64,000 nt of DNA, from contig NZ_JAIEZQ010000001.1 of assembly GCF_019679455.1 (NCBI RefSeq), forward strand, positions 558,001-622,000, in the 5' to 3' direction. Of this stretch, positions 1 through 64,000 are shown in pieces; the stretch's first letter is position 1; the number at the start of each line of letters is the position of its first letter. Below the pieces are notes generated by a model. The model was not told the origin of the DNA and ran no database searches. It worked only from the letters and a program-made list of their open reading frames with translations. The stretch is from Nocardioides jiangsuensis. Lineage in GTDB: Bacteria > Actinomycetota > Actinomycetes > Propionibacteriales > Nocardioidaceae. A program made the position numbers and the translations under genes.

Positions 1-2209
1 GCGCCCGGCGCGCCTCGTCGGCCTCGGCGAGGGTGCAGCCGGCGAACTGGGCGATGATCTCGATGACCTGCTCGTGGAAGACCACCACGCCGGAGGTCTC
101 CTCCAGGATCGGCCGCAGGTCGTCGTGCAGGTAGGTCGGCATCGACCAGCCCTGTCGGGCGTTGAGGTACGGCGTGATCATGTCGCTCTTGACCGGCCCG
201 GGCCGGAACAGCGAGATGTCGATGATGATCTCCTCGAACGTCCGCAGCCCGGACTTGCCGACCAGCTCGCGCTGGCCCGGCGACTCGATCTGGAAGCAGC
301 CGAGCGTCTTGGACTGGCCGATCAGCGAGAAGGTCGCGGGGTCGTCGAAGGGCACCTGCGCCTCGTCGTCGAGGTCGACGACCTCGCCGTCCACCCGCTC
401 GATCTCGCGGAGCGCGTGCGCCATCGCCGACTGCATCCGGATACCGAGCACGTCGAGCTTGAGCAGGCCGAGGTCCTCCACGTCGTCCTTGTCGAACTGG
501 CTCATCGGGAAGCCGGCGTAGCTGGCCTCCACCGGGGTGCGGTCGAGCAGGGTGGCGTCGGAGAGCAGCACGCCGCAGGGGTGCACCGCGATGTGCCGTG
601 GCAGCCCGTCGAGCCGCTCGACGAGCCGGAACATCAGGTCGAGCCGCTCCTCGCCGAGACCGGAGGCGCGGAGCTCGGGCAGCTCCCGCAGCGCCACCCG
701 GGCGTCGCGGGCACGGATGTGCGGGAAGGCCTTGGCGATCGCGTCGACCTCCCCCGCCGGCATGCCGAGCGCGGCCCCGACGTCGCGGACCGCGTGCCGG
801 ACCCGGTAGGTGTCCATCATCGAGACGCAGACGCAGCGTTCCCCGCCGTAACGGTCGAGGATGCGCTCGTAGACCTCGAGCCGGCGCGCGGACTCCACGT
901 CGACGTCGATGTCGGGCAGCGCCTGGCGCAGCGGGGAGAGGAACCGCTCCATCAGCAGCCCGTGCCGCAGCGGGTCGACCCCGGAGATGCCGAGCAGGTA
1001 GTTGACCAGGCTGCCCGCCCCGGAGCCCCGGGCGGCGGAGCGGACCCCCATCTCCCGGACCAGGTCGGTGACGTCGCCGACGGTGAGGAAGTAGGAGGCG
1101 TAGCCGAGCTCGTCGATGGTGCGCAGCTCGTCGTCGAGCCGCTTCCAGATCCGCTGCCGCGGCGCGCTGCCGTACCGGCGGCCGATGCCCGCCTCGCAGC
1201 GGGCCCGCAGCATCGCGCTCGCCTCGGCCCGCGAGGAGCCGAACTCCGGGAAGTGCACCTCGCCGAGGCCGAGGTCCTCCCGCGGGTCGACCGCGCACCG
1301 GTCGGCGACCATCCGGGTGCGGGAGAGCAGCTGGCGGGCGTCGCGCTCGCCGAGGCCGGCGAGCCGGCAGACCTCCTCGGCCACCTCGGCCATCTGCTTG
1401 CCGGACTTCAAGAAGCCCTCGGCGTTGCCACGGTCGACGTGGCGCAGGTCGAGCGGGACCAGCCGGCGGGCGGCGTCGAGGACGTCGACGGTGGGCGCGT
1501 CGGTCCGGTCGGCGTAGCGGACGGCGTTGGTCAGCACCACCCCGAGCCGCTCCGCCCGGGAGATCCCGGCCATCCGCGCGGCGTGCGAGGCGGTGCCCGG
1601 CCCGGACCCCGGCAGGCGGTGGGAGACCACCTCGACGAGTAGGTCGGCGCGGTCCACGACGCGCAGCCACGGCTGGAGGGCGGCGCGGGCGAGGTCGTCC
1701 CGGCGCAGGGTGGTGGCCCGTCCGAGCTCGGAGCCGGGGCCGAGCATGACCAGCACGTCCCGGCCCGCGACGTGCTCGGCGACCAGGTCCACGGTGGTGA
1801 CCGGGGTGCCCCGCTCACCGGCGAGATGGGTCGCGGAGACCAGCCGGCACACCGCGGCCCAGCCCTGCTTGCTGGTGGCCAGGAACGTGGCCCGCGGCAG
1901 CCGCTGGTCGCGGAAGGCGCCGCCGCGCGCCGGGGTCCGGCCCCGGCGGCCCGCGGTCGCGTCGGCGGCCGGGGGCAGCGCCCCGGTGGGGGCCACCGCG
2001 AGGTCGACGCCGAGGACCGGCCGCACCCCGGCCTGCATGCAGGCCTTGGCGAAGCGGACCGCGCCGTAGACCCCGTCGCGGTCGGTCAGGGCCAGCGTGT
2101 CCATCTCGTGCTCGACGGCCCGCTCGACGAGCACGTGCGGGTGGGAGGCGCCGTACTGCAGGGAGTAGCCGGACGCGACGTGCAGGTGGACGAACGGGTC
2201 ACGCGACAC
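1..2209 (-). CDS. dnaE2: Error-prone DNA polymerase III alpha subunit DnaE2, 3' part outside the window
   Basis: About 736 N-terminal codons of a C-family replicative-type polymerase; the gene runs off the left edge. I translated it from GTG at 2209. The PHP domain opens FVHLHVASGYS, the degenerate form seen in actinobacterial DnaE2 rather than the HLHVHxEYS of DnaE1. The polymerase core has the catalytic PDIDVD motif and LLKLDVLG with the third catalytic Asp. Family knowledge: DnaE2 does mutagenic translesion synthesis during the SOS response, usually with ImuB. The start overlaps the end of the upstream HEPN gene by 11 bases, so the two are probably translationally coupled. No ImuB/Pol Y gene is visible here. 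No frameshift appears in the stretches I checked. Confidence 0.9.
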   Translation of the reverse strand, partial: MSRDPFVHLHVASGYSLQYGASHPHVLVERAVEHEMDTLALTDRDGVYGAVRFAKACMQAGVRPVLGVDLAVAPTGALPPAADATAGRRGRTPARGGAFRDQRLPRATFLATSKQGWAAVCRLVSATHLAGERGTPVTTVDLVAEHVAGRDVLVMLGPGSELGRATTLRRDDLARAALQPWLRVVDRADLLVEVVSHRLPGSGPGTASHAARMAGISRAERLGVVLTNAVRYADRTDAPTVDVLDAARRLVPLDLRHVDRGNAEGFLKSGKQMAEVAEEVCRLAGLGERDARQLLSRTRMVADRCAVDPREDLGLGEVHFPEFGSSRAEASAMLRARCEAGIGRRYGSAPRQRIWKRLDDELRTIDELGYASYFLTVGDVTDLVREMGVRSAARGSGAGSLVNYLLGISGVDPLRHGLLMERFLSPLRQALPDIDVDVESARRLEVYERILDRYGGERCVCVSMMDTYRVRHAVRDVGAALGMPAGEVDAIAKAFPHIRARDARVALRELPELRASGLGEERLDLMFRLVERLDGLPRHIAVHPCGVLLSDATLLDRTPVEASYAGFPMSQFDKDDVEDLGLLKLDVLGIRMQSAMAHALREIERVDGEVVDLDDEAQVPFDDPATFSLIGQSKTLGCFQIESPGQRELVGKSGLRTFEEIIIDISLFRPGPVKSDMITPYLNARQGWSMPTYLHDDLRPILEETSGVVVFHEQVIEIIAQFAGCTLAEADEARRA

Positions 2210-2732
2210 CGGAGCGCCCCTGGACGAGCGGGAGGTACTCCTGGAACGGGACGTGCCGGGTCAGGCCCAGGCACTCCTCGACGACGCCGAGGAAGCGGTC
2301 GGCGTCACGGACGAGGTCGTCGGCCTCCCGCTCGGTGACGGCACGGACCGAGCCCGCCTCCGCGGCCGCCCGCTTCGCGGCGCCGGCGGCGAAGAACGCC
2401 GCCCACTCGCTGAGCTCGGGAGCGACCTCGGCGAGCAGGACCCAGGCGTTCTTCTGCGGCGAGCGGCCCCGCCGGGCACCCGCGACCGGGTGCGCCCGAG
2501 CGGCCAGCAGGGCGGCCGTTGCCCGCAGCGCGGACACGTGGGCGTGGGCGTAGCGCAGTGTCACCTCCGAGGTGGTGATCGCCTCGCGCAGGGACGCCGC
2601 CGCACGCTCGAGGTAGGAGTGGGTCGCCGCCGGGAGGGCCAGGGGGTGCCGGGCCGGGCCGGGCGGGACCGCCCCGCCACGGGCCGGGCCGGCGGGGCCG
2701 TGCGGACGGGGGGACCTGGTGGAAGTGGTCAT
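2199..2732 (-). CDS. SAV_6107-family HEPN domain protein
   Basis: 177 aa, helical, starting MTTSTRSPRP. I chose ATG 2732 over longer in-frame options because GAGAGGG sits 6 nt upstream and the upstream extension is low-complexity Arg/Gly. The core (roughly residues 40-165) has the conserved SYLERAAASLREA and TLRYAHAHVSALRATAALLAAR segments of the SAV_6107 HEPN family, which commonly accompanies dnaE2 or Y-family polymerase genes in actinobacteria. Its biochemical role is unknown. It sits 11 nt after the DUF6504 gene and overlaps dnaE2, so all three probably share one mRNA. I see no clear RxxxxH nuclease motif, which would favour a structural or adaptor role (inference). Confidence 0.8.
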   Translation of the reverse strand: MTTSTRSPRPHGPAGPARGGAVPPGPARHPLALPAATHSYLERAAASLREAITTSEVTLRYAHAHVSALRATAALLAARAHPVAGARRGRSPQKNAWVLLAEVAPELSEWAAFFAAGAAKRAAAEAGSVRAVTEREADDLVRDADRFLGVVEECLGLTRHVPFQEYLPLVQGRSGVA

Positions 2733-2743
2733 CGCAGGCCCTC

Positions 2744-3118
2744 TCAGTCCACGCAGCGGGCGAGCTGCCAGCTGCCCGTCGCCCAGTCGAAGACGAGGTC
2801 GAAGACGCCCCGCCCCGCTCCCCCGGGCCCCGACGCGGCGAGACCGCGGGCCGCCTCGACCCGCCACACCTCCCGCTCGGCGGCGAGGTCGCTACGGACC
2901 AGCACCCCGCCCCCGTCGGATTCGCCGGCGGCCCCGGAGTCGGCGGTGCCGAGCACCGCGCGGACCCCGGAGGACTGCCACCACGGACCGGTCTCCACCC
3001 AGTGCGCGACGACGTCGCACACCTTCCACAGCCGGCCACGCCACAAGAACTGCTCGGGCCCCTCGGTGTCACCCACCATTCCCTTGCGCACTTCCACGGG
3101 GTCGTCGTAACGCCGCAT
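2744..3118 (-). CDS. DUF6504 family protein
   Basis: 124 aa beginning MRRYDDPVEVR; ATG 3118 is preceded by GGAGGGTGGG at good spacing. The frame stays open upstream to a GTG at 3280, but that extension looks like non-coding GC-rich filler. The protein carries the tryptophan-rich QFLWRGRLWKVCDVVAHWVE segment and ends DWATGSWQLARCVD, features of DUF6504, which occurs next to actinobacterial translesion polymerase genes. Function unknown; the small size suggests an accessory factor to the polymerase (inference). First gene of the DUF6504-HEPN-dnaE2 operon. Confidence 0.75.
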   Translation of the reverse strand: MRRYDDPVEVRKGMVGDTEGPEQFLWRGRLWKVCDVVAHWVETGPWWQSSGVRAVLGTADSGAAGESDGGGVLVRSDLAAEREVWRVEAARGLAASGPGGAGRGVFDLVFDWATGSWQLARCVD

Positions 3119-3460
3119 GTCCCACCCTCCGACGAGATAGTCACCAGACCAGCTACTGAGCTCGACCCCTGCCCGACCCCTGCTCCCCCCGCTCCCGCGG
3201 GGGTCCGTGCCGCCTCCCGCACCGGCTCGGCGCGGGAGGTGTGGGCGGGGATGGGGGTCGAGGTCATCCCCGCCCAGCACGGGTGTTCGAACACCTGTTC
3301 GAACACATCCAAAGGTACACCTGGCTTCCGACAGTCCGTCAAACCTTGCGGAGAAACCTGGGGACGGCCGGGGGACGCCGATGAGTTCCGGCCCGGGCCG
3401 CGGTCTACTCCTTCAGCGGCTCACCCCGGGGCCGCGACCGGCACGAAGGGACCAGGAGCC
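3119..3460. other. Divergent intergenic region
   Basis: 342 bases between the DUF6504 operon (minus) and the VOC gene (plus). It holds the LexA-type box at 3283-3306 and otherwise GC-rich sequence. On the minus strand a TATCTC near 3130 could be a -10 close to the DUF6504 start. No convincing gene or RNA is seen. Confidence 0.6.
3283..3306. promoter_or_regulatory. LexA (SOS) box
   Basis: The core TCGAACACCTGTTCGA (3287-3302) matches the actinobacterial SOS box TCGAAC-N4-GTTCGA exactly. The palindrome extends to 11-bp arms, GTGTTCGAACA and TGTTCGAACAC, around a central CC. Each half also contains the smaller palindrome GTTCGAAC. It lies about 165 nt before the DUF6504 ATG and 155 nt before the VOC ATG, so it could serve either side. 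Known involvement of DnaE2 in the SOS response favours the minus-strand operon. Confidence 0.88.
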
Positions 3461-3937
3461 ATGCAGAAGATCACCCCCTGTCTGTGGTTCGACACCGAAG
3501 GTGAGGAGGCGGCGACCTTCTACACCTCCCTGTTCAAGAACTCCCGGATCCTCGGCGTCACCCGGTACAGCGAGGCAGGCCCCCGGCCCGCGGGCATGGT
3601 GATGACCGTGAGCTTCGAGCTCGACGGGCAGGAGTTCACCGCGCTCAACGGCGGTCCGGACTTCACGTTCAACGAGGCCCTCTCCCTCCAGGTCAACTGC
3701 GCGGACCAGGCGGAGGCCGACCACTTCTGGACCGGGCTCGCCGAGGGCGGCGAGGAGGGGCCGTGCGGCTGGCTCAAGGACAAGTACGGCGTCTCGTGGC
3801 AGATCGTCCCGACCGCGATCCAGGAGCTGTTCAGCGGCGCCGACGCCGCGGCCACGGAGCGCGTGATGGCCGCCCTGCTCCAGATGAGCCGGATCGACAT
3901 CGCCGCGCTGCAGAAGGCCTACGACGACGCCGGGTAG
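3461..3937 (+). CDS. VOC (PhnB/glyoxalase-like) family protein
   Basis: 158 aa, starting MQKITPCLWFDTEGEEAATFY; ATG 3461 has AGGAGCC just before it. The opening ITPCLWFD...AATFYTSLF, the central NGGPDFTFNEALSLQVNC and the C-terminal GWLKDKYGVSWQIVP are hallmarks of the PhnB-like subfamily of the vicinal oxygen chelate superfamily (3-demethylubiquinone methyltransferase-like domain). Most members have no assigned substrate. It is divergent from the SOS operon and close to the LexA box, so DNA-damage control is possible but unproven. Confidence 0.85.
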   Translation: MQKITPCLWFDTEGEEAATFYTSLFKNSRILGVTRYSEAGPRPAGMVMTVSFELDGQEFTALNGGPDFTFNEALSLQVNCADQAEADHFWTGLAEGGEEGPCGWLKDKYGVSWQIVPTAIQELFSGADAAATERVMAALLQMSRIDIAALQKAYDDAG

Positions 3938-3970
3938 GGCGCCCGTGGCCGACCGGTCGGCGGCGGCCAC

Positions 3971-3983
3971 TAGGGTCTGGCGC
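3971..3983 (+). promoter_or_regulatory. Leaderless -10 box for the YbaK gene
   Basis: TAGGGT at 3971-3976 with 7 nt to the ATG at 3984 and no Shine-Dalgarno sequence between. Confidence 0.6.
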
Positions 3984-4472
3984 ATGACGTCGGACCCCGC
4001 TCCCGTGGAGCCCCTGTCGGTCACCCGGTTCCGCGAGGAGCTCGCCCGTCGCGGCGGCACCGGGCGGGTCGTGGTCCTCCCCGACACCGTGCACACCGCC
4101 CCGCTCGCGGCCGCGGCGCTCGGCTGCGAGGTGGGCGCGATCGCAAACAGCCTGCTCTTCGACGCCGACGGCCGGCCCCTGCTGATCCTCACCTCGGGGG
4201 CGCACCGGGTCGACACCGCGAAGGTCGCCGCCGAGCTCGGCGTGCAGCGGCTGCGCCGGGCGAGCCCGGAGTTCGTGCGCGAGCACACCGGCCAGGTGAT
4301 CGGCGGGGTCTCCCCCATCGCCCACCCCGTCCCGGTCCCGACCCACGTCGACCCGTGGCTGCGCCGTCACGCCGAGGTCTGGGCCGCGGCCGGCCATCCC
4401 TCGGCGGTGTTCAGCACGTCGTACGACGAGCTGGTCGAGCTGACCGGCGCCACCGAGCTCGACGTCGAGTAG
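3984..4472 (+). CDS. YbaK/EbsC-type aminoacyl-tRNA deacylase
   Basis: 162 aa. YbaK-like domain: VLPDTVHTAPLAAAALGCEVGAIANSLLF (N half), then PLLILTSGAHRVDTAKVAAELG and QVIGGVSPIAHP, typical of the fold that trans-edits mischarged tRNA (Cys-tRNAPro or related). The ATG at 3984 is supported by the leaderless -10 box directly upstream. The substrate cannot be deduced. The ArsC-like gene follows 11 nt later, so the two probably share a transcript. Confidence 0.85.
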   Translation: MTSDPAPVEPLSVTRFREELARRGGTGRVVVLPDTVHTAPLAAAALGCEVGAIANSLLFDADGRPLLILTSGAHRVDTAKVAAELGVQRLRRASPEFVREHTGQVIGGVSPIAHPVPVPTHVDPWLRRHAEVWAAAGHPSAVFSTSYDELVELTGATELDVE

Positions 4473-4483
4473 CGAGGACAGCC

Positions 4484-4849
4484 ATGGAGATCTGGGTCAA
4501 CCCCGCCTGCTCGAAGTGCGCGGCCGCCACGGCGGCGCTCGACGAGGCCGGCGTCGCCTACACCGTCCGCCGCTACCTCGACGACCCGCCGACCGAGGCC
4601 GAGCTGACCGACGTCCTCGACCGGCTCGGCCTCGAGCCCTGGCACATCACCCGCACCGGGGAGCCGGTCGCCGCCGACCTCGGGCTCGCGGACCTGCCGC
4701 GGGACCCGGAGCACCGGGACCGCTGGCTGGCGCTGCTGGCCGCCCACCCGGTCCTCGTGCAGCGGCCGATCCTGACCGCCGACGACGGCACCACGGTCGT
4801 CGGACGCGACCCCGATGCGGTGGCCCGCGCGCTCGACGCGGCACGCTGA
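4484..4849 (+). CDS. ArsC/Spx-family reductase-like protein
   Basis: 121 aa thioredoxin-fold protein. Starts MEIWVNPACSKCAAATAALDEAG, with the ArsC-type catalytic cysteine in NPACSKC; later WHITRTGEPVAADLGL and the cis-Pro/Arg segment VLVQRPILT expected for ArsC. AGCGAGGACAGCC precedes the ATG. Family members reduce arsenate with glutathione or mycothiol, but many ArsC/Spx proteins have other roles, and no arsenic efflux or ArsR gene is nearby. A general arsenate reductase-like annotation is safest. Confidence 0.8.
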   Translation: MEIWVNPACSKCAAATAALDEAGVAYTVRRYLDDPPTEAELTDVLDRLGLEPWHITRTGEPVAADLGLADLPRDPEHRDRWLALLAAHPVLVQRPILTADDGTTVVGRDPDAVARALDAAR

Positions 4850-5014
4850 GCCGGGCGGTCGGCTGGCCACACCCCGTCCGGGGGCGTACTGTCATGAGGG
4901 CCGGGGGTCACCCGCGTGTTGCTGGCCATGGTTGCATCACCCCCGGTTCACGAAGAATCAGGGCTTTCGTCCGCTCGTGGCGGACACCGGGCCCAGAGAA
5001 CACAGGTGCGACAC

Positions 5015-5503
5015 ATGACGTCGCCGAACATGACAGATTCCGGCCCCGGCCCGGACGAGAGCTCTCCGCTCGACCAGGCCACCCCCACCGCCCCGACACT
5101 CGTCGCGGACACCGCGCTCCCGCGGGTCCCGACCCAGCTTCCCGCCACACCCGTCCCGGCCCAGGTCTCCGCTCCGGAGGTGCTCGTCAGCCCGTTCGAC
5201 CTCGCGGTCACCCCCGACGACCCCCGGCGCACCGTGATCACCCTGACCGGTGAGCTCGACCTCGTCTCCTCCCCCCGCCTCGGCCATGCGATCGACGACC
5301 TCGTCGGCGCCGGCCCCGTCGACGACGTGGTGCTCGACCTCGCCGGCGTCACCTTCTGCGACGTACGCGGCCTCACCTCCGTGCTCGGCGCCCACCACGC
5401 GGTGGTCCAGGCGGGCGGCCGTCTCGCGGTCGCGGGCGCGTCCAAGATGATGGTCCGCCTGCTCACCCTGACCGGGCTCCACCTCGTGGTGGTCCTGGTC
5501 TGA
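5015..5503 (+). CDS. STAS-domain protein (anti-sigma-factor antagonist-like)
   Basis: 162 aa. Residues 1-65 are a Pro/Thr-rich, probably disordered N-terminal arm; the STAS domain follows (TVITLTGELDLVSSPRLGHAIDD ... DDVVLDLAGVTFCDVRGLTSVLGAHHAV). In SpoIIAA-like antagonists the segment reads DSSGL, with a serine phosphorylated by the anti-sigma kinase; here it is DVRGL, so the phospho-switch serine is missing. A constitutive or phosphorylation-independent partner-binding role follows by inference. ATG 5015 chosen; an upstream in-frame extension from 4916 looks non-coding. A terminator lies 25 nt downstream. Confidence 0.82.
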   Translation: MTSPNMTDSGPGPDESSPLDQATPTAPTLVADTALPRVPTQLPATPVPAQVSAPEVLVSPFDLAVTPDDPRRTVITLTGELDLVSSPRLGHAIDDLVGAGPVDDVVLDLAGVTFCDVRGLTSVLGAHHAVVQAGGRLAVAGASKMMVRLLTLTGLHLVVVLV

Positions 5504-5527
5504 CCGGCCGCTGACCCGCACCGACGA

Positions 5528-5561
5528 CGAACGGCCCCCTCCCGCAGGAGGGGGCCGTTCG
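5528..5561. terminator. Bidirectional Rho-independent terminator
   Basis: Perfect 15-bp stem with a 4-nt loop (CGCA); the left arm begins CGAACGGCCCCC. It lies between the convergent STAS (plus) and amidase (minus) genes and, being a perfect inverted repeat, could serve both. Confidence 0.85.
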
Positions 5562-5596
5562 TGTCTCTGGTCCGGGTCGCCCGGGGCAGGAGTCGC

Positions 5597-7573
5597 TCAG
5601 AGCAGCTTCGCGATGCCGTCCTCGACCCGGACGTCGGCCGCCCGCACGTAGGCGTACCGGTGGCCGAACCAGATCTGGTAGTACTCGTCCTCGCCCACGA
5701 CCTGGGTGCAGTCCATCGCCACGAACGCGCACTCGAAGGTCTTCGCGTAGTAGTAGTCGGTCTCCAGGTCGTCGTCGGCGAGCACGTAGGCCTGCCCGGG
5801 CTTCAGCGTGTACTGCAGCGGCGCGACGCCCTGGTCCGGGATCGCCGCCGGGTAGGCGGAGGACTCCGGGTAGGCGCGGCCGTAGACCGGCACTTCCGCC
5901 GTCCCGGCCGGCACCACGACCTCACCGTCGGAGGGCACCACGCGCGGGTCGTCCTTGGGGCTGTAGAGCCAGGCGATCTTGCCCAGCCACCAGACGCCGA
6001 GCCAGTCCCCGGAACGCTGCGCGACCAGGAACTTGCTGCCCGCCGCGGCCCGGGCGCCGATGTCGGAGACCGAGGTCGTGGCGGGGGCGCCGTTCGGCTT
6101 CATGCCCGGGTCGTTGACCAGCGGCGCGGAGGCGTCGGGCGCCTGGTGCAGGTAGACGAAGTTGGTGGCGTCGGTCTGGCAGGGGGTCGTCCCGCACGAG
6201 GTGACCGGCTGGCTGTTCCCGTCGTAGCCGGGGGCCACGGTCACCACGTCGCTGCGCGAGGTGCGGTCGGCCGCGATCGGCGCGCCGAGCAGGTCGAAGT
6301 AGTGCTCCCAGTCCCAGTACGGGCCCGGGTCCCAGTGCATCGCGGGCACCCGGGACGGGACGTGGCCGGGGATCTGGTCGTGGCCGATGATGTGCGCGCG
6401 GTCGAGCGGCACGTCGTACTTCGCGGCGAGGTGCCGGACCAGCGCCGACGAGGTCTGGTACATCGACTCGGTGTACCAGCTCGCGCCCTGGGCGGCGAAG
6501 CCCTCGTGCTCGAGGCCGATCGAGTGCATGTTCACGTACCAGTTGCCGGCGTGCCAGCCGACGTCGCTGCTGTCGAGGTGCTGGGCGATGTGCCCGTCGC
6601 GCGAGCGCAGCGAGTAGTTCCAGGCCAGGTAGTTCGGCCGCTGGACGAGCTGGAGGGTGGTGTTCCAGCTGGCCTCAGTGTCGTGGATGACGATGTAGTC
6701 GATGTCCATGTCGGCCCGCCGGTCGGCGAGGTCGTGGTTGCCGTAGGCACCCGGCGAGTCGCCGTACTTCTCGTACGGCGCCGGGATCGACTCGCAGCCC
6801 AGGCCCACCGGGCAGTCCACGCCCTCGGTCGACGCGACCGCGAGCCCCATCGACGCCACGGCCTCCCGGTCCACCCGGGCGGGGGCGGCCTCCAGCGTGA
6901 CCCGCTGGCCGTCGTTGGTGACCCGGCTGCGGCCCTCGCGGATCACGGTGAAGACCTGCTCGACGAAGCGGAGCGCCGAGGCCTCGTCGGCGGCGCCGCT
7001 GTACTTCGCCACCGCGGCGCTCCAGCCCGCGACACCGGTCGCGCCGGAGCCGTCGGAGCCGAGGTCGCGCTGGTACGACGCGAGCAGCGCGGCCCCGCCG
7101 CAGATGTTCGCGACGTCGTCCGCCCGGAGCCGGGCCGGCGTCGAGCCGACGAGCCCGGCCGCCTCGTCGAGGGTGAACAGCCCGTCCACGGCCGGGTCGA
7201 CGCCGGGGCTGTCCGACGTACCCGCGTCGCCCTCGTGGGCGTGCGCGCTCTCGCCCTTGCCCTGGAGGTGCGGGTCGGCGACGGCGGAGGCGTCGACCTG
7301 GGTGAGGTGCATCGGCCCGTAGCCGCCCGAGGTGCTCGGGCTGGTGCCGTGGTCGTCCCAGCGGGACTGCATGAAGGAGACGCCGAGCAGCACGCTCTCG
7401 GGGACCCCGCTGACCGTCGCGGCGCGGGCGAAGACGGCCTGCCGGTCGGTGGTGCCGTCGAGGCACCGGCTCCAGTCGGCGGCCGCGGCCCCCGGAGCGG
7501 AGAGGGCCGCCATCCCCCCTGTGAGCAGGGTGACCACGGCAGCGGCCGCGCCCAGCTTGTGCGTTGACCTCAC
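5597..7573 (-). CDS. Secreted N-acetylmuramoyl-L-alanine amidase
   Basis: 658 aa from GTG 7573, which has GAGGAG 4-9 nt upstream. Residues 1-32 form a Sec signal peptide (KLGAAAAVVTLLTGGMAALSAPGAAA). Residues about 40-200 resemble a lysozyme/SLT-type fold (VPESVLLGVSFMQSRW ... GGYGPMHLTQ), but Gln replaces the catalytic Glu. An Amidase_2/PGRP domain follows, with Zn ligands in YIVIHDTE and MHWDPGPYWDW and the catalytic-type Glu in IGLEHEG. The C-terminal third has SH3-like repeats (SKFLVAQRSGDWLGVWW). It should cut peptide stems from peptidoglycan outside the cell. It is a monocistronic gene. Confidence 0.88.
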   Translation of the reverse strand: MRSTHKLGAAAAVVTLLTGGMAALSAPGAAAADWSRCLDGTTDRQAVFARAATVSGVPESVLLGVSFMQSRWDDHGTSPSTSGGYGPMHLTQVDASAVADPHLQGKGESAHAHEGDAGTSDSPGVDPAVDGLFTLDEAAGLVGSTPARLRADDVANICGGAALLASYQRDLGSDGSGATGVAGWSAAVAKYSGAADEASALRFVEQVFTVIREGRSRVTNDGQRVTLEAAPARVDREAVASMGLAVASTEGVDCPVGLGCESIPAPYEKYGDSPGAYGNHDLADRRADMDIDYIVIHDTEASWNTTLQLVQRPNYLAWNYSLRSRDGHIAQHLDSSDVGWHAGNWYVNMHSIGLEHEGFAAQGASWYTESMYQTSSALVRHLAAKYDVPLDRAHIIGHDQIPGHVPSRVPAMHWDPGPYWDWEHYFDLLGAPIAADRTSRSDVVTVAPGYDGNSQPVTSCGTTPCQTDATNFVYLHQAPDASAPLVNDPGMKPNGAPATTSVSDIGARAAAGSKFLVAQRSGDWLGVWWLGKIAWLYSPKDDPRVVPSDGEVVVPAGTAEVPVYGRAYPESSAYPAAIPDQGVAPLQYTLKPGQAYVLADDDLETDYYYAKTFECAFVAMDCTQVVGEDEYYQIWFGHRYAYVRAADVRVEDGIAKLL

Positions 7574-7754
7574 AGCACTCCTCGAGTCCGACAATCCGGA
7601 AGATCCGGACGTATGCGTATCGAACAGGGTGCATGCGGGCAAAGTAAAGGGGTTCACGCAGAAGTTACGCGGGAGCGTCGCGCCGGCGGCCGGTCCGTGC
7701 CGTCGGAGCGCCCCGGCACCGGAAAACCTGTCGCCGCGCCGACGCGCGTCTCCC

Positions 7755-7767
7755 TAGCCTGAGCCGC
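7755..7767 (+). promoter_or_regulatory. Leaderless -10 box for the ATP-grasp gene
   Basis: TAGCCT at 7755-7760, then 7 nt to ATG 7768. Confidence 0.6.
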
Positions 7768-9165
7768 ATGGATCTCTTCGACCCCGCGCAGCGTCAGGCC
7801 TGGATCGACGACCTCGGCACCGTGTTCGCCGGGCGCAGGGTGATCGCCGGGATCGCCCCGCTGGCGGGCCTCGTCGACCTGGTCCCGCTCACCCGTGACG
7901 CCGGGGCCGACGGGCTGATGTTCGTGGCCAACGGGACCGGCGCCGGACCGGTCCCGTCCCCCGACGACGGCCGCGTGGTCCTGGTCGAGGTCGCGCGGTA
8001 CCCGACGGTGACCGAGGAGCTGCGCGCCCACGACCGCCTGCTCCGGGACCTGCCGGACGCGGTCCGGGCCGAGGTCGACGACTTCGACCCGGACCGCAAG
8101 GCGGTGTGGCTGGTCGGCCCGTTCGTGGCCAACGAGCCGATCGAGGGCCGCGACGTGGTGGGCGGCCGCCGCCGTTCCTGGATCGCGCTGGAGGACAAGA
8201 TCGTCGCGGAGGAGATCTGGTCCGCGGTGGGCGCCGCGCAGAGCCCGTACCGGGTGGTGCCCGCGGACAGTCCCGACCTGCTCGACGAGGCGAGCGCCGC
8301 CCTGGACGCCGGGTCGGGCGCCGTCTGGTCCGGCGACGCCCGCGACGGGTTCAACGGCGGCGGCGAGTTCGTGCGCTGGGTGACCGACGCCGCGGAGCGG
8401 GAGGCCGCGCTCGGGTTCTTCGCGCCGCGTTGCGACCGGGTCCGGGTGATGCCGTTCCTCGAGGGCGTCCCGTGCAGCATCCACGGGATGGTGCTGCCCG
8501 ACGGTACGGCGGTGTTCCGCCCCGTCGAGCTCGCCATCCTGCGCGACGCCGGACGCCGCTTCGTGTACGGCGGCCAGGGCACCTCCTGGGACCCGGCCGA
8601 CCGGGACCGTGAGGAGATGCGCGACCTGGTCCGCCGCACCGGCGAGCACCTGCGCGAGCGCGCCGACTACCGCGGCGCCTTCGGCATCGACGGCGTGATG
8701 ACCGCGGACGGCTTCCGCCCCACCGAGCTCAACCCGCGGTTCTCCGGCGGGCTGAACACGCTGGCCCGCGGCGTCGGATACGCCGCGTTCTCCCTGCTCC
8801 AGTACGCGCTCGTCGCGGGCCGCGACCCGGGCGTGAGCACGGCCGAGCTGGAGCTCTGGGCGCTCGCGGCGATGGACGCCGAGCGCGTCGTCAAGCCGCT
8901 CGCGGTCAGCGACCGCCGGGTGGTCGAGGAGTCGCTCGAGGTCCGGCTGTCCTGGGACGGCGAGCGACTGCGTCGCGACGACGGGGGCCAGCTCACCCTG
9001 GTCGTGGGCCCGTCGGCGGCGGGTACGTTCGCCAAGCTCGTCCCCGGCCGCGCGGTGCGCCCGGGCGAGCGGGTCGGGCCGCTCAACGTGGCCCTGATGC
9101 GCTTCCTCGACGAGGAGCTCGGCACCGGCTTCGGCCCGGTCGAGGCCGCCCCGGACGTCCGCTGA
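7768..9165 (+). CDS. ATP-grasp domain protein of unknown substrate
   Basis: 465 aa. The C-terminal half has ATP-grasp landmarks: ALEDKIVAEEIW, VRVMPFLEGVPCSIHGMVLPDG, and the metal-binding TELNPRFSGGLN. The N-terminal 120 residues (VIAGIAPLAGLVDLVPLTRDAGADGLMFV) are not a domain I can name. ATP-grasp enzymes join a carboxylate to an amine, thiol or hydroxyl through an acyl phosphate; the substrates are unknown. The FAD oxidoreductase gene starts 24 nt downstream with its own -10 box, suggesting functional pairing but separate initiation. Confidence 0.6.
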   Translation: MDLFDPAQRQAWIDDLGTVFAGRRVIAGIAPLAGLVDLVPLTRDAGADGLMFVANGTGAGPVPSPDDGRVVLVEVARYPTVTEELRAHDRLLRDLPDAVRAEVDDFDPDRKAVWLVGPFVANEPIEGRDVVGGRRRSWIALEDKIVAEEIWSAVGAAQSPYRVVPADSPDLLDEASAALDAGSGAVWSGDARDGFNGGGEFVRWVTDAAEREAALGFFAPRCDRVRVMPFLEGVPCSIHGMVLPDGTAVFRPVELAILRDAGRRFVYGGQGTSWDPADRDREEMRDLVRRTGEHLRERADYRGAFGIDGVMTADGFRPTELNPRFSGGLNTLARGVGYAAFSLLQYALVAGRDPGVSTAELELWALAAMDAERVVKPLAVSDRRVVEESLEVRLSWDGERLRRDDGGQLTLVVGPSAAGTFAKLVPGRAVRPGERVGPLNVALMRFLDEELGTGFGPVEAAPDVR

Positions 9166-9176
9166 CCCTGCCCCAC

Positions 9177-9189
9177 TAGGCTCGCGCCC
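9177..9189 (+). promoter_or_regulatory. Leaderless -10 box for the FAD oxidoreductase gene
   Basis: TAGGCT at 9177-9182, then 7 nt to ATG 9190; it lies inside the 24-nt gap after the ATP-grasp stop codon. Confidence 0.6.
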
Positions 9190-10494
9190 ATGGCGCGTGT
9201 GGTGGTGGTCGGCGGGGGTCTCGGCGGGACGGCGAGCGCCGCGCGTCTCGCGAAGCTCGGCCACGAGGTGACGCTCGTGGAGCGCGCGGACCGCCTCGGT
9301 GGTGCGGTCGGCTTCCTGGAGCGCGACGGGTACCGCTGGGACACCGGCCCCACGGCGACCGCCCTCCCCGCCGTGCTGCGGGACCTGTTCCGCAAGTCCG
9401 GGCGGCCGCTGGAGCGCGAGCTCGACCTGGTCCCGGTCGAGCCGATGCGCGAGCACCGCTTCGAGGACGGGTCCGCGGTCGCGCTCCCCTCCGGCAGCCG
9501 GGCCGCGCAGCAGCAGGCGATCGACGCGGGCCTCGGTCCCGGGCTTGGCGACCGGTGGCTCGACTGGACCCACGGTTTCGCCGACACGTGGAACCTGCTG
9601 CGCCGCGACTACCTCGAGCGCCCCTACTCCCCCGACCACGTGGGCAAGGAGACCCGGGCGACGCTGACCACGCGCACCACGCTCCACCGGGCGGTCACCC
9701 GCGCGTTCAAGGACGAGCGGCTGCGCGCGCTCGCGCTGGCCGGGACCGTGCTGGACGGGCACGACCCTCGCAACGTGCCCGCCTGGGTGGGGATGACGGC
9801 CTACGTCGAGCAGAACTTCGGCGTCTGGACCGTCCCCGGCGGGATGGGCGCGCTCGCCGGCGCGATGACCAAGCGGCTGGGCGAGCGCCGCGTCGACGTC
9901 CGGCTCGGTACGACGGTCGAGGACCTCGTCGTGCGTGACGGCCGGGCCACCGGCGTCGTCACCGACGGGGGCCTGGTCGAGGCCGACCTCGTGGTCTGCG
10001 CGGTCGACCCGCGGCGGCTGCCGGCGCTGGCGTCGCTGGTGCGGCGCACCATGCCGGCGCTCCCCCCGGTCGTGTGCCACCTCGGCCTCCAGGGCGACGT
10101 GCCCGCCCTGCCGCACGAGGTGGTCCTGCACGGCGACCCGCTGCTCGTGGTCCGCACCGGCGGCTCCGCCCCGGACGGCGGCGCGGCCTGGACGGTGCTG
10201 GGGCGGGGCCGGCTCGCGGAGGACATCGTCACCGCGCTCGCGCGCCGGGGCGTGGACGTGCGCGAGCAGGTCCGGGTCCGGGTCGACCTGTCCCCGCGCG
10301 ACCTCGTCGAGACGTACGGGGGGTCGCCGTACGGGGTGCTCTGGCAGGGCCGGACCACGCTGCGGCACCGGCTCGGCACCACGACCCCGGTGACCAACGT
10401 GTTCTGCGCGGGCGCCCACGCGGCGCCCGGGGCCGGGGTGCCGTTCGTGGGGCTGAGCGCGGCTCTCGTCGCGCAGGCCGTCGGGAAGGCCTGA
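9190..10494 (+). CDS. Phytoene desaturase-like FAD-dependent oxidoreductase
   Basis: 434 aa. Dinucleotide-binding motif at the very N-terminus (VVVVGGGLGGTASAARLAKLGHEVTLVE), followed by DRLGGAVGFLERDGYRWDTGPT, the typical CrtI/amine-oxidase second segment. The C-terminus has NVFCAGAHAAPGAGVPFVGLSAALVA, the FAD-closing motif. A desaturase or isomerase acting on a prenyl-derived lipid is suggested by the family and by the prenyl diphosphate synthase 1 kb away, but no phytoene synthase is present, so carotenoid biosynthesis is not shown. It ends 6 nt before the convergent metF stop. Confidence 0.78.
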   Translation: MARVVVVGGGLGGTASAARLAKLGHEVTLVERADRLGGAVGFLERDGYRWDTGPTATALPAVLRDLFRKSGRPLERELDLVPVEPMREHRFEDGSAVALPSGSRAAQQQAIDAGLGPGLGDRWLDWTHGFADTWNLLRRDYLERPYSPDHVGKETRATLTTRTTLHRAVTRAFKDERLRALALAGTVLDGHDPRNVPAWVGMTAYVEQNFGVWTVPGGMGALAGAMTKRLGERRVDVRLGTTVEDLVVRDGRATGVVTDGGLVEADLVVCAVDPRRLPALASLVRRTMPALPPVVCHLGLQGDVPALPHEVVLHGDPLLVVRTGGSAPDGGAAWTVLGRGRLAEDIVTALARRGVDVREQVRVRVDLSPRDLVETYGGSPYGVLWQGRTTLRHRLGTTTPVTNVFCAGAHAAPGAGVPFVGLSAALVAQAVGKA

Positions 10495-10500
10495 GCGGGC

Positions 10501-11418
10501 TCAGCCGCCGACCGGCGCGCGCAGCCCGGCGAAGATCTCGCGGGTCGCCTTGGACCGGTTCAGCGTGTAGAAGTGCAGCCCGGGCGCGCCGCCCTGAAGC
10601 AGCGTGTCGCACAGCTCGGTGGCGAGCGCGATGCCCTCGGCGCGCACGGCCGCGGGGTCGTCGCCGTGCTTGGAGACCCGCTCCACGACGTGAGGGGGCA
10701 GCTCGGCGCCGGACAGCTCGGCCATCCGCCGGATCTGGGCGAGGTTCGTGATCGGCATGATCCCGGGGATCACCGGGATGTCCACGCCGAGCGCGGTGAG
10801 CCGGTCGACGAGGCCGAAGTAGTCCTCGGGCCGGAAGAACAGCTGGGTGATCGCGAAGTCCGCGCCGGCCCGGGCCTTCTCGGCGAGCACCCAGGCGTCG
10901 CGGTCGAGCGACTCCGCCGACGGGTGCCCCTCGGGGAACGCCGCCACCCCGACGCAGAAGTCGCCGAGCGACTTGACCAGCTCGACGAGCTCCACGGCGT
11001 AGCGCAGGCCCTCGGGGTGGGCGGTGTACGGCGCCGCGGGCCCCTCCGACGGGTCGCCGCGCAGCGCGAGCACGTTGCGGACCCCGGCGGCGGCGTACGA
11101 GCCGATCACCGAGCGCAGCGTCTCGCGGGAGTGGTCGACGCAGGTCAGGTGCGCCAGCGGGGTCATCGAGGTGTCCTGCGCGATCCGCTCGGTGACCCGG
11201 ACGGTGCGGTCGCGGGTGGACCCGCCCGCGCCGTAGGTCACCGACACGAACGTCGGCTGCAGCGCCTCGAGCTCGCGCAGCGCCGTCCACAGCTGCCGCT
11301 CGCCCTGCTCGTCCTTCGGCGGGAAGAACTCGAACGAGAACGACCGCTCGCCGGCGGCGATCAGGTCCCGGACCGTCTCGGCGCCGCCGGGCATGCGCGA
11401 AGGAAGTCCCAGAGCCAT
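10501..11418 (-). CDS. metF: 5,10-methylenetetrahydrofolate reductase
   Basis: 305 aa, full-length for the family (about 300). FSFEFFPPKDEQGE at residues 27-40, TYGAGGSTRD, LALRGDP (folate/FAD binding), ADFAITQLFFRPEDY and GIMPITNLAQIRRM are diagnostic. It reduces methylene-THF to methyl-THF for methionine synthesis, using FAD in the cytosol. ATG 11418 is supported by a TATCCT -10 box 6 nt upstream on the minus strand. Divergent from the prenyl synthase; together they make a compact 60-nt bidirectional promoter region. Confidence 0.95.
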   Translation of the reverse strand: MALGLPSRMPGGAETVRDLIAAGERSFSFEFFPPKDEQGERQLWTALRELEALQPTFVSVTYGAGGSTRDRTVRVTERIAQDTSMTPLAHLTCVDHSRETLRSVIGSYAAAGVRNVLALRGDPSEGPAAPYTAHPEGLRYAVELVELVKSLGDFCVGVAAFPEGHPSAESLDRDAWVLAEKARAGADFAITQLFFRPEDYFGLVDRLTALGVDIPVIPGIMPITNLAQIRRMAELSGAELPPHVVERVSKHGDDPAAVRAEGIALATELCDTLLQGGAPGLHFYTLNRSKATREIFAGLRAPVGG

Positions 11419-11478
11419 GCCTCAAGGATAGGTGGGACGGCCCCTCGCTCCGTCCCGTGTCCAAAGTAGGCTCGCCGG
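11419..11478. promoter_or_regulatory. Compact divergent promoter pair, metF / prenyl synthase
   Basis: Minus strand: TATCCT (complement of 11425-11430) 6 nt before the metF ATG. Plus strand: TAGGCT at 11467-11472, 6 nt before the GTG at 11479. Neither gene has room for a Shine-Dalgarno leader. Confidence 0.6.
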
Positions 11479-12564
11479 GTGCACTCCCCCGACACCTCCG
11501 GCCCCGGCTGGGACGCAGCCGCCTTCCGCGCCGCGGTCCAGAGCACGCTCGACACGTTCGTCGACGCGCAGGCCGCCGGCCTCGCCCCGCTCGGCGACGA
11601 CGCGGCCCGGCTGGTCGGCTCCGCCCGCGCCTCGGTCTCCGGCGGCAAGCGGTTCCGCGCGGCGTTCTGCTACTGGGGCTTCCGCGCGGTCCGCGACGGC
11701 GGGTACGACGAGGCACCCCTGCTCCGCGCGGCCGCGGCGCTCGAGCTGCTGCACGCGAGCGCGCTGGTCCACGACGACTACATGGACGCCTCCGACGTAC
11801 GCCGCGGCCGTCCCGCCACGCACCGGGCCTTCGAGAGCTACCACCGCGAGCACGGGTGGGACGGTGACCCCGCGCAGTACGGCGCGGCCGCCGCGATCCT
11901 GCTCGGCGACCTGCTGCTGTCCTGGTCCGACGAGCTGCTGCGCACCTGCGGCCTCGACGACACCGTGGTCCGTGACGCGCTCGGGTACTTCGACACGACC
12001 CGCACCGAGGTGATCGCCGGGCAGTTCCTCGACGTGTCCGTGCAGGCCCGGGGCGAGTCGGACGTCGACGCCGCGATGCGGGTGCTGCGCTACAAGTCCG
12101 CGAAGTACTCCATCGAGCGGCCGCTGCACATCGGCGCCGCGCTCGCCGGGGCCGGTCCCGACGTGCAGCAGGCGCTGACCGACTTCGGGCTGCCGCTCGG
12201 CGAGGCGTTCCAGCTCCGTGACGACCTGCTCGGGGTCTTCGGCGACCCCGAGGTGACGGGCAAGCCGGCCGGCGACGACCTCACCGAGGGCAAGCGCACG
12301 GTGCTGGTCGCACTGGCCCTCGAGCACGCCGACCCCGAGTCCGCGCGGCTGCTGGACTCACGGCTCGGCACCGCCCTCGACGAGGAGGAGGTGGCCGCCC
12401 TGCGGACGGTGATCGAGAAGTCCGGGGCGCACGCCGACGTGGAGCGCCGCATCGAGGAGCTCACCGAGCGCGCGATGCGGGCGCTCGCGGCGGCACCGGT
12501 GACCGAGCGGGCTCGTTCGGTGCTCGGCACGCTCGCGACCGCGGCCACCCAGCGCGTGGTCTGA
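11479..12564 (+). CDS. Trans-polyprenyl (geranylgeranyl-type) diphosphate synthase
   Basis: 361 aa. First aspartate-rich motif DDYMD in LHASALVHDDYMDASDVRRGRPATH and second motif DDLLGVFGD in QLRDDLLGVFGDPEVTGKP; KRFRAAF matches the substrate-binding region. It condenses IPP with allylic diphosphates, giving the C20 or longer precursor for menaquinone, lipid carrier or carotenoid. The residues before the first motif are small (A-L-V), which permits products longer than FPP, but length cannot be fixed from sequence alone. Position next to metF and near the Rv2175c gene parallels idsA2 (Rv2173) in M. tuberculosis. Confidence 0.9.
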   Translation: MHSPDTSGPGWDAAAFRAAVQSTLDTFVDAQAAGLAPLGDDAARLVGSARASVSGGKRFRAAFCYWGFRAVRDGGYDEAPLLRAAAALELLHASALVHDDYMDASDVRRGRPATHRAFESYHREHGWDGDPAQYGAAAAILLGDLLLSWSDELLRTCGLDDTVVRDALGYFDTTRTEVIAGQFLDVSVQARGESDVDAAMRVLRYKSAKYSIERPLHIGAALAGAGPDVQQALTDFGLPLGEAFQLRDDLLGVFGDPEVTGKPAGDDLTEGKRTVLVALALEHADPESARLLDSRLGTALDEEEVAALRTVIEKSGAHADVERRIEELTERAMRALAAAPVTERARSVLGTLATAATQRVV

Positions 12565-12565
12565 A

Positions 12566-12589
12566 CCGGCCCGGGCGGTCCCGGGCCGG
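12566..12589. terminator. Hairpin between convergent genes
   Basis: Perfect 10-bp stem CCGGCCCGGG / CCCGGGCCGG with a CGGT loop, immediately after the prenyl synthase stop codon and 15 nt before the barstar-like stop. No T-tract, as is common in actinobacteria. Confidence 0.6.
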
Positions 12590-12603
12590 GCCGGGTGCGC
12601 GGC

Positions 12604-13047
12604 TCAGTGGTGGGCGGCGGGCAGCTCGGGCACGTCGACCGGCGGCCCCTCGCCGCGCAGCAGCACCGCGAACGTGTCACCACGGTCGGCGTTGACCCGG
12701 CCACCGAGCACGCTCAGCGCGACGTGGAAGGCCTGCTCGTCGGCCCGGGCCAGCGGGCTCCAGCCGTCCCAGAGCACGACCGTGCCCTCGTGCTGCCCGG
12801 AGGTGACGTCGTTCAGCGCGTCGGAGAGCGCGTCGAAGCTCTCCGAGGCGGTGCCCGGCAGGTCGAAGGCCGCGGCGGCGGTCTTCAGGAAGGTCGCCTT
12901 GTCCTCCACCGTCCACCCGTCGACGTACACGAAACGCCACCCGGCGTGCTCGACGGCGTGTTGCACGTCGGGGACGTGGGCGGCGTTGTGCCAACGGTAG
13001 ATGTCGGGTGGGTTGTGCCCGGCGAGGAGTGCTGCGAGACCGCTCAT
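12604..13047 (-). CDS. Barstar-family protein
   Basis: 147 aa. Residues about 35-135 fit the barstar fold: WRFVYVDGWTVEDKATFLKTAAAAFDLP, SESFDALSDALNDV, then TVVLWDGWSPLARADEQAFHVALSVL. Barstar proteins bind and inhibit barnase-type RNases inside the cell. No barnase-like gene lies beside it, so its target is unknown. GGGAGGG is positioned 8 nt before ATG 13047. A TACAGT -10 box (complement of 13091-13096) lies further upstream. Confidence 0.75.
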   Translation of the reverse strand: MSGLAALLAGHNPPDIYRWHNAAHVPDVQHAVEHAGWRFVYVDGWTVEDKATFLKTAAAAFDLPGTASESFDALSDALNDVTSGQHEGTVVLWDGWSPLARADEQAFHVALSVLGGRVNADRGDTFAVLLRGEGPPVDVPELPAAHH

Positions 13048-13090
13048 ACGAATGGCCCTCCCGTGAGGATTCGTGGTCGTCAGTCCTCCG

Positions 13091-13096
13091 ACTGTA
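13091..13096 (-). promoter_or_regulatory. -10 box of the barstar-like gene
   Basis: TACAGT on the minus strand, about 43 nt before the ATG, leaving room for the visible GGGAGGG ribosome-binding site. Confidence 0.4.
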
Positions 13097-13147
13097 GCGA
13101 CCGTGAGCGGCCGGCGGCAGGGGTCGTTGGACCTCCGCGGGAGAGTG

Positions 13148-13558
13148 TCAGAAGGCCTTCGCCTGGGCGCGGCGCTTGACCTCCGCGCCGCGGTTCTCCC
13201 GCAGGGCGTCGATCGGCCGGCCGGGCAGCGTGTCGTCGGCGGTGAACAGCCAGGTCAGCGCCTCGCGGTCGTCGTACCCGCCGTCGTGGAGCACGGTGAG
13301 CACACCGGACACGCCCTTGACGATCTGGCCGTCCATGACCAGCTCGGCCGGGACCTTCTGGCCCGCTCCGGGGGTGGGGACGGCGGCCGCCAGCATGTGC
13401 TCGCGGATGAGCTGGCGGACCTTGCTCACGCTGATGTTCAGCGCGTCGCTGGTCTCGCTCCAGTCCCACCAGGTGCCGACGAGCTCGCCGAGGTCGGCCT
13501 GCCCGCTCGAGGCGCCGGCGGGGTCGTGCTGCGGGGTCGGGGTGTCGGGATTGTCCAC
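13148..13558 (-). CDS. Rv2175c-family DNA-binding protein (PknL substrate homologue)
   Basis: 136 aa from GTG 13558. Core helix-turn-helix WWDWSETSDALNISVSKVRQLIREH, then VPAELVMDGQIVKGVSGVLTVLHDGGYDDREALTWLF, characteristic of the Rv2175c family. In M. tuberculosis, Rv2175c is phosphorylated by PknL, whose gene is adjacent. Here a PASTA kinase lies 3 kb away on the other strand, separated by a sulfatase and a wall hydrolase gene. The N-terminal 25 residues (TPTPQHDPAGASSGQ) are flexible and may hold the phospho-acceptor Thr/Ser (inference). A weak CACAGT lies 6 nt before the start, so it may be leaderless. Confidence 0.85.
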   Translation of the reverse strand: MDNPDTPTPQHDPAGASSGQADLGELVGTWWDWSETSDALNISVSKVRQLIREHMLAAAVPTPGAGQKVPAELVMDGQIVKGVSGVLTVLHDGGYDDREALTWLFTADDTLPGRPIDALRENRGAEVKRRAQAKAF

Positions 13559-13607
13559 GGCTCAACTGTGCCACCGGTGCACCGTCGGCACCCAATCGAG
13601 GCGCCCG

Positions 13608-13613
13608 TAGGAT
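13608..13613 (+). promoter_or_regulatory. -10 box of the sulfatase gene
   Basis: TAGGAT about 42 nt before GTG 13656, followed by a ribosome-binding site CGGAGGACC; unlike its neighbours, this gene has a normal leader. Confidence 0.45.
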
Positions 13614-13655
13614 GGCCGCGCCGGACGCCCCGCCCCGATCTCGGAGGACCCACCT

Positions 13656-15374
13656 GTGCTGACCAGACGCGGCCGCGCCGTCGTCGCCGGGGTCGCGCTG
13701 ACGGCGCTGGGCACCGCGGTGGCCTCGCCCGGGCACGCGCTGGAGCCGGACGCGCCCGTCGAGACGGTGGCGTCCGCGACGCCGGCGGGGCCGGGCTCCC
13801 CGGCCGGCGCCGGCACGGCGGAGCCGGCCGCGACACCGCTGCCGGGCCTCGCCGAGGTGCCCTCGGACCCGCGTCCAAACGTCGTGGTCGTGATGGCCGA
13901 CGACATGCGCGACGACGAGGTGCGGTGGATGCCGAACCTCCAACGGCTGCTCGGCGAGGGCGGGGTCCGCTTCGAGAACTCCTTCTCGCCCCACCCGATC
14001 TGTTGCCCGGCCCGCGCGTCGTTCGTGTCGGGGCAGTACACCCACAACCACGGCGTGTGGAGCAACGGCCGCAACTTCGGCTTCGGCGCCTACGACGACC
14101 GCCACAGCCTGGCCACCGAGCTTTCCGAGGTGGGCTACAACACCGCGTTCCTCGGCAAGTACCTCAACGGGTACGGCGCCGAGCCGCCCCACGACGGCTC
14201 GGCCGAGGACAGCCTGACCTACGTCCCGCCGGGCTGGACCGACTGGCGCGGCGCCGTGGGCAGCCCGCCCGGCTGGGACTCCGAGGAGGCCGGCGGCACG
14301 TACCGGTACCGGGACACCACGCTCAACGTCAACGGCACCCTGCGCGGGAACCAGGGGTGGTACCAGACCGAGATGCTCGGCACCGAGACCGAGGACGTCA
14401 TCGGCCAGTTCGCCCGGTCCCCGCGCCCGTTCTTCCTGTGGGCGTCGTACGTCGCCCCGCACATCGGCCTGCCCGACGAGGCCGACGACCCGCCGACGCT
14501 GCGCCGCAGCGACGGCGTCGAGAGCCGGATCAAGACGCCGGCCCGCCCGCCGCGGGTGTGGGGCCTGTTCGACGACCTGATCACCGAGGCGCCCGGCGCC
14601 GCCGGCGAGGCGGACGTGAGCGACAAGCCGTACTTCATCCGGTCGCTGCCCGAGGCCACCGCCGAGGAGCGCGAGGCGATGGCCACCCTGACCCGGCAGC
14701 GCGCCGAGTCGCTCTACGTGCTCGACGAGCAGATCGGCCGAACCGCCGAGGCGCTCGAGGCCGCCGGCGAGCTCGACGACACCATCTTCATGTTCACCTC
14801 CGACAACGGCTTCTTCATCGGCGAGCACCGGATGCGCTCGGGCAAGCTGCTGCCCTACGAGCCGTCGCTGCGGGTGCCCACCCTGATGAGCGGGCCGGGC
14901 ATCCCCGCGGGCCAGACCCGGCGGGACCCGTTCCTCACCATCGACTTCGCGCCCACGATCCTCGACGCCGCCGGTGCCCGGCCGGACCCGGCGATGGACG
15001 GGGTGAGCCAGCTCGAGGTGGCCCGCACCGGCGACCGCGGCTGGACCCGCGGGGTGCTCACCGAGAGCGGCCCGCTCAACGCGCACAAGTACCCCCGTGG
15101 CCCGGGCCCCCTGCTCGACGTGCGGCCCGGCGGGCCGTCGCCGCTCCGGTTCAGCCAGGGCGTGCGCACCGACCGCTACCTCTACGTGGAGTACGCCTCC
15201 CGGGAGCAGGAGCTCTACGACCTGCGCCGCGACCCCGGCCAGCTGGAGAACCTCGCCGACGAGCCGGCGACGGCCCCCGTGGTCCGGCAGCTGGCCCGGG
15301 AGCTCGACCGGCTCCGGATGTGCCGGTCCGACGGGTGCGCGACGCCGCTGCCGGCCGACCTGCAGGCCCGCTGA
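13656..15374 (+). CDS. Secreted sulfatase
   Basis: 572 aa. Signal peptide at residues 1-28 (RRGRAVVAGVALTALGTAVASPGHA), a Pro/Ala linker, then the alkaline phosphatase/sulfatase fold: PNVVVVMADDMRDDE (metal-binding DD) and HPICCPARASFVSGQYTHNHGVW. The CCPAR segment fits the C-x-P-x-R formylglycine signature, so it would need a formylglycine-generating enzyme, not visible here. TSDNGFFIGEHRM supplies the late metal Asp/Asn. It resembles N-acetylglucosamine-6-sulfatase/heparan-type sulfatases. Substrate unknown. The start has GGAGG 8 nt upstream. Confidence 0.88.
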   Translation: MLTRRGRAVVAGVALTALGTAVASPGHALEPDAPVETVASATPAGPGSPAGAGTAEPAATPLPGLAEVPSDPRPNVVVVMADDMRDDEVRWMPNLQRLLGEGGVRFENSFSPHPICCPARASFVSGQYTHNHGVWSNGRNFGFGAYDDRHSLATELSEVGYNTAFLGKYLNGYGAEPPHDGSAEDSLTYVPPGWTDWRGAVGSPPGWDSEEAGGTYRYRDTTLNVNGTLRGNQGWYQTEMLGTETEDVIGQFARSPRPFFLWASYVAPHIGLPDEADDPPTLRRSDGVESRIKTPARPPRVWGLFDDLITEAPGAAGEADVSDKPYFIRSLPEATAEEREAMATLTRQRAESLYVLDEQIGRTAEALEAAGELDDTIFMFTSDNGFFIGEHRMRSGKLLPYEPSLRVPTLMSGPGIPAGQTRRDPFLTIDFAPTILDAAGARPDPAMDGVSQLEVARTGDRGWTRGVLTESGPLNAHKYPRGPGPLLDVRPGGPSPLRFSQGVRTDRYLYVEYASREQELYDLRRDPGQLENLADEPATAPVVRQLARELDRLRMCRSDGCATPLPADLQAR

Positions 15375-15397
15375 CCCTCGTCCGGATCGCCACTCCG

Positions 15398-15449
15398 GTC
15401 ACATCTGTCACAAAAACATCAAGAGTGAACAGGTTTACCATCCGTCACA
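15398..15449 (+). promoter_or_regulatory. GTCACA direct repeats, MtrA-like site
   Basis: GTCACA at 15398-15403 and 15407-15412 (9-nt period), with a third copy at 15444-15449, upstream of a LysM/transglycosylase gene. Paired GTCACA-type repeats resemble MtrA response-regulator sites described in actinobacteria, where wall hydrolase genes are targets. The surrounding 15408-15440 is unusually AT-rich for this window. Confidence 0.4.
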
Positions 15450-15543
15450 CGGGGTAAGCGGGCCCCGCGGGGACCGCTCGGGTTCCCCGTGCGTCGTTGT
15501 GCTCCGCGCGTCGGCGCTGCGGCACACGAAGGGACCCACGCCC

Positions 15544-16566
15544 GTGAACTCCCAGCTCTCCCAGCACCCCCCGACCGTCCGCAGGTCCGGACTCCGGCGC
15601 CGGCTCGCCTCCCTGCGGCCCGGCCCGCGCGGCTCCCGTGGCTCCCTGGAGCGGCTCACCGCCTCCACCACCGCGGGCGGCATGCTCCTGGCCGGGGTGC
15701 CGCTGATGATGGAGTACGTCGTCCGTCCCGGCGACACGCTCTCCGAGATCGCCGCCGACCACGGCACGTCGGTGAGCCGGATCGTGGCGCGCAACGGTCT
15801 CGACTCCTCCGGCGACCACGTCGTGGCCGGGCAGACCCTGCGGGTCCCGGCGGCGCACGGCCGCGGTGGCGCGGCGCAGGCGCAGCCCGCCTCGTCGGGC
15901 GGCGGCTCCGAGACCCGCCGGATCGTGCGCTACACCGTCCGGCCCGGGGACACCCCGAGCGGCCTCGCCGTCCGGTTCCACGCGTGGACCGCCGAGCTGG
16001 TCGCGATGAACGGGCCCGTGCTCCGCGCCGGCGAGACCATCCGGATCCCCGTCGTACCCGAGGCCGCCCGGGAGGGCGCGCCCGCACCGGCCGCGCCGGC
16101 GGCACCCGCTCCCGCGCCGCGGCGCGGCAGCGCCCCCTCGGCCGACGCCGTCGACGGGCCGAGCCGGGCGCGGGTCCGGTCGGTGATCGAGTCCACCGCC
16201 CGCCGGCACGGCGTCGACCCGCAGCTGGCGCTCGCCGTGTCCTGGCAGGAGGCCGGCTGGCAGATGCACCACGTGTCCTACGCCGACGCCGTGGGCGCGA
16301 TGCAGGTGATCCCCTCCACCGGGCGCTGGATGTCCGGCCTGGTCGGCCGGGACCTCGACCTCACCGACGTGCACGACAACGTCACCGCCGGGGTGAAGCT
16401 GCTCGACGTGCTCGTCGAGCAGGCCCCCGAGCGCACCGCGGTGGCCGGCTACTACCAGGGGCTCGCGGGCGTGCGGAAGCACGGGATGTACGACGACACC
16501 CGCCGCTACGTCGCCAACGTGATGGCGCTCAAGGACCGGTTCGAGCGGGGCGACTACCCCGCCTGA
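15544..16566 (+). CDS. LysM-domain lytic transglycosylase
   Basis: 340 aa from GTG 15544, with GAAGGGA 9 nt upstream. N-terminal basic stretch then a hydrophobic segment (TAGGMLLAGVPLMM, about residues 40-55) for export or anchoring. Two LysM repeats: YVVRPGDTLSEIAADHGTS and YTVRPGDTPSGLAVRFHAW. Ala/Pro-rich linker. C-terminal SLT domain with catalytic Glu in VSWQEAGWQ and GAMQVIPSTGRWM. It should bind peptidoglycan and cleave the glycan strand. Its place just before the PASTA kinase suggests a shared cell-wall theme. Confidence 0.9.
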   Translation: MNSQLSQHPPTVRRSGLRRRLASLRPGPRGSRGSLERLTASTTAGGMLLAGVPLMMEYVVRPGDTLSEIAADHGTSVSRIVARNGLDSSGDHVVAGQTLRVPAAHGRGGAAQAQPASSGGGSETRRIVRYTVRPGDTPSGLAVRFHAWTAELVAMNGPVLRAGETIRIPVVPEAAREGAPAPAAPAAPAPAPRRGSAPSADAVDGPSRARVRSVIESTARRHGVDPQLALAVSWQEAGWQMHHVSYADAVGAMQVIPSTGRWMSGLVGRDLDLTDVHDNVTAGVKLLDVLVEQAPERTAVAGYYQGLAGVRKHGMYDDTRRYVANVMALKDRFERGDYPA

Positions 16567-16687
16567 GCGTGTTCCTCGCCACGCCGGGCGCCGTGGGAGG
16601 TCGGGATCGAACCGCGCGTTCCGTAAAATCGCAGGTTGAGCCGACCCCACCCCCTTCCCCGACCCGGTCGACTCGGGAGGACACGTC

Positions 16688-18715
16688 GTGGACAGGACCG
16701 TCGCGGACCCGATGATCGGGCGCCTGCTCGACGGTCGGTACCGCGTGGGGCCGAGGATCGCCCGCGGCGGCATGGCCACTGTCTACGAGGCCACCGACAT
16801 GCGCCTGGACCGGGTCTGCGCACTGAAGGTGATGCACACCGGCCTCGGCGACGACGAGGACTTCGCCGGGCGCTTCGTGCGCGAGGCCCGCTCCGCCGCC
16901 AAGCTGTCCCACCCGCACGTGGTCGGCGTCTTCGACCAGGGCGACGACGACGGCACGCTGTTCCTGGCCATGGAGTACATCCCCGGCCACACCCTGCGCG
17001 ACGTCATCCGCAAGGAGTCGCCGATGGCTCCGGCCAAGGCGCTCGCGCTGGTCGAGCCGGTGCTCTCCGCGCTCGCCGCCGCGCACCAGGCCGGGATGAT
17101 CCACCGCGACGTGAAGCCGGAGAACGTGCTGATCGCCGACGACGGCCGGATCAAGGTCGCCGACTTCGGCCTGGCCCGCGCGGTCAGCGCCGAGACCCAG
17201 CACACCGCCACCGGCGGTGTCCTCATCGGCACGGTCTCCTACCTCTCCCCCGAGCTGGTCATCGACGGCCGGGCCGACGCCCGCTCCGACGTGTACGCCG
17301 CCGGGGTGCTGCTCTACGAGATGCTCACCGGCCGCAAGCCGCACGAGGGCGAGTCGCCGATCCAGGTCGCCTACAAGCACGTGCACGAGGATGTCCCGCC
17401 GCCGTCCGAGGAGATCCCGACGATCCCGGCGTACGTCGACGCGCTCGTCGCCCGGGCGACGGCCCGCGACCGGGAGCTGCGCCCGGCCGACGCGCGGGTG
17501 CTGCTGCACCAGGTCCGCCGGGTCCGCGCCGCCCTGGACCACGGGGTCACCGACGACCCGGAGCTCACCGCCGACCTCGCCCCGTCCACCGGCGCCTCCG
17601 CGCCCGACGACGACATCGACTACGTCCGCGAGGACGCGCCGACCATCGTGGCCCCGGCCGCGGCGGCCGCCGTCGTGGGCCACCGCGGCGCGGGCGCCCC
17701 CGCCGCATCCGACCACCACGAGCACACCTCGGTGATCGGCGCGGGGCTGCCCGGCGACCGTCCCTCCCGCCCGGCACGCCCCGGCGGGCCCCCGGGCCGG
17801 AACGACGCGTCCCGGCCGACGCCCCCGCGCCGCTCCCGCCGCGGTCCCCTGCTGCTCGCACTGGTGCTCGTGCTGGCCACCGTGGCCGGGCTGGTCGGCT
17901 GGCACTACGGGGTCGGCCGCTACACCGCCACCCCGGGCGTGATCAACCTCAGCCAGGCGCAGGCCCGGGAGAAGGTGCAGGCCGCCGGGCTGTCCTTCGA
18001 GGTCGGCGACCGCGCCTACAGCGAGACCGTGACCGCCGGGTCGGTGATCAGCACCGACCCCGGCGCCGGCGAGGACATCCTCGAGGACGGCACGGTCAGC
18101 GCCGTCGTCTCGCTCGGCCCCGAGCGCTACGCGGTGCCGACGCTGCGCGGCATGCGCGTCGACGAGGCGCAGGAGGCGGTCGCGGAGGCCAACCTGGTCT
18201 TCGGCGACGTCACCCAGAAGTTCAACGAGAAGGTCGCCGAGGGCGTCGTGCTCTCCTCCGACCCGGCCACCGGCACCGAGCTCAAGCGCGACGCCGTGGT
18301 CGACGTCCTGGTCAGCCGCGGACCGCGGCCGATCAAGGTCCCCGACTTCACCGGCAAGTCCGCCGACGAGGCCGAGAAGGCGCTGGTCGACCTCGGGTTC
18401 CAGGTGGCGATCACCCGGGAGAACGACGACACCGTCCCCGAGGGCGACGTGATCGCGCAGTCCCCCGACCGCGGCACCCTCTTCCGCGGCGAGACCGTCG
18501 AGCTCACCGCCTCCAAGGGCCCGGTGATGGTCGAGGTCCCGAAGGTCCAGGGCGTCGGCGTCGCGGAGGCCACCGCCCGGATGGAGGCCGCCGGCTTCGA
18601 GGTCCGCACCGAGCGCAGCGACGTGTACGTCGGCCTGGAGTTCGTGGTGAAGTCCGACCCCCCGCAGGGCTCCATGGCCCCCGAGGGCAGCACCGTCACC
18701 CTGTTCCTGGTCTGA
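16688..18715 (+). CDS. pknL: PASTA-domain Ser/Thr protein kinase, PknL-type
   Basis: 675 aa. Kinase domain at residues 10-280: glycine loop IARGGMATVYEA, Lys in CALKVM, HRDVKPEN, DFGLAR. A juxtamembrane Pro/Arg-rich linker, then one membrane span (LLLALVLVLATVAGLVGWHYGV, about 393-415). Outside are four PASTA repeats, starting near TPGVINLSQ, YAVPTLRGM, IKVPDFTGK and VEVPKVQGV. PASTA repeats bind muropeptides or lipid II, and such kinases control wall synthesis and division. Called PknL from synteny with the Rv2175c and class II DAHPS genes; PknB-type naming is possible. GGGAGGACAC precedes GTG 16688. Confidence 0.9.
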   Translation: MDRTVADPMIGRLLDGRYRVGPRIARGGMATVYEATDMRLDRVCALKVMHTGLGDDEDFAGRFVREARSAAKLSHPHVVGVFDQGDDDGTLFLAMEYIPGHTLRDVIRKESPMAPAKALALVEPVLSALAAAHQAGMIHRDVKPENVLIADDGRIKVADFGLARAVSAETQHTATGGVLIGTVSYLSPELVIDGRADARSDVYAAGVLLYEMLTGRKPHEGESPIQVAYKHVHEDVPPPSEEIPTIPAYVDALVARATARDRELRPADARVLLHQVRRVRAALDHGVTDDPELTADLAPSTGASAPDDDIDYVREDAPTIVAPAAAAAVVGHRGAGAPAASDHHEHTSVIGAGLPGDRPSRPARPGGPPGRNDASRPTPPRRSRRGPLLLALVLVLATVAGLVGWHYGVGRYTATPGVINLSQAQAREKVQAAGLSFEVGDRAYSETVTAGSVISTDPGAGEDILEDGTVSAVVSLGPERYAVPTLRGMRVDEAQEAVAEANLVFGDVTQKFNEKVAEGVVLSSDPATGTELKRDAVVDVLVSRGPRPIKVPDFTGKSADEAEKALVDLGFQVAITRENDDTVPEGDVIAQSPDRGTLFRGETVELTASKGPVMVEVPKVQGVGVAEATARMEAAGFEVRTERSDVYVGLEFVVKSDPPQGSMAPEGSTVTLFLV

Positions 18716-18729
18716 GCCCGACCCGCACC

Positions 18730-18741
18730 TAGGCTGTCCGC
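18730..18741 (+). promoter_or_regulatory. Leaderless -10 box for endonuclease IV
   Basis: TAGGCT at 18730-18735, then 6 nt to ATG 18742. Confidence 0.6.
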
Positions 18742-19674
18742 ATGTCCCCCACCCTGTCCTCGGACGCGCACGTCCCGGCCACCCCGCTCGCGGCGTCCCC
18801 GGCCGCGACACGCAACCCGGTCGGCACCCACCTCAAGGTCGGCAAGGGCCTCGTCGCGGGCGCGTTCGCCGACGCGCGGCGGATCGGTGCGGAGACGATC
18901 CAGGTGTTCGCCGGGAACCCGCGCGGCTGGGCGAGCTCGGCCGGGAAGCCGGAGCAGGACGCCGCCTTCCGCGACGTGTGCGGGGCGGCCGGGATGCGGG
19001 TGTTCGTGCACGCGCCGTACCTGGTGAACCTGGGCAGCCCCACCCCGGCGACGTACGAGAAGTCCGTGCACACCGTCGCGCACAACCTCAAGCGGGCCGC
19101 GGAGATCGGCGCCGAGGGGGTCGTCGTGCACACCGGGTCCTGCGTCGCCGAGGGCGGCATCGAGAGCGCGATGCGGCAGGTCCGCGAGGGGTTGCTGCCG
19201 ATCCTCGAGACCCTCGACGCCGCGGGCGAGAACGCGCCGTGGCTGCTGCTCGAGCCGACCGCCGGACAGGGCCGCTCGCTGTGCGCCGGCGTCGACGACC
19301 TGGAGCCCTACCTGGCCGCGCTCGACTTCCACCCGCGCGCCGGCATCTGCCTCGACACCTGCCACGTGTTCGCCGCCGGCGCCCCCCTCGACGAGCCCGG
19401 CGGCGCGACCGCCACCGTAGAACGGATCGTGGAGATCGGCGGGCCCGGCCGGCTGCGGCTGGTCCACGCCAACGACTCGATGGACGTGCGTGGCGCGTTC
19501 AAGGACCGCCACCAGAAGATCGGCCAGGGGTACATCGGCACCGGCGCGTTCGCCGAGCTGTTCGCCCACGAGGCCACGGCCGGCGTCCCGTTCGTCCTCG
19601 AGACCCCGGGCTCCCGCGACGAGGACGACCCCGACCTGCCGCTGCTCAAGCAGCTCCGCGAGCCCGCACCGTGA
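18742..19674 (+). CDS. nfo: Endonuclease IV (deoxyribonuclease IV)
   Basis: 310 aa. TIM-barrel AP endonuclease 2: VGTHLKVGKGL, IQVFAGNPRGWA, VFVHAPYLVNLGSP, VVVHTGSC, LLLEPTAGQG, ICLDTCHVFAAG, LRLVHANDSMDVRGAFKDRHQKIGQGYIG, with the His/Asp/Glu zinc ligands of the family. It nicks abasic sites 5' of the lesion in base excision repair. The first 25 residues (Ala/Pro-rich) are an unusual extension, but the ATG is fixed by the leaderless -10 box. Its TGA overlaps the GTG of the transporter gene. Confidence 0.92.
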   Translation: MSPTLSSDAHVPATPLAASPAATRNPVGTHLKVGKGLVAGAFADARRIGAETIQVFAGNPRGWASSAGKPEQDAAFRDVCGAAGMRVFVHAPYLVNLGSPTPATYEKSVHTVAHNLKRAAEIGAEGVVVHTGSCVAEGGIESAMRQVREGLLPILETLDAAGENAPWLLLEPTAGQGRSLCAGVDDLEPYLAALDFHPRAGICLDTCHVFAAGAPLDEPGGATATVERIVEIGGPGRLRLVHANDSMDVRGAFKDRHQKIGQGYIGTGAFAELFAHEATAGVPFVLETPGSRDEDDPDLPLLKQLREPAP

Positions 19675-20609
19675 CCGGTCCGGACGACAGCAACCCGGTC
19701 GACGTACCCCCGCGCCACACGGCCACCACCCGCCAGTCGGTGCTGGCCACCCTCGCGCTGCTGGCGATGACCGCCTGCTGGGGGTCGACCTTCTTCCTGA
19801 TCAAGGACCTGCTCGACCGGGTCCCGGTGCTCGACTTCCTCGCGGTCCGGTTCGCGATCGCCACGGTCGGCCTGTTCCTGCTCGCGCCGCGCGCGCTGGG
19901 CCGGCTGTCGGCGGCCTCGCGCCGGCACGCGGTCGTGCTGGGTCTGCTGTACGGCGTCGCGCAGATCCTGCAGACCGCGGGCCTGGCGCACACGCCGGCG
20001 AGCGTCTCGGGGTTCATCACCGGCATGTACGTCGTGTGCACACCGCTGCTCGCCGCGCTCATCCTGCGCACCCGGATCACCGCGATGACCTGGGGCGCGG
20101 TGCTGCTCGCCACCGCCGGGCTCGCCGTCCTCACGCTCAACGGGTTCAGCGTCGGCTACGGCGAGGCGGTCACCCTCGTCGCCGCGGTGCTCTACGCGCT
20201 GCACATCGTCGGCCTCGGCGCCTGGGCCGGCGCGCGGCAGGCGATGGGGATGACGATCGTGCAGCTGTTCGTGATCACCGTGGTGTGCTTCGCCGCCACC
20301 GCGCCCGACGGGCTCGTCCTCCCCTCGAACCCTCGGGACTGGCTCTCGGTGGTCTACATGGCGCTGTTCGCGGGGGCGCTCGCGCTGGCCGGGCAGACCT
20401 GGGCGCAGGCGCACCTGCCGCCGACCCGCACCGCGATCATCATGAGCATGGAGCCGGTGTTCGCGGCGTTCTTCGCGGTGCTGCTCGGCGGGGAGTCGGT
20501 GACCGCGCGGATGGCGGTCGGCGGGCTGATGGTGCTGACCGCGATGCTGGTCGTGGAGCTCGCGCCGCGGCGCAAGATCGAGGCCGAGGTCCCGCACATC
20601 GCGGTCTGA
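19671..20609 (+). CDS. DMT-superfamily (EamA) transporter
   Basis: 312 aa from GTG 19671, which overlaps the nfo stop (GTGA), so translation is coupled. About ten membrane spans in two EamA repeats: first repeat LALLAMTACWGSTFFLIKDLL through GAVLLATAGLAVLTLNGF; second repeat LVAAVLYALHIVGLGAW through TAIIMSMEPVFAAFFAVLLGGESVT. EamA proteins export metabolites such as amino acids or purines; the cargo here cannot be inferred. Confidence 0.88.
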   Translation: MTGPDDSNPVDVPPRHTATTRQSVLATLALLAMTACWGSTFFLIKDLLDRVPVLDFLAVRFAIATVGLFLLAPRALGRLSAASRRHAVVLGLLYGVAQILQTAGLAHTPASVSGFITGMYVVCTPLLAALILRTRITAMTWGAVLLATAGLAVLTLNGFSVGYGEAVTLVAAVLYALHIVGLGAWAGARQAMGMTIVQLFVITVVCFAATAPDGLVLPSNPRDWLSVVYMALFAGALALAGQTWAQAHLPPTRTAIIMSMEPVFAAFFAVLLGGESVTARMAVGGLMVLTAMLVVELAPRRKIEAEVPHIAV

Positions 20610-20771
20610 CGGCGGTGCGCTCCGGCCCGCCCCCCCTCGTCCGGACCTGGCGAATGACGGACGGGTCGCCGGCGGGCGGCGCTACGGTCAGGTGCGGCCG
20701 ACTTCATCGACGCAGACCTGACGGGCTCCCGGTTCCAGCGGGTCGACCTGACCGACGCCCGGTTCGAGAGG

Positions 20772-21500
20772 GTGGACCTGAGCGGGGCCGAGATCCGCAT
20801 GGCCAACCTGAACGGCACGACGTTCCGCGCCGTCGACCTGGACAACGTCGTGATGCGCGGTGTCGAGCTGGTCGACGTCGACATCTACGGGGAGATCGGG
20901 AAGGTCACGATCAACGGTGTCGACATCGGTCCGCTGGTCAACGACGAGCTCGACCGGCGCTACCCCGGGCGAGCCCTGATGCGCCCGACCGATCCCGCCG
21001 GCTTCCGCGCGGCCTGGGACCTCGTCGGGCGGCTCTGGGACGGCACCGTCGAACGCGCCCGCCGTCTCGACCCCGCGCTGCTGCACGAGTCGGTGGGCGG
21101 AGAGTGGTCGTTCGTGGAGACGCTGCGGCACCTCGTGTTCGCCACCGACGCATGGGTCCGGCGGGCAGTCCTCGGCGACCCGTCGCCGTGGCATCCCCTG
21201 GACCTGCCGTGGGACGAGATGCCGGACACCCCCGGGGTGCCGCGCGACCGCGCAGCGCGACCGTCCCTGGAGGACGTGCTCGCGTTGCGCCACGACCGGA
21301 TGGCCACCGTGCGCAGCGTGGTCGACGACCTGACCGAGGAGTCGCTCGACGGTCTCACCGAGCCCGTCGAGGCCCCGGGTTGGCCGGAGCCGCGCAGCTA
21401 CCCGGTGCGTGAGTGCCTGCTGGTCGTCCTCAACGAGGAGTGGGAGCACCGGCTGTACGCCGAGCGGGACCTGCACGCCGTGGAGGCGCGCGGCTCGTAG
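20772..21500 (+). CDS. Pentapeptide-repeat / DinB-like protein with damaged 5' end
   Basis: 242 codons from the first usable start (GTG 20772). Pentapeptide A(D/N)LxG-type repeats at residues 1-40, then a DinB-like four-helix domain (GRLWDGTVERARRLDPALLHESVGGEWSFVETLRHLVFATDAWVRRAVLGD). Pentapeptide coding continues upstream in the same frame to about 20694 (ADFIDADLTGSRFQRVDLTDARFERV), but that extension has no ATG, GTG or TTG before the in-frame TGA. A GTG at 20692 is one base out of frame. Either a 1-nt deletion or a non-canonical start is likely. DinB-fold proteins are often metal-dependent thiol transferases; the substrate is unknown. Confidence 0.7.
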   Translation: MDLSGAEIRMANLNGTTFRAVDLDNVVMRGVELVDVDIYGEIGKVTINGVDIGPLVNDELDRRYPGRALMRPTDPAGFRAAWDLVGRLWDGTVERARRLDPALLHESVGGEWSFVETLRHLVFATDAWVRRAVLGDPSPWHPLDLPWDEMPDTPGVPRDRAARPSLEDVLALRHDRMATVRSVVDDLTEESLDGLTEPVEAPGWPEPRSYPVRECLLVVLNEEWEHRLYAERDLHAVEARGS

Positions 21501-21605
21501 CGCCTGGCCGGCTGGCAGTGTCTGGCAGGTCACGCCGGTGTGGTCACGCCCCTCGGGACACCTGGTGGGACAACCGCTGCCCCGGACGCCGCGGCGGGGG
21601 TCATC

Positions 21606-22832
21606 ATGGAAGCCATGACGCTGCAGGTGCCGCGCTTGCGGATGGAGGCGAACAGCAGGGATGCGGTCGTCACCCCGCTCGAGCTCTACTTCGACCTGGT
21701 GTTCGTCTTCGCGCTGACCCAGGTGACCGCGTTCATGGCCGACGAGCTCAGCGGCCGCGGGGTGGTGCGGGGGCTGCTCGTCCTCGCCCTCCTCTGGTGG
21801 AGCTGGACCGGCTACGCCTGGTTGTGCAACGTGGTCCGGGTCGACGTGGGCGCGATCCGGCTCGTCCTTCTCGTGGCCATGGCCGCGATGTTCATCCTGG
21901 CGCTGTCGATCCCCGAGGCGTTCGACGACCTGCCCGGCGGGCTCGAGGGGCCGGTGGTCATCGCCCTGTGCTACTTCGTCTTCCGGCTGATGCACCTGGT
22001 CCTGTTCTGGATCATCGCCCGGGACGACCCGGGGCTGCGCCGGCAGCTGCTGCGCTTCGCCCCCTCGATGCTGGCCGGGACGGGCCTGCTCCTGGTCGCC
22101 TCCCAGTTCACCGGGACGGCGCAGACCCTGCTCTGGGCGGCCGCCCTCGTCGCGGACTACCTGGGCACCCTCCTCGCCGGCGCGGGCGGCTGGCGGCTCC
22201 GGTCGGCCGGCCACTTCGCCGAGCGGCACGGCCTGATCGTGATCGTGGCCCTGGGCGAGTCGATCGTGGCCATCGGCGTCGGCGTCGCGCAGCTGCCGAT
22301 CTCCTGGCCGATCGTGGTCGCCTCCTGCCTCGGGCTGACGGTGGCCGCGGCGCAGTGGTGGACCTACTTCGACATGAGCGCGCTCCACGGGGAACAGGCC
22401 CTGGCCGCCGAGCCGGAGGCCACCCGCCCACGACTGGCCCGCGACGCGTACAGCTTCCTGCACGTCCCGCTCATCGCCGGGATCGTGCTGACCGCGCTGG
22501 GCATGAAGAAGGTGCTGGAGTACGTCGGCGACGGTGAGCACCACCAGCTGTCCGAGCCGCTCACGGGGATCGGGCTGCTCGCCCTGTACGGCGGGGTCGT
22601 GGTCTACCTCCTCGGGCACATCGCCTTCAAGTGGCGCACCGGCCACCAGGTGCTCCTGGTCCGCGTCCTGACGGCGGTCGTCGTCGCCGTGCTCGTCCCC
22701 GCGGCGGCCCGGCTCCCCGCCCTGGCCGCGCTCGGACTGCTCGCCGCGGTGCTGGTCGCGATGGTCACCTTCGAGTCGGTGCACTACGCCGAACACCGCC
22801 GGGAGCTACGCAGCCACGCACACCACCGGTGA
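21606..22832 (+). CDS. ltrA: Low temperature requirement protein A (LtrA) family membrane protein
   Basis: 408 aa with about ten membrane segments. VTPLELYFDLVFVFALTQVTAFM at the N-terminus is the family signature, and RHGLIVIVALGESIVAIGVGV lies in the middle. LtrA was named from a Listeria growth-at-cold mutant; the molecular function is unknown. Start uncertain between ATG 21606 and ATG 21615; neither has a strong ribosome-binding site. Single gene with no operon partner. Confidence 0.85.
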   Translation: MEAMTLQVPRLRMEANSRDAVVTPLELYFDLVFVFALTQVTAFMADELSGRGVVRGLLVLALLWWSWTGYAWLCNVVRVDVGAIRLVLLVAMAAMFILALSIPEAFDDLPGGLEGPVVIALCYFVFRLMHLVLFWIIARDDPGLRRQLLRFAPSMLAGTGLLLVASQFTGTAQTLLWAAALVADYLGTLLAGAGGWRLRSAGHFAERHGLIVIVALGESIVAIGVGVAQLPISWPIVVASCLGLTVAAAQWWTYFDMSALHGEQALAAEPEATRPRLARDAYSFLHVPLIAGIVLTALGMKKVLEYVGDGEHHQLSEPLTGIGLLALYGGVVVYLLGHIAFKWRTGHQVLLVRVLTAVVVAVLVPAAARLPALAALGLLAAVLVAMVTFESVHYAEHRRELRSHAHHR

Positions 22833-22888
22833 GCGGAGCGGCTGTCCCGGATCGTGGAACGGGCGGACGCCTGTCGGACACCGCGGGT

Positions 22889-22900
22889 TAGTGTCCTCCC
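22889..22900 (+). promoter_or_regulatory. Leaderless -10 box of the aromatic leader transcript
   Basis: TAGTGT at 22889-22894 with 6 nt to GTG 22901, so transcription should begin at the first codon of the leader peptide. Confidence 0.6.
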
Positions 22901-22966
22901 GTGCGCGGCAACCAGACCTATTTTTTCGGCTACATGCCCGGGGCTCCCGAGCAGGCGGCCGACTAG
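22901..22966 (+). CDS. Aromatic leader peptide upstream of DAHP synthase
   Basis: 21 codons, GTG 22901 to TAG 22966: V R G N Q T Y F F G Y M P G A P E Q A A D. It has a dense Tyr-Phe-Phe-Gly-Tyr run in codons 7-11, a composition expected of a ribosome-mediated attenuator that senses charged tRNA-Tyr/tRNA-Phe. It starts directly at a leaderless promoter. A terminator-like hairpin follows 23 nt after the stop, and an aromatic-pathway gene follows that. C. glutamicum has an analogous leader (aroR) before aroF. Confidence 0.8.
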   Translation: MRGNQTYFFGYMPGAPEQAAD

Positions 22967-22989
22967 GTCCTGCCCGCACACGAGACACC

Positions 22990-23027
22990 AACGCCCCTGG
23001 CCACGCGCGAGGGGCGTTCTGCTTTGT
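22990..23027 (+). terminator. Attenuator terminator before DAHP synthase
   Basis: 9-bp stem AACGCCCCT (22990-22998) / AGGGGCGTT (23010-23018), 11-nt loop, then the T-rich tail CTGCTTTGT. Located between the leader peptide and the aroF ribosome-binding site. GGGGC at 22940-22944 could pair with GCCCC at 22993-22997 as an antiterminator, though only by 5 bp. Confidence 0.75.
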
Positions 23028-23099
23028 CAGGGGCCCTGCGCAACGAGGCGTGGCCGCCGCCCTCCCCCGCAGTGAACCCAGCAGAGAAGAGGAACCCCC

Positions 23100-24161
23100 A
23101 TGGTCGTCGTGATGACTCCGGAAGCCACCGACGCCGACGTCGCCCACGTCGTCGAGCGTGTCGAGAGCGTCGGAGGTGAGGCGTTCGTCAGCACGGGTGT
23201 GGTCCGCACGATCATCGGCCTGGTCGGCGACATCGACTCCTTCCACCACCTGAATCTGCGCAGCCTGCCCGGCGTCGGGGACGTGCACCGGATCTCCGAC
23301 CCGTACAAGCTGGTCAGCCGCCAGCACCACCCCGACCGCTCGACGGTCTGGGTGGGCGAGACGACCAAGGTGCCGGTCGGCCCCGACTCGTTCACGTTCA
23401 TCGCCGGCCCGTGCGCGGTGGAGTCTCCGGCGCAGACCCTCGAGGCCGCGGAGATGGCCAAGGCCGCCGGCGCGACCCTGCTCCGCGGCGGCGCGTACAA
23501 GCCGCGGACCTCGCCGTACGCCTTCCAGGGACTCGGCGTCAAGGGGCTCGAGATCCTCGCCGGCGTCCGCGAGACCACCGGGCTGCCGGTGGTGACCGAG
23601 GTGGTCGACGCGCGCGACGTGCAGGTGGTGGCCGAGCACGCCGACATGCTCCAGATCGGCACCCGCAACATGGCCAACTTCGGCCTGCTCCAGGCGGTCG
23701 GCGAGTCCGGCAAGCCGGTGCTCCTCAAGCGCGGGATGACCGCGACGATCGAGGAGTGGCTGATGGCCGCCGAGTACATCGCCCAGCGCGGCAACCTCGA
23801 CATCGTGCTGTGCGAGCGCGGGATCCGCACCTTCGAGCAGGCCACCCGCAACACCCTCGACATCTCGGCGGTGCCGGTGGTGCAGGCGACCAGCCACCTG
23901 CCGATCATCGTGGACCCGTCGCACGCGGCCGGCCGCAAGGACCTGGTGGTCCCGCTGTCCCGCGCGGCGGTGGCGGTGGGCGCGGACGGCGTGATCGTCG
24001 ACGTGCACCCCGACCCGGAGACCGCCCTGTGCGACGGGCCGCAGGCGCTGCTCGGCGCGGAGCTGCGCAGCCTCGCGCAGGCGATGCGTCAGCTGCCGCC
24101 GGTGGTGGGCCGCGTGGACGCGAGCACCTTGGTCAGGACGGAGGCCGCGGCCACCGCCTGA
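23100..24161 (+). CDS. aroF: 3-deoxy-7-phosphoheptulonate synthase, type I-beta
   Basis: 353 aa. N-terminal ferredoxin-like regulatory domain (residues 1-70: MVVVMTPEATDADVAHVVERVES ... VVRTIIGLVGD), then the TIM barrel: FTFIAGPCAVESPAQTLEAAEMAK, LLRGGAYKPRTSPYAFQGLG, LQIGTRNMANFGLLQ, VLLKRGMTATIEEWLMAAEYI, LPIIVDPSHAAGRKDLV, VDVHPDPETALCDGPQ. It condenses PEP and erythrose-4-phosphate, the first shikimate step; the N-domain usually confers Tyr/Phe feedback. GAGGAA precedes ATG 23100. It overlaps the convergent threonine aldolase by 73 bases. Confidence 0.95.
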   Translation: MVVVMTPEATDADVAHVVERVESVGGEAFVSTGVVRTIIGLVGDIDSFHHLNLRSLPGVGDVHRISDPYKLVSRQHHPDRSTVWVGETTKVPVGPDSFTFIAGPCAVESPAQTLEAAEMAKAAGATLLRGGAYKPRTSPYAFQGLGVKGLEILAGVRETTGLPVVTEVVDARDVQVVAEHADMLQIGTRNMANFGLLQAVGESGKPVLLKRGMTATIEEWLMAAEYIAQRGNLDIVLCERGIRTFEQATRNTLDISAVPVVQATSHLPIIVDPSHAAGRKDLVVPLSRAAVAVGADGVIVDVHPDPETALCDGPQALLGAELRSLAQAMRQLPPVVGRVDASTLVRTEAAATA

Positions 24162-25126
24162 TCGCGGGAGACGTCGAGGTGGGTGACCACGCGGACGGTC
24201 CTCGCCCCGACGGCCCCGACGAGCACGCCGGCGTCCCGGGCGGCCGCGACCACCGCGGCCGCGTCGGATACGTCGACCACCACGATGTTCGTGTCGACCG
24301 TGCCGGGGTCCACGTCGCACGCCTCGGCGAGCAGCCGGGCGTTCGCGTGGTCGTCGGCCAGCCGCTCGACGTGGTGGTCGAGGGCGTAGATGCCGGCCGC
24401 GGCGAGGATGCCGACCTGCCGCATGCCGCCGCCCATCCGCTTGCGCCAGACCCGGGCCTCGTCGACGGCGGCCCGCGTGCCGACCATCAGCGAACCCACG
24501 GGCGCGCCGAGACCCTTGCTCAGGCAGACCGCGAGCACGTCGGTGACGGCGCCGTACTCGGCCAGCGGGGTGCCGGTGGCGACGTGGGCGTTCCAGATCC
24601 GGGCGCCGTCCATGTGCACGGCGGCGCCGACCGAGTCCGCGTAGGAGCGGAGCGCCTGCAGGTCGCCGAGCGGCAGCACGGTCCCGCCGCCGAAGTTGTG
24701 GGTGTTCTCCACCGAGATGGCCCGGGTGGGCACGAAGAACGGCCCGAGGTCGGGGGCGAACAGCGCCTCGATCGCGGGCAGGTCGATGCCGCCGCGGGGG
24801 CCGGTCCAGGTGCGCATGGTCAGCCCGGTGTAGGCGGCGTGCGCGCCGAGCTCGGCGCGGGCGATGTGCGCGGAGGAGTCGCAGAGCACCTCCTCGCCGG
24901 CGCCGACGACCGAGCGGACCGCGAGCACGTTGGCCATCGACCCGGTCGGCGTGAAGATCGCCGCCTCCTTGCCGAACAGCGCGGCCACCCGCTCCTCGAG
25001 GGCGCGGACGGTCGGGTCCTCGCCGTACACGTCGTCGCCGACCTCGGCGGCGGCCATCGCCGCCCGCATCTGCGGGCCGGGCCGGGTGACGGTGTCGCTG
25101 CGCAGGTCGATCAGGGCGTCGGTCAC
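24089..25126 (-). CDS. Low-specificity L-threonine aldolase
   Basis: 345 aa PLP enzyme. IDLRSDTVTRPGPQMRAAMAAAEVGDDVYGEDPTV at the N-terminus is diagnostic. The PLP-lysine is in VCLSKGLGAPVGS; ISVENTHNFGGG and AVHMDGARIWNA supply cofactor contacts. It cleaves threonine/allo-threonine to glycine and acetaldehyde. Start GTG 25126 overlaps the stop of the class II DAHP synthase (GTGA), so it is the second gene of that operon. Its 3' end lies inside the 3' end of aroF on the other strand. Confidence 0.92.
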   Translation of the reverse strand: MTDALIDLRSDTVTRPGPQMRAAMAAAEVGDDVYGEDPTVRALEERVAALFGKEAAIFTPTGSMANVLAVRSVVGAGEEVLCDSSAHIARAELGAHAAYTGLTMRTWTGPRGGIDLPAIEALFAPDLGPFFVPTRAISVENTHNFGGGTVLPLGDLQALRSYADSVGAAVHMDGARIWNAHVATGTPLAEYGAVTDVLAVCLSKGLGAPVGSLMVGTRAAVDEARVWRKRMGGGMRQVGILAAAGIYALDHHVERLADDHANARLLAEACDVDPGTVDTNIVVVDVSDAAAVVAAARDAGVLVGAVGARTVRVVTHLDVSRDQAVAAASVLTKVLASTRPTTGGS

Positions 25127-26454
25127 TTGCGCAGCATCTCCGCGACGAGGAACGACAGCTCCAGGGACTGCACCCGGTTCAGCCGCGGGTCGCACACCGA
25201 CTCGTAGCGGTTGCCGAGGTCGATCTCGGCCAGGGCCTCTCCCCCGCCGACGCACTCGGTGACGTCGTCACCGGTGAGCTCGACGTGCACGCCCCCGGGC
25301 CAGGTGCCGAGCGCGTGGTGGACGTCGAAGAAGCCCTGCACCTCGTGGATCACGTCCTCGAAGGAGCGGGTCTTGTAGCCCGAGGAGGCCTCCCAGGTGT
25401 TGCCGTGCATCGGGTCGCAGACCCAGGCGACCTGGATGCCGGCGGCGGTGACCTTCTCCACGAGGTTCGGCAGCAGGTCGCGGATCTTGCCGGCACCCAT
25501 CCGGGTGATGAAGGTGAGCCTGCCCGGCTCGTTCTCGGGGTTGAGCTTGTTGGCGAGCGCGATGGCGTCGTCGGGCGTGGTGGTCGGGCCGAGCTTCACG
25601 CCGATCGGGTTCTTGATGTGCGAGAGCAGCTCGACGTGGGCGCCGTCGAGCTGGCGGGTCCGCTCCCCGATCCAGACGAAGTGGCTCGACACGTCGTACG
25701 GCTGCTGGGTCCGGGAGTCGACCCGGGTCAGCGCGTGCTCGTACTCCAGGATCAGCGCCTCGTGGCTGGAGTGGAAGTCGACCCGGTGGAACTCGTCGGG
25801 GTCGGCGCCGATCGCCTTCATGAACGTCAGCGCCCGGTCGATCTCGTCGGCCAGCTGCTCGTAGCGGCGGCCCACCGGCGAGGACTTCACGAAGTCGGTG
25901 TTCCAGGTGTGCACCTGGCGCAGGTCGGCGTAGCCGCCGGTGACGAACGCGCGCACGAGGTTCAGCGTGGACGCGGAGGCGTGGTAGACCTCGACCAGCC
26001 GCTGCGGGTCGGGCACCCGGGACTCCGCGGTGAACTCGAAGCCGTTCACGGCGTCGCCGCGGTACGCCGGCAGGGTCAGGCCCTCGCGGGTCTCGGTGTC
26101 CGAGGAGCGCGGCTTGGCGTACTGCCCCGCGAGCCGGCCGAGCTTGACCACCGGCACGGACGCGGCGTAGGTGAGCACGACCGCCATCTGGAGCAGCACC
26201 CGGAGCTTGTTCCGGACGTTGTCGGCGGTGACCCCGTCGAAGGTCTCCGCGCAGTCGCCGCCCTGGAGCAGGAACGCCTCCCCCCGGGTGACCGCGGCAA
26301 GCTTCGACTTGAGGTCGTCGCACTCGCCGGCGAACACCAGCGGCGGCACGCTGCGGAGCTTGCCCACGGCCGCGTCGAGGGCCGCCTGGTTCGGCCACTG
26401 CGGCTGCTGTGCGGCGCCGAGGTCACGGAGGGTCTGCAGATCAGGGACGGTCAC
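25123..26454 (-). CDS. aroG: Class II 3-deoxy-7-phosphoheptulonate synthase
   Basis: 443 aa, plant/mycobacterial-type DAHP synthase: WPNQAALDAAVGKLRSVPPLVFAGECDDLK, FLLQGGDCAETFDGVTADNVRNKLR, KLGRLAGQYAKPRSSDTE, VDFHSSHEALILEYE, SSHFVWIGERTRQLDGAHVE, WVCDPMHGNTWEASSGYKTR, HVELTGDDVTECVGG. Same reaction as the type I-beta enzyme 1 kb away but a different sequence class; in M. tuberculosis the class II enzyme is allosterically inhibited by aromatic amino acids and binds chorismate mutase. GTG 26454 has a leaderless -10 box. Confidence 0.95.
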   Translation of the reverse strand: MTVPDLQTLRDLGAAQQPQWPNQAALDAAVGKLRSVPPLVFAGECDDLKSKLAAVTRGEAFLLQGGDCAETFDGVTADNVRNKLRVLLQMAVVLTYAASVPVVKLGRLAGQYAKPRSSDTETREGLTLPAYRGDAVNGFEFTAESRVPDPQRLVEVYHASASTLNLVRAFVTGGYADLRQVHTWNTDFVKSSPVGRRYEQLADEIDRALTFMKAIGADPDEFHRVDFHSSHEALILEYEHALTRVDSRTQQPYDVSSHFVWIGERTRQLDGAHVELLSHIKNPIGVKLGPTTTPDDAIALANKLNPENEPGRLTFITRMGAGKIRDLLPNLVEKVTAAGIQVAWVCDPMHGNTWEASSGYKTRSFEDVIHEVQGFFDVHHALGTWPGGVHVELTGDDVTECVGGGEALAEIDLGNRYESVCDPRLNRVQSLELSFLVAEMLRK

Positions 26455-26466
26455 CCCACCAGACTA
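26455..26466 (-). promoter_or_regulatory. Leaderless -10 box for class II DAHP synthase
   Basis: TAGTCT on the minus strand (complement of 26461-26466), then 6 nt to GTG 26454. Confidence 0.6.
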
Positions 26467-26557
26467 CGTCCGGGGCCACCCGGCGCCTGCGGGCGAGGTC
26501 GGGATCCGGACAGCGGGTGCGGCGCACGTCACGGCGGTGGCGCAGGCGCGGACAGGG

Positions 26558-27982
26558 TCAGCCGTCGAGGTCGTCGACGTGGCGGAATCCGGTCTTCTTG
26601 CCGCGCGCCCCGCGGTTCCACAGCCAGGTCAGCAGCCACAGCACCACGCCGAGCAGCAGCAGCCCGCCGCCGATCTGGTACTGCACCGTGTCGCGGTCGG
26701 TCCACGGGCCGACCAGGAACGCGCAGGTGATGGCGCCGAGGACGGGGACCACCGTCGGGGCCTTGAAGTGGTCGTGGTCCACGTGGTGGGCCCGGCGCAG
26801 CACCAGGCAGGAGACGTTGACCAGGGTGAACACGCCGAGCAGCAGCAGCGCGGTGGTACCGCCGAGGGCCTCCACGGTGTCCTCGCCCATCACCTGGGTG
26901 ACCACGAAGATCAGGCCGAACGCCACCAGCGTCACGAACACGATCGACGCCCACGGCGTACGGCGCGCGGGCAGCACGGAGGCCAGCGACCGGGGCAGGA
27001 CGTCCTGCTTGGCCATGCCGTAGATCAGCCGGCTGGCCATCAGCATGTTGATCAGGGCGGTGTTGGCGACGGCGAACATCGAGATGACCGGGTAGATCTG
27101 GTCCATCGGCAGGCCCGGGGCGCCGGTCCGGACCACCTCGAGCAGCGGCGTCTCGCTGTCGGCGAGCGTGCCCACCGGGACCAGCGCCACCGCGGCGATG
27201 GAGACCAGCACGTAGATGAACGCCGCGATCCCGAGGCCGGTGAGCATCACCTTGGGGAAGGTGCGCGTCGGGTCGTGGGTCTCCTCGGCCATGTTCACCG
27301 AGTCCTCGAAGCCGACCATCGCGAAGAAGGCCAGCGAGGTCGCGGCGGTGATCGCGACGAACGTGCTGCGGTCCGCCGAGGTCTCGAAGACCATCACCCG
27401 GCTGAAGTCCGCGCCGCCCTGGGACATCGCGTAGAAGCCGATCAGGATCACCAGCAGCAGGCCCGTGAGCTCGACCAGGGTGAGGACGACGTTGAACTTC
27501 ACGCTCTCGCTGACGCCGCGCAGGTTGATCAGCGCGAGCACCGCCATGAACGCGAGCGCGATCGTCATCACCGCGGTGGTCCCCAGGTCCAGGCTGAAGG
27601 CGACGACGAGGTTCTCGGCGAAGAACTTCGACGCGGTCGACGCGCTGGTGATCCCCGAGCTCATCACCGCGAAGGCGACCAGGAAGGTGAGGAAGTGCAG
27701 GCCGAACGCCTTGTGCGCGTAGAGCGCCGCGCCGGCCGCCTGCGGGTACTTCGTCACCAGCTCGAGATAGGAGAACGCGGTGAGCGTGGCCACCGCGAAG
27801 GCGACCAGGAACGGCGCCCAGGCGGCGCCTCCGACCTCGCCGGCGACGTCCCCGGTCAGGGCGTAGACGCCGGTGCCGAGGATGTCCCCGATCACGAAGA
27901 GCAGGAGGAGCTTGGGGCCGAGCACCCGGCGCAGCTCGGGCTGCGCCGTCTCGCCGGCCTGGCTGTTCACGTCCGTGGTCAC
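26558..27982 (-). CDS. APC-family amino acid permease
   Basis: 474 aa, about 12 spans plus a short basic C-terminal tail. Start GTG 27982, with AGGGG 6 nt upstream; the much longer open frame upstream is not coding. LLLLFVIGDILGTGVYALTG is the unwound substrate-binding TM1 motif of APC transporters; AFFAMVGFEDSVNMAEETHDPTRTFPKVM matches TM6 and the loop of the cationic/neutral amino acid group. It imports or exchanges an amino acid or amine; identity unknown. Stand-alone gene 100 nt from the DAHP synthase promoter. Confidence 0.88.
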   Translation of the reverse strand: MTTDVNSQAGETAQPELRRVLGPKLLLLFVIGDILGTGVYALTGDVAGEVGGAAWAPFLVAFAVATLTAFSYLELVTKYPQAAGAALYAHKAFGLHFLTFLVAFAVMSSGITSASTASKFFAENLVVAFSLDLGTTAVMTIALAFMAVLALINLRGVSESVKFNVVLTLVELTGLLLVILIGFYAMSQGGADFSRVMVFETSADRSTFVAITAATSLAFFAMVGFEDSVNMAEETHDPTRTFPKVMLTGLGIAAFIYVLVSIAAVALVPVGTLADSETPLLEVVRTGAPGLPMDQIYPVISMFAVANTALINMLMASRLIYGMAKQDVLPRSLASVLPARRTPWASIVFVTLVAFGLIFVVTQVMGEDTVEALGGTTALLLLGVFTLVNVSCLVLRRAHHVDHDHFKAPTVVPVLGAITCAFLVGPWTDRDTVQYQIGGGLLLLGVVLWLLTWLWNRGARGKKTGFRHVDDLDG

Positions 27983-28170
27983 TGCAGTCCCCTGTCGCCT
28001 CAGGTCGTGTCGTTCGACGGATCCACCGTGGCGGACGCCCGGTCCGTGCCACAAGCACGCGTCCTGGCGATCTCCACGCTGGCAGCCTGCCCCGTCGCGA
28101 CGCTCCTTACACCGGCCGACTTCGTCGAACGTCGTAGGAGGCTCGGTCGGCGACGGCGGCCGCACGCCCG

Positions 28171-28200
28171 AGGCCGCCCGAGGCCGCCCGGGGCCGCCGG
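28171..28200. repeat. Short GC tandem repeat
   Basis: Two exact 10-mers AGGCCGCCCG (28171-28180, 28181-28190) followed by a degenerate third copy, in the 286-nt gap between the APC permease and the subtilase. A perfect 12-bp palindrome ACCGGTACCGGT follows at 28233-28244. No gene is seen in the gap. Confidence 0.4.
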
Positions 28201-28268
28201 CCCGCGTGACCTTTCGGCACCCTCCTCGTTGCACCGGTACCGGTTCTCCCCCCATCGGAAGGTTCCGC

Positions 28269-29399
28269 ATGACTCTCGGTAGCACCCGCAACCCGGGCCG
28301 CCGTCGGATCGCCGCCGTTCTCGGCGCCGCAGGTCTGGCCGTCGCCGCCGTCACCGCCCCGGCCGCCGCCGCCACGAACGACCCGCTGCGCCCGCAGGAG
28401 TGGGGGCTGGACCAGGTCAGGGCCGAGCAGGCCTGGCCCGCGTCGACCGGTGACGGGACCGTCGTGGCCGTCGTCGACTCCGGCGTCGACCTGAACCACC
28501 CCGACCTCAGGGCCAACCTGGTCCCCGGCGCGACGTTCATCGAGTGCGACCCGTCGTGCGGCAACGGCGACTGGAAGGGGCCCGACGGCGTCGGGCAGGA
28601 CCTCGACACGCACGGCACCCACGTCTCCGGCACGATCGCCGCGGTGACCGACAACGGCATCGGCGTCGCCGGGGTGGCCCCGGACGCGCAGATCATGCCG
28701 ATCAAGGCGCTCGAGGACGGCAGCGGCGCCTTCGAGGACATCGCGGCCGGCATCACCTACGCCGTCGACCACGGCGCGGACGTGGTGAACCTGAGCATCG
28801 GCGCGATGCCGGGCGTGCAGGCGCTCACCCTCACCGGGCTGGAGTCCTCGGTCACCGACGCGATCGCCTACGCCGAGTCCGAGGGCGTGCTCGTGGTCGC
28901 CGCGGCCGGCAACGAGAGCTTCCCGGTCTGCGACACCCCGGCCTTCGAGGACGGCGCGCTGTGCGTCACCGCGACCACCCGCGAGGAGACCCCGGCGTAC
29001 TACTCCAACGGCGCCGTCAAGCCGGACACCTTCGCCGTCGCCGGTCCCGGGGGCGCCGGACTGGTGGCCTGCGAGGAGGACATCGTCTCCACCGTGCCGT
29101 CGGGCACCGGCTCCGAGGCGTGCGGCGAGTCCGACTACGACTACTACGCGGGCACGTCGATGGCGACCCCGCACGTGTCCGGTGTCGCGGCGCTGCTCTT
29201 CGGGCAGGACCGCACGCTCGACAACGTGAAGTCGGCCCTGGTCGACACCGCGCGCACCCCGGGCCTCGGCACGGGCGTGTTCACCACGTCCTACGGCCAC
29301 GGCATCGTCGACGCCGAGGCGGCCACCGCCTACGAGGGCGCCGCCGCGACCGGCACCAAGAGCACCGGCAAGGGCAAGGGCGGCAAGCCCCGGCGCTGA
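28269..29399 (+). CDS. Secreted S8 (subtilisin-like) peptidase
   Basis: 376 aa. Signal peptide at residues 1-34 (RRRIAAVLGAAGLAVAAVTAPAAAA). Catalytic triad in VVAVVDSGVDLNHPDL (Asp), DTHGTHVSGTIA (His) and AGTSMATPHVSGVAALL (Ser); the oxyanion Asn is in VVAAAGNES. There is no obvious I9 propeptide: mature-type sequence begins within about 20 residues of the signal peptide, which is short for this family. The C-terminus is a Lys/Gly-rich tail. GGAAGG lies 6 nt before ATG 28269. Confidence 0.9.
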   Translation: MTLGSTRNPGRRRIAAVLGAAGLAVAAVTAPAAAATNDPLRPQEWGLDQVRAEQAWPASTGDGTVVAVVDSGVDLNHPDLRANLVPGATFIECDPSCGNGDWKGPDGVGQDLDTHGTHVSGTIAAVTDNGIGVAGVAPDAQIMPIKALEDGSGAFEDIAAGITYAVDHGADVVNLSIGAMPGVQALTLTGLESSVTDAIAYAESEGVLVVAAAGNESFPVCDTPAFEDGALCVTATTREETPAYYSNGAVKPDTFAVAGPGGAGLVACEEDIVSTVPSGTGSEACGESDYDYYAGTSMATPHVSGVAALLFGQDRTLDNVKSALVDTARTPGLGTGVFTTSYGHGIVDAEAATAYEGAAATGTKSTGKGKGGKPRR

Positions 29400-29458
29400 A
29401 CCGGCGCCGACCGGCGCACGTCGCCCCGGGCCCTGGCCCGGCGGGCCCAGCCCGACTC

Positions 29459-29492
29459 CTGAGGGGTCGTCCCGTTCCGGGCGGCCCCTCAG
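29459..29492 (+). terminator. Terminator after the S8 peptidase
   Basis: 16-bp stem (CTGAGGGG... / ...CCCCTCAG) with two G-T wobbles and a 2-nt turn; the wobbles pair only in plus-strand RNA, so it belongs to the peptidase transcript. Confidence 0.7.
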
Positions 29493-29505
29493 TGACGCCC
29501 GGGGG

Positions 29506-31653
<2,148 letters not shown>

Positions 31654-31666
31654 GGCGCCCACCCTA
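31654..31666 (-). promoter_or_regulatory. Leaderless -10 box for recQ
   Basis: TAGGGT (complement of 31661-31666), 7 nt before ATG 31653; it decides the start codon. Confidence 0.6.
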
Positions 31667-31716
31667 GGTGCGCACGCCGACAGGCCCGCGCCCCGGATGC
31701 CCCGCCGCCGGACCGC

Positions 31717-32508
31717 TCAGCCGACCTGCTGCTCGTCGAGCACCGCCCCGTCGGGTCCGTAGGCGGTCGCGGTCAGCACCGGCCGCGGGACCAGCGCCCA
31801 CCAGATCGTCTCGTCGGCCACCGCGACGTCGCTCGAGGTCCACGCCACCACCTCGGCGCCGGTCTCCATGGTCAGCACCACCCTCTCGGTCAGGGTGCCG
31901 TCGAGGCCGCCGAGCACGAGCTGGGCCCGGTGCGGACCGTCGAGGGCGTCGAAGACGAAGACCTCCATCGGCGCCCCCTCGTCCAGGAAGGTCTCGGACC
32001 CGAGCCCCGAGCGCAGGTAGAAGTAGTCCTCGCCGTGCTCGATCAGCAGCGCCGCCGAGCACTCGTCCTCCCCCGGCCACCGGGTGCAGGCGAAGCTGAG
32101 CGGGCCGACGTCGGAGAGCACCCGGTCGTCCTGGTCGATCTCGCGTGCCCAGCCGGGCGTCAGGTCCGAGGACCCCAGATAGCCGTACGGCGCCAGCCCG
32201 CGCACGCCGAGCGGGATGGCGAACCCCTCGATCCGCTCGCGCGGGACCGGGGTCAGCCAGCTCACCGTCGGGTCGGTCTCCGCGGGGACCACCACGTCCC
32301 GGTCGAGCTGGTAGGCGAAGGGCAGCCCGTCGAGCGCACGGCGCCCGAGGTCGGTCAGCTCCGCGCGCGGGTCGTCGTGCGGGGTCGCCCGGGGCAGCGC
32401 CCCGATCCCGGTCGCGATCTCCGGGCCCGCGACGACGGCCAGCGTCAGCGCGGCCGCTGCTGCGACCGTCAGCCGCTGGTGCCAGGTCTGGTCGAGCGCG
32501 AAGTGCAC
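31717..32508 (-). CDS. Hypothetical exported or membrane-anchored protein
   Basis: 263 aa, not recognised. Hydrophobic segment at residues 12-32 (RLTVAAAAALTLAVVAGPEIATG) following a charged N-terminus suggests a membrane anchor with the rest outside. The body is acidic, rich in aromatic residues and beta-prone (SFACTRWPGEDECSAALLIEHGEDYFYLRSGLG), with a single Cys pair about 12 residues apart that could form a disulfide. GGGAGG precedes GTG 32508. Tandem GGGATGTCCC repeats lie 92 nt upstream. Confidence 0.6.
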   Translation of the reverse strand: MHFALDQTWHQRLTVAAAAALTLAVVAGPEIATGIGALPRATPHDDPRAELTDLGRRALDGLPFAYQLDRDVVVPAETDPTVSWLTPVPRERIEGFAIPLGVRGLAPYGYLGSSDLTPGWAREIDQDDRVLSDVGPLSFACTRWPGEDECSAALLIEHGEDYFYLRSGLGSETFLDEGAPMEVFVFDALDGPHRAQLVLGGLDGTLTERVVLTMETGAEVVAWTSSDVAVADETIWWALVPRPVLTATAYGPDGAVLDEQQVG

Positions 32509-32599
32509 GGCAACCTCCCGCAGGTGTGCCTCATCTCACGATCACACACCCGGGGAGCGTGGTGAAGACCCGTGGGGACCGGCCCGCCGCGCTCGGCGA

Positions 32600-32619
32600 G
32601 GGATGTCCCGGGATGTCCC
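32600..32619. repeat. Tandem palindromic decamers, possible operator
   Basis: Two adjacent copies of GGGATGTCCC (32600-32609, 32610-32619), each an inverted repeat GGGA-TG-TCCC, followed by a further GGGAC. They lie upstream of the minus-strand hypothetical gene and behind the pfkA terminator. Confidence 0.4.
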
Positions 32620-32631
32620 GGGACGGGCACC

Positions 32632-32655
32632 ACGGGGGCCGGGAAGGGCCCCCGT
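32632..32655 (-). terminator. Terminator downstream of pfkA
   Basis: 9-bp GC stem ACGGGGGCC / GGCCCCCGT with a 6-nt loop, 10 nt after the pfkA stop codon. Confidence 0.6.
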
Positions 32656-32665
32656 CGCAGGGGGG

Positions 32666-33694
32666 TCAGCCGAAGAAGACCTCGGCCTCGGCGTACAGCT
32701 CGGGGGTGACCAGCTTCAGCTCGCCGGTGCCCTCGATGAGCGGGACCCGGACGATGTCGGTGCCGCGCAGCGCCATCATCGTGCCGAAGTCGCCGTCGCG
32801 GACCGCCGCGATCGCCTGGAGGCCGAACCGGGTGGCGAGCCAGCGGTCGAACGCGGTGGGGGTGCCGCCGCGCTGCACGTGGCCGAGCACGACCGCGCGG
32901 GCCTCCTTGCCGGTACGGTCCTCGATCTCCTTGGCCAGCCGGTCACCGATGCCCCCGAGCCGGACGTGCCCGAACGCGTCGAGCTCGCCGCTCTGCAGGG
33001 TCATGTCGCCGCCCTCGACCGGGACCGCGCCCTCGGAGACCACGATGATCGGCGAGTAGTTGGTCTCGAACCGCGCCTCGACGTACTTGCAGACCGCGTC
33101 GATGTCGAACGGCTTCTCAGGCACCAGGACGACGTTGGCGCCGCCGGCGATCCCGGAGTGCAGCGCGATCCAGCCGGCGTGGCGGCCCATCACCTCCACG
33201 ACCATCACCCGGTGGTGCGACTCGGCGGTGGTGTGCAGCCGGTCGATCGCCTCCATCGCGATGTTCACCGCGGTGTCGAAGCCGAAGGTGAAGTCGGTGC
33301 CGGAGAGGTCGTTGTCGATCGTTTTCGGCACGCCCACCACGTTCACACCGAGGTCGGCGAGCTTGGTGGCGACGCCGAGGGTGTCCTCGCCGCCGATCGC
33401 GATCAGCGCGTCGATGCCGTTCGCGGCGAGGTTCTCCTTGATCTTCTCCACCCCGCCCTCGATCTTGAACGGGTTGGTGCGCGAGGACTTCAGGATCGTG
33501 CCGCCGCGCGGGAGGATGCCGCGCACCTGGTCCACGCCGAGCGGGACCGTGATGTTCTCGAGCGGGCCGCGCCAGCCGTCGCGGAAGCCGACGAACTCGT
33601 AGCCGTACTCCTTGATGCCGCGACGGACGACGGCCCGGATCACTGCGTTCAGTCCGGGGCAGTCCCCGCCGCCGGTCAGCACTCCCACGCGCAT
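32666..33694 (-). CDS. pfkA: 6-phosphofructokinase
   Basis: 342 aa. MRVGVLTGGGDCPGLNAVIRAVV (nucleotide loop), GILPRGGTILKSSRTNPFK, ALIAIGGEDTLGVATKLADLG, GVPKTIDNDLSGTDFTFGFDTA (catalytic Asp in TIDND), VVEVMGRHAGWIAL, VVSEGAVPV. The GGEDT box places it in the mixed actinobacterial PFK group, whose members may use ATP or PPi, so the phosphoryl donor is not settled by sequence. AAGGAG precedes ATG 33694. It commits hexose from the nearby glucokinases to glycolysis. Confidence 0.93.
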   Translation of the reverse strand: MRVGVLTGGGDCPGLNAVIRAVVRRGIKEYGYEFVGFRDGWRGPLENITVPLGVDQVRGILPRGGTILKSSRTNPFKIEGGVEKIKENLAANGIDALIAIGGEDTLGVATKLADLGVNVVGVPKTIDNDLSGTDFTFGFDTAVNIAMEAIDRLHTTAESHHRVMVVEVMGRHAGWIALHSGIAGGANVVLVPEKPFDIDAVCKYVEARFETNYSPIIVVSEGAVPVEGGDMTLQSGELDAFGHVRLGGIGDRLAKEIEDRTGKEARAVVLGHVQRGGTPTAFDRWLATRFGLQAIAAVRDGDFGTMMALRGTDIVRVPLIEGTGELKLVTPELYAEAEVFFG

Positions 33695-33801
33695 GAGTTC
33701 ACTCCTTCGAAGGATGGTGAGTCCGAGCCTAGCGACGAGCGGCGGGCACGCAACGGGTTGATTGGATCGTTCCACGGGCTGGATCCCGGCGCGGGCGTGG
33801 A

Positions 33802-33814
33802 TAGGGTCTGCGCC
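33802..33814 (+). promoter_or_regulatory. Leaderless -10 box for the DUF1028-glpK operon
   Basis: TAGGGT at 33802-33807, then 7 nt to ATG 33815. Confidence 0.6.
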
Positions 33815-34654
33815 ATGACCTTCTCGATCGTCGCCCGGTCCGCCGACGGACAGTCCTGGGGAGTGGCCGTGGCCTCCAAGTTCCTCGCGGTCGGCTCGGC
33901 CGTCCCCGCCGCGGTCGCCGGGGTCGGGGCCGTGGCCACCCAGGCCGAGGCCAACGTCGCCTACAAGGGTCTGGCCCTCTCCCACCTGGACGAGGGGGCG
34001 ACCGCCGAGGTGGCGCTGCAGCGGCTGCTGGAGGAGGACGACGGGCGCGACCACCGCCAGGTCGGGATCGTCGACCTGGACGGGAACGCCGCCAGCCACA
34101 CCGGCGGCTCCTGCCTCGACTGGGCCGGGGGCGTGACCGGCGACGGGGTGGCGATCCAGGGCAACATCCTCGCCGGCCCCGAGGTGGTCGAGGCGATGAA
34201 GACCTCCTGGGACGGCTCCGCCGAGGAGGCCGACCTCGGTCGGCGGCTGCTCGCGGCGCTCGTCGCCGGCGACCGCGCCGGAGGGGACAGCCGCGGCCGG
34301 CAGTCGGCGGCGCTGCTCGTGGTCCGCGAGGGCGCCGGGTACGGCGGCAACGACGACGCCGCGGTGGACCTCCGCGTCGACGACCACGCCGACCCGTGTA
34401 CCGAGCTGGGCCGGCTGCTCGACCTCAACGACCTCTACCTCACCGCCTCGACCGACGAGGAGAAGGTGGCGCTCACCCCCGAGCTGAAGACCGAGCTCGA
34501 CGACCGCGCGCGCTCGCTCGGCGCCCGCGACTTCCACGCCTGGGTCGGCACCGAGAACTACGAGATGCGGGTCGGCGACGGGGACTCCGAGGCGCCCTGG
34601 GTGGACCGCCGGGTGCTCGCCATCCTCCGCGACACGTCGGGCGACCTCGCATGA
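33815..34654 (+). CDS. DUF1028 family protein
   Basis: 279 aa. TFSIVARSADGQSWGVAVASKFLAVGSAVPAAVAGVGAVATQA at residues 2-45 is the family's Ntn-hydrolase-like core; GIVDLDGNAASHTGGSCLDWAGGVTGDGVAIQGNILAG follows. The C-terminal 70 residues form the accessory region of longer members. No activity has been firmly assigned to the family. Its stop codon overlaps the start of glycerol kinase (ATGA), so the two are co-translated. Confidence 0.85.
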   Translation: MTFSIVARSADGQSWGVAVASKFLAVGSAVPAAVAGVGAVATQAEANVAYKGLALSHLDEGATAEVALQRLLEEDDGRDHRQVGIVDLDGNAASHTGGSCLDWAGGVTGDGVAIQGNILAGPEVVEAMKTSWDGSAEEADLGRRLLAALVAGDRAGGDSRGRQSAALLVVREGAGYGGNDDAAVDLRVDDHADPCTELGRLLDLNDLYLTASTDEEKVALTPELKTELDDRARSLGARDFHAWVGTENYEMRVGDGDSEAPWVDRRVLAILRDTSGDLA

Positions 34655-36126
34655 GCGTCCTTGCGATCGACGCGGGCACCACCGGTGTCACCGCGCTCGT
34701 GGTCACCGCCGAGGGCACCATCGCCGCGCGCGGCTACCAGGAGTTCGGCCAGCACTTCCCCCGGCCCGGCTGGGTGGAGCACGCGCCCGAGGAGATCTGG
34801 CAGGCGACCCTCGAGGCCACCCGCGCCGCGCTCCGGCAGTACGACGCGACCGGCGGTCCCGCGCTGCGCGGCATCGGCATCACCAACCAGCGCGAGACCG
34901 TGCTGCTGTGGGACCGCGAGACGCTCGGGTCCCCCCGCCGCGCGATCGTGTGGCAGGACCGCCGTACCGCCGGCGTCTGCAACCGGCTCCGCGAGGAGGG
35001 GCACGAGCCGCGGGTCGCCGAGCTGACCGGGCTGCGCCTCGACCCGTACTTCTCCGCCACCAAGCTGCGCTGGCTCGCCGAGGAGGAGCCGAACACCTGG
35101 GCCCTCGTGGAGTCCGGCCGGTACGCCGTGGGCACCGTCGACTCCTACCTCGTCGCCCGGATGACCCGCGGCACCTGGCACGTCACCGACGTCTCGAACG
35201 CCTCGCGCACGCTGCTGTTCGACCTCGAGACCGGGGACTGGTCCGACGAGCTGTGCTCGCTGTTCGGGGTGCCGCGCGACGCGCTCCCCGACGTCGTCCC
35301 CTCGTGGGGTCCGGTCGCCACCTCCGACCCGCGCTCGTTCGCCGGGCTCGAGCTGCCGATCGCGGGCATCGCGGGTGACCAGCAGTCGGCCTTGTTCGGG
35401 CAGACCTGCTTCGACGAGGGCGACACCAAGTGCACCTACGGCACCGGGTCGTTCATCCTTACCAACACCGGGTCCACGGTGGTGCGCTCCGACGCCGGGC
35501 TGCTGTCCACCGCGGCCTGGCGGTCGCCGTCCGGCGAGACGACGTACGCGCTGGAGGGCGCGATCTTCGTGACCGGCGCGGCGGTGCAGTGGCTGCGCGA
35601 CGGGCTGCAGATCATCGGCTCGGCCGCGGAGACCGAGGCGATCGCCGGCACCGTCCCCGACAGCCACGGCGTGGTCTTCGTGCCCGCGCTGACCGGGATG
35701 GGCGCCCCCGACTGGGACCCGCACGCGCGCGGGCTGATCGCCGGGATCACCCGGGGTACGACGCGCGCCCACCTCGTGCGGGCCACGCTGGAGGCGATCG
35801 CGTTCGAGGTGCGCGACGTCGTGGAGACGATGCCGGCGCTCACCTCGCTCGCGGTCGACGGCGGTGCGTCGGCGAACAACCTGCTCTGCCAGCTGCAGGC
35901 CGACCAGCTCGGCGTCCCGGTCGAGCGGCCGGAGATCGTGGACACCACCGCGCTCGGCGCCGCCTTCCTCGCCGGTCTCGGCACCGGGGTGTGGGAGTCC
36001 ACCGAGGAGCTGCGCCAGACCTGGCACCTCGACCGCCGCTTCGAGCCGCAGGGCGACCGGGCCGCGGCCGACGCCGCGCACACCAGGTGGCGGGAGGCCG
36101 TGGAGCGGGCCAAGGGCTGGGGCTAG
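34651..36126 (+). CDS. glpK: Glycerol kinase
   Basis: 491 aa FGGY kinase. LAIDAGTTGVTALVV (phosphate loop), FPRPGWVEHAPEEIW, GIGITNQRETVLLWDRETL, RRAIVWQDRRTA, LRLDPYFSATKLRWL, VGTVDSYLVARMTRGTWHVTDVSNASRTLLFDL, AGIAGDQQSALFGQTCF, KCTYGTGSFIL, LAVDGGASANNLLCQLQAD. It phosphorylates glycerol to sn-glycerol-3-phosphate. Length and motifs match the family closely. No GlpF or GlpD gene is adjacent; the coupled partner is DUF1028. Confidence 0.95.
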   Translation: MSVLAIDAGTTGVTALVVTAEGTIAARGYQEFGQHFPRPGWVEHAPEEIWQATLEATRAALRQYDATGGPALRGIGITNQRETVLLWDRETLGSPRRAIVWQDRRTAGVCNRLREEGHEPRVAELTGLRLDPYFSATKLRWLAEEEPNTWALVESGRYAVGTVDSYLVARMTRGTWHVTDVSNASRTLLFDLETGDWSDELCSLFGVPRDALPDVVPSWGPVATSDPRSFAGLELPIAGIAGDQQSALFGQTCFDEGDTKCTYGTGSFILTNTGSTVVRSDAGLLSTAAWRSPSGETTYALEGAIFVTGAAVQWLRDGLQIIGSAAETEAIAGTVPDSHGVVFVPALTGMGAPDWDPHARGLIAGITRGTTRAHLVRATLEAIAFEVRDVVETMPALTSLAVDGGASANNLLCQLQADQLGVPVERPEIVDTTALGAAFLAGLGTGVWESTEELRQTWHLDRRFEPQGDRAAADAAHTRWREAVERAKGWG

Positions 36127-36136
36127 CCGTCGCGCG

Positions 36137-37111
36137 TCAGGACCGGAGCCGGTCCAGCTTCTCCCGGGCCTCCGCGAGCACCCGGCGCAGGTCGTCGGCG
36201 ATCTCCCGCCGCCCGTCGCGGCGCTCCTCGGCGTCGGCGAGCTCCTCGTCGTTGGTCTCGATCCGGTGCTCCACCTCGGCGGCCTTGCGACGCAGCTCCT
36301 CGAGCTCGGCCTGCAGCTGGAGGGTCCGCGCCTCGAGCTTGGCCACCCTGCGCTCGGCCTTGGCCAGCTTCTTGTCCGCACCGGCCGCGGCACTCTCCGC
36401 CTCGGCCAGGTGCTGCTCGGCCTCGTCGAGCTCGCGGTTCTCGTCCGGTACCACGCTGAGCTCGGCCCGCGCGGGCTGCTCCTCCTCGGCCGGCGCCGCG
36501 GTGCCGGCCGCCCGGCGCGCGGGCCGCTCCAGGCTGGCGAACCGGACGGCGTGCTCCCCCAGCAGCTCGGGCAGCGCCACCGCCCCCGTGATCTCGGCGC
36601 CCTCCACCCCGCTGGCCGACAGCGGGCGGACCAGCGCGGCGGTCCGCACGGCGGCGGCCGCACCCTCGTCGACCATGGCCGCACGCAGCGTCTCCTCGAC
36701 CTGGTCGGCCACCGCGTCGCCGACCCGGGTGCCGAGGTCGGCGGCGAGCACCCTCGCCTGGGTGGTCACCGCGGCGGTCAGCTGGCGGCGTTGCCGGCCG
36801 AGCTGGCGCAGCTCCTCGCCGGCCATGTTCTCCTGCGCCTCGCGCAGCGCCGCGCCGAGCATGAGCACCTGGTCGACCTGGTCCGGGTCGTGCCGGACCA
36901 GCATGTTGACCACCCAGGCGGCGGTGCTCGGCTTGGGCAGCTTCCCGACCCGGGCCGCGAGGTCCTTGTCGCCGGCGCCCTTGGCCTCCTTGGCGAGCTC
37001 GTTGCGGCGGGCGGTGAACGCGTCGGGGCCCAGGGCGTACAGCTCCTCCGCCGCGGCGGTCAGGTCACGCACCGCCACGTCGTCGGCTCCCCCGTCGGCT
37101 GCTCCTGGCAC
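36137..37111 (-). CDS. Conserved actinobacterial coiled-coil protein
   Basis: 324 aa, function unknown. N-terminal domain ALGPDAFTARRNELAKEAKGAGDKDLAARVGKLPKPSTAAWVVNMLVRH (residues 25-75) recurs in uncharacterised actinobacterial proteins. A Pro/Ala-rich linker leads to a long heptad-rich coiled coil (about 225-320, rich in Glu, Lys, Leu, Ala). No signal peptide or TM, so probably cytosolic, perhaps a scaffold. GTG 37111 is set by a leaderless -10 box. Its 3' end is 10 nt from the glpK stop (convergent). Confidence 0.75.
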   Translation of the reverse strand: MPGAADGGADDVAVRDLTAAAEELYALGPDAFTARRNELAKEAKGAGDKDLAARVGKLPKPSTAAWVVNMLVRHDPDQVDQVLMLGAALREAQENMAGEELRQLGRQRRQLTAAVTTQARVLAADLGTRVGDAVADQVEETLRAAMVDEGAAAAVRTAALVRPLSASGVEGAEITGAVALPELLGEHAVRFASLERPARRAAGTAAPAEEEQPARAELSVVPDENRELDEAEQHLAEAESAAAGADKKLAKAERRVAKLEARTLQLQAELEELRRKAAEVEHRIETNDEELADAEERRDGRREIADDLRRVLAEAREKLDRLRS

Positions 37112-37124
37112 GCTCCCGAGGATA
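37112..37124 (-). promoter_or_regulatory. Leaderless -10 box for the coiled-coil gene
   Basis: TATCCT (complement of 37119-37124), 7 nt before GTG 37111. Confidence 0.55.
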
Positions 37125-37166
37125 GGCAACACCGCCGTACGGCGCGGGCGGACCGGGCAGGACGGG

Positions 37167-38876
37167 CTAGCGGACCGCCTTCGCGGCGAAGACGTAGCGG
37201 GTGTCGTCGTCGAGCGGGACGCCCTGGCAGGACCAGATCGTCGCGCCGCCGCACGACATCCGGCTGCTGGTGTTGGACAGGGTCAGGTTGACGCGGGCGA
37301 CCGACCGGCGGTCGAAGGGCACCGTGAGCACGCCGTTCCCGCGCCGGTCCAGGCGGACCGGGACCAGCCGGACGTCGCCGCCCACCCGGTGCACCGCGAC
37401 CGTGGCCTTGGCCCCGCGGCCGGGGGCGGGCAGGTCGAGCAGCAGGCGCAGCCGCCAGGTGCCGGTCAGCGAGCTCGCCGGCCGGAAGCCGACGTGCGCG
37501 TTGGAGAGGTGGTCCAGGTCGATCTGCCGGGCCCGCACCGTCGGCCGGTCACGGCTCGGCCAGAACGTGCGCAGCACCGGGGCCACCGGGTAGCGGGCGC
37601 CCTCGTCGTACCAGCGGCGCGCGATCTGGTTCCGGGCACCGAAGGCCGCGAACGCCCTGCCGAAGCCGACCCCGCGCGCGGCGAGCACGGCGCGCACCGC
37701 CTGCAGCGAGTACTCGTCGCGGGCGCCGGCCCGGGCGTCGAGGCGGCGCCAGACCTGCCGGACCACGGTCGGGTCGGAGGCTGCGCCGGCGCCGAGGTAC
37801 TCGCTGAGGAAGCGCCAGAAGATCCAGTTGCCGTAGACGAAGCCGTCGCTGTCGGTGCCCGGGTAGTCCAGAGGCGCCAGCGGGTACCGGAGCGGGCTGT
37901 CGGCGAGGTACTGCAGGTTGTCGTCGACGTCGTCGAACACCTCGTCCTCGACCCAGGTGGCCGTGCCCTCCATCAGCCACAGGTCCTCGAGGAAGTCGTA
38001 GGAGAACTGCACCGCGTGGAAGAACTCGTGCGCGGCGGTCGCCCGCAGGCTGTCGTCCGGCTGCGCGCCGCCGTACTGCTCCGCTGAGAAGTCGTCGTCG
38101 ACCGCGCAGTAGGCGGACACGTCGTAGCGCCGCCAGCGCTCGGGGTCGTCGGTGGTGCAGTAGCCGTACGTCGGCCGCTCCTTGCCGCCGAGGTCGGCGA
38201 GGTAGACGTCGAGCAGGCCGTTGGGGCCGGGGGTGCTGGAGTCGCCGTCCGCCAGCGGCGCCCGGTAGCCGCCACTGGTGACGACCTTCGCCCACGCCTC
38301 CTCGAACACCGCCGCGGTGGTCTCCACCTGGTCGGGGACTCCGTCCCCGTCCGCCTCCCCGTTCGTGTCCTCGAGCGACGGCGCGTCGGCGGTGCTGGCG
38401 ACCCAGTGCACGCAGAGGTGCTCGGTGCAGGTGACCTCGGCGCGGACGGTGTAGCCGTTGCCCATCTCGTCGGCCTTGCCGTCGGTGGGCCGGGCCAGGA
38501 TCGACCGGGCGGTGGCGCGGTCCGCCGGGTCGAGCGCGGGCAGCGTGGCGACGAGGTCGCGCAGCACCATCGTCGCGTCGCCCTCGGGTGCCTCCGTGGC
38601 GGTGGGCTCGGGCGCCGCCTCCGGGCTGTCGTACGGCGTCGGTCCGCCCGGCGTACGGCGGGCTCGGTCGCGGTCGTCCGCGAAGAGCCGCTGGGCCGCG
38701 GCCAGCGCGTCCTCGGCGGCCTGGCGACGCTCCGTGCCGGTGCCCGTGTCGCGGGGTGCCGCGGTGACCAGGAGCCGCTCCGCAGCGGCCGGCCGCGGCT
38801 CGGCGGCCGCGCTCGGCACGGTGGTGGGGACGACGATCGCGAGCAGCATGACGAGCAGCCCGGCCTTGGTGCGCAT
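37167..38876 (-). CDS. Secreted metalloprotease-like protein (MXAN_6640-type)
   Basis: 569 aa. Signal peptide at residues 1-25 (TKAGLLVMLLAIVVPTTVPSAAAEP). HEFFHAVQFSYDF in the middle gives an HExxH zinc motif; the downstream EGTATWVEDEVFDDVDDN glutamates may give the third ligand. A preceding Asp-rich stretch (DTNGEADGDGVPDQVE, DSSTPGPNGLLDVYLADLG) looks like thrombospondin-3-type calcium binding. C-terminal beta domain. ATG 38876 is chosen because GGAGGGGAACC lies directly before it; an upstream ATG seven codons earlier would put this site inside the gene. Confidence 0.75.
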   Translation of the reverse strand: MRTKAGLLVMLLAIVVPTTVPSAAAEPRPAAAERLLVTAAPRDTGTGTERRQAAEDALAAAQRLFADDRDRARRTPGGPTPYDSPEAAPEPTATEAPEGDATMVLRDLVATLPALDPADRATARSILARPTDGKADEMGNGYTVRAEVTCTEHLCVHWVASTADAPSLEDTNGEADGDGVPDQVETTAAVFEEAWAKVVTSGGYRAPLADGDSSTPGPNGLLDVYLADLGGKERPTYGYCTTDDPERWRRYDVSAYCAVDDDFSAEQYGGAQPDDSLRATAAHEFFHAVQFSYDFLEDLWLMEGTATWVEDEVFDDVDDNLQYLADSPLRYPLAPLDYPGTDSDGFVYGNWIFWRFLSEYLGAGAASDPTVVRQVWRRLDARAGARDEYSLQAVRAVLAARGVGFGRAFAAFGARNQIARRWYDEGARYPVAPVLRTFWPSRDRPTVRARQIDLDHLSNAHVGFRPASSLTGTWRLRLLLDLPAPGRGAKATVAVHRVGGDVRLVPVRLDRRGNGVLTVPFDRRSVARVNLTLSNTSSRMSCGGATIWSCQGVPLDDDTRYVFAAKAVR

Positions 38877-38976
38877 GGTTCCCCTCCGGGTCCGCATTGT
38901 GTGGGTAAAGACTAGGGTCAGCCACCGCCACACACGGGTAGATCGGCGCAAACGGGATCCCGGCGCGCCGAGGGGG

Positions 38977-39636
38977 TCAGTCGTCGTCGAGGCCCTGCTC
39001 GATGGCGTAGCGGACGAGCTGCACCCGGTTGTGCAGCTGGAGCTTGCGCAGGGTGTTCTGCACGTGGTTCTGCACGGTGCGGTGGGACAGGAACAGCCGC
39101 TCGGCCACCTGCTTGTAGGAGAGCCCCTTGGCGACCAGCCGGAGCACCTCGGTCTCGCGGTCGGTGAGCCGGGGCGTGTCCGCACCGTTCGGGGCCGGGG
39201 CGTCGGAGAGCCGGCGGTACTCCCCCAGCACCAGGCCGGCCAGGCCCGGGGTGAACACGGTGTCGCCGCGGGCCACCCGCAGCACCGCGTCGAGCAGCTC
39301 CTCGCGTGAGGCCGACTTGACCAGGTAGCCGGTCGCCCCCGCCTTGACCGCGTCGAGCACGTCACCCTGCTCTCCGGACGCGGAGAGGATCAGCACCCGC
39401 AGCGCCGGGTCCGCCTTGACCAGTGCGGCGGTCACCTCGACGCCGTTCGGTGCCGGGATCTGCAGGTCGAGGACCACCACGTCGGGGCGGGCCGCGGGCG
39501 CCCGGTTCAGCGCCTCGGTGCCGTTCGCGGCGCTGGCGACCACGTCGAGCCCCGCCTCGGTGAGATCGCGGGCCACGCCGTCACGCCACATCGGGTGGTC
39601 GTCGACGACCATCACCTTGATCCTGGGGTCGGTCAC
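38977..39636 (-). CDS. NarL/LuxR-family response regulator (MacR-like)
   Basis: 219 aa. Receiver domain: VMVVDDHPMWRDGVARDL (acidic pair), phospho-Asp in DVVVLDLQIP, Lys in GYLVKSASREEL. C-terminal LuxR HTH LTDRETEVLRLVAKGLSYKQVAERLFLSHRTVQNHVQNTLRKL. No cognate kinase is adjacent. The nearest HisKA_3-type kinase, the usual partner class, is at 52483-53652, and intervening genes look accessory. GTG 39636 has GGAAGG upstream, and a TAGCCT -10 lies near 39670. Confidence 0.88.
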   Translation of the reverse strand: MTDPRIKVMVVDDHPMWRDGVARDLTEAGLDVVASAANGTEALNRAPAARPDVVVLDLQIPAPNGVEVTAALVKADPALRVLILSASGEQGDVLDAVKAGATGYLVKSASREELLDAVLRVARGDTVFTPGLAGLVLGEYRRLSDAPAPNGADTPRLTDRETEVLRLVAKGLSYKQVAERLFLSHRTVQNHVQNTLRKLQLHNRVQLVRYAIEQGLDDD

Positions 39637-39763
39637 CCGCGGTCCTTCCGTCGCTGCTCCTGCCGAAGGCTAACCGCCGCACGCCGCGCAGCGGGGGAAG
39701 ATGGCGACCACGCGCAGGGCGCGCGGTTCCGGCGAGGCGCCACGGCGAGGCTCGAGGGCAGGC

Positions 39764-41326
39764 TCAGTCCGACAGGAACTCCTCCACCTCGGTGAGGAAG
39801 ACCGACCAGGCCGGCTCGTCGGCGAGCAGGATGTGGTTCGAGCTCTCGAGCAGGACGAAGCGGCTGTTCGGGATGACCGACGCCAGCAGGCGCCCCTGCT
39901 CCAGGGGCGGTCGACGATCGTCGCGCGCGTGCAGCACCAGCGCGGGGGCCCTCACCCGTGGCGCGACGTCGAGGATGTCCACCTGGCCGTTCACCTCCAG
40001 CACGCGCGCGGCGTTCTCCGGTGAGCTCGTCCTGCGCTGCAGGTCGTTGAAGGCGTCCCAGAGCTCTTTCGACCCGCCGGGCATGAACTGTGTGGTGAAG
40101 AACTGACGGAAGGTCGGTTCGTCCCTGCCCCAGCCCAGACGCATCAGGTCGATCTCGAGCTCGTGCTTCCGCCGCTGCTCCTCGGTGCGCGCCCGGACGG
40201 CCGTGCCCTGGGCGTAGCCGCCGTAGAGCACCAGCCGACTGACGCGCTCCGGGTGGCGCACGGCGTACATGACCGCCACTGCGGCGCCCTGCGATATGCC
40301 CAGCAGCGGGAACCGGTCGAGACCGGCCTGGTCGACCACCGTCTCCAGGTCGCTGACGAAGTCCTCGAACGTCGGCGGAGGGATGTCCCAGTCGGACAGG
40401 CCGCCTCCGCGCACGTCGTACCGGATGAGGCGGTGACGGCGGGACAGCTCGGTCAGCCAGTGCCGCCACACCGGGCTGTGCCAGTCGTGATCGACATGAG
40501 TGAGCCAGTTGGCCGCCTTCACCAGCGGCGGGCCGGCGCCGGAGCTCGCGTAGGCCAGCGTGATGCCGTCCGGCGTGCGGCAGAACCGGATCTCCTGCTC
40601 CAGGCGGCCGAGATCGGCCGCACTGATCGCACCGGCGTCCTCGAGTCCCCGGATCAGCTGCTCCCGCAACGCCGACGCCTCGGGTCCCGGGGCCACGCCG
40701 AGCTCACGGAGGAGGGTGCGGTCCAGGCGCTCGTACTGCCGCAACGCGGCACGGGTGTCGCCGGCGCGGGCACGCTCGCGCATGAGGCCGACGTGAGCCT
40801 CCTCGTCGAGCGGGTCCTCGTCGAGGATGTCCCGCCACCGCCGAGCCTGGCGCAGCAGCGCCTCCCGGAGCTCGGCCAGCCGCTCCCGGCTGTCCGCGGC
40901 CCACTCGGCGTACAGGTCCGCCGGAAGCAACGTCGCACCGTAGCGGTCCAGCACCTCCTCCGCAGGGGTCACTCCACCGGCGTCCAACGCCGCGCGCGCG
41001 TCACGCTCGAACCCGGCCGCGTCGATGTCCACCGTGACCCCCGGGAGCAGGGAGACCATCTCGTCCCGGAGCGCGACGGCGTCGCGCCGGTCCATCGCCC
41101 GGCGGGCGTAGTGGGCGGCCTTGTGCAGCCGTGGACTCGCCGCGTCCACGTCCAGTCCCGGCCACAACCGCTCGATCAGCTGCTCACGGTGCAGCCGCCG
41201 TCCCTCCGTCAGGGCGAGCACCTTCACGACGGCCGCGGCATCCCGCCGCGCCCACGCCGCATCCTGGACGCGCATCCCGTCGACGCGGACGGCGAAGCCG
41301 TCCAGAAGGTCGATCTCGACCGACAC
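39764..41326 (-). CDS. BTAD regulator fused to alpha/beta hydrolase
   Basis: 520 aa. Residues 1-90: OmpR-type winged helix (AAVVKVLALTEGRRLHREQLIERLWPGLDVDAASPRLHKAAHYARRAM). Residues 95-240: bacterial transcriptional activation domain (SARP-like TPR helices, RARAGDTRAALRQYERLDRTLLRELGVAPGPEASAL). Residues 250-520: alpha/beta hydrolase with nucleophile Ser in LLGISQGAAVAV, Asp in LHARDDRRPP and His in SSNHILL, so the triad is complete. The hydrolase may sense or degrade a signal molecule (inference). GTG 41326 is preferred over GTG 41335 because GGGGAGAGG is then correctly spaced. Confidence 0.85.
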   Translation of the reverse strand: MSVEIDLLDGFAVRVDGMRVQDAAWARRDAAAVVKVLALTEGRRLHREQLIERLWPGLDVDAASPRLHKAAHYARRAMDRRDAVALRDEMVSLLPGVTVDIDAAGFERDARAALDAGGVTPAEEVLDRYGATLLPADLYAEWAADSRERLAELREALLRQARRWRDILDEDPLDEEAHVGLMRERARAGDTRAALRQYERLDRTLLRELGVAPGPEASALREQLIRGLEDAGAISAADLGRLEQEIRFCRTPDGITLAYASSGAGPPLVKAANWLTHVDHDWHSPVWRHWLTELSRRHRLIRYDVRGGGLSDWDIPPPTFEDFVSDLETVVDQAGLDRFPLLGISQGAAVAVMYAVRHPERVSRLVLYGGYAQGTAVRARTEEQRRKHELEIDLMRLGWGRDEPTFRQFFTTQFMPGGSKELWDAFNDLQRRTSSPENAARVLEVNGQVDILDVAPRVRAPALVLHARDDRRPPLEQGRLLASVIPNSRFVLLESSNHILLADEPAWSVFLTEVEEFLSD

Positions 41327-41446
41327 CGCACCCACCTCTCCCCCTCAGGATGGCAGGACGTGAGCTCCCCGATCCATGGCCGACGCGGACGAGAACCCCT
41401 GGCGCGCACGGCGCTTCCGGCGGACGCTGGAGAGGTGCCTTCCCGC

Positions 41447-41986
41447 ATGCCGGCTCTGTGGCTGCTCGTGCTGGTGACCGCCGCGACCGCATGCGAGGGG
41501 TCCTCGACCAGGGAGGAGACCGTGGTGCATGCCCCCGACGTGATGACCGTGAGCAGCCCGGCGTTCCGGGAGGGCCACCCCATCCCGGCACGTTTCACCT
41601 GTGACGGCGACGGCCAGTCCCCGCCGCTGGACTGGCACGGCGTGCCGGCGGGGGCGGCGGCCCTGGCCCTGGTCGTCGACGACCCGGACGCCCCGCGGAG
41701 GACGTTCGTGCACTGGGTGGTGCTGGACCTGCCGGTCGAGACCGCGGGGCTGGACGCGGACCAGGTGCCCCCTGGCGCCGTACAGGCGAGGAACTCCGCG
41801 GGACACGCCTCGTACTTCGGCCCGTGCCCGCCCAGCGGCACGCACCACTACCGGTTCACGGTCTATGCGCTCTCGGAGCGGACCGGGCTGCGTGACGGCG
41901 CCCGGCTCGACCAGGCGCTGCGCGCGGTCGAGGCGGCCGCGACCGCGCAGGGCCGGCTGGTCGGCACCTACGCGCGCCACGGTTGA
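41447..41986 (+). CDS. YbhB/YbcL family (PEBP-like) probable lipoprotein
   Basis: 179 aa. Short N-terminal hydrophobic segment ALWLLVLVTAATAC ends at Cys17, an atypical but possible lipobox (A-T-A-C). PEBP fold: MTVSSPAFREGHPIPARFTCDGDGQSPPLDWHGVP, ALVVDDPDAPRRTFVHWVVLDLP, SYFGPCPPSGTHHYRFTVYALS, the canonical ligand pocket (DPDAP, HW, PCPP). Role in bacteria unclear. GGAGAGG lies 11 nt before ATG 41447; GTG 41435 is an alternative that would add VPSR to the signal. Divergent from the BTAD regulator. Confidence 0.88.
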   Translation: MPALWLLVLVTAATACEGSSTREETVVHAPDVMTVSSPAFREGHPIPARFTCDGDGQSPPLDWHGVPAGAAALALVVDDPDAPRRTFVHWVVLDLPVETAGLDADQVPPGAVQARNSAGHASYFGPCPPSGTHHYRFTVYALSERTGLRDGARLDQALRAVEAAATAQGRLVGTYARHG

Positions 41987-42007
41987 CGGCCGTCCCGGGT
42001 ACGACGC

Positions 42008-43741
42008 TCAGCGGCTCCGTCTGAGGACCCGTGCCTCCCAGGGGGCGAGGGTGATCCCCGCATCCGAGCCGGACGCCTCGGCGGGCTCGACGTTGCCCAG
42101 GACCAGCTCGGCCGCGGCCCACTCCGCCGCCTCGGGGACCGTGGCGACGACCTCGCGGCCGGTGAAGTTGCCGAGCACGAGCAGCTCGACGCCGTCGAGG
42201 CGGCGCGTGAACGCGTAGACGTCGGGGTCGTCCGGGAGCAGCATCGTGAAGTCGCCGTGGGCCACGACCGGCTCGGTGTGGCGCAGCCCGACCAGCCGGC
42301 GGTAGTGCGCCAGCACGGAGTCCGGGTCAGCCAGGGCGGCCTCGGCGTTGACCTGCTTGTAGTCGGGGTTCACCCCCATCCACGGGGTGCCGGTCGTGAA
42401 GCCGGCGTGGGGCGAGTCGTCCCACTGCATCGGGGTGCGCGCGTTGTCCCGGCCCATCGTCCGCAGTGCGTGCAGCACGGCCTCCGGGTCGGCGCCACCC
42501 GCGACCGCGTCGTGGTAGTGGTTGACCGACTCGAGGTCCTGGAAGTCGTCGATGTCCTCGAACGGCGCGTTCGCCATGCCGAGCTCCTCGCCCTGGTAGA
42601 CGTACGGCGTGCCGCGGTGCAGGTGCAGCACGGTGCCGAGCATCTTCGCGCTGCGCACGCGGTGCTCGCCGTCGTCGCCGAAGCGGGAGACCACCCGGGG
42701 CTGGTCGTGGTTGTTCCAGTAGAGGCTGTTCCACCCCTCGTCGTGCAGGCCCGCCTGCCACCGGCCGAGCGATGCCTTGAGGTCCCGCAGGTCGAGGGGG
42801 CGGACGTCCCACTTGCTGTCGCCCTGGTCGAGGCTGACGTGCTCGAACTGGAACACCATGTCGACCTCGGCCCGGTCGGGGTCGGTGAACAGCCGCGCCT
42901 CCTCGACCGTGACGCCCGGCATCTCGCCGACGGTGAGCAGCTCGGCGTCGCGGCCGGCGAAGACCTCCCGGTGCATCTCCTGCAGGAACTCGTGGATCCT
43001 CGGGCCGCCGGCGTAGAGGTCGAAGCCGTCGCCGTGTCGCTGTCCCGGGTGGACGTGGCCGTCGCGGAGCGGGAGCACCTTGGAGATCAGGTTGATGACG
43101 TCCATGCGGAAGCCGTCGACGCCCCGGTCGAGCCACCAGCGCATCATCGCGTAGACGGCGTGACGGACCTCGGGGTTCTCCCAGTTCAGGTCGGGCTGCT
43201 TGGGCGAGAACAGGTGCAGGAAGTACTCACCCGTCGCCTCGTCGTACTCCCAGGCGGGTCCCGAGAAGAACGACCCCCAGTTGGTCGGCTCGGCCCCCGG
43301 CGTCCCCGGGGTCATTCCCTCGCGGGCCGGGCGCCACCAGTACCAGTCCCGCTTCGGGTTGTCCGTGCTGCTCCGCGACTCCTGGAACCAGGCGTGCTCG
43401 TCGGAGGTGTGGTTGACCACGAGGTCCATGACGAGCTTCATGCCACGCGCGTGGACCCCGTCGAGCAGCGCGTCGAAGTCCTCGAGCGTCCCGAAGACCG
43501 GGTCGATGTCGCAGTAGTCGCTGATGTCGTAGCCGTTGTCGTCCTGCGGCGAGGGGTACACCGGCGAGAGCCAGAGGACGTCGACGCCGAGGCCGGCCAG
43601 GTAGTCCAGGCGCGAGGAGATCCCGGCGAGGTCACCGATCCCGTCGCCGTTGCCGTCGGCGAAGCTGCGCGGGTAGATCTGGTAGACCACGGCGCTGCGC
43701 CACCAGGGGTGCTCGGGGTCGTGGGTCAGGTGCTGGGGCAT
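42008..43741 (-). CDS. GH13 alpha-glucosidase / oligo-1,6-glucosidase
   Basis: 577 aa. [29 protein letters not shown] start, region [12 protein letters not shown], nucleophile Asp in [11 protein letters not shown], acid Glu in [10 protein letters not shown], stabiliser Asp in [17 protein letters not shown]. No signal peptide, so it hydrolyses imported short alpha-glucosides in the cytosol. It is the last gene of the ABC uptake operon, starting 1 nt after the MalG-like stop codon. No terminator follows visibly. Confidence 0.93.
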
Positions 43742-43742
43742 C

Positions 43743-44585
43743 TCAGTCCTTCACTGCGCCGGCGGTCACGCCGGCGATGAACTGTCGTTGGGCGAACACG
43801 TAGACGACGATCACCGGTATCACCGCGATCGCCGAGGCGGCGAAGACGAGCCCCCACTCGGTGGCTCGCTGCCCCTGGAGCGCGGCGATCGCCACCGGCA
43901 GCGTCCGCTTCTCGGGGTCGTTGATGACCGTCAGAGCCCAGACGAACTCGTCCCAGGCCCCGAGGAAGGTGAAGATCGCGGCCGTCGCGAGGGCAGGTCG
44001 CGAGAGCGGCAGGTAAAGGTGGAAGAACCGGCGTACCGGGCCCGCTCCGTCGATGGTCATCGCCTCGTCCAGCGCGAGCGGGATCTTCTCGAAGAACCCT
44101 CGCAGCAGGAAGGTCATGAACGCGACCATGCCGCCGCTGTAGAACACGGTCAGCCCGTTCAGGGAGTCCAGGAGGTTGAGGTTCTTGGCGAGCACGAACG
44201 CCGGGACGATCGTGATGATCCCGGGGATCATCAGGCCCGCCAGAAGCACGACGAACACGATGCGCTTGCCGAGGAAGTCGAAGCGGGCGAAGGCGTAGGC
44301 CATCATCGAGGAGAGCAGCAGCACGACGAACGTCGTCGAGAGCGCGACGTACAGCGAGTTGGCGAAGTACTTCGCGAAGCTGTTCCCCGACCACGCCTCG
44401 CGGTAGTTGCGCGTCGTCGGCTCCGACGGGATGAGCTCGGGCGGCATCTCGAGCACGAACGTCTGGGGCTTGAAGGACGTGCTCAGCATGATCACGAACG
44501 GCAGGATCATGATGAGCGCCGCGAGCCCCGCCAGGAGGATGCGCAGCGAGACGTGCCGCTGGTGCCTGGGGTTTCCGACCGACAT
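43743..44585 (-). CDS. Sugar ABC transporter permease (MalG/CUT1 type)
   Basis: 280 aa, six spans. Starts MSVGNPRHQRHVSL; ATG 44585 overlaps the preceding permease stop by one base (TGATG). Cytoplasmic EAA loop DEAMTIDGAGPVRRFFHLYLPLSRPALAT for ATPase docking. FKPQTFVLEMPPELIPSEPTTRNYREAW in the periplasmic loop is typical of MalG-like subunits. It forms the channel with the MalF-like protein. Confidence 0.92.
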   Translation of the reverse strand: MSVGNPRHQRHVSLRILLAGLAALIMILPFVIMLSTSFKPQTFVLEMPPELIPSEPTTRNYREAWSGNSFAKYFANSLYVALSTTFVVLLLSSMMAYAFARFDFLGKRIVFVVLLAGLMIPGIITIVPAFVLAKNLNLLDSLNGLTVFYSGGMVAFMTFLLRGFFEKIPLALDEAMTIDGAGPVRRFFHLYLPLSRPALATAAIFTFLGAWDEFVWALTVINDPEKRTLPVAIAALQGQRATEWGLVFAASAIAVIPVIVVYVFAQRQFIAGVTAGAVKD

Positions 44586-45550
44586 CAGTCGACCTCCTTC
44601 TCGTCCCCGCCGAACAGCCGGAACTGGCTGTAGGAGACGAGCATGATCACGATCGCGAGCAGGAAGGACAGGGCGGCCGCGTAGCCGAAGTCCAGGAAGT
44701 CGAAGGCCTGCCGGTACATGTACGTGAGCGGCACCTCGGTGCTGCCCGCCGGCCCACCGCCGGTCATCAGCAGGACCGAGATGAAGACGTTGAAGCCGCC
44801 GATCACGAGCAGGACCGTGACGAACAGCAGAGTCTTGCGGATCGCGGGCAGGGACACGTGGACGAACCGGTCCCACGCGCCGGCGCCGTCCAGAGCCGCG
44901 GCCTCCTTGAGGTCGTCACGGACGCCGGTGAGCGCGGCCAGGAAGATCACCATCGCCCAGCCCACTCCCTTCCAGACACCGAGGATGCTCACGGCCATCA
45001 GGCCGGGCCACCGCGACTGGAGCCAGGCGATGTTGGCGTCGGCGACGTGCAGGACGTCGACCAGCAGCCAGTTCACGACCCCGGCGTCGGTGTTGAACAG
45101 GTACTTGAAGACCAGGGCCACGACCACCCAGCTGGTGATCACCGGGACGTAGAAGAGGACCCGGAAGAGACCGCGGGCGGGCATCTTCGCGTCGAGCAGC
45201 ACGGCGAGGGCCAGGCCGATCACGAGCTGGCCGGGCACGGTGACGAGCAGGTAGACGCCGGCGTTGGCCATGCTCAGCCAGAACTGCTCGTCAGCGAGCC
45301 CGCGGGCGTAGTTCTCCAGGCCGATGAATCGGCTCGCCTGGGTCGGGACGACCGCCCAGTCGTAGAGGCTGATCTGGAAGGACCGCGCCAACGGGTAGGC
45401 GACGATGAGGCAGAAGAGCGCGAAGCCTGGCAGCAGGAACACGTACGCGGTCAGCGACTCGCGCCGCCGCTTGCGGCTGTCTCGTGGCGCGGGGGCCGGC
45501 GCCGCCACCTCGGGCGACGCCGGACCTGTCGTGGTGGCCGTGGCCGCCAT
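44585..45550 (-). CDS. Sugar ABC transporter permease (MalF/CUT1 type)
   Basis: 321 aa. A basic N-terminal tail (DSRKRRRESLTAYVFLLPGFALFCL) leads into six or seven spans. EAA motif KEAAALDGAGAWDRFVHVSLPAIRKT. Starts 4 nt after the binding-protein stop. No ATP-binding subunit is encoded in the operon; in actinobacteria such CUT1 systems often share an MsiK-type ATPase encoded elsewhere. Confidence 0.92.
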   Translation of the reverse strand: MAATATTTGPASPEVAAPAPAPRDSRKRRRESLTAYVFLLPGFALFCLIVAYPLARSFQISLYDWAVVPTQASRFIGLENYARGLADEQFWLSMANAGVYLLVTVPGQLVIGLALAVLLDAKMPARGLFRVLFYVPVITSWVVVALVFKYLFNTDAGVVNWLLVDVLHVADANIAWLQSRWPGLMAVSILGVWKGVGWAMVIFLAALTGVRDDLKEAAALDGAGAWDRFVHVSLPAIRKTLLFVTVLLVIGGFNVFISVLLMTGGGPAGSTEVPLTYMYRQAFDFLDFGYAAALSFLLAIVIMLVSYSQFRLFGGDEKEVD

Positions 45551-45554
45551 GTGT

Positions 45555-46844
45555 TCAGCCCCTCTCGAGCAAGGGGTCGATCTGCGCCACGGCCTCGTCC
45601 ATCGCCTCCTGCGCCGTCATGTCACCGCGCACCGCGAGCTGGACCTGCTTGCGGATGATCTCGTCGATCTTCGTCCACGCGGGTGTGGGCGGGCGGGGGC
45701 GAGCGGTCTGGAGCTGGTTCATGTACTCCTCGTACGACGGCTCGATCTCGACCATCTTGTCGGACAGGGACTCGAGCACCGAGATCTGCCCGGCCTCGGC
45801 CATGGCGAGCTGGGCCTCCTCGCTCAGCATGTACCGGGTGAACTCGGCGGCGAGCTGCTTGTTCTCGGAGGCCTGGGTGATCACCAGGTTCTCGCCACCG
45901 ACGACGCTGGTGCTCTCACCGTCCCCGTGCGGCATGGGTGCGGTCTTCATCTCGAAGTCCTTGAACTGGCCCTCGATGATCGGGAACGCCCAGGGGCCGT
46001 CGACGATCGTGGCGTACATGCCGTTGGCCAGGCCCTCGAAGGTGTTCGTCCCTCCGCCGCCACCGAGGATCAGCTTCGGCAACGCCTGCTGCTCGTAGAG
46101 GTCGACCAGGAGCTCGACCGCCTCGACGGACTTCGGGCCGTTGAGGTAGCCGTCCGAGGTCGTGATGTCCTCGTCGGTGATGTCGCCTCCGTTGGACCAG
46201 ATGTAGGGAAGGACCTGCCATCCGGCCGCGTCGGCCTCCGCGAGGAGGTAGTTCCCGGTCTCGGCGACCTTGGGCGCCGACGCGCGCAGGTCGTCGAAGG
46301 TCTCCGGGACGCCGACACCGGCCTCGTCGAGTGCCTGCTCGTTGTAGAGCATCACCTTCGTGTTCGTGGTGAGCGGCAGCCCGTAGTAGCTGTCCTGCCA
46401 CTTGTTGGTCGCCAACGGACCGTCGTAGGTCTGCTCCGCGAGCTTCTCGAAGTCGGGCATCGCCTGGTCGAGCGGGACGAGGACGCCGAGGTCGGCCAGC
46501 TCCGGGACCCAGATGATGTCGCTGCGGACCACGTCGGGCAGGCTCTCCCCCGCTGCAGCGGTCACCAGCTTCTGGTGCAGCTGGTCGTACTGCACCGTCA
46601 CCGGCTTGACCTCGGTGCCGGGGTGCGCCTTCTCGAAGGCGGGGATGACCTCCTCCTCGAGGGTCGTCACCTCGGGGCCGCCCTCGCTGTAGGCGTGCCA
46701 GAAGGTGATCTCACCCTCGACCTTCTGCCCTGCGGGGAGCTCCTCCGTCGAGCTCTGTGCCCCGCTGCCGCCCGTGCCGCAGGCCGCCAGCAGGAGCGGG
46801 AGCCCGAGGGCGGCCGCCAACGCCGAGGAACGTCTCATCGTCAT
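45555..46844 (-). CDS. Sugar ABC transporter substrate-binding lipoprotein
   Basis: 429 aa extracellular solute-binding family 1. Lipobox LLAAC with lipidated Cys22 after a short signal (MRRSSALAAALGLPLLLAAC). EGEITFWHAYSEGGPEVTTLEEEVIPAFEKAHPG is the usual opening of UgpB/MalE-like proteins; YYGLPLTTNTKVMLYNEQALDEAG and the NGMYATIVDGPWAFP pocket region follow. GH13 in the operon suggests alpha-glucoside cargo (inference). GGAG lies 8 nt before ATG 46844. Confidence 0.92.
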   Translation of the reverse strand: MTMRRSSALAAALGLPLLLAACGTGGSGAQSSTEELPAGQKVEGEITFWHAYSEGGPEVTTLEEEVIPAFEKAHPGTEVKPVTVQYDQLHQKLVTAAAGESLPDVVRSDIIWVPELADLGVLVPLDQAMPDFEKLAEQTYDGPLATNKWQDSYYGLPLTTNTKVMLYNEQALDEAGVGVPETFDDLRASAPKVAETGNYLLAEADAAGWQVLPYIWSNGGDITDEDITTSDGYLNGPKSVEAVELLVDLYEQQALPKLILGGGGGTNTFEGLANGMYATIVDGPWAFPIIEGQFKDFEMKTAPMPHGDGESTSVVGGENLVITQASENKQLAAEFTRYMLSEEAQLAMAEAGQISVLESLSDKMVEIEPSYEEYMNQLQTARPRPPTPAWTKIDEIIRKQVQLAVRGDMTAQEAMDEAVAQIDPLLERG

Positions 46845-46859
46845 GTGTGTGCTCCGAGA

Positions 46860-46889
46860 TTGATTAAGGAGGTTGATTAAAGTGCTTTA
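46860..46889. promoter_or_regulatory. AT-rich operator region of the sugar operon / ROK regulator
   Basis: Direct repeats TTGATTAA at 46860-46867 and 46873-46880 (13-nt period), partly overlapping the inverted repeat TAAAG-TG-CTTTA at 46878-46889. It sits in the 87-nt divergent gap between the binding-protein gene and the ROK gene, in sequence far richer in AT than its surroundings. Probable binding site of the adjacent ROK regulator. Confidence 0.6.
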
Positions 46890-46931
46890 TGTACCATGCC
46901 ATTGTGATCCGGAGACAGTCAAGAGGTGGGC

Positions 46932-48074
46932 ATGGCACATGACATCGGAACCACCCCGCTCCTGCGAAGGATGAACGCGGCGGCGGTGCTCGACGCGATG
47001 CGCTCGAGTACGGCGCCGCTGACGGGGACCGACCTCATGGGGTCGACCCGCCTCTCACGGCCGACGGTGCACGCCGTGTGCGGCGAGCTGTTGCGTCGCG
47101 GGCTGATCACCGAGATCGAGGTGCGCGTGCCCGACACCGGGTCCCAGCCCGGCCGCCGCCCCCGGCAGTACCTCTTCAACGCGAGAGCCGGCTTCGTCCT
47201 CGGCATCGACCTCGGGGCGAAGAAGGTCACGGCCCGGCTGGCCGACCTGCGCGGCGATGCGGTGGCGGAGCGGACGACGACCTTCCGGCACGAGCGGGTG
47301 CGCGCCGGCACCCGCCTCGACGGCGTACGGCGGACCGCGCAGCAGGTGCTCGACGAGGCCGGCGTCGAGCCGTCCGCGGTGCGCGCGGTGACCATGGGCG
47401 TCCCCGCCCCCGTCGGCAGCGACGGCCACGTGATGGCCAGCCAGGCCTACCTGCCGGGGTTGGCCAGGCACGACCTGCGTGAAGCGCTGTCGACCTGCGG
47501 GTGGGCCACCCACGTCGAGAACGACGCCAACCTCGCGGTCATCGGTGAGCGCTGGCGCGGCGTGGCGCAGGGGTGCGACAACGTCATCGAGCTGCTGGCC
47601 GGCTACCGGCTCGGCTCCGCCCTCTTCATGGACGGCAGGCTGATCAGGGGCAGCGCGGGCAGGGCCGGTGAGCTCACCTTCCTCAGCCTCGTCGAAGGAG
47701 TGGGCAACACCGACGCCATCGCCGAGCTGACCGAGCAGGCCGCAGGGGCGGAGGTGCCGGTCGAGGAGGTCTTCGAGGCGGCACGCTCGGGCGACCCCGC
47801 CGCCGTCGAGATCGTGGGCGGGGTGCTCGACCGGATCGCCAGGGTGGTGGCGATCTTCGGGACGTTCCTGAACCCCGAGCTCGTCGTGATCAGCGGCGGC
47901 GTCGCCGGCGCCGGCGACCTGATCGTCCCCGGCCTGGAGCAGCGGGTGCCTGCGCTGACGCAGTCGCCGCCGCGCATCGTCGCCTCGGCCCTGGAGGACC
48001 ACGCCGTGGTCACCGGCGCGATCCGGGTCGCGCTCGACGACGTCGAGGCGACGATCCTCGACCTCGACGCCTGA
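46932..48074 (+). CDS. ROK-family transcriptional regulator
   Basis: 380 aa from ATG 46932 (AAGAGG upstream; GTG 46926 also possible). Winged HTH at residues 15-65 (MNAAAVLDAMRSSTAPLTGTDLMGSTRLSRPTVHAVCGELLRRGLIT), then the ROK fold LGIDLGAKKVTARLADLRG ... VENDANLAVIGERW ... VVISGGVAGAGDL. The CxCGxxGCxE zinc motif of active ROK kinases is absent, in line with a sensor rather than an enzyme. It probably represses the divergent sugar operon until inducer binds. Confidence 0.9.
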   Translation: MAHDIGTTPLLRRMNAAAVLDAMRSSTAPLTGTDLMGSTRLSRPTVHAVCGELLRRGLITEIEVRVPDTGSQPGRRPRQYLFNARAGFVLGIDLGAKKVTARLADLRGDAVAERTTTFRHERVRAGTRLDGVRRTAQQVLDEAGVEPSAVRAVTMGVPAPVGSDGHVMASQAYLPGLARHDLREALSTCGWATHVENDANLAVIGERWRGVAQGCDNVIELLAGYRLGSALFMDGRLIRGSAGRAGELTFLSLVEGVGNTDAIAELTEQAAGAEVPVEEVFEAARSGDPAAVEIVGGVLDRIARVVAIFGTFLNPELVVISGGVAGAGDLIVPGLEQRVPALTQSPPRIVASALEDHAVVTGAIRVALDDVEATILDLDA

Positions 48075-48136
48075 ACGAGCCGGTCGGCGGGCCACGGCCT
48101 GACCCGATCCAGCAGCTCGTCACGGCCGCACGGACC

Positions 48137-48148
48137 TAGGATCTTGTC
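48137..48148 (+). promoter_or_regulatory. Leaderless -10 box for the potassium channel gene
   Basis: TAGGAT at 48137-48142, then 6 nt to GTG 48149. Confidence 0.6.
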
Positions 48149-49153
48149 GTGAACCAGGGAGCGATTCGCCGCATCGCCGTGGCGTTGACCGGGCTGGTCG
48201 CGGTGACCGTGCTGGGAACGGTCGGCTATCTCGCCCTCGGGTTCACCTTCCTCGAGGCGCTGTACCAGACCGTGACCACGGTCGCCACCGTCGGCTTCCG
48301 CGAGGTCCGGCCACTGAGCCCCGTCGGCCAGGTGTTCACCATCCTGCTGATCGTGGTCGGCGTCGGCGTCGTGCTCTACAACCTCAGCGTGATCTTCGAG
48401 GCGCTCACCGAGGGCCACCTGCGTGAAAACCTGGAGAGGCGACGCATGGACAAGCGCATCGAGGCACTTCGCGGCCACGTCATCGTGTGTGGGTACGGCA
48501 GGGTGGGCAGGGCCGCCCAGGAGCAGTTCCTCGCCAGTGGGCTCGACGTCGTGGTGGTGGACATCGACCCCGCGGTCGTGACCGGGATGACCGACGGGCT
48601 CTACCTCGTGGGCAACGTGACCGATGACGCGGTGCTGCGCAGGGCCGGCATCGAGCACGCGCGGGCCCTGCTGGCCGCGCTGGAGACCGATGCCGACACC
48701 GTCTACGTGACGCTGTCCGCGCGCGCCCTGCGCAGCGACCTGGTGATCGTCGCCCGCGCCCGCACCACCGCGTCTGCCGAGAAGATGATCATGGCCGGCG
48801 CCACCCACGCGGTGAACCCGGAGCGGATCGGTGGGCGCCGACTCGCGGTGTTCGCGCTGCAGCCCGACGTCGCGGAGTTTCTCGACGTGGTGATGCACGA
48901 GGAGAGCCTGGACTTCCGCATCCAGCAGATCCCGGTGGAGGCCGGCTCCGCGCTCGAGGGCCGCGCCCTGGCCGACCTCGGTCTGCGTGGGCACGCCGGC
49001 GCGCTCGTCCTGGCGCTCCGGTCCGCGGCAGGGCACCCGCTCGTGCCTAACCCGGCAGCGAGCACGGTGGTGCCGGCCGGCGCGGTGCTGATCGCGCTGG
49101 GTACCGCCGAGGAGATGGGTGCGCTCATGGCGCTCGGCAGGGCAGGCGGCTGA
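48149..49153 (+). CDS. Two-TM potassium channel with RCK (TrkA-N/C) domains
   Basis: 334 aa. Two spans (GLVAVTVLGTVGYLALGF and VFTILLIVVGVGVVLYNLSVIF) flank a pore helix and filter TTVATVGFREV, where the usual GYG is G-F-R. RCK domain: HVIVCGYGRVGRAAQEQFLASGLDVVVVDIDP (NAD-binding GxGxxG). TrkA-C ends the protein. Likely a ligand-gated K+ channel. Its stop codon is embedded in an inverted repeat shared with the convergent small gene. Confidence 0.88.
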   Translation: MNQGAIRRIAVALTGLVAVTVLGTVGYLALGFTFLEALYQTVTTVATVGFREVRPLSPVGQVFTILLIVVGVGVVLYNLSVIFEALTEGHLRENLERRRMDKRIEALRGHVIVCGYGRVGRAAQEQFLASGLDVVVVDIDPAVVTGMTDGLYLVGNVTDDAVLRRAGIEHARALLAALETDADTVYVTLSARALRSDLVIVARARTTASAEKMIMAGATHAVNPERIGGRRLAVFALQPDVAEFLDVVMHEESLDFRIQQIPVEAGSALEGRALADLGLRGHAGALVLALRSAAGHPLVPNPAASTVVPAGAVLIALGTAEEMGALMALGRAGG

Positions 49154-49163
49154 GTCAGCCGCC
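49145..49163. terminator. Inverted repeat spanning two convergent stop codons
   Basis: GGCGGCTGA-G-TCAGCCGCC, a perfect 9-bp inverted repeat containing the TGA of the channel gene and the TGA of the minus-strand small gene. As RNA it forms a 7-bp GC stem with a GAGTC loop. Confidence 0.45.
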
Positions 49164-49379
49164 ACCGCCTGCCGGCTCGGACTCGTACTCCTGGGCAAGC
49201 CGCCGCATCCGCCACTTCGTGACCTCGCGACCGGCCACCGCGCAGACCGCTCCCGCCCAGAACCACCATCCGACGTCGAACAGCACCATGTCCCCGAGCA
49301 CAAGGGCCACCGTGGCCACCACGTAGCCGACGAGGTCTCGCGCCCGCGCGGGTGCGTAGCGTTCCGGGGTGCCGGACAC
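49155..49379 (-). CDS. Small two-TM membrane protein
   Basis: 74 aa, not recognised. Two hydrophobic segments (DLVGYVVATVALVLGDMVLF and VGWWFWAGAVCAVAG) followed by a basic helix (REVTKWRMRRLAQEYE) and Gly tail. CAGGAGGACGCC before GTG 49379 is one of the best ribosome-binding sites in the window, supporting a real gene. Convergent with the K+ channel. Confidence 0.65.
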   Translation of the reverse strand: MSGTPERYAPARARDLVGYVVATVALVLGDMVLFDVGWWFWAGAVCAVAGREVTKWRMRRLAQEYESEPAGGGG

Positions 49380-49651
49380 GGCGTCCTCCTGTCAGCGGAT
49401 GCGTGCTCGAGGGTGGTGGCGAAGCCGACCAATCGTCAAGACTTTCGCAGGGCACCGTGCAAGCGAAGGAATCGTATGCAACGCTCGCTCGCACCCACGT
49501 GGGGGTTCTGGCGACGACGTTCAGCGCGATCGGTGACGGGAACGTCCGTCGCGTGCGCTGATCCCGACGCAGGCTGGCGAAGGACGCTGCGCGCTGCCAA
49601 CATGGGGAGTCCACCCGACCTTGTATTGGTCGTTGATGTAGGGCGGCTCAG
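49380..49651. other. Intergenic region of lower GC
   Basis: 272 bases without a gene I can support, noticeably less GC-rich than flanking coding sequence. TAGGGC at 49639-49644 lies 7 nt before ATG 49652 and may be a leaderless -10 variant. Confidence 0.5.
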
Positions 49652-49846
49652 ATGGTTGATCCCAACGATCCCACCCTCGTCTCGGTCGGCTTCGCCATCA
49701 TGCTCGCCCTGATCAGCGCCGTCGGTCTCCTGTACGACTGGCTGCACAAGAATCACCAGCTGCACTTGTGGCCCGACCCTGTCGAGCACGAACGAGCAAT
49801 CGCCACCCTCCGGTACTACCGCGACGTGCAGGATTCGAGCGACTAG
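49652..49846 (+). CDS. Small single-TM protein
   Basis: 64 aa, not recognised. One membrane span (LVSVGFAIMLALISAVGLLYDWL, residues 9-31), then a short soluble tail HLWPDPVEHERAIATLRYYRDVQDSSD. No ribosome-binding site, but a TAGGGC box 7 nt upstream resembles the leaderless pattern elsewhere. Codon use is less GC-biased than in neighbours; a recently acquired or lineage-specific gene is possible. Confidence 0.45.
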   Translation: MVDPNDPTLVSVGFAIMLALISAVGLLYDWLHKNHQLHLWPDPVEHERAIATLRYYRDVQDSSD

Positions 49847-49873
49847 TTCCTCGTCCGTGCGCACAAGTACGCG

Positions 49874-50386
49874 CTACGGGCGCACGTACCGGCCGCGCCG
49901 GTGCACCAGCGGCGCGGACTCCTCGCCGAGCTCGACGTGCTCGACGGTCATGTCGAGCAGCAGCGACCAGCCCACCTCGCACGGCTCGCCGGCCTGCCGC
50001 AGGCCGGCCCAGGCCGACGCCCCCTCGAGCCGCGGGCCCCAGTCGGTGTCGGTCCAGCTGCCCAGCGTGAAGACGCCGCCGGGCGCCGGCGCGAGGCCGG
50101 CGAAGGCCTCGGCGAGGTCGCGGTGCGGCCACTCGAGGACCGAGACCACGCAGGCGCCGGTGTCCTCCACCGTCGCGGCGAGGTCGGAGTCGGGGTCGAC
50201 CAGCGCGAGCACGTGGGCCGGCTCGCCGTTCGCGACCATCAGCGAGGCGACGGTGAGCCCGGCGCGCGCGGGTCCGGCACCAGCGGTCCACAGGGTGACC
50301 GTGCCGCCGAGACGGCCCCGCAGCCGCCGTACCGCGTCGCGCTCGTGCTCGGGGTCGGCGAACGGGTGCGAGGAGTGGATGGTCAC
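49874..50386 (-). CDS. Flavin reductase-like protein
   Basis: 170 aa from GTG 50386. The sequence VRRLRGRLGGTVTLWTAGAGPARAGLTVASLMVANGEPAHVLALVDPDSDLA and GACVVSVLEWPHRDLAEAFAG follows the flavin reductase/FMN-binding split-barrel family (GLTVASLM is the FMN-phosphate segment). It would reduce or bind FMN in the cytosol; partner unknown. TAGCGT lies 7 nt before the GTG, so the transcript is probably leaderless. Divergent from the GAF histidine kinase. Confidence 0.78.
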   Translation of the reverse strand: MTIHSSHPFADPEHERDAVRRLRGRLGGTVTLWTAGAGPARAGLTVASLMVANGEPAHVLALVDPDSDLAATVEDTGACVVSVLEWPHRDLAEAFAGLAPAPGGVFTLGSWTDTDWGPRLEGASAWAGLRQAGEPCEVGWSLLLDMTVEHVELGEESAPLVHRRGRYVRP

Positions 50387-50399
50387 GTCCGCGACGCTA
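50387..50399 (-). promoter_or_regulatory. Leaderless -10 box for the flavin reductase-like gene
   Basis: TAGCGT (complement of 50394-50399) with 7 nt to GTG 50386; it excludes the longer in-frame start. Confidence 0.55.
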
Positions 50400-50411
50400 T
50401 ACCCGGGGCCC

Positions 50412-50456
50412 ACCCCAGGGGCTGACCCCAGGGTGTTCTAGACACGAACCCTAGAA
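50412..50456. promoter_or_regulatory. Direct and inverted repeats in a divergent promoter
   Basis: ACCCCAGGG at 50412-50420 and 50425-50433 (13-nt period), then TTCTAG (50436-50441) and CTAGAA (50451-50456) as a 6-bp inverted repeat with a 9-nt spacer. They lie in the 181-nt gap between the flavin reductase-like gene and the histidine kinase; likely operator sites for an unknown regulator. Confidence 0.4.
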
Positions 50457-50567
50457 ACGGACGAAAAGCACATACCGCAATCTCTTGTCCGATACCGTCC
50501 CTCACGGTTGAACATTGCACGTTCCTGCAGTTACACATTCATGCACCTACAGAGCGGGGAGACTCAC

Positions 50568-52499
50568 ATGGTGCCAGTCAAGGACTCGCGGGCCATCGCC
50601 ACGCTCCGGCGGATGCATCAGCTGATGAGCAAGGTAAACGCGGGTCACGACCTCCAGGAAGTGCTGCAGACCGTCGCGGAAGGCGTCGCCGACGTGGTCG
50701 GGTTCCAGGTCGCCTGCATCCGACAGCTGCGCAGCGACAACACGCTCGAGGTGGTCGCGGTGGCCGGCGACGACCACGCCCGCGAGACGCTGCTGGGCGA
50801 CCGAGTCCCGGTCGAGGCCCTGGAGCGCGAGTTCGCGCTCGCCGACGAGTGGGGCGACCTGCGGTTCGTGCCGCACGAGCGTCTGGAAGAAGGCATGGAC
50901 GGCCTCGGCTGGGTGCCGGACCTGACCCCGCTCGACGTCCCCGACGCCTGGCACCCGCTCGACGCGCTGTTCGCCCCGCTGTTCACCGCCACCGGCGAGC
51001 TGTCCGGTCTGCTCTCGGTCGACCTCCCCCACGACGGCCGCCGGCCCGGCCGGATGCAGCGCGAGGTCCTCGAGATGTACGCCGCGCAGGCCGGCATCGC
51101 GATCAACAACGCCATGCAGCGCGCCCGCCTCGTGGAGCAGGTCCGGCTCGCCGAGGCCACCCGCACGATCCTGCACACCGCCGGCCGCGACCTGAACCTG
51201 GCCCGGCTGATCGAGGACTGCGTCGCGCCGATCGTGCAGGGCCTGCGCACCCACGGCATGTGGATCCGCGCGTTCGCCCCCGACAGCCGCACCGCCGGCG
51301 GGTACGGCGCCGTCCACCCGCCGCAGATCTCGCTGGACGCGCCCGGGCAGGTCCTCGACCTCGCCGGCCGCATCGCGACCGCCTGCTGGGACCAGCAGCG
51401 CGCCGTCGTGCTCAGCTCCACCGCCACCCCGCCGGCCGACCTGGTGTCGGCGGAGGAGTCCGCGCTGCTGCTGGAGTTCATCGGCCGGATCAACGCGCGG
51501 TCGCTGCTCTGCGTGCCGATGGGCGCGGGCCGTGAGTGCCTGGGCTACCTGGCGCTGACCCGCACCGCGAAGGCTCCGGCGTGGAGCGACGAGGAGATCG
51601 CCGCCGTGCTCGCCATCGGCCGCGACCTCGGCCGGGCGGTGCTGCACGCCCGGCTCTTCGAGCGCGAGCGCCAGCTCGTCGAGGAGCTGCAGAACCTCGA
51701 CCGCTACAAGACCGACCTGATCGCGACCATCTCCCACGAGCTGAAGAACCCGCTGACCTCGGTGATGGGGCATCTCGAGCTGATCCAGCCGGTGCTCGCG
51801 GAGACCAGCGCGGCCCGCTCGCTCGGCGCGATCAGCCGCAACGCCGCGCGCCTGGAGATGATGGTCGAGGACCTGCTGCTGCTGTCCAAGGTGGGCGACC
51901 CGACCCGGCCGCTGATCCCCGTCGAGGTGGACCTGGTGCCGCTGCTCGACGACACCGTCGAGATGCTGCGCATCCAGACCGAGCGGCGCGGCGTCGCCCT
52001 GCGGCTGGACCACCCCGGCACCCCGGTCCTCGCCTGGGGCGACCGCGGCGAGCTCGAGCGGCTGGTCACCAACATCGTCAGCAACGCGATCAAGTTCACG
52101 CCCTCGGGCCGCACCGTGCAGGTCACGCTCGCGGCGCACGCCGACCACGTCACGTTCACCTGCCGCGACGAGGGGCTCGGGATCTCCGAGGAGGACCAGG
52201 AGTTCCTGTTCACCGAGTTCTACCGGTCGAGCAACCCCGAGGCGGTCGCGGTGCCCGGCACCGGTCTCGGGCTGACCATCGTCAAGCGGATCGTGGACCG
52301 GCACCACGGCAGCATCGACGTCCGCTCCGCGCTCGGCGAGGGCAGCACGTTCACGATCCGGATCCCCTCGCCCGCGCGGCTGCTCGACACCGCGCCGGCC
52401 GAGGTCCCGCCGACCGAGGTGTCCGCGGAGCCCGCCGCCGAGATCACCGCGGAGGCCCCGTCCGCCCGCGTCGAGGAGCCGGTCAGCGCGGGAGCGTGA
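50568..52499 (+). CDS. Soluble GAF-domain sensor histidine kinase
   Basis: 643 aa from ATG 50568 (GGGGAGA 5 nt upstream). GAF 1 at about 20-185, GAF 2 at about 205-380, then HisKA with H-box TISHELKNPLTSVMGHLELI and HATPase_c with NIVSNAIKFTPSGR, RDEGLGIS and GTGLGLTIVKRIVDRHHG. No membrane span, so it senses a cytosolic signal. C-terminal Pro/Glu/Ala tail. No response regulator is adjacent. Its last 17 bases overlap the 3' end of the convergent MacS-like kinase. Confidence 0.92.
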   Translation: MVPVKDSRAIATLRRMHQLMSKVNAGHDLQEVLQTVAEGVADVVGFQVACIRQLRSDNTLEVVAVAGDDHARETLLGDRVPVEALEREFALADEWGDLRFVPHERLEEGMDGLGWVPDLTPLDVPDAWHPLDALFAPLFTATGELSGLLSVDLPHDGRRPGRMQREVLEMYAAQAGIAINNAMQRARLVEQVRLAEATRTILHTAGRDLNLARLIEDCVAPIVQGLRTHGMWIRAFAPDSRTAGGYGAVHPPQISLDAPGQVLDLAGRIATACWDQQRAVVLSSTATPPADLVSAEESALLLEFIGRINARSLLCVPMGAGRECLGYLALTRTAKAPAWSDEEIAAVLAIGRDLGRAVLHARLFERERQLVEELQNLDRYKTDLIATISHELKNPLTSVMGHLELIQPVLAETSAARSLGAISRNAARLEMMVEDLLLLSKVGDPTRPLIPVEVDLVPLLDDTVEMLRIQTERRGVALRLDHPGTPVLAWGDRGELERLVTNIVSNAIKFTPSGRTVQVTLAAHADHVTFTCRDEGLGISEEDQEFLFTEFYRSSNPEAVAVPGTGLGLTIVKRIVDRHHGSIDVRSALGEGSTFTIRIPSPARLLDTAPAEVPPTEVSAEPAAEITAEAPSARVEEPVSAGA

Positions 52500-53652
52500 A
52501 CTCCCACTCCGTGCCCTGACCGGGCGCGGTCACCAGCGCCGCCGTACCCCCGAGGTCGGCGACCCGGCCGCGGACCGACTCGGCCACGCCCAGCCGCCCC
52601 TCGTGCGCGGCCTCCTCCAGGCGTCCCGGCTCGATCCCGTCCCCCTCGTCACGCACCGACACCACCAGCGACGACCCGAGGTCCTCCAGCAGCACCCACG
52701 CCGCCGCGTGGTCCCCGACGTGGCGTACGACGTTGTCCAGGCACGCGCGTACGACGCACACCACCTCCTGCGCGACCCGCTCCGGGACGAGCACGGCGGC
52801 CCCTGGCACGGACACGGTGACCGTGCGCGAACCGAGCCGCGCCAGCGACGCCGCCAGGTCGACGAGCACGCTGCCCGCGGCCGCTCCGCGCCGGCCGTTC
52901 GACGTGGCGCCCGCGACCGGGGCCTCCCCTTGCACGAACGCGCGCAGCGCCACCTCCTGCTCCCCCGCCAGCCGGCCCAGCTCCGCGGCCTCCCCGCCGA
53001 GCTCGAGCCCACGGCGCTGCACCAGCGCGAGCACCTGGAGGACGCCGTCGTGGACCACCCGCGCCAGCCGGACGCGCTCCGCCGCGGCCGCCGCCTCGCG
53101 TTCGGCGCGGTCCCGCGCGGCGGCCATCTCCTTGAGCAGCCCGGAGGCGTAGCCGAGGATCGGCCCGCCGATCATCAGCAGGAAGATGTTGCCGTAGTTG
53201 TTCTGGTCGAGGTCGGTGCGGACCGCGAGGTCGGCCAGCGAGACCGCAGCGGCCGCGACCAGCCCACCGACCCAGTGCGCGCGGATCCCCCAGGCCAGCA
53301 CCACGCCCATCACCCAGAAGCCGGGGATGGTGGCCTGCATCTCCGGGCCCTTGACCAGGGGCGAGACGCCGATCGCGGCCACGGTGACCGCGAGGTCAGC
53401 GACCAGCAGCGGCCAGCCCCGGCGGCGCGGCTCGTCGTAGGCCCAGACCGTGAAGACCGTCCACGCGGACATCACCAGGAGCACGACGACCGCCGCGGTG
53501 GGATGGTCGATGTTGTCCCAGCGGTAGAGGTTCAGCCCGATCGCGTTCGCCAGCACCACCAGCCGGAGCACCGCGAGCGCGCGGTACATCGTGGTCTCGA
53601 CGGCCTCGGTGGCCGGATCCGCGGCTGGCCTGCCCGCGCCGGGTCTGGTCAT
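52483..53652 (-). CDS. MacS-like membrane sensor histidine kinase
   Basis: 389 aa. About five or six membrane spans in residues 25-175, then a HisKA_3 dimerisation domain with phospho-acceptor His in RVRLARVVHDGVLQVLALV and a HATPase ending VVSVRDEGDGIEPGRLEEA. This DesK/MacS class pairs with NarL-type regulators; the only one in the window is at 38977-39636. ATG 53652 lies 6 nt after the acyltransferase stop, so it is transcribed behind plsC. Confidence 0.85.
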   Translation of the reverse strand: MTRPGAGRPAADPATEAVETTMYRALAVLRLVVLANAIGLNLYRWDNIDHPTAAVVVLLVMSAWTVFTVWAYDEPRRRGWPLLVADLAVTVAAIGVSPLVKGPEMQATIPGFWVMGVVLAWGIRAHWVGGLVAAAAVSLADLAVRTDLDQNNYGNIFLLMIGGPILGYASGLLKEMAAARDRAEREAAAAAERVRLARVVHDGVLQVLALVQRRGLELGGEAAELGRLAGEQEVALRAFVQGEAPVAGATSNGRRGAAAGSVLVDLAASLARLGSRTVTVSVPGAAVLVPERVAQEVVCVVRACLDNVVRHVGDHAAAWVLLEDLGSSLVVSVRDEGDGIEPGRLEEAAHEGRLGVAESVRGRVADLGGTAALVTAPGQGTEWEFTLPR

Positions 53653-53658
53653 CGACGA

Positions 53659-54411
53659 TCAGGATGCTTTGAGCGCGGGGTCCTGGGGGTTCTTCGGCTC
53701 GGTGTCGCCGCCGGACCGCTTCGCGGCCTCCTTGTCCTTGGCTCTGGCCTTGGCCTTGGCGGCGTAGATGTCGACGTACTCCTGGCCGGAGAGCTGCATG
53801 ATCTCGTACATGATCTCGTCGGTGATCGAGCGCAGCACGTAGCGGTCGTTCTCCATGCCCTCGTAGCGGGAGAAGTCCAGCGGCTTCCCGAAGCGCACCA
53901 GCGGCCGGGTGAACGCGCCGAACTTCTTGCCGGGCGGGGCGACCACGTCGGTGCCGAGCACGGCGACCGGGATCACCGGCACCTTGGTCTCCAGGGCCAG
54001 GCGCGCCACCCCGGTCTTGCCGCGGTAGAGCTTGCCGTCGTGGGAGCGGGTGCCCTCCGGGTAGATCCCGAAGAGCTCACCGCGGCCGAGGACCTTCTTC
54101 GCCGAGAGCAGCGCGCCCTCGGCGGCGCCGCCGCTGGACCGGTCGATGGGGACCTGGCCGGCGCCGGAGAAGAACGACTTCTGCAGCCAGCCCTTGAGGC
54201 CCTTGCCGTTGAAGTACTCCGCCTTCGCCACGAAGGTCACCCGGCGGGTCAGCGTGAGCGGCATGAACAGCCAGTCGGCGTAGGACAGGTGGTTGCTCGC
54301 GAGGATCGCCGGCCCCTCCTCGGGGACGTGCTCGGCGCCCTCGGTGCGCGGACGGAACACCATCCGCAGCAGGGGCCCTAGAAAGACCCACTTGAGTAGC
54401 CAGTAGAACAC
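53659..54411 (-). CDS. 1-acyl-sn-glycerol-3-phosphate acyltransferase family protein
   Basis: 250 aa PlsC-type. Catalytic HxxxxD in ASNHLSYADWLF, glycerol-phosphate motif FGIYPEGTRSHDG, VIPVAVLGTDVVAP. N-terminal membrane-associating helix FYWLLKWVFLGPLLRMVF. Lys/Ala-rich C-terminal tail. Acts in phospholipid synthesis at the inner face of the membrane. First gene of a two-gene operon with the MacS-like kinase. Rv2182c is the syntenic counterpart in M. tuberculosis. Confidence 0.9.
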   Translation of the reverse strand: MFYWLLKWVFLGPLLRMVFRPRTEGAEHVPEEGPAILASNHLSYADWLFMPLTLTRRVTFVAKAEYFNGKGLKGWLQKSFFSGAGQVPIDRSSGGAAEGALLSAKKVLGRGELFGIYPEGTRSHDGKLYRGKTGVARLALETKVPVIPVAVLGTDVVAPPGKKFGAFTRPLVRFGKPLDFSRYEGMENDRYVLRSITDEIMYEIMQLSGQEYVDIYAAKAKARAKDKEAAKRSGGDTEPKNPQDPALKAS

Positions 54412-54540
54412 CCGTCACCCCTTCGTCCCGTTGTCGCAAACCCTAGCCGCGAATGAACCTGCGTGCGACGATGCACTCGACTTCTCGGTGGCCTGTCCGT
54501 ACGAGAACATTCAACACCCTGCCGACCCCCGGGAGAGACC

Positions 54541-55311
54541 GTGACCCTCGACCCCCACGCCGAGCCCTTCCACGCCGACGGGAGGCCCGACGAGGTCGGC
54601 GGGCAGCGGGTCGGGGTGCTGCTCAGCCACGGGTTCACCGGCTCGCCGGCGTCGATGGTGCCGTGGGGCCGTCACCTCGCCGACCAGGGCTTCGCGGTCG
54701 CCGTGCCCCGGCTGCCCGGGCACGGCACCACGTGGCAGGAGATGAACACCACGGGCTGGGCCGACTGGTACGGCGAGCTGGAGCGGGCCTTCGAGAAGCT
54801 GCGCGCCAACTGCGACCAGGTCGTCGTCGGCGGCCTGTCGATGGGCGGTGGACTGGTCCTCCGGCTCGCCGCCGAGAAGGGCACCGCGGTCGCGGGCGTG
54901 ATGCTCGTCAACGCGGCCGTGGCCAGCAGCAACAAACAGCTGCTGGCGCTCCCGGTGCTCAAGCGGCTCGTGCCCTCGATGCCGGGGATCGTCAACGACA
55001 TCAAGAAGCCCGGCCAGGACGAGCACGGCTACGACCGGATGCCGCTGAAGGCGCTCGCGTCGATGCTCTCCGGCTGGAAGTCGGTGCGCGCGGACCTGCC
55101 GAAGGTGACCTCTCCGATCGTGCACTTCCGGTCCGCCGAGGACCACGTGGTCGACCCGTCGTCGGCCCGGATCATCGCCAGCACCGTGTCGTCGCGGGAC
55201 GTGACCGAGCGGGTTCTGGAAAACAGCTACCACGTGGCTACGCTCGACAACGACGCTCCTGCGATCTTCGAGGAGTCGGTCGAGTTCGTACGACGAGTGA
55301 CGGGACCATGA
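54541..55311 (+). CDS. Alpha/beta hydrolase, carboxylesterase/monoacylglycerol lipase-like
   Basis: 256 aa from GTG 54541 (GGGAGAGA upstream). VGVLLSHGFTGSPASMVPWGRHLADQGFAVAVPRLPGHGTTWQEM (oxyanion HGF), nucleophile Ser in VVVGGLSMGGGLVLRLA, Asp in FRSAEDHVVDP, His in LENSYHVATLD: a complete Est30/monoacylglycerol-lipase-type triad. Probably cytosolic lipid or ester turnover. Its stop overlaps the next start (ATGA). Divergent from the acyltransferase. Confidence 0.9.
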   Translation: MTLDPHAEPFHADGRPDEVGGQRVGVLLSHGFTGSPASMVPWGRHLADQGFAVAVPRLPGHGTTWQEMNTTGWADWYGELERAFEKLRANCDQVVVGGLSMGGGLVLRLAAEKGTAVAGVMLVNAAVASSNKQLLALPVLKRLVPSMPGIVNDIKKPGQDEHGYDRMPLKALASMLSGWKSVRADLPKVTSPIVHFRSAEDHVVDPSSARIIASTVSSRDVTERVLENSYHVATLDNDAPAIFEESVEFVRRVTGP

Positions 55312-55853
55312 GCCACGACCCCGAAGACCCGCAGGACCCCGCCGAGGGCGGGCCGTCCGGCACGGGCGACGGGGATCCCCGCAAGCTCGACGAGGACGCC
55401 GCCTGGCGCGAGATCGTCGCGCACTACGGCGACGTACCGTCGGTGGAGCCCTCCGCGCTCTTCGACCCGCCCGCGCAGCCCGAGCCCGGGCCGTCGGACA
55501 CCCACGACGAGGCGCCCGCCGAGCCGCCCGCCGCGCCGCCGCGCCGTCCGGTCCTCGAGCCGGGGTGGAACGACCCGCTGACCACCCGGGCGACCTGGCA
55601 GGACGAGGGCCACTTCGTCCCGCCGGAGCCGCCGCCGCTCCCCCCGCTGGAGCCGCGCCGCCGGCTCGCCTGGTTCGGCCTGCTCGGCGCGCCCGTGGTG
55701 ATGCTGCTCTTCGCGTTCTTCCAGTACCGGCCCCCGGGGTGGCTGGTCTTCCTGCTCGTCGCGGGCTTCGTGGGCGGCTTCGGGTACCTGGTCGCGACGA
55801 TGCCCTCGTCGCGTCCCGGGGACGGGTCGGGCGACGACGGGGCGGTTGTGTAA
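55308..55853 (+). CDS. Hypothetical protein with C-terminal membrane hairpin
   Basis: 181 aa, not recognised by function. Residues 1-125 are acidic and Pro-rich (EDAAWREIVAHYGDVPSVEPSALFDPP; EDPQDPAEGG), then two closely spaced spans (LAWFGLLGAPVVMLLFAFFQY and WLVFLLVAGFVGGFGYLVATM). The EDAAWREIVAHYG segment occurs in other actinobacterial small membrane proteins. ATG 55308 overlaps the esterase stop, so it is translationally coupled to it. Confidence 0.75.
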   Translation: MSHDPEDPQDPAEGGPSGTGDGDPRKLDEDAAWREIVAHYGDVPSVEPSALFDPPAQPEPGPSDTHDEAPAEPPAAPPRRPVLEPGWNDPLTTRATWQDEGHFVPPEPPPLPPLEPRRRLAWFGLLGAPVVMLLFAFFQYRPPGWLVFLLVAGFVGGFGYLVATMPSSRPGDGSGDDGAVV

Positions 55854-55889
55854 GGATCGCCCCAGACCCCGAACGAAGGAGCCTGGAGA

Positions 55890-57134
55890 GTGCACTCGAG
55901 CGAGACCGTCGAGATCACCGGTCATCTGATGGACACCGGCATCCTGTCGCGGGTGCTCGACGACATCCGGGAGTACGAGGGTGACTACGTCATCGACCGG
56001 TTCGACGTCGGCCACGACGCCCACGACACCTCGCACGCGGTGATCACCGTGTCCGCCGAGGACGACGACGCGCTGCAGCGGCTGCTGATGCGGCTGCAGA
56101 CCCGCGGCGTGAACCAGGTCGAGCCCGGCGAGTCCCACGTGTCCCTCGCGGAGATGGACGGGGTGTTCCCGGACAACTTCTACTCCACCACCAACCTGGA
56201 GACGAAGGTCCGCCTCGCCGGCAAGTGGGTGAAGGTCGACAACCCGGAGATGGACTGCGGGCTGATCGTCGACGACTCCGGCGAGAAGGTCCGGATCTAC
56301 ACGCTGCCGATGGCCGACGTGAAGGCCGGGATGAAGGTCGTCTGCGGCGCGGACGGCATCAAGGTGACCATCCCGCTCCAGGAGAGCGGGGGCGGGTCGT
56401 TCGGCTTCATGGAGTCCGACGTGTCGAGCGAGAAGCCGCAGGCGGTGCTGGTGCGCCAGGTCGCCGAGGGCATGCGCGAGGCGAAGGCGCAGGGCAAGAA
56501 GGTGCTCTGGGTCGGCGGGCCGGGTGTGGTCCACACCGGCGCGGCGCCGGCGATGGTGGCCCTCGTGAACGCCGGCTTCGTCGACGTCCTCTTCGCCGGC
56601 AACGCGCTGGCCACCCACGACATCGAGTCCGCGCTGTACGGCACCTCGCTCGGCGTGGACCTCGCGATGGGCCGCGGCGTCGAGCACGGCCACGAGCACC
56701 ACATCCGCGCGCTGAACACCATCCGCAAGTGCGGCTCGATCAAGCACTCCGTGGAGCAGGGCGTGCTGACCGGCGGGATCATGCACGCGCTGGTCACCCA
56801 GGACAAGGAGTTCGTGCTCGTCGGCTCCGTCCGCGACGACGGCCCGCTGCCCGACGTCTACACCGACGTGATCGAGGGCCAGCGCGCGATGCGCGCGAAG
56901 CTCGAGGACGTCGGCTTCTGCCTGATGGTGGCGACCATGCTGCACTCGGTGGCGACCGGCAACATCCTGCCCGCGTCGATCCCGCTGGTGTGCGTGGACA
57001 TCAACCCCGCGACCGTCACGAAGCTCGCCGACCGCGGCTCGTCGCAGGCGCGCGGCATCGTCACCGACGTCGGCCTGTTCCTCGAGCAGCTCGCGATCGA
57101 GCTGGTGCCGGAGTACCGCAACCGCCGCGGCTGA
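55890..57134 (+). CDS. TIGR00300 family protein (LOR/SDH-like, possible ornithine cyclodeaminase)
   Basis: 414 aa from GTG 55890 (GGAG upstream). N-terminal LOR/SDH domain (VEITGHLMDTGILSRVLDDIREYEGDYVIDRFDVG ... DDDALQRLLMRLQTRGVNQ) and C-terminal nucleotide-binding-like domain (LWVGGPGVVHTGAAPAMVALVNAGFVDVLFAGNALATHDIESALYGTSLGVDLA). The TIGR00300 family includes an archaeal ornithine cyclodeaminase and the C-terminal part of cyanobacterial arginine dihydrolases; the N-terminal dihydrolase module is absent here. An ornithine-to-proline role is plausible but unproven. Confidence 0.82.
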   Translation: MHSSETVEITGHLMDTGILSRVLDDIREYEGDYVIDRFDVGHDAHDTSHAVITVSAEDDDALQRLLMRLQTRGVNQVEPGESHVSLAEMDGVFPDNFYSTTNLETKVRLAGKWVKVDNPEMDCGLIVDDSGEKVRIYTLPMADVKAGMKVVCGADGIKVTIPLQESGGGSFGFMESDVSSEKPQAVLVRQVAEGMREAKAQGKKVLWVGGPGVVHTGAAPAMVALVNAGFVDVLFAGNALATHDIESALYGTSLGVDLAMGRGVEHGHEHHIRALNTIRKCGSIKHSVEQGVLTGGIMHALVTQDKEFVLVGSVRDDGPLPDVYTDVIEGQRAMRAKLEDVGFCLMVATMLHSVATGNILPASIPLVCVDINPATVTKLADRGSSQARGIVTDVGLFLEQLAIELVPEYRNRRG

Positions 57135-57161
57135 CCCGCCGTACGGCGACCCCGGCTGTTC

Positions 57162-58643
57162 CTACGGCGCCTCGAGCAGCACGTAGCCGGCCCTGGGGTC
57201 GCGGCCGACCTCCCGCCAGTCCAGGTGGGAGGCGAGCTCCAGGGCGAGCGGGCTGGCGGTCCGGAGCAGCGCATACTCCGCGCCGGTCCCCTCGACGACG
57301 TCCTGCCAGCCCTTCTCCAGCCGGGTGGCGCGCACGTGCTCGCCGACCCACGCGTCCGGGTAGGCGTGGGTCATCCCGTCGATCACCGGTACGACGTTGC
57401 GGTGCTCCCACTCCAGCCAGCCGCCCACGAGGTACTCGTTGAACACCACCGTGCCCTCGGGCAGCGCGGCGAGGTCGGCGTCGAGCGCCACCGGGAACTG
57501 GTCGGTGGCCGGTGACGCGACCGACGTCGAGGTGCTGACCACAGCGGCCGCCCCGGCCAGGCAGGCGAGGAGCATCCCGGCCACCACCAGACGTTCACGG
57601 AGGGCCGTTCCGGCCTCGTGGGGGTCGCGGCGCAGCGACTCGAGCGCGGCGGCCAGCAGGGGCGCGGTGATCACGGCACCGAGCGCCACCGTCCGGTAGG
57701 ACAGCAGCGTCCAGGCAGTGGCAAACCCGAGCAGCACGACGTGGGTCCAGGGGACGCGGCCCCCGCGCCGCGCCCACACCACCACGACGACGCCGATCAT
57801 CAGCGCCGTCGTCGCCGGCGCGATCTCCTGGAAGGACGGGGATCCCCACTCGGAGATGTACTGCTGGCTGGTCCCCCGCGTCGTGAAGGGGACGAGCACG
57901 AGACCCGGCCCGGCCGGGGTCAGCGCGGCCGCCACGACGCTGCCGACCGGGACCGCCAGCAGGCGCGCCAGGCGTCCGGTCGGGAGCCGCCTCTCGAGCA
58001 GCAGGCCACCGATCACCGCCAGGCCCACCATCGGGCCGAGCAGCCACATGCCGTGCGAGCACGCCCAGACCCAGCCGAGCGCGAGCAGCCACCAGCGTGG
58101 CCTGAGGTCGCGCGCCGTCCCGAGCCACGCGTGCAGGGTGATCGCCAGGAAGAGGAAGCTGACCAGGTGCGGTCGCGGGGTCAGGCTGAGCGAGGCGCCC
58201 ACCATCGTCGCGGCGGTGGCCAGCACGGCGGGCAGCACGCCCCCGACGCGCCGGCAGGACCCGAACACCGCAGCGGCGAGCAGGAGCATCCCTGCCGCTG
58301 CGAACCAGACAACCCCGGGCAGGCCGAACCAGCTCGCCAGCTGGCTGGCGAGCACGTCCGGGAGCCACTGGGTGGCGGTCCAGGGCCGGTCCGCGAACGG
58401 CGAGAGGCTGCCCGGGTCCCGGGGCGACCAGCCTCCGCGGAACTCCTCCCCCAGCCGCAGGTGCCACCAGGTGTCCGGGTCGCGGAGCGGCTGGAGGGCC
58501 TGGCGCAGGGCGAGCCCGAAGGTCAGCAGGAGCAGCGCATAGGACAGCACGCCGACGAGCCGGTCGACCCGCAGGTCCGTGGAGCGCTCGGCGCGCCCCG
58601 TTGCCGGGTCGACCGATGCGGAGGTGTCCGTCGCCATGACCAT
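57162..58643 (-). CDS. Polytopic membrane protein, glycosyltransferase-like
   Basis: 493 aa, about ten to twelve spans, not identified. Early LRDPDTWWHLRLGEEFR (acidic, Trp/His-rich first loop, reminiscent of GT-C glycosyltransferases with DD/DxD-type first loops), then many short hydrophobic segments and a C-terminal soluble domain (VFNEYLVGGWLEWEHRNVVPVIDGMTHAYPDAWVGEHV). An O-mannosyl or arabinosyl transferase-like function is a guess. ATG 58643 is preferred because GATACT lies 6 nt upstream. Confidence 0.65.
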   Translation of the reverse strand: MVMATDTSASVDPATGRAERSTDLRVDRLVGVLSYALLLLTFGLALRQALQPLRDPDTWWHLRLGEEFRGGWSPRDPGSLSPFADRPWTATQWLPDVLASQLASWFGLPGVVWFAAAGMLLLAAAVFGSCRRVGGVLPAVLATAATMVGASLSLTPRPHLVSFLFLAITLHAWLGTARDLRPRWWLLALGWVWACSHGMWLLGPMVGLAVIGGLLLERRLPTGRLARLLAVPVGSVVAAALTPAGPGLVLVPFTTRGTSQQYISEWGSPSFQEIAPATTALMIGVVVVVWARRGGRVPWTHVVLLGFATAWTLLSYRTVALGAVITAPLLAAALESLRRDPHEAGTALRERLVVAGMLLACLAGAAAVVSTSTSVASPATDQFPVALDADLAALPEGTVVFNEYLVGGWLEWEHRNVVPVIDGMTHAYPDAWVGEHVRATRLEKGWQDVVEGTGAEYALLRTASPLALELASHLDWREVGRDPRAGYVLLEAP

Positions 58644-58655
58644 GAGGGGAGTATC
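58644..58655 (-). promoter_or_regulatory. Probable leaderless -10 box for the membrane protein gene
   Basis: GATACT on the minus strand, then CCCCTC (6 nt) and ATG 58643; it deviates from TAnnnT at the first base. Confidence 0.4.
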
Positions 58656-58715
58656 GCCCGGTACGTCGGCCTCTGCAGGTGATCGCACCATTCCTCCCGG
58701 GACTCCCGACGGTGC

Positions 58716-59708
58716 TCAGACTTGTGGACGCGCCGCCCTCTCGCGCGCCAGCACCGCCGCCCCGATGAAGCCCGCGTCCGGACCGAGCGCCGCGCGGACG
58801 ACCGGCGGCTCGGGCCGGAAGCCGCGCCCGGTCAGCGACTTGCGCAGCGCCTCGCGGGCGGGGTCGAGCAGCAGGTCGCCCGCCTCCGACACCCCGCCGC
58901 CGACGACGATGACCTCCGGGTCGAAGGCGGCGGCCAGGTTGGCCAGGCCCGTGCCGAGCCAGCTGCCGATCTCGTCGAACAGCTCCCCGGCCGCGGGGTC
59001 ACCGGCCCGCGCAGCCTCGGTGACCACCGGCCCGGTCAGGCGGGAGACGTCGCCGACGACCAGGTCCCGCAGGAGGAAGGCGGTGGGTGACTCCGCTGCG
59101 ACCAGCTCGCGCGCCTCGCGGACCAGCGCGTTGCCGCTGGAGTACTGCTCCCAGCAGCCGCGGTTGCCGCACTCGCACCGGCGGCCGCCGGGCATCACCT
59201 GCATGTGGCCGAACTCCCCCGCCATCCCGTTGCCCCCGCGGAACACGTCGCCGTCGAGCACGAGCGCCCCGCCGATCCCGGTGCCGAGCGTCACGCACAG
59301 CACCTGCCGGTAGCCGCGGCCCGCGCCGAAGCGCATCTCCGCCAGGGCCGTGGTGTTCGCGTCGTTGTCCACCACGACCGGTACGCCGAGCCGCGACTCG
59401 AGCGCGGCCTTGAGCGGCTCGTCGCGCCAGGACAGGTGCGGGGAGAACCGGACGATGCTGCCGGCCGCGTCGACGAAGCCGGCGGCGCCGACCCCGACCG
59501 CCGCCAGGCCGCTGCGCCCATCGGTCAGCTCGCGCACCGCCTCGACGATGGTCGCCTCGACCACGTCGGGGGTCTTGCTGCGGTGCGGCGTCTCCCGGCG
59601 CACGGTGGCGGTCACCGTGCCGTCCGGGGCGACCAGCCCGGCCAGCACCTTGGTGCCGCCGATGTCCACGCCGACGACGTCTGAGAGGCCCCGTTTCTCC
59701 TGCTGCAC
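58716..59708 (-). CDS. ROK-family glucokinase
   Basis: 330 aa from GTG 59708 (GAGG 8 nt upstream). VGVDIGGTKVLAGLVAPDG (phosphate loop), VVVDNDANTTALAEMRFGAG, VTLGTGIGGALVLDG, EFGHMQVMPGGRRCECGNRGCWEQYSSG (zinc motif CxCGxxGC and catalytic-site residues), VIVVGGGVSEAGDLLLDP. An active ATP-dependent glucose kinase is predicted, unlike the ROK regulator at 46.9 kb. A second close relative lies at the right edge. Confidence 0.92.
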   Translation of the reverse strand: MQQEKRGLSDVVGVDIGGTKVLAGLVAPDGTVTATVRRETPHRSKTPDVVEATIVEAVRELTDGRSGLAAVGVGAAGFVDAAGSIVRFSPHLSWRDEPLKAALESRLGVPVVVDNDANTTALAEMRFGAGRGYRQVLCVTLGTGIGGALVLDGDVFRGGNGMAGEFGHMQVMPGGRRCECGNRGCWEQYSSGNALVREARELVAAESPTAFLLRDLVVGDVSRLTGPVVTEAARAGDPAAGELFDEIGSWLGTGLANLAAAFDPEVIVVGGGVSEAGDLLLDPAREALRKSLTGRGFRPEPPVVRAALGPDAGFIGAAVLARERAARPQV

Positions 59709-59849
59709 GCGGCAATCCTCGCCCAGTGCGGGCCGTTCGGCCATCCCGGGCAAAGACACACCACCCGATAGGACCATTTCGGTGCCATTCCGTCCCGAAT
59801 TCCTCAAGTCCCCCATAGCCTCGTCGAGGGCGAGGTAGAGGGGATTGTT

Positions 59850-60389
59850 ATGTCTGGTTGTGACCAGGGTTCGACCCGGGGGGAAAGCCGTCGCAAGCGC
59901 AAGGAGCGAGGCGCGGTGGCCGTCGAGTTCGCGCTCGTGCTGCCGCTGCTCGTGATGATGATGCTGGGCACGATCACCGGCGGGCTGGCGTACACCCGCA
60001 GCATCGGCCTGACCAACGCCGTGCGGGAGGGCGCCCGGTTCGGCGCCACCGGCGACATCGCCGCCGCCACCTGGGCGACAGACGTGATCGACCGCGTGCG
60101 CGAGACCCAGTTCGACGACGGGATCACCGCCGGCGCGTCCACGACGACCGTGTGTGTCCAGGTGATCGGCGCCACCCCCGTGGCGCCGTTCTGCAGTGAC
60201 GCGGGGGTCAACCCTCCCCCGCCACCGGCCTTCCCGGTCGCCGACGCGGACCTGCCTGCGCTCGGCGCGGGCGAGTGCCTGGTGAAGGTGTGGGCGTCCC
60301 GGCACTTCGAAATCACGCTCGGAGTGGCCACGCCCAAGCAGGGCGACATGATCCGCCACTCGGTGGCTCGCTACGAGAGGGACTGCTGA
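59850..60389 (+). CDS. TadE-like protein
   Basis: 179 aa. Basic N-terminus RRKRKERGAVAVEFALVLPLLVMMMLGTITGGLAYTRS is the Flp-pilin/TadE prepilin-type segment: a Gly-x5-Glu (GAVAVE) processing site followed by a hydrophobic helix. The rest is a small extracellular domain with a Cys pair. TadE minor pseudopilins work with Tad/Flp secretion. GAGGGG precedes ATG 59850. The TadG-like gene starts 1 nt after its stop. Confidence 0.85.
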   Translation: MSGCDQGSTRGESRRKRKERGAVAVEFALVLPLLVMMMLGTITGGLAYTRSIGLTNAVREGARFGATGDIAAATWATDVIDRVRETQFDDGITAGASTTTVCVQVIGATPVAPFCSDAGVNPPPPPAFPVADADLPALGAGECLVKVWASRHFEITLGVATPKQGDMIRHSVARYERDC

Positions 60390-60390
60390 G

Positions 60391-62289
60391 ATGCGCCGCC
60401 TCAACGCCCGGCTGCGCGGACGCAGGGACGAGCGCGGCGCGGTCGCGATCATGGTGGCGATCAGCCTCACCGCCCTGCTCGTCGTCGTCGCGATGGTCCT
60501 CGACTTCGGCCTGGTCCGGATGGACCGGCAGTCCAACAAGTCCGCTGCCGACTCCGCGGTCGGCGCCGGCATGCGCGCGCTCGACGGGGGCACCGGCGAG
60601 ATCTACTCCTACCGCGGTGTCTGCGAGGCGATCGACTACCTGAACGCCAACCAGCCCGAGCTCGACGGCGCTGGCCTCGCGTGGGGCGAGTGCGGCGGAG
60701 CCAGGGACTCCGTGGTGTGCAAGCCCGGCGTGCCCAGCACGGCGGCGAACTTCGCCCAGACCGTGACCACGCCGGACGACGTCGAGTACCTGGTCGAGAT
60801 CAGCATCCCGTACGTGCTGGCCGACCACCCCGAGTTCCAGGAGGAGACCAAGGCCACCCTCGCCGGCGACCAGGGCGAGCCGGCCGAGCAGGGCTGCGAC
60901 CAGATCGGCGTCCAGATCACCCAGACGCGGCAGCCGGGGCTGGGCAGCATCGCCTCGGACGAGGACATCGTCTCCCGGGTCCGCTCGGTCGGCCGGGTCA
61001 CCATCGGCAACGACGGCCAGGGGGCCGTGGCGCTGCTGCTCCTGGAGCGGCACGACTGCCGGGCGATCGACACCGTCGGTGGGGCGAGCGTCCACGTCTA
61101 CGGCACCGCCGAGATGCCCGGCATGATCCACACCGACAGCCTCGGCGACGGCGACGACTGCAACTCCGTGAACAAGGTGTACAACGGCAACCACACCAAC
61201 GGCATCGTCGCGGACGAGTCCGACGACGGCCTCCTGCCCGGCCTCCTGAGCACGGCCGCGCTGAGCGGCGCCGCCGCTGCGGTCGCCGGCAACGCCACCG
61301 ACCCGATCGACCAGGTGCACGGCGGCCCCTACCCGCCGGGCAACCCCCCGGAGGGCCGCGACCCGGTCACCCGTCGCCCCGTCGACAACCGGTGGCTCGA
61401 CGCCGTACGCACCCAGGACGCGGTCGGCTACGCCAAGACGGTGATGACCCCCGCGGCCGCGACAGCCGCCGGCTACACGCTGAGCACCCTGGTCGGCAGT
61501 GGGTGCAACCTCGCCGGCGCGGAGCTGACCGCGGTCAAGCTCTACGTGGACTGCAACACCGGACCCGGGTTCACCCAGGCAGGCGTCACCCTGCCCGACG
61601 CGGTCGAGGTCGTCTTCAACGGCAAGGTGAAGGCGGACAACCTCTCCATGCCCAAGGCGACCGGGGTCTACGTCTACGGGGAGTGGGGCGGCAGCGGGCT
61701 GGCCTTCGACGTCTCGCCGTCCTTCCGCCTGCACCACTTCGGCGCCGCCACGTGCTCGTCCGCGCCCACGGGCGACGTCAACAACCGTGCGGTTCTCTAC
61801 ATCGCCGGTGGCTTCCTGAAGTCGGCCAACTCCTCGTCGTTCCTCCAGATGTGCAACACCACGCTCATCATGGGCGGCGCCCAGGTCGGTGGCTGCCTGC
61901 CTGCGACCAACGGCGTCGACCCGGTGGACAACGCGTGTAACGGGATCATCCAGATCACCGGTGGCTCGCAGGACTGGACGGCGCCCAACTCGACGTCGGA
62001 CACCGCCGACCCTTCGAAGTGGGCACTGTTCGAGGACCTCGCGCTCTGGACCGAGGCCTGGGGCGCGCACACCATGGCCGGTGGCGGCACCATGCACCTG
62101 TCCGGCGTGTTCATGCTCCCCGAGGCCGACGCCTTCAACATCAAGGGCGGCGGTCTCCAGGACGTGCGGAACTCGCAGTACATCGCCCGCAAGCTCAACG
62201 TCACGGGTGGCGGTGCGCTCGAGATGGAGCCGAACGCCAAGGACGTGGTGACCATCCCGGTCCTCGGCGGCTTCTCGTTCGTCCGCTGA
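60391..62289 (+). CDS. Large TadG-like pilus-assembly protein
   Basis: 632 aa. N-terminal TadG_N segment: RRDERGAVAIMVAISLTALLVVVAMVLDFGLVRMDRQSNKSAADSAVGAGMRAL (membrane helix at 20-45 followed by the SAADSA motif). The long remainder (70-632) is extracellular, rich in Gly, Asn, Thr and Val, with multiple cysteines and beta-strand repeats, suggesting a beta-helix or fibre-like domain. It lacks an obvious vWA MIDAS motif (DxSxS). No Tad ATPase or membrane platform gene is in the window. Confidence 0.8.
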   Translation: MRRLNARLRGRRDERGAVAIMVAISLTALLVVVAMVLDFGLVRMDRQSNKSAADSAVGAGMRALDGGTGEIYSYRGVCEAIDYLNANQPELDGAGLAWGECGGARDSVVCKPGVPSTAANFAQTVTTPDDVEYLVEISIPYVLADHPEFQEETKATLAGDQGEPAEQGCDQIGVQITQTRQPGLGSIASDEDIVSRVRSVGRVTIGNDGQGAVALLLLERHDCRAIDTVGGASVHVYGTAEMPGMIHTDSLGDGDDCNSVNKVYNGNHTNGIVADESDDGLLPGLLSTAALSGAAAAVAGNATDPIDQVHGGPYPPGNPPEGRDPVTRRPVDNRWLDAVRTQDAVGYAKTVMTPAAATAAGYTLSTLVGSGCNLAGAELTAVKLYVDCNTGPGFTQAGVTLPDAVEVVFNGKVKADNLSMPKATGVYVYGEWGGSGLAFDVSPSFRLHHFGAATCSSAPTGDVNNRAVLYIAGGFLKSANSSSFLQMCNTTLIMGGAQVGGCLPATNGVDPVDNACNGIIQITGGSQDWTAPNSTSDTADPSKWALFEDLALWTEAWGAHTMAGGGTMHLSGVFMLPEADAFNIKGGGLQDVRNSQYIARKLNVTGGGALEMEPNAKDVVTIPVLGGFSFVR

Positions 62290-62297
62290 GACGCGCG

Positions 62298-63392
62298 GTG
62301 CGGGTCGTGGACGAGTCAGTGGCCACGACCGGCCGGTGGCGGCTCGGTCACCGGCCCGCGCTCGACGGGGTGCGCGGGCTGGCGATCCTGCTGGTGCTCT
62401 ACGACCACGTCCGGCTCCCCGGTCTCGGGGCCGCGGGGCCGGCCGGGGTCACGGTGTTCTTCTGCCTCAGCGGCTTCCTGATCACCGCGCTGCTCCTCCA
62501 GGAGCACGCCGCGCACACCGCCATCGACCTGGTGGCGTTCTACCGCCGCCGGGTGCTGCGCCTGCTGCCGGCACTGGTCGCGTTCCTGGTCGTGATGACG
62601 GCCGTGGCGCTCGCTCTCGGATTCCCTACAGGCAAGAGCCTGCTCGACACCGTCCCAGTCCTGCTCTACCTGGGGAACTGGGTCCAGGCGTTCGGCGGGC
62701 GCCTCGGCACGGTCGGGATCACGTGGTCGCTCGCGGTCGAGGAGCAGTTCTACCTCGTCTGGCCGGTAGTCGTGCTCGCGCTCGCGCGCTTCGGGCGCAC
62801 CCCACTGCTCGTGGTCGCAGCGCTGGGCTCCGTCTACGCGGTCACGGCCAAGATCGTGCTGTGGGACGGCGGCGCCGGGCTGGACCGCGTCTACTTCGGG
62901 TCGGACACCCAGGCGCTCGGGCTGCTGGTCGGCTGCGCCCTCGCGCTGGTGCTGCACCACGGCCGGCGACTTCCCCGCGTCCCGGGGCGCCTGCTCGGCG
63001 TCCTGCTCGCGGGTCTGCTCGGCTGCGCGGCGCTGCCGGGCGAGCTGGGCCGGTGGGTGGTCTCCACCGTCCTCGTCCCGCTGGTCACCGCCGGGATCAT
63101 CTACGCGGTCGCGACCGACAGCGCGCCCCGGTGGCTGTCCTCGCCCGCGCTCGTGCTGGTCGGCCGCCGCTCCTACGGGATGTACCTGTGGCACACGCTG
63201 CCCGTCCTCGTCGTGCTGCCCGGACTCCGTGAGGCGGTCCCCGCCCCGGTCGCGGTGGTCCTGGCGCTCGCCGCGACCTGGGGGCTGACGCTGTTGTCGT
63301 GGAGGTTCGTCGAGCAGCCGTTCCTCCGCCTGAAGGACCGGCGCGCCGACCGCGCTCCGGCCGAGCACCGGTCCCGCGTGCCGGCCGCCTGA
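62298..63392 (+). CDS. Acyltransferase-3 (OafA-type) membrane protein
   Basis: 364 aa, about ten spans, from GTG 62298 (GTG 62307 also possible; ribosome-binding site weak). HRPALDGVRGLAILLVLYDHVRLPGL holds the conserved His; GVTVFFCLSGFLITALLL and FYRRRVLRLLPAL (RxR motif) follow; ITWSLAVEEQFYLVWPVVV is diagnostic. It transfers acyl groups to surface glycans or lipids. It lies 8 nt after the TadG-like gene and probably shares its transcript. Confidence 0.9.
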   Translation: MRVVDESVATTGRWRLGHRPALDGVRGLAILLVLYDHVRLPGLGAAGPAGVTVFFCLSGFLITALLLQEHAAHTAIDLVAFYRRRVLRLLPALVAFLVVMTAVALALGFPTGKSLLDTVPVLLYLGNWVQAFGGRLGTVGITWSLAVEEQFYLVWPVVVLALARFGRTPLLVVAALGSVYAVTAKIVLWDGGAGLDRVYFGSDTQALGLLVGCALALVLHHGRRLPRVPGRLLGVLLAGLLGCAALPGELGRWVVSTVLVPLVTAGIIYAVATDSAPRWLSSPALVLVGRRSYGMYLWHTLPVLVVLPGLREAVPAPVAVVLALAATWGLTLLSWRFVEQPFLRLKDRRADRAPAEHRSRVPAA

Positions 63393-63414
63393 CCCTCGGT
63401 CGAGCCTCTACCGG

Positions 63415-64000
63415 CTACGGGCGACGGGCGAGGTCCGCCGCGCCGATCACGCCGGCACGGTTGCCCAGCACCGCCTGCCGGATCTGCAGCGTGGGGCGGT
63501 AGTTGCGGCCGGTGAGGTTGGACCGGAAATGCGCCCGGATGGGGTCCAGCAGCAGGTCGCCCGCCTCGGAGACCCCGCCGCCGATCACCACGACCGCCGG
63601 GTCGAGCACGGCGGTCAGCGTGGCGATCCCCTCGCCCAGCCACCGGCCGAGGGCCTCGAGCTGCTCGGCGGCGAACGCGTCGCCGTCCCGGGCGGCCTCG
63701 GTGATCAGCGGGCCGGTGATGTCCTCGACGTTCCCGCCGGCGCGGTCGAGCAGGGACTTCGCGATCAGCGAGCCCTGCGCCGCGAGCTCGCGGGTCTCGC
63801 GCACCAGGGCGGAGCCACTGGCGTACTGCTCCCAGCAGCCACGGTTGCCGCAGCCGCAGATCAGCCCGCCCGGCACCATCCGGATGTGACCGATCTCGGC
63901 GGCCACCCCGAACGCCCCGCGGTGCAGCTCGCCGTTGAGGACGATGCCGCCACCGACCCCGGTGCCGACGGTCACCAGCATGAAGTCGTCGACGTCCGCC
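63415..64000 (-). CDS. Second ROK-family glucokinase, 5' part outside the window
   Basis: C-terminal 194 or so residues; the start is beyond the right edge. MLVTVGTGVGGGIVLNGELHRGAFGVAAEIGHIRMVPGGLICGCGNRGCWEQYASGSAL contains the phosphate loop and zinc motif CxCGxxGCWEQ. The C-terminus VVVIGGGVSEAGDLLLDPIRAHFRSNLTGRNYRPTLQIRQA closely follows the enzyme at 58.7-59.7 kb, so the two are paralogues. It ends 22 nt after the convergent acyltransferase gene. Confidence 0.9.
   Translation of the reverse strand, partial: ADVDDFMLVTVGTGVGGGIVLNGELHRGAFGVAAEIGHIRMVPGGLICGCGNRGCWEQYASGSALVRETRELAAQGSLIAKSLLDRAGGNVEDITGPLITEAARDGDAFAAEQLEALGRWLGEGIATLTAVLDPAVVVIGGGVSEAGDLLLDPIRAHFRSNLTGRNYRPTLQIRQAVLGNRAGVIGAADLARRP

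Follow-up and report, generated by a model that had tools for sequence, protein, structure and literature searches.

A predicted damage-inducible mutagenesis operon of Nocardioides jiangsuensis with DUF6504 as a stand-alone ImuB C-terminal domain

Several described DnaE2-containing systems share elements with the N. jiangsuensis operon analysed here. The ImuA'-ImuB-DnaE2 mutasome of Mycobacterium has DnaE2, LexA control and an ImuB C-terminal domain (ImuB-C) serving as the link in common with it, but in Mycobacterium ImuA' is present and ImuB is one fused protein, whereas ImuB was not found in the N. jiangsuensis genome. The Deinococcus cassette lexA-imuY-imuB-C-dnaE2 (PMC8072749) shares a stand-alone ImuB-C, a Y-family protein, DnaE2, LexA control and an apparent lack of ImuA; it differs in that ImuY is predicted to be inactive, lexA lies inside the operon, and HEPN and methyltransferase genes are lacking. 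Streptomyces DnaE2B-iPolY (DinB2)-RecA (PMC6511836, PMC12926913) likewise combines DnaE2 with a Y-family protein in the absence of ImuB, and dnaE2-dinP of S. venezuelae are induced together in the SOS response (PMC9380542), but there the Y-family protein is inactive and ImuB-C is missing. A DnaE2-[ImuB-C]-PolY(-RecA) type was published in 2026 for Actinobacteria, in Tessaracoccus (PMC12926913), and by its sequence the N. jiangsuensis operon is of this already published arrangement. Tessaracoccus lapidicaptus DnaE2B-[ImuB-C]-PolY-RecA shares with it a genome devoid of ImuB, a stand-alone ImuB-C and an apparently active Y-family polymerase, and in our comparison a Tessaracoccus locus (L267) read DUF6504-HEPN-DnaE2-PolY with an exact SOS box. 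The HEPN gene (0 occurrences), the methyltransferase gene and the PafBC motif of the N. jiangsuensis operon were not found in the main text of PMC12926913.

The window, a 64-kb stretch of contig C1 of the N. jiangsuensis genome (G000), holds the 5' part of what is quite probably a damage-inducible mutagenesis operon, DUF6504 (ImuB-C)-HEPN-dnaE2-SAM methyltransferase-Y-family polymerase. We take N. jiangsuensis to be a soil actinobacterium. As the first-pass annotation of this DNA had described, three tightly packed genes lie on the minus strand: DUF6504 (124 aa, 2744..3118; PF20114, E 8e-18), followed after an 11-nt gap by an HEPN_SAV_6107 protein gene (177 aa, 2199..2732; PF18726, E 1e-32), which overlaps dnaE2 by 11 nt. 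The window includes the N-terminal 736 of 1313 dnaE2 codons (1..2209), and the full open reading frame of 1313 codons is obtained once it is read across the window edge to G000:C1:556268. The catalytic motifs of DnaE2 are intact, as seen from its Pfam domains and from the alignment of PDIDVD and LKLDVLG with other DnaE2 proteins. Past the left edge, the operon goes on in the same (minus-strand) orientation with a SAM methyltransferase gene (G000:C1:555472-556272) and then a gene for a 403-aa Y-family polymerase (PolY; G000:C1:554200-555411), the active-site motifs of which are intact and kept in 51 of 53 PolY sequences. The annotation had regarded imuB beyond the left edge as incompatible with its reading; there is literally no imuB there, but a Y-family relative is present. 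Its picture of two small proteins alone with the polymerase is not supported, since one of them is ImuB-C, as the comparisons below show, and both the methyltransferase and the Y-family polymerase follow in the operon.

Profile comparisons indicate that DUF6504 is the ImuB C-terminal domain encoded as a separate protein. Aligned with proteobacterial ImuB using hhalign, DUF6504 was placed at the ImuB C-terminus (P 4e-10, probability 96.7%) with a score of 67.0, compared to 20.7 for the best of 60 column-shuffled controls, and the window's own DUF6504 subfamily alone gave P 2e-5 against ImuB. The match to the actinobacterial ImuB2 C-terminus fell where it should but was weak, with a best P of 0.0017, and PF20114 also matched two ImuB C-termini weakly. 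The AlphaFold model of DUF6504 (pLDDT 83) is all-beta, and nothing was found when it was compared with the PDB by Foldseek; ImuB-C is stated to be without a PDB relative (PMC12926913). RefSeq gives the name DUF6504 to the small gene in the lexA-PolY-DUF6504-dnaE2 cassette of a Deinococcus (L070), and in the identical layout described for Deinococcus this gene is called ImuB-C, with ImuY and DnaE2 needed for UV mutagenesis (PMC8072749). Within the family of N. jiangsuensis, DUF6504 and ImuB are almost mutually exclusive (20 with DUF6504 only, 14 with ImuB only, 2 with both and 1 with neither). A point against the mutagenesis reading is that one family of the same order carries DUF6504-HEPN alongside ImuB without DnaE2 next to them. 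The Pfam family DUF6504 would thereby gain a role as stand-alone ImuB-C.

The claim that ImuB is missing from this locus was upheld, and the same apparently applies to the whole genome. The ImuB C-terminal profile gave no match in the N. jiangsuensis genome, while 59 relatives gave 36 clear matches, and of the three IMS genes found in the genome none was ImuB-like. The fused ImuB (inactive PolY plus ImuB-C) that characterises the ImuA-ImuB-DnaE2 mutasome was likewise not found in this genome. The other two IMS genes were considered as candidates for ImuB and rejected, as the IMS domains of both are full-length, score highly and have intact motifs; ImuB2, by contrast, gives a partial and weak IMS match. 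A genome without imuB is, in a case such as this, not polymerase-only but has ImuB split into parts.

Upstream of DUF6504, the exact LexA (SOS) box TCGAAC-N4-GTTCGA with its 11-bp arms was confirmed. It lies at 3287..3302 (TCGAACACCTGTTCGA, 0 mismatches, no strand assigned), is the sole exact match in the window, and is embedded in an extended, perfect palindrome at 3283-3306 (GTGTTCGAACA-CC-TGTTCGAACAC; 11-bp arms, 2-nt centre). Four exact boxes were seen genome-wide (3.97 Mb) vs. ~0.07 expected from base composition alone, and the box is kept in orthologous operons, which together argue that it is not a chance occurrence. Named relatives (n = 76) carried the box 5' of DUF6504 exactly in 64 cases and with one mismatch in 8 (72/76 together), and it was exact in 25 of 26 further relatives. 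Since the box is conserved among relatives, and since the same genome has lexA and recA as well as exact or near-exact boxes at recA, lexA, uvrA and an alkB-like gene, LexA control of the DUF6504-HEPN-dnaE2 operon, as originally proposed, is strongly supported at the sequence level. The accompanying suggestion of two LexA dimers was not supported: a second site beside 3287-3302 was rejected because the neighbouring register has 3 mismatches and GT/AC flanks are preferred throughout the family around a single box.

Immediately upstream of this operator, the promoter carries TGTCGG-N10-TAnnnT, by which the PafBC regulon is recognised (published as TGTCGG-10N-TA-3N-T for the PafBC / RecA-NDp motif; PMC8151990). 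This motif, TGTCGG-AAGCCAGGTG-TACCTT, occupies 3312..3333 on the minus strand and contains the -10 element (TACCTT); a -35-like TTTGAC (in TTTGACG) lies at 3338..3343 on the same strand, and TTGAC-like sequence recurs there in many relatives. Two occurrences of the motif were found in the window vs. 0.10 expected. Related promoters had it with a spacing of exactly N10 in 38 of 72 named and 23 of 37 other cases, and at none of the other spacings (4 to 19), with shuffled controls at about 0. Because the motif adjoins the LexA box and is kept at one fixed spacing in relatives, dual LexA/PafBC control of the operon is likely. The PafBC-type motif had been missed by the first-pass annotation.

The order DUF6504-[HEPN]-DnaE2-[MTase]-PolY (MTase, methyltransferase) recurs in relatives of the same family, order and class, with MTase positions taken from tblastn; the MTase profile used for named relatives was contaminated by PolY sequence and its MTase calls are therefore unreliable. 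Among the best 80 named DnaE2 relatives, 76 had DUF6504 and 73 had HEPN, including Tessaracoccus rhinocerotis. HEPN and the methyltransferase are recurrent operon members that apparently had not been described before. HEPN-MTase-PolY forms its own operon, with an SOS box at each locus, in ImuB-bearing relatives (L143-L147), so the N. jiangsuensis operon looks like two fused modules. This leads to a possible but rather doubtful alternative, in which a single promoter serves two separable SOS modules, DUF6504 and DnaE2 being the mutasome by themselves while the functions of HEPN, the methyltransferase and PolY are independent of DnaE2. The HEPN-MTase-PolY operons of L143-L147, which lack DUF6504 and DnaE2, fit this alternative, as do several Geodermatophilaceae loci with DUF6504-HEPN-DnaE2 and no adjoining PolY and the published DnaE2-[ImuB-C] type without PolY (PMC12926913). 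However, PolY shares the operon at nearly all DnaE2-bearing loci of the window's family, and HEPN lies between DUF6504 and DnaE2 rather than in a separate block. The separate operons and the Geodermatophilaceae loci do argue that PolY need not be a partner of DnaE2. HEPN and the methyltransferase are more likely to be co-induced factors of the damage response than core subunits of the mutasome, because both accompany the Y-family polymerase even at loci that lack DnaE2.

The HEPN fold of the HEPN_SAV_6107 protein was assigned by PF18726 together with its AlphaFold model (pLDDT 86.5), for which the best PDB matches were HEPN domains (Foldseek probability 0.94-1.00, E 0.24-0.41 for the top HEPN structures). 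R60 and H65 were invariant in 48 relatives, and their R-x4-H spacing resembles the HEPN RNase motif. Together with the fold, this could point to a damage-induced RNase, a growth-arrest effector co-induced with the polymerases, but we consider this improbable: R60-x4-H65 sits early in the domain (helix 2), 4 of 34 more distantly related members have Q or Y in place of H65, no antitoxin-like partner was seen, and the SAV_6107 family was rated as having no RNase motif in a published survey (PMC3710099). Equally improbable is that HEPN has a functional place in the mutagenesis machinery, as a subunit with a nucleic-acid-processing or regulatory task that gates DnaE2 and PolY during damage through the invariant R60-x4-H65. 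The original model, with DUF6504 and HEPN replacing ImuB as sole DnaE2 accessories and no Y-family partner, agrees with their position next to dnaE2 in most relatives but is very improbable, given that DUF6504 itself is ImuB-C, that a Y-family gene follows, and that HEPN is missing from seven operons that are similar in other respects (L121, L122, L123, L127, L130, L134 and L136) and is therefore not essential.

In the damage-inducible mutagenesis operon that we favour, the promoter would read leftwards through a PafBC-type activator motif and then one LexA operator over the start region, and induction would thus be expected both via LexA cleavage and, separately, via PafBC. DnaE2 is the error-prone, presumably mutagenic polymerase, and the free ImuB-C barrel (DUF6504) most likely docks it to its partner, as modelled for Mycobacterium ImuB-C. 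The downstream Y-family protein probably gives the clamp- and RecA-contacting scaffold provided elsewhere by ImuB and ImuA. The actinobacterial mutagenesis operon would thereby gain two recurrent genes, with PafBC as a second switch responding to damage, and ImuB-C function alone therefore becomes testable in culturable Nocardioides-type bacteria. A profile of the PolY tail gave no match above decoys to the RecA of this genome; the conserved tail resembles the RecA-binding (RecA-NT) motif, a loose pattern of which fits 31 of 53 sequences, as a resemblance only.

An exact LexA box (TCGAACACCTGTTCGA, 3287-3302; 0 mismatches and the sole exact match within the window) lies in a 24-bp palindrome with 11-bp arms (3283-3306) ahead of three minus-strand genes, in agreement with the first-pass annotation. 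To its left are DUF6504 (2744-3118, minus strand) and HEPN_SAV_6107 (2199-2732, minus strand), followed by dnaE2 (minus strand, 1313 codons), which begins at 2209, overlaps the HEPN gene by 11 nt and continues beyond base 1 to end at C1:556268 (C1, the contig bearing the window at 558001-622000). The two small genes accompany dnaE2 as proposed, but they are not its only companions: outside the window, a SAM-dependent methyltransferase gene (C1:555472-556272) lies directly downstream of dnaE2 on the same strand and is followed, on that strand, by a gene for a 403-aa Y-family polymerase (PolY; C1:554200-555411) with MDAFYA and SLDEAF intact.

ImuB had been suspected to be absent from this locus, and across the whole genome of N. 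jiangsuensis we found no recognisable ImuB: an actinobacterial ImuB C-terminus profile had no match there (36 of 59 genomes gave clear matches, all within frames >500 aa) and the two Y-family genes besides that of the operon, which read as one DinX-like and one DinP-like, had full-length domains with intact motifs. Among 37 genomes of the window's family, 20 had DUF6504 without ImuB, 14 ImuB without DUF6504, 2 both and 1 neither (Fisher p 2.7e-7, which overstates independence because the genomes are related). One of the two genomes with both, G013, had a DUF6504 operon without DnaE2. The near-mutual exclusion of DUF6504 and ImuB broke down in the order's other family that carries DUF6504-HEPN pairs.

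Profile-profile comparison aligned DUF6504 with the C-terminus of proteobacterial ImuB (P 4.4e-10, probability 96.7%; score 67.0 vs ≤20.7 in 60 column shuffles), and the window's own subfamily alone gave P 1.9e-5; actinobacterial ImuB2 aligned weakly at the same place (P 0.0017). Two plasmid ImuB proteins were matched at their C-termini by the Pfam DUF6504 model, with scores under its own cut-off, and the model also gave a match in the Caulobacter control genome. RefSeq labels as DUF6504 the small gene in a Deinococcus lexA-PolY-dnaE2 cassette; a review of this cassette (PMC8072749) describes the gene as ImuB-C, the ImuB C-terminal domain as a separate protein, and reports that UV mutagenesis requires ImuY and DnaE2. 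The AlphaFold model of DUF6504 was all-beta, with no relative found in the PDB; ImuB-C has been described as a beta-barrel lacking close PDB relatives (PMC12926913). These comparisons identify DUF6504 as the ImuB-C of these operons. The operon is assigned to the published DnaE2-[ImuB-C]-PolY-RecA type (PMC12926913), sharing four of its features; its PolY tail resembles the RecA-binding motif of that type, and a profile built from this tail ranked the genome's RecA no higher than decoys.

The HEPN protein was modelled by AlphaFold as a helical bundle whose best PDB matches were HEPN domains (top three, probability 0.94-1.00, E 0.24-0.41). R60 and H65, invariant in 48 relatives, were placed in helix 2, whereas other HEPN proteins carry their RNase motif late in the domain. 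A survey lists the SAV_6107 family as lacking the RNase motif (PMC3710099).

The order DUF6504-[HEPN]-DnaE2-[methyltransferase]-PolY was kept in most of 26 fetched relatives' loci with DUF6504 (L117-L142), seven lacking HEPN and a few the methyltransferase. The best 80 named DnaE2 relatives (Nocardioides, other Nocardioidaceae, Geodermatophilaceae, Frankiales MAGs, Propionibacteriaceae including Tessaracoccus, and Intrasporangiaceae) included 76 with DUF6504 and 73 with HEPN, and the upstream SOS box was exact in 64 of the 76 DUF6504-bearing relatives and had one mismatch in 8. HEPN-methyltransferase-PolY alone formed a separate operon in five ImuB-bearing relatives (L143-L147), with an SOS box in each locus. 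Loci L137-L139, from another family of the order, had an SOS-boxed DUF6504-HEPN pair adjoined by neither DnaE2 nor PolY, and ImuB elsewhere in the genome. The Nocardioides-type operon also turned up, at 70% identity, on a contig (L214) whose title names a Spirochaetaceae MAG, probably through a binning error.

Repeated half-sites had been taken to allow two LexA dimers or cooperative binding; GT/AC flanks are commonly favoured around single boxes, so the extended arms alone do not point to a second dimer. Upstream of the box lies a PafBC-type motif, TGTCGG-N10-TACCTT (3312-3333), which fits the published TGTCGG-10N-TA-3N-T (PMC8151990). In two sets of related promoters it occurred at exactly N10 in 38/72 and 23/37; the remaining spacings between 4 and 19 gave no case, and shuffled sequences practically none. 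In N. jiangsuensis, recA, uvrA and a DUF222 gene also have this pattern upstream. This conservation at fixed spacing, together with the recurrence at other genes, makes dual LexA/PafBC control of the operon likely. The details that seem to be new are that DUF6504 is the ImuB-C of these operons, that HEPN and methyltransferase genes recur in them and that the promoter bears a PafBC motif; in the literature searched, DUF6504 was nowhere mentioned, and LexA, HEPN and dnaE2 were nowhere combined.

The window's only other PafBC-type motif (31661-31682, minus strand) is at the very start of a 718-aa gene (29506-31662, minus strand) that, on reading, looks like a RecQ-type DNA helicase. Elsewhere in the genome, SOS boxes were found at lexA, recA, uvrA, a 2OG-Fe(II) oxygenase (alkB-like) and two DUF222 genes. 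An exact box at C1:393995 (L187) precedes a gene of ~125 aa without a match in a Pfam search, possibly an unknown SOS gene. The boxes at the DUF222 (13E12-type) genes, at C1:1581850 (L188) and on another contig at C2:1119395 (L184), are exact, and that of L188 is directly preceded by a perfect PafBC motif.
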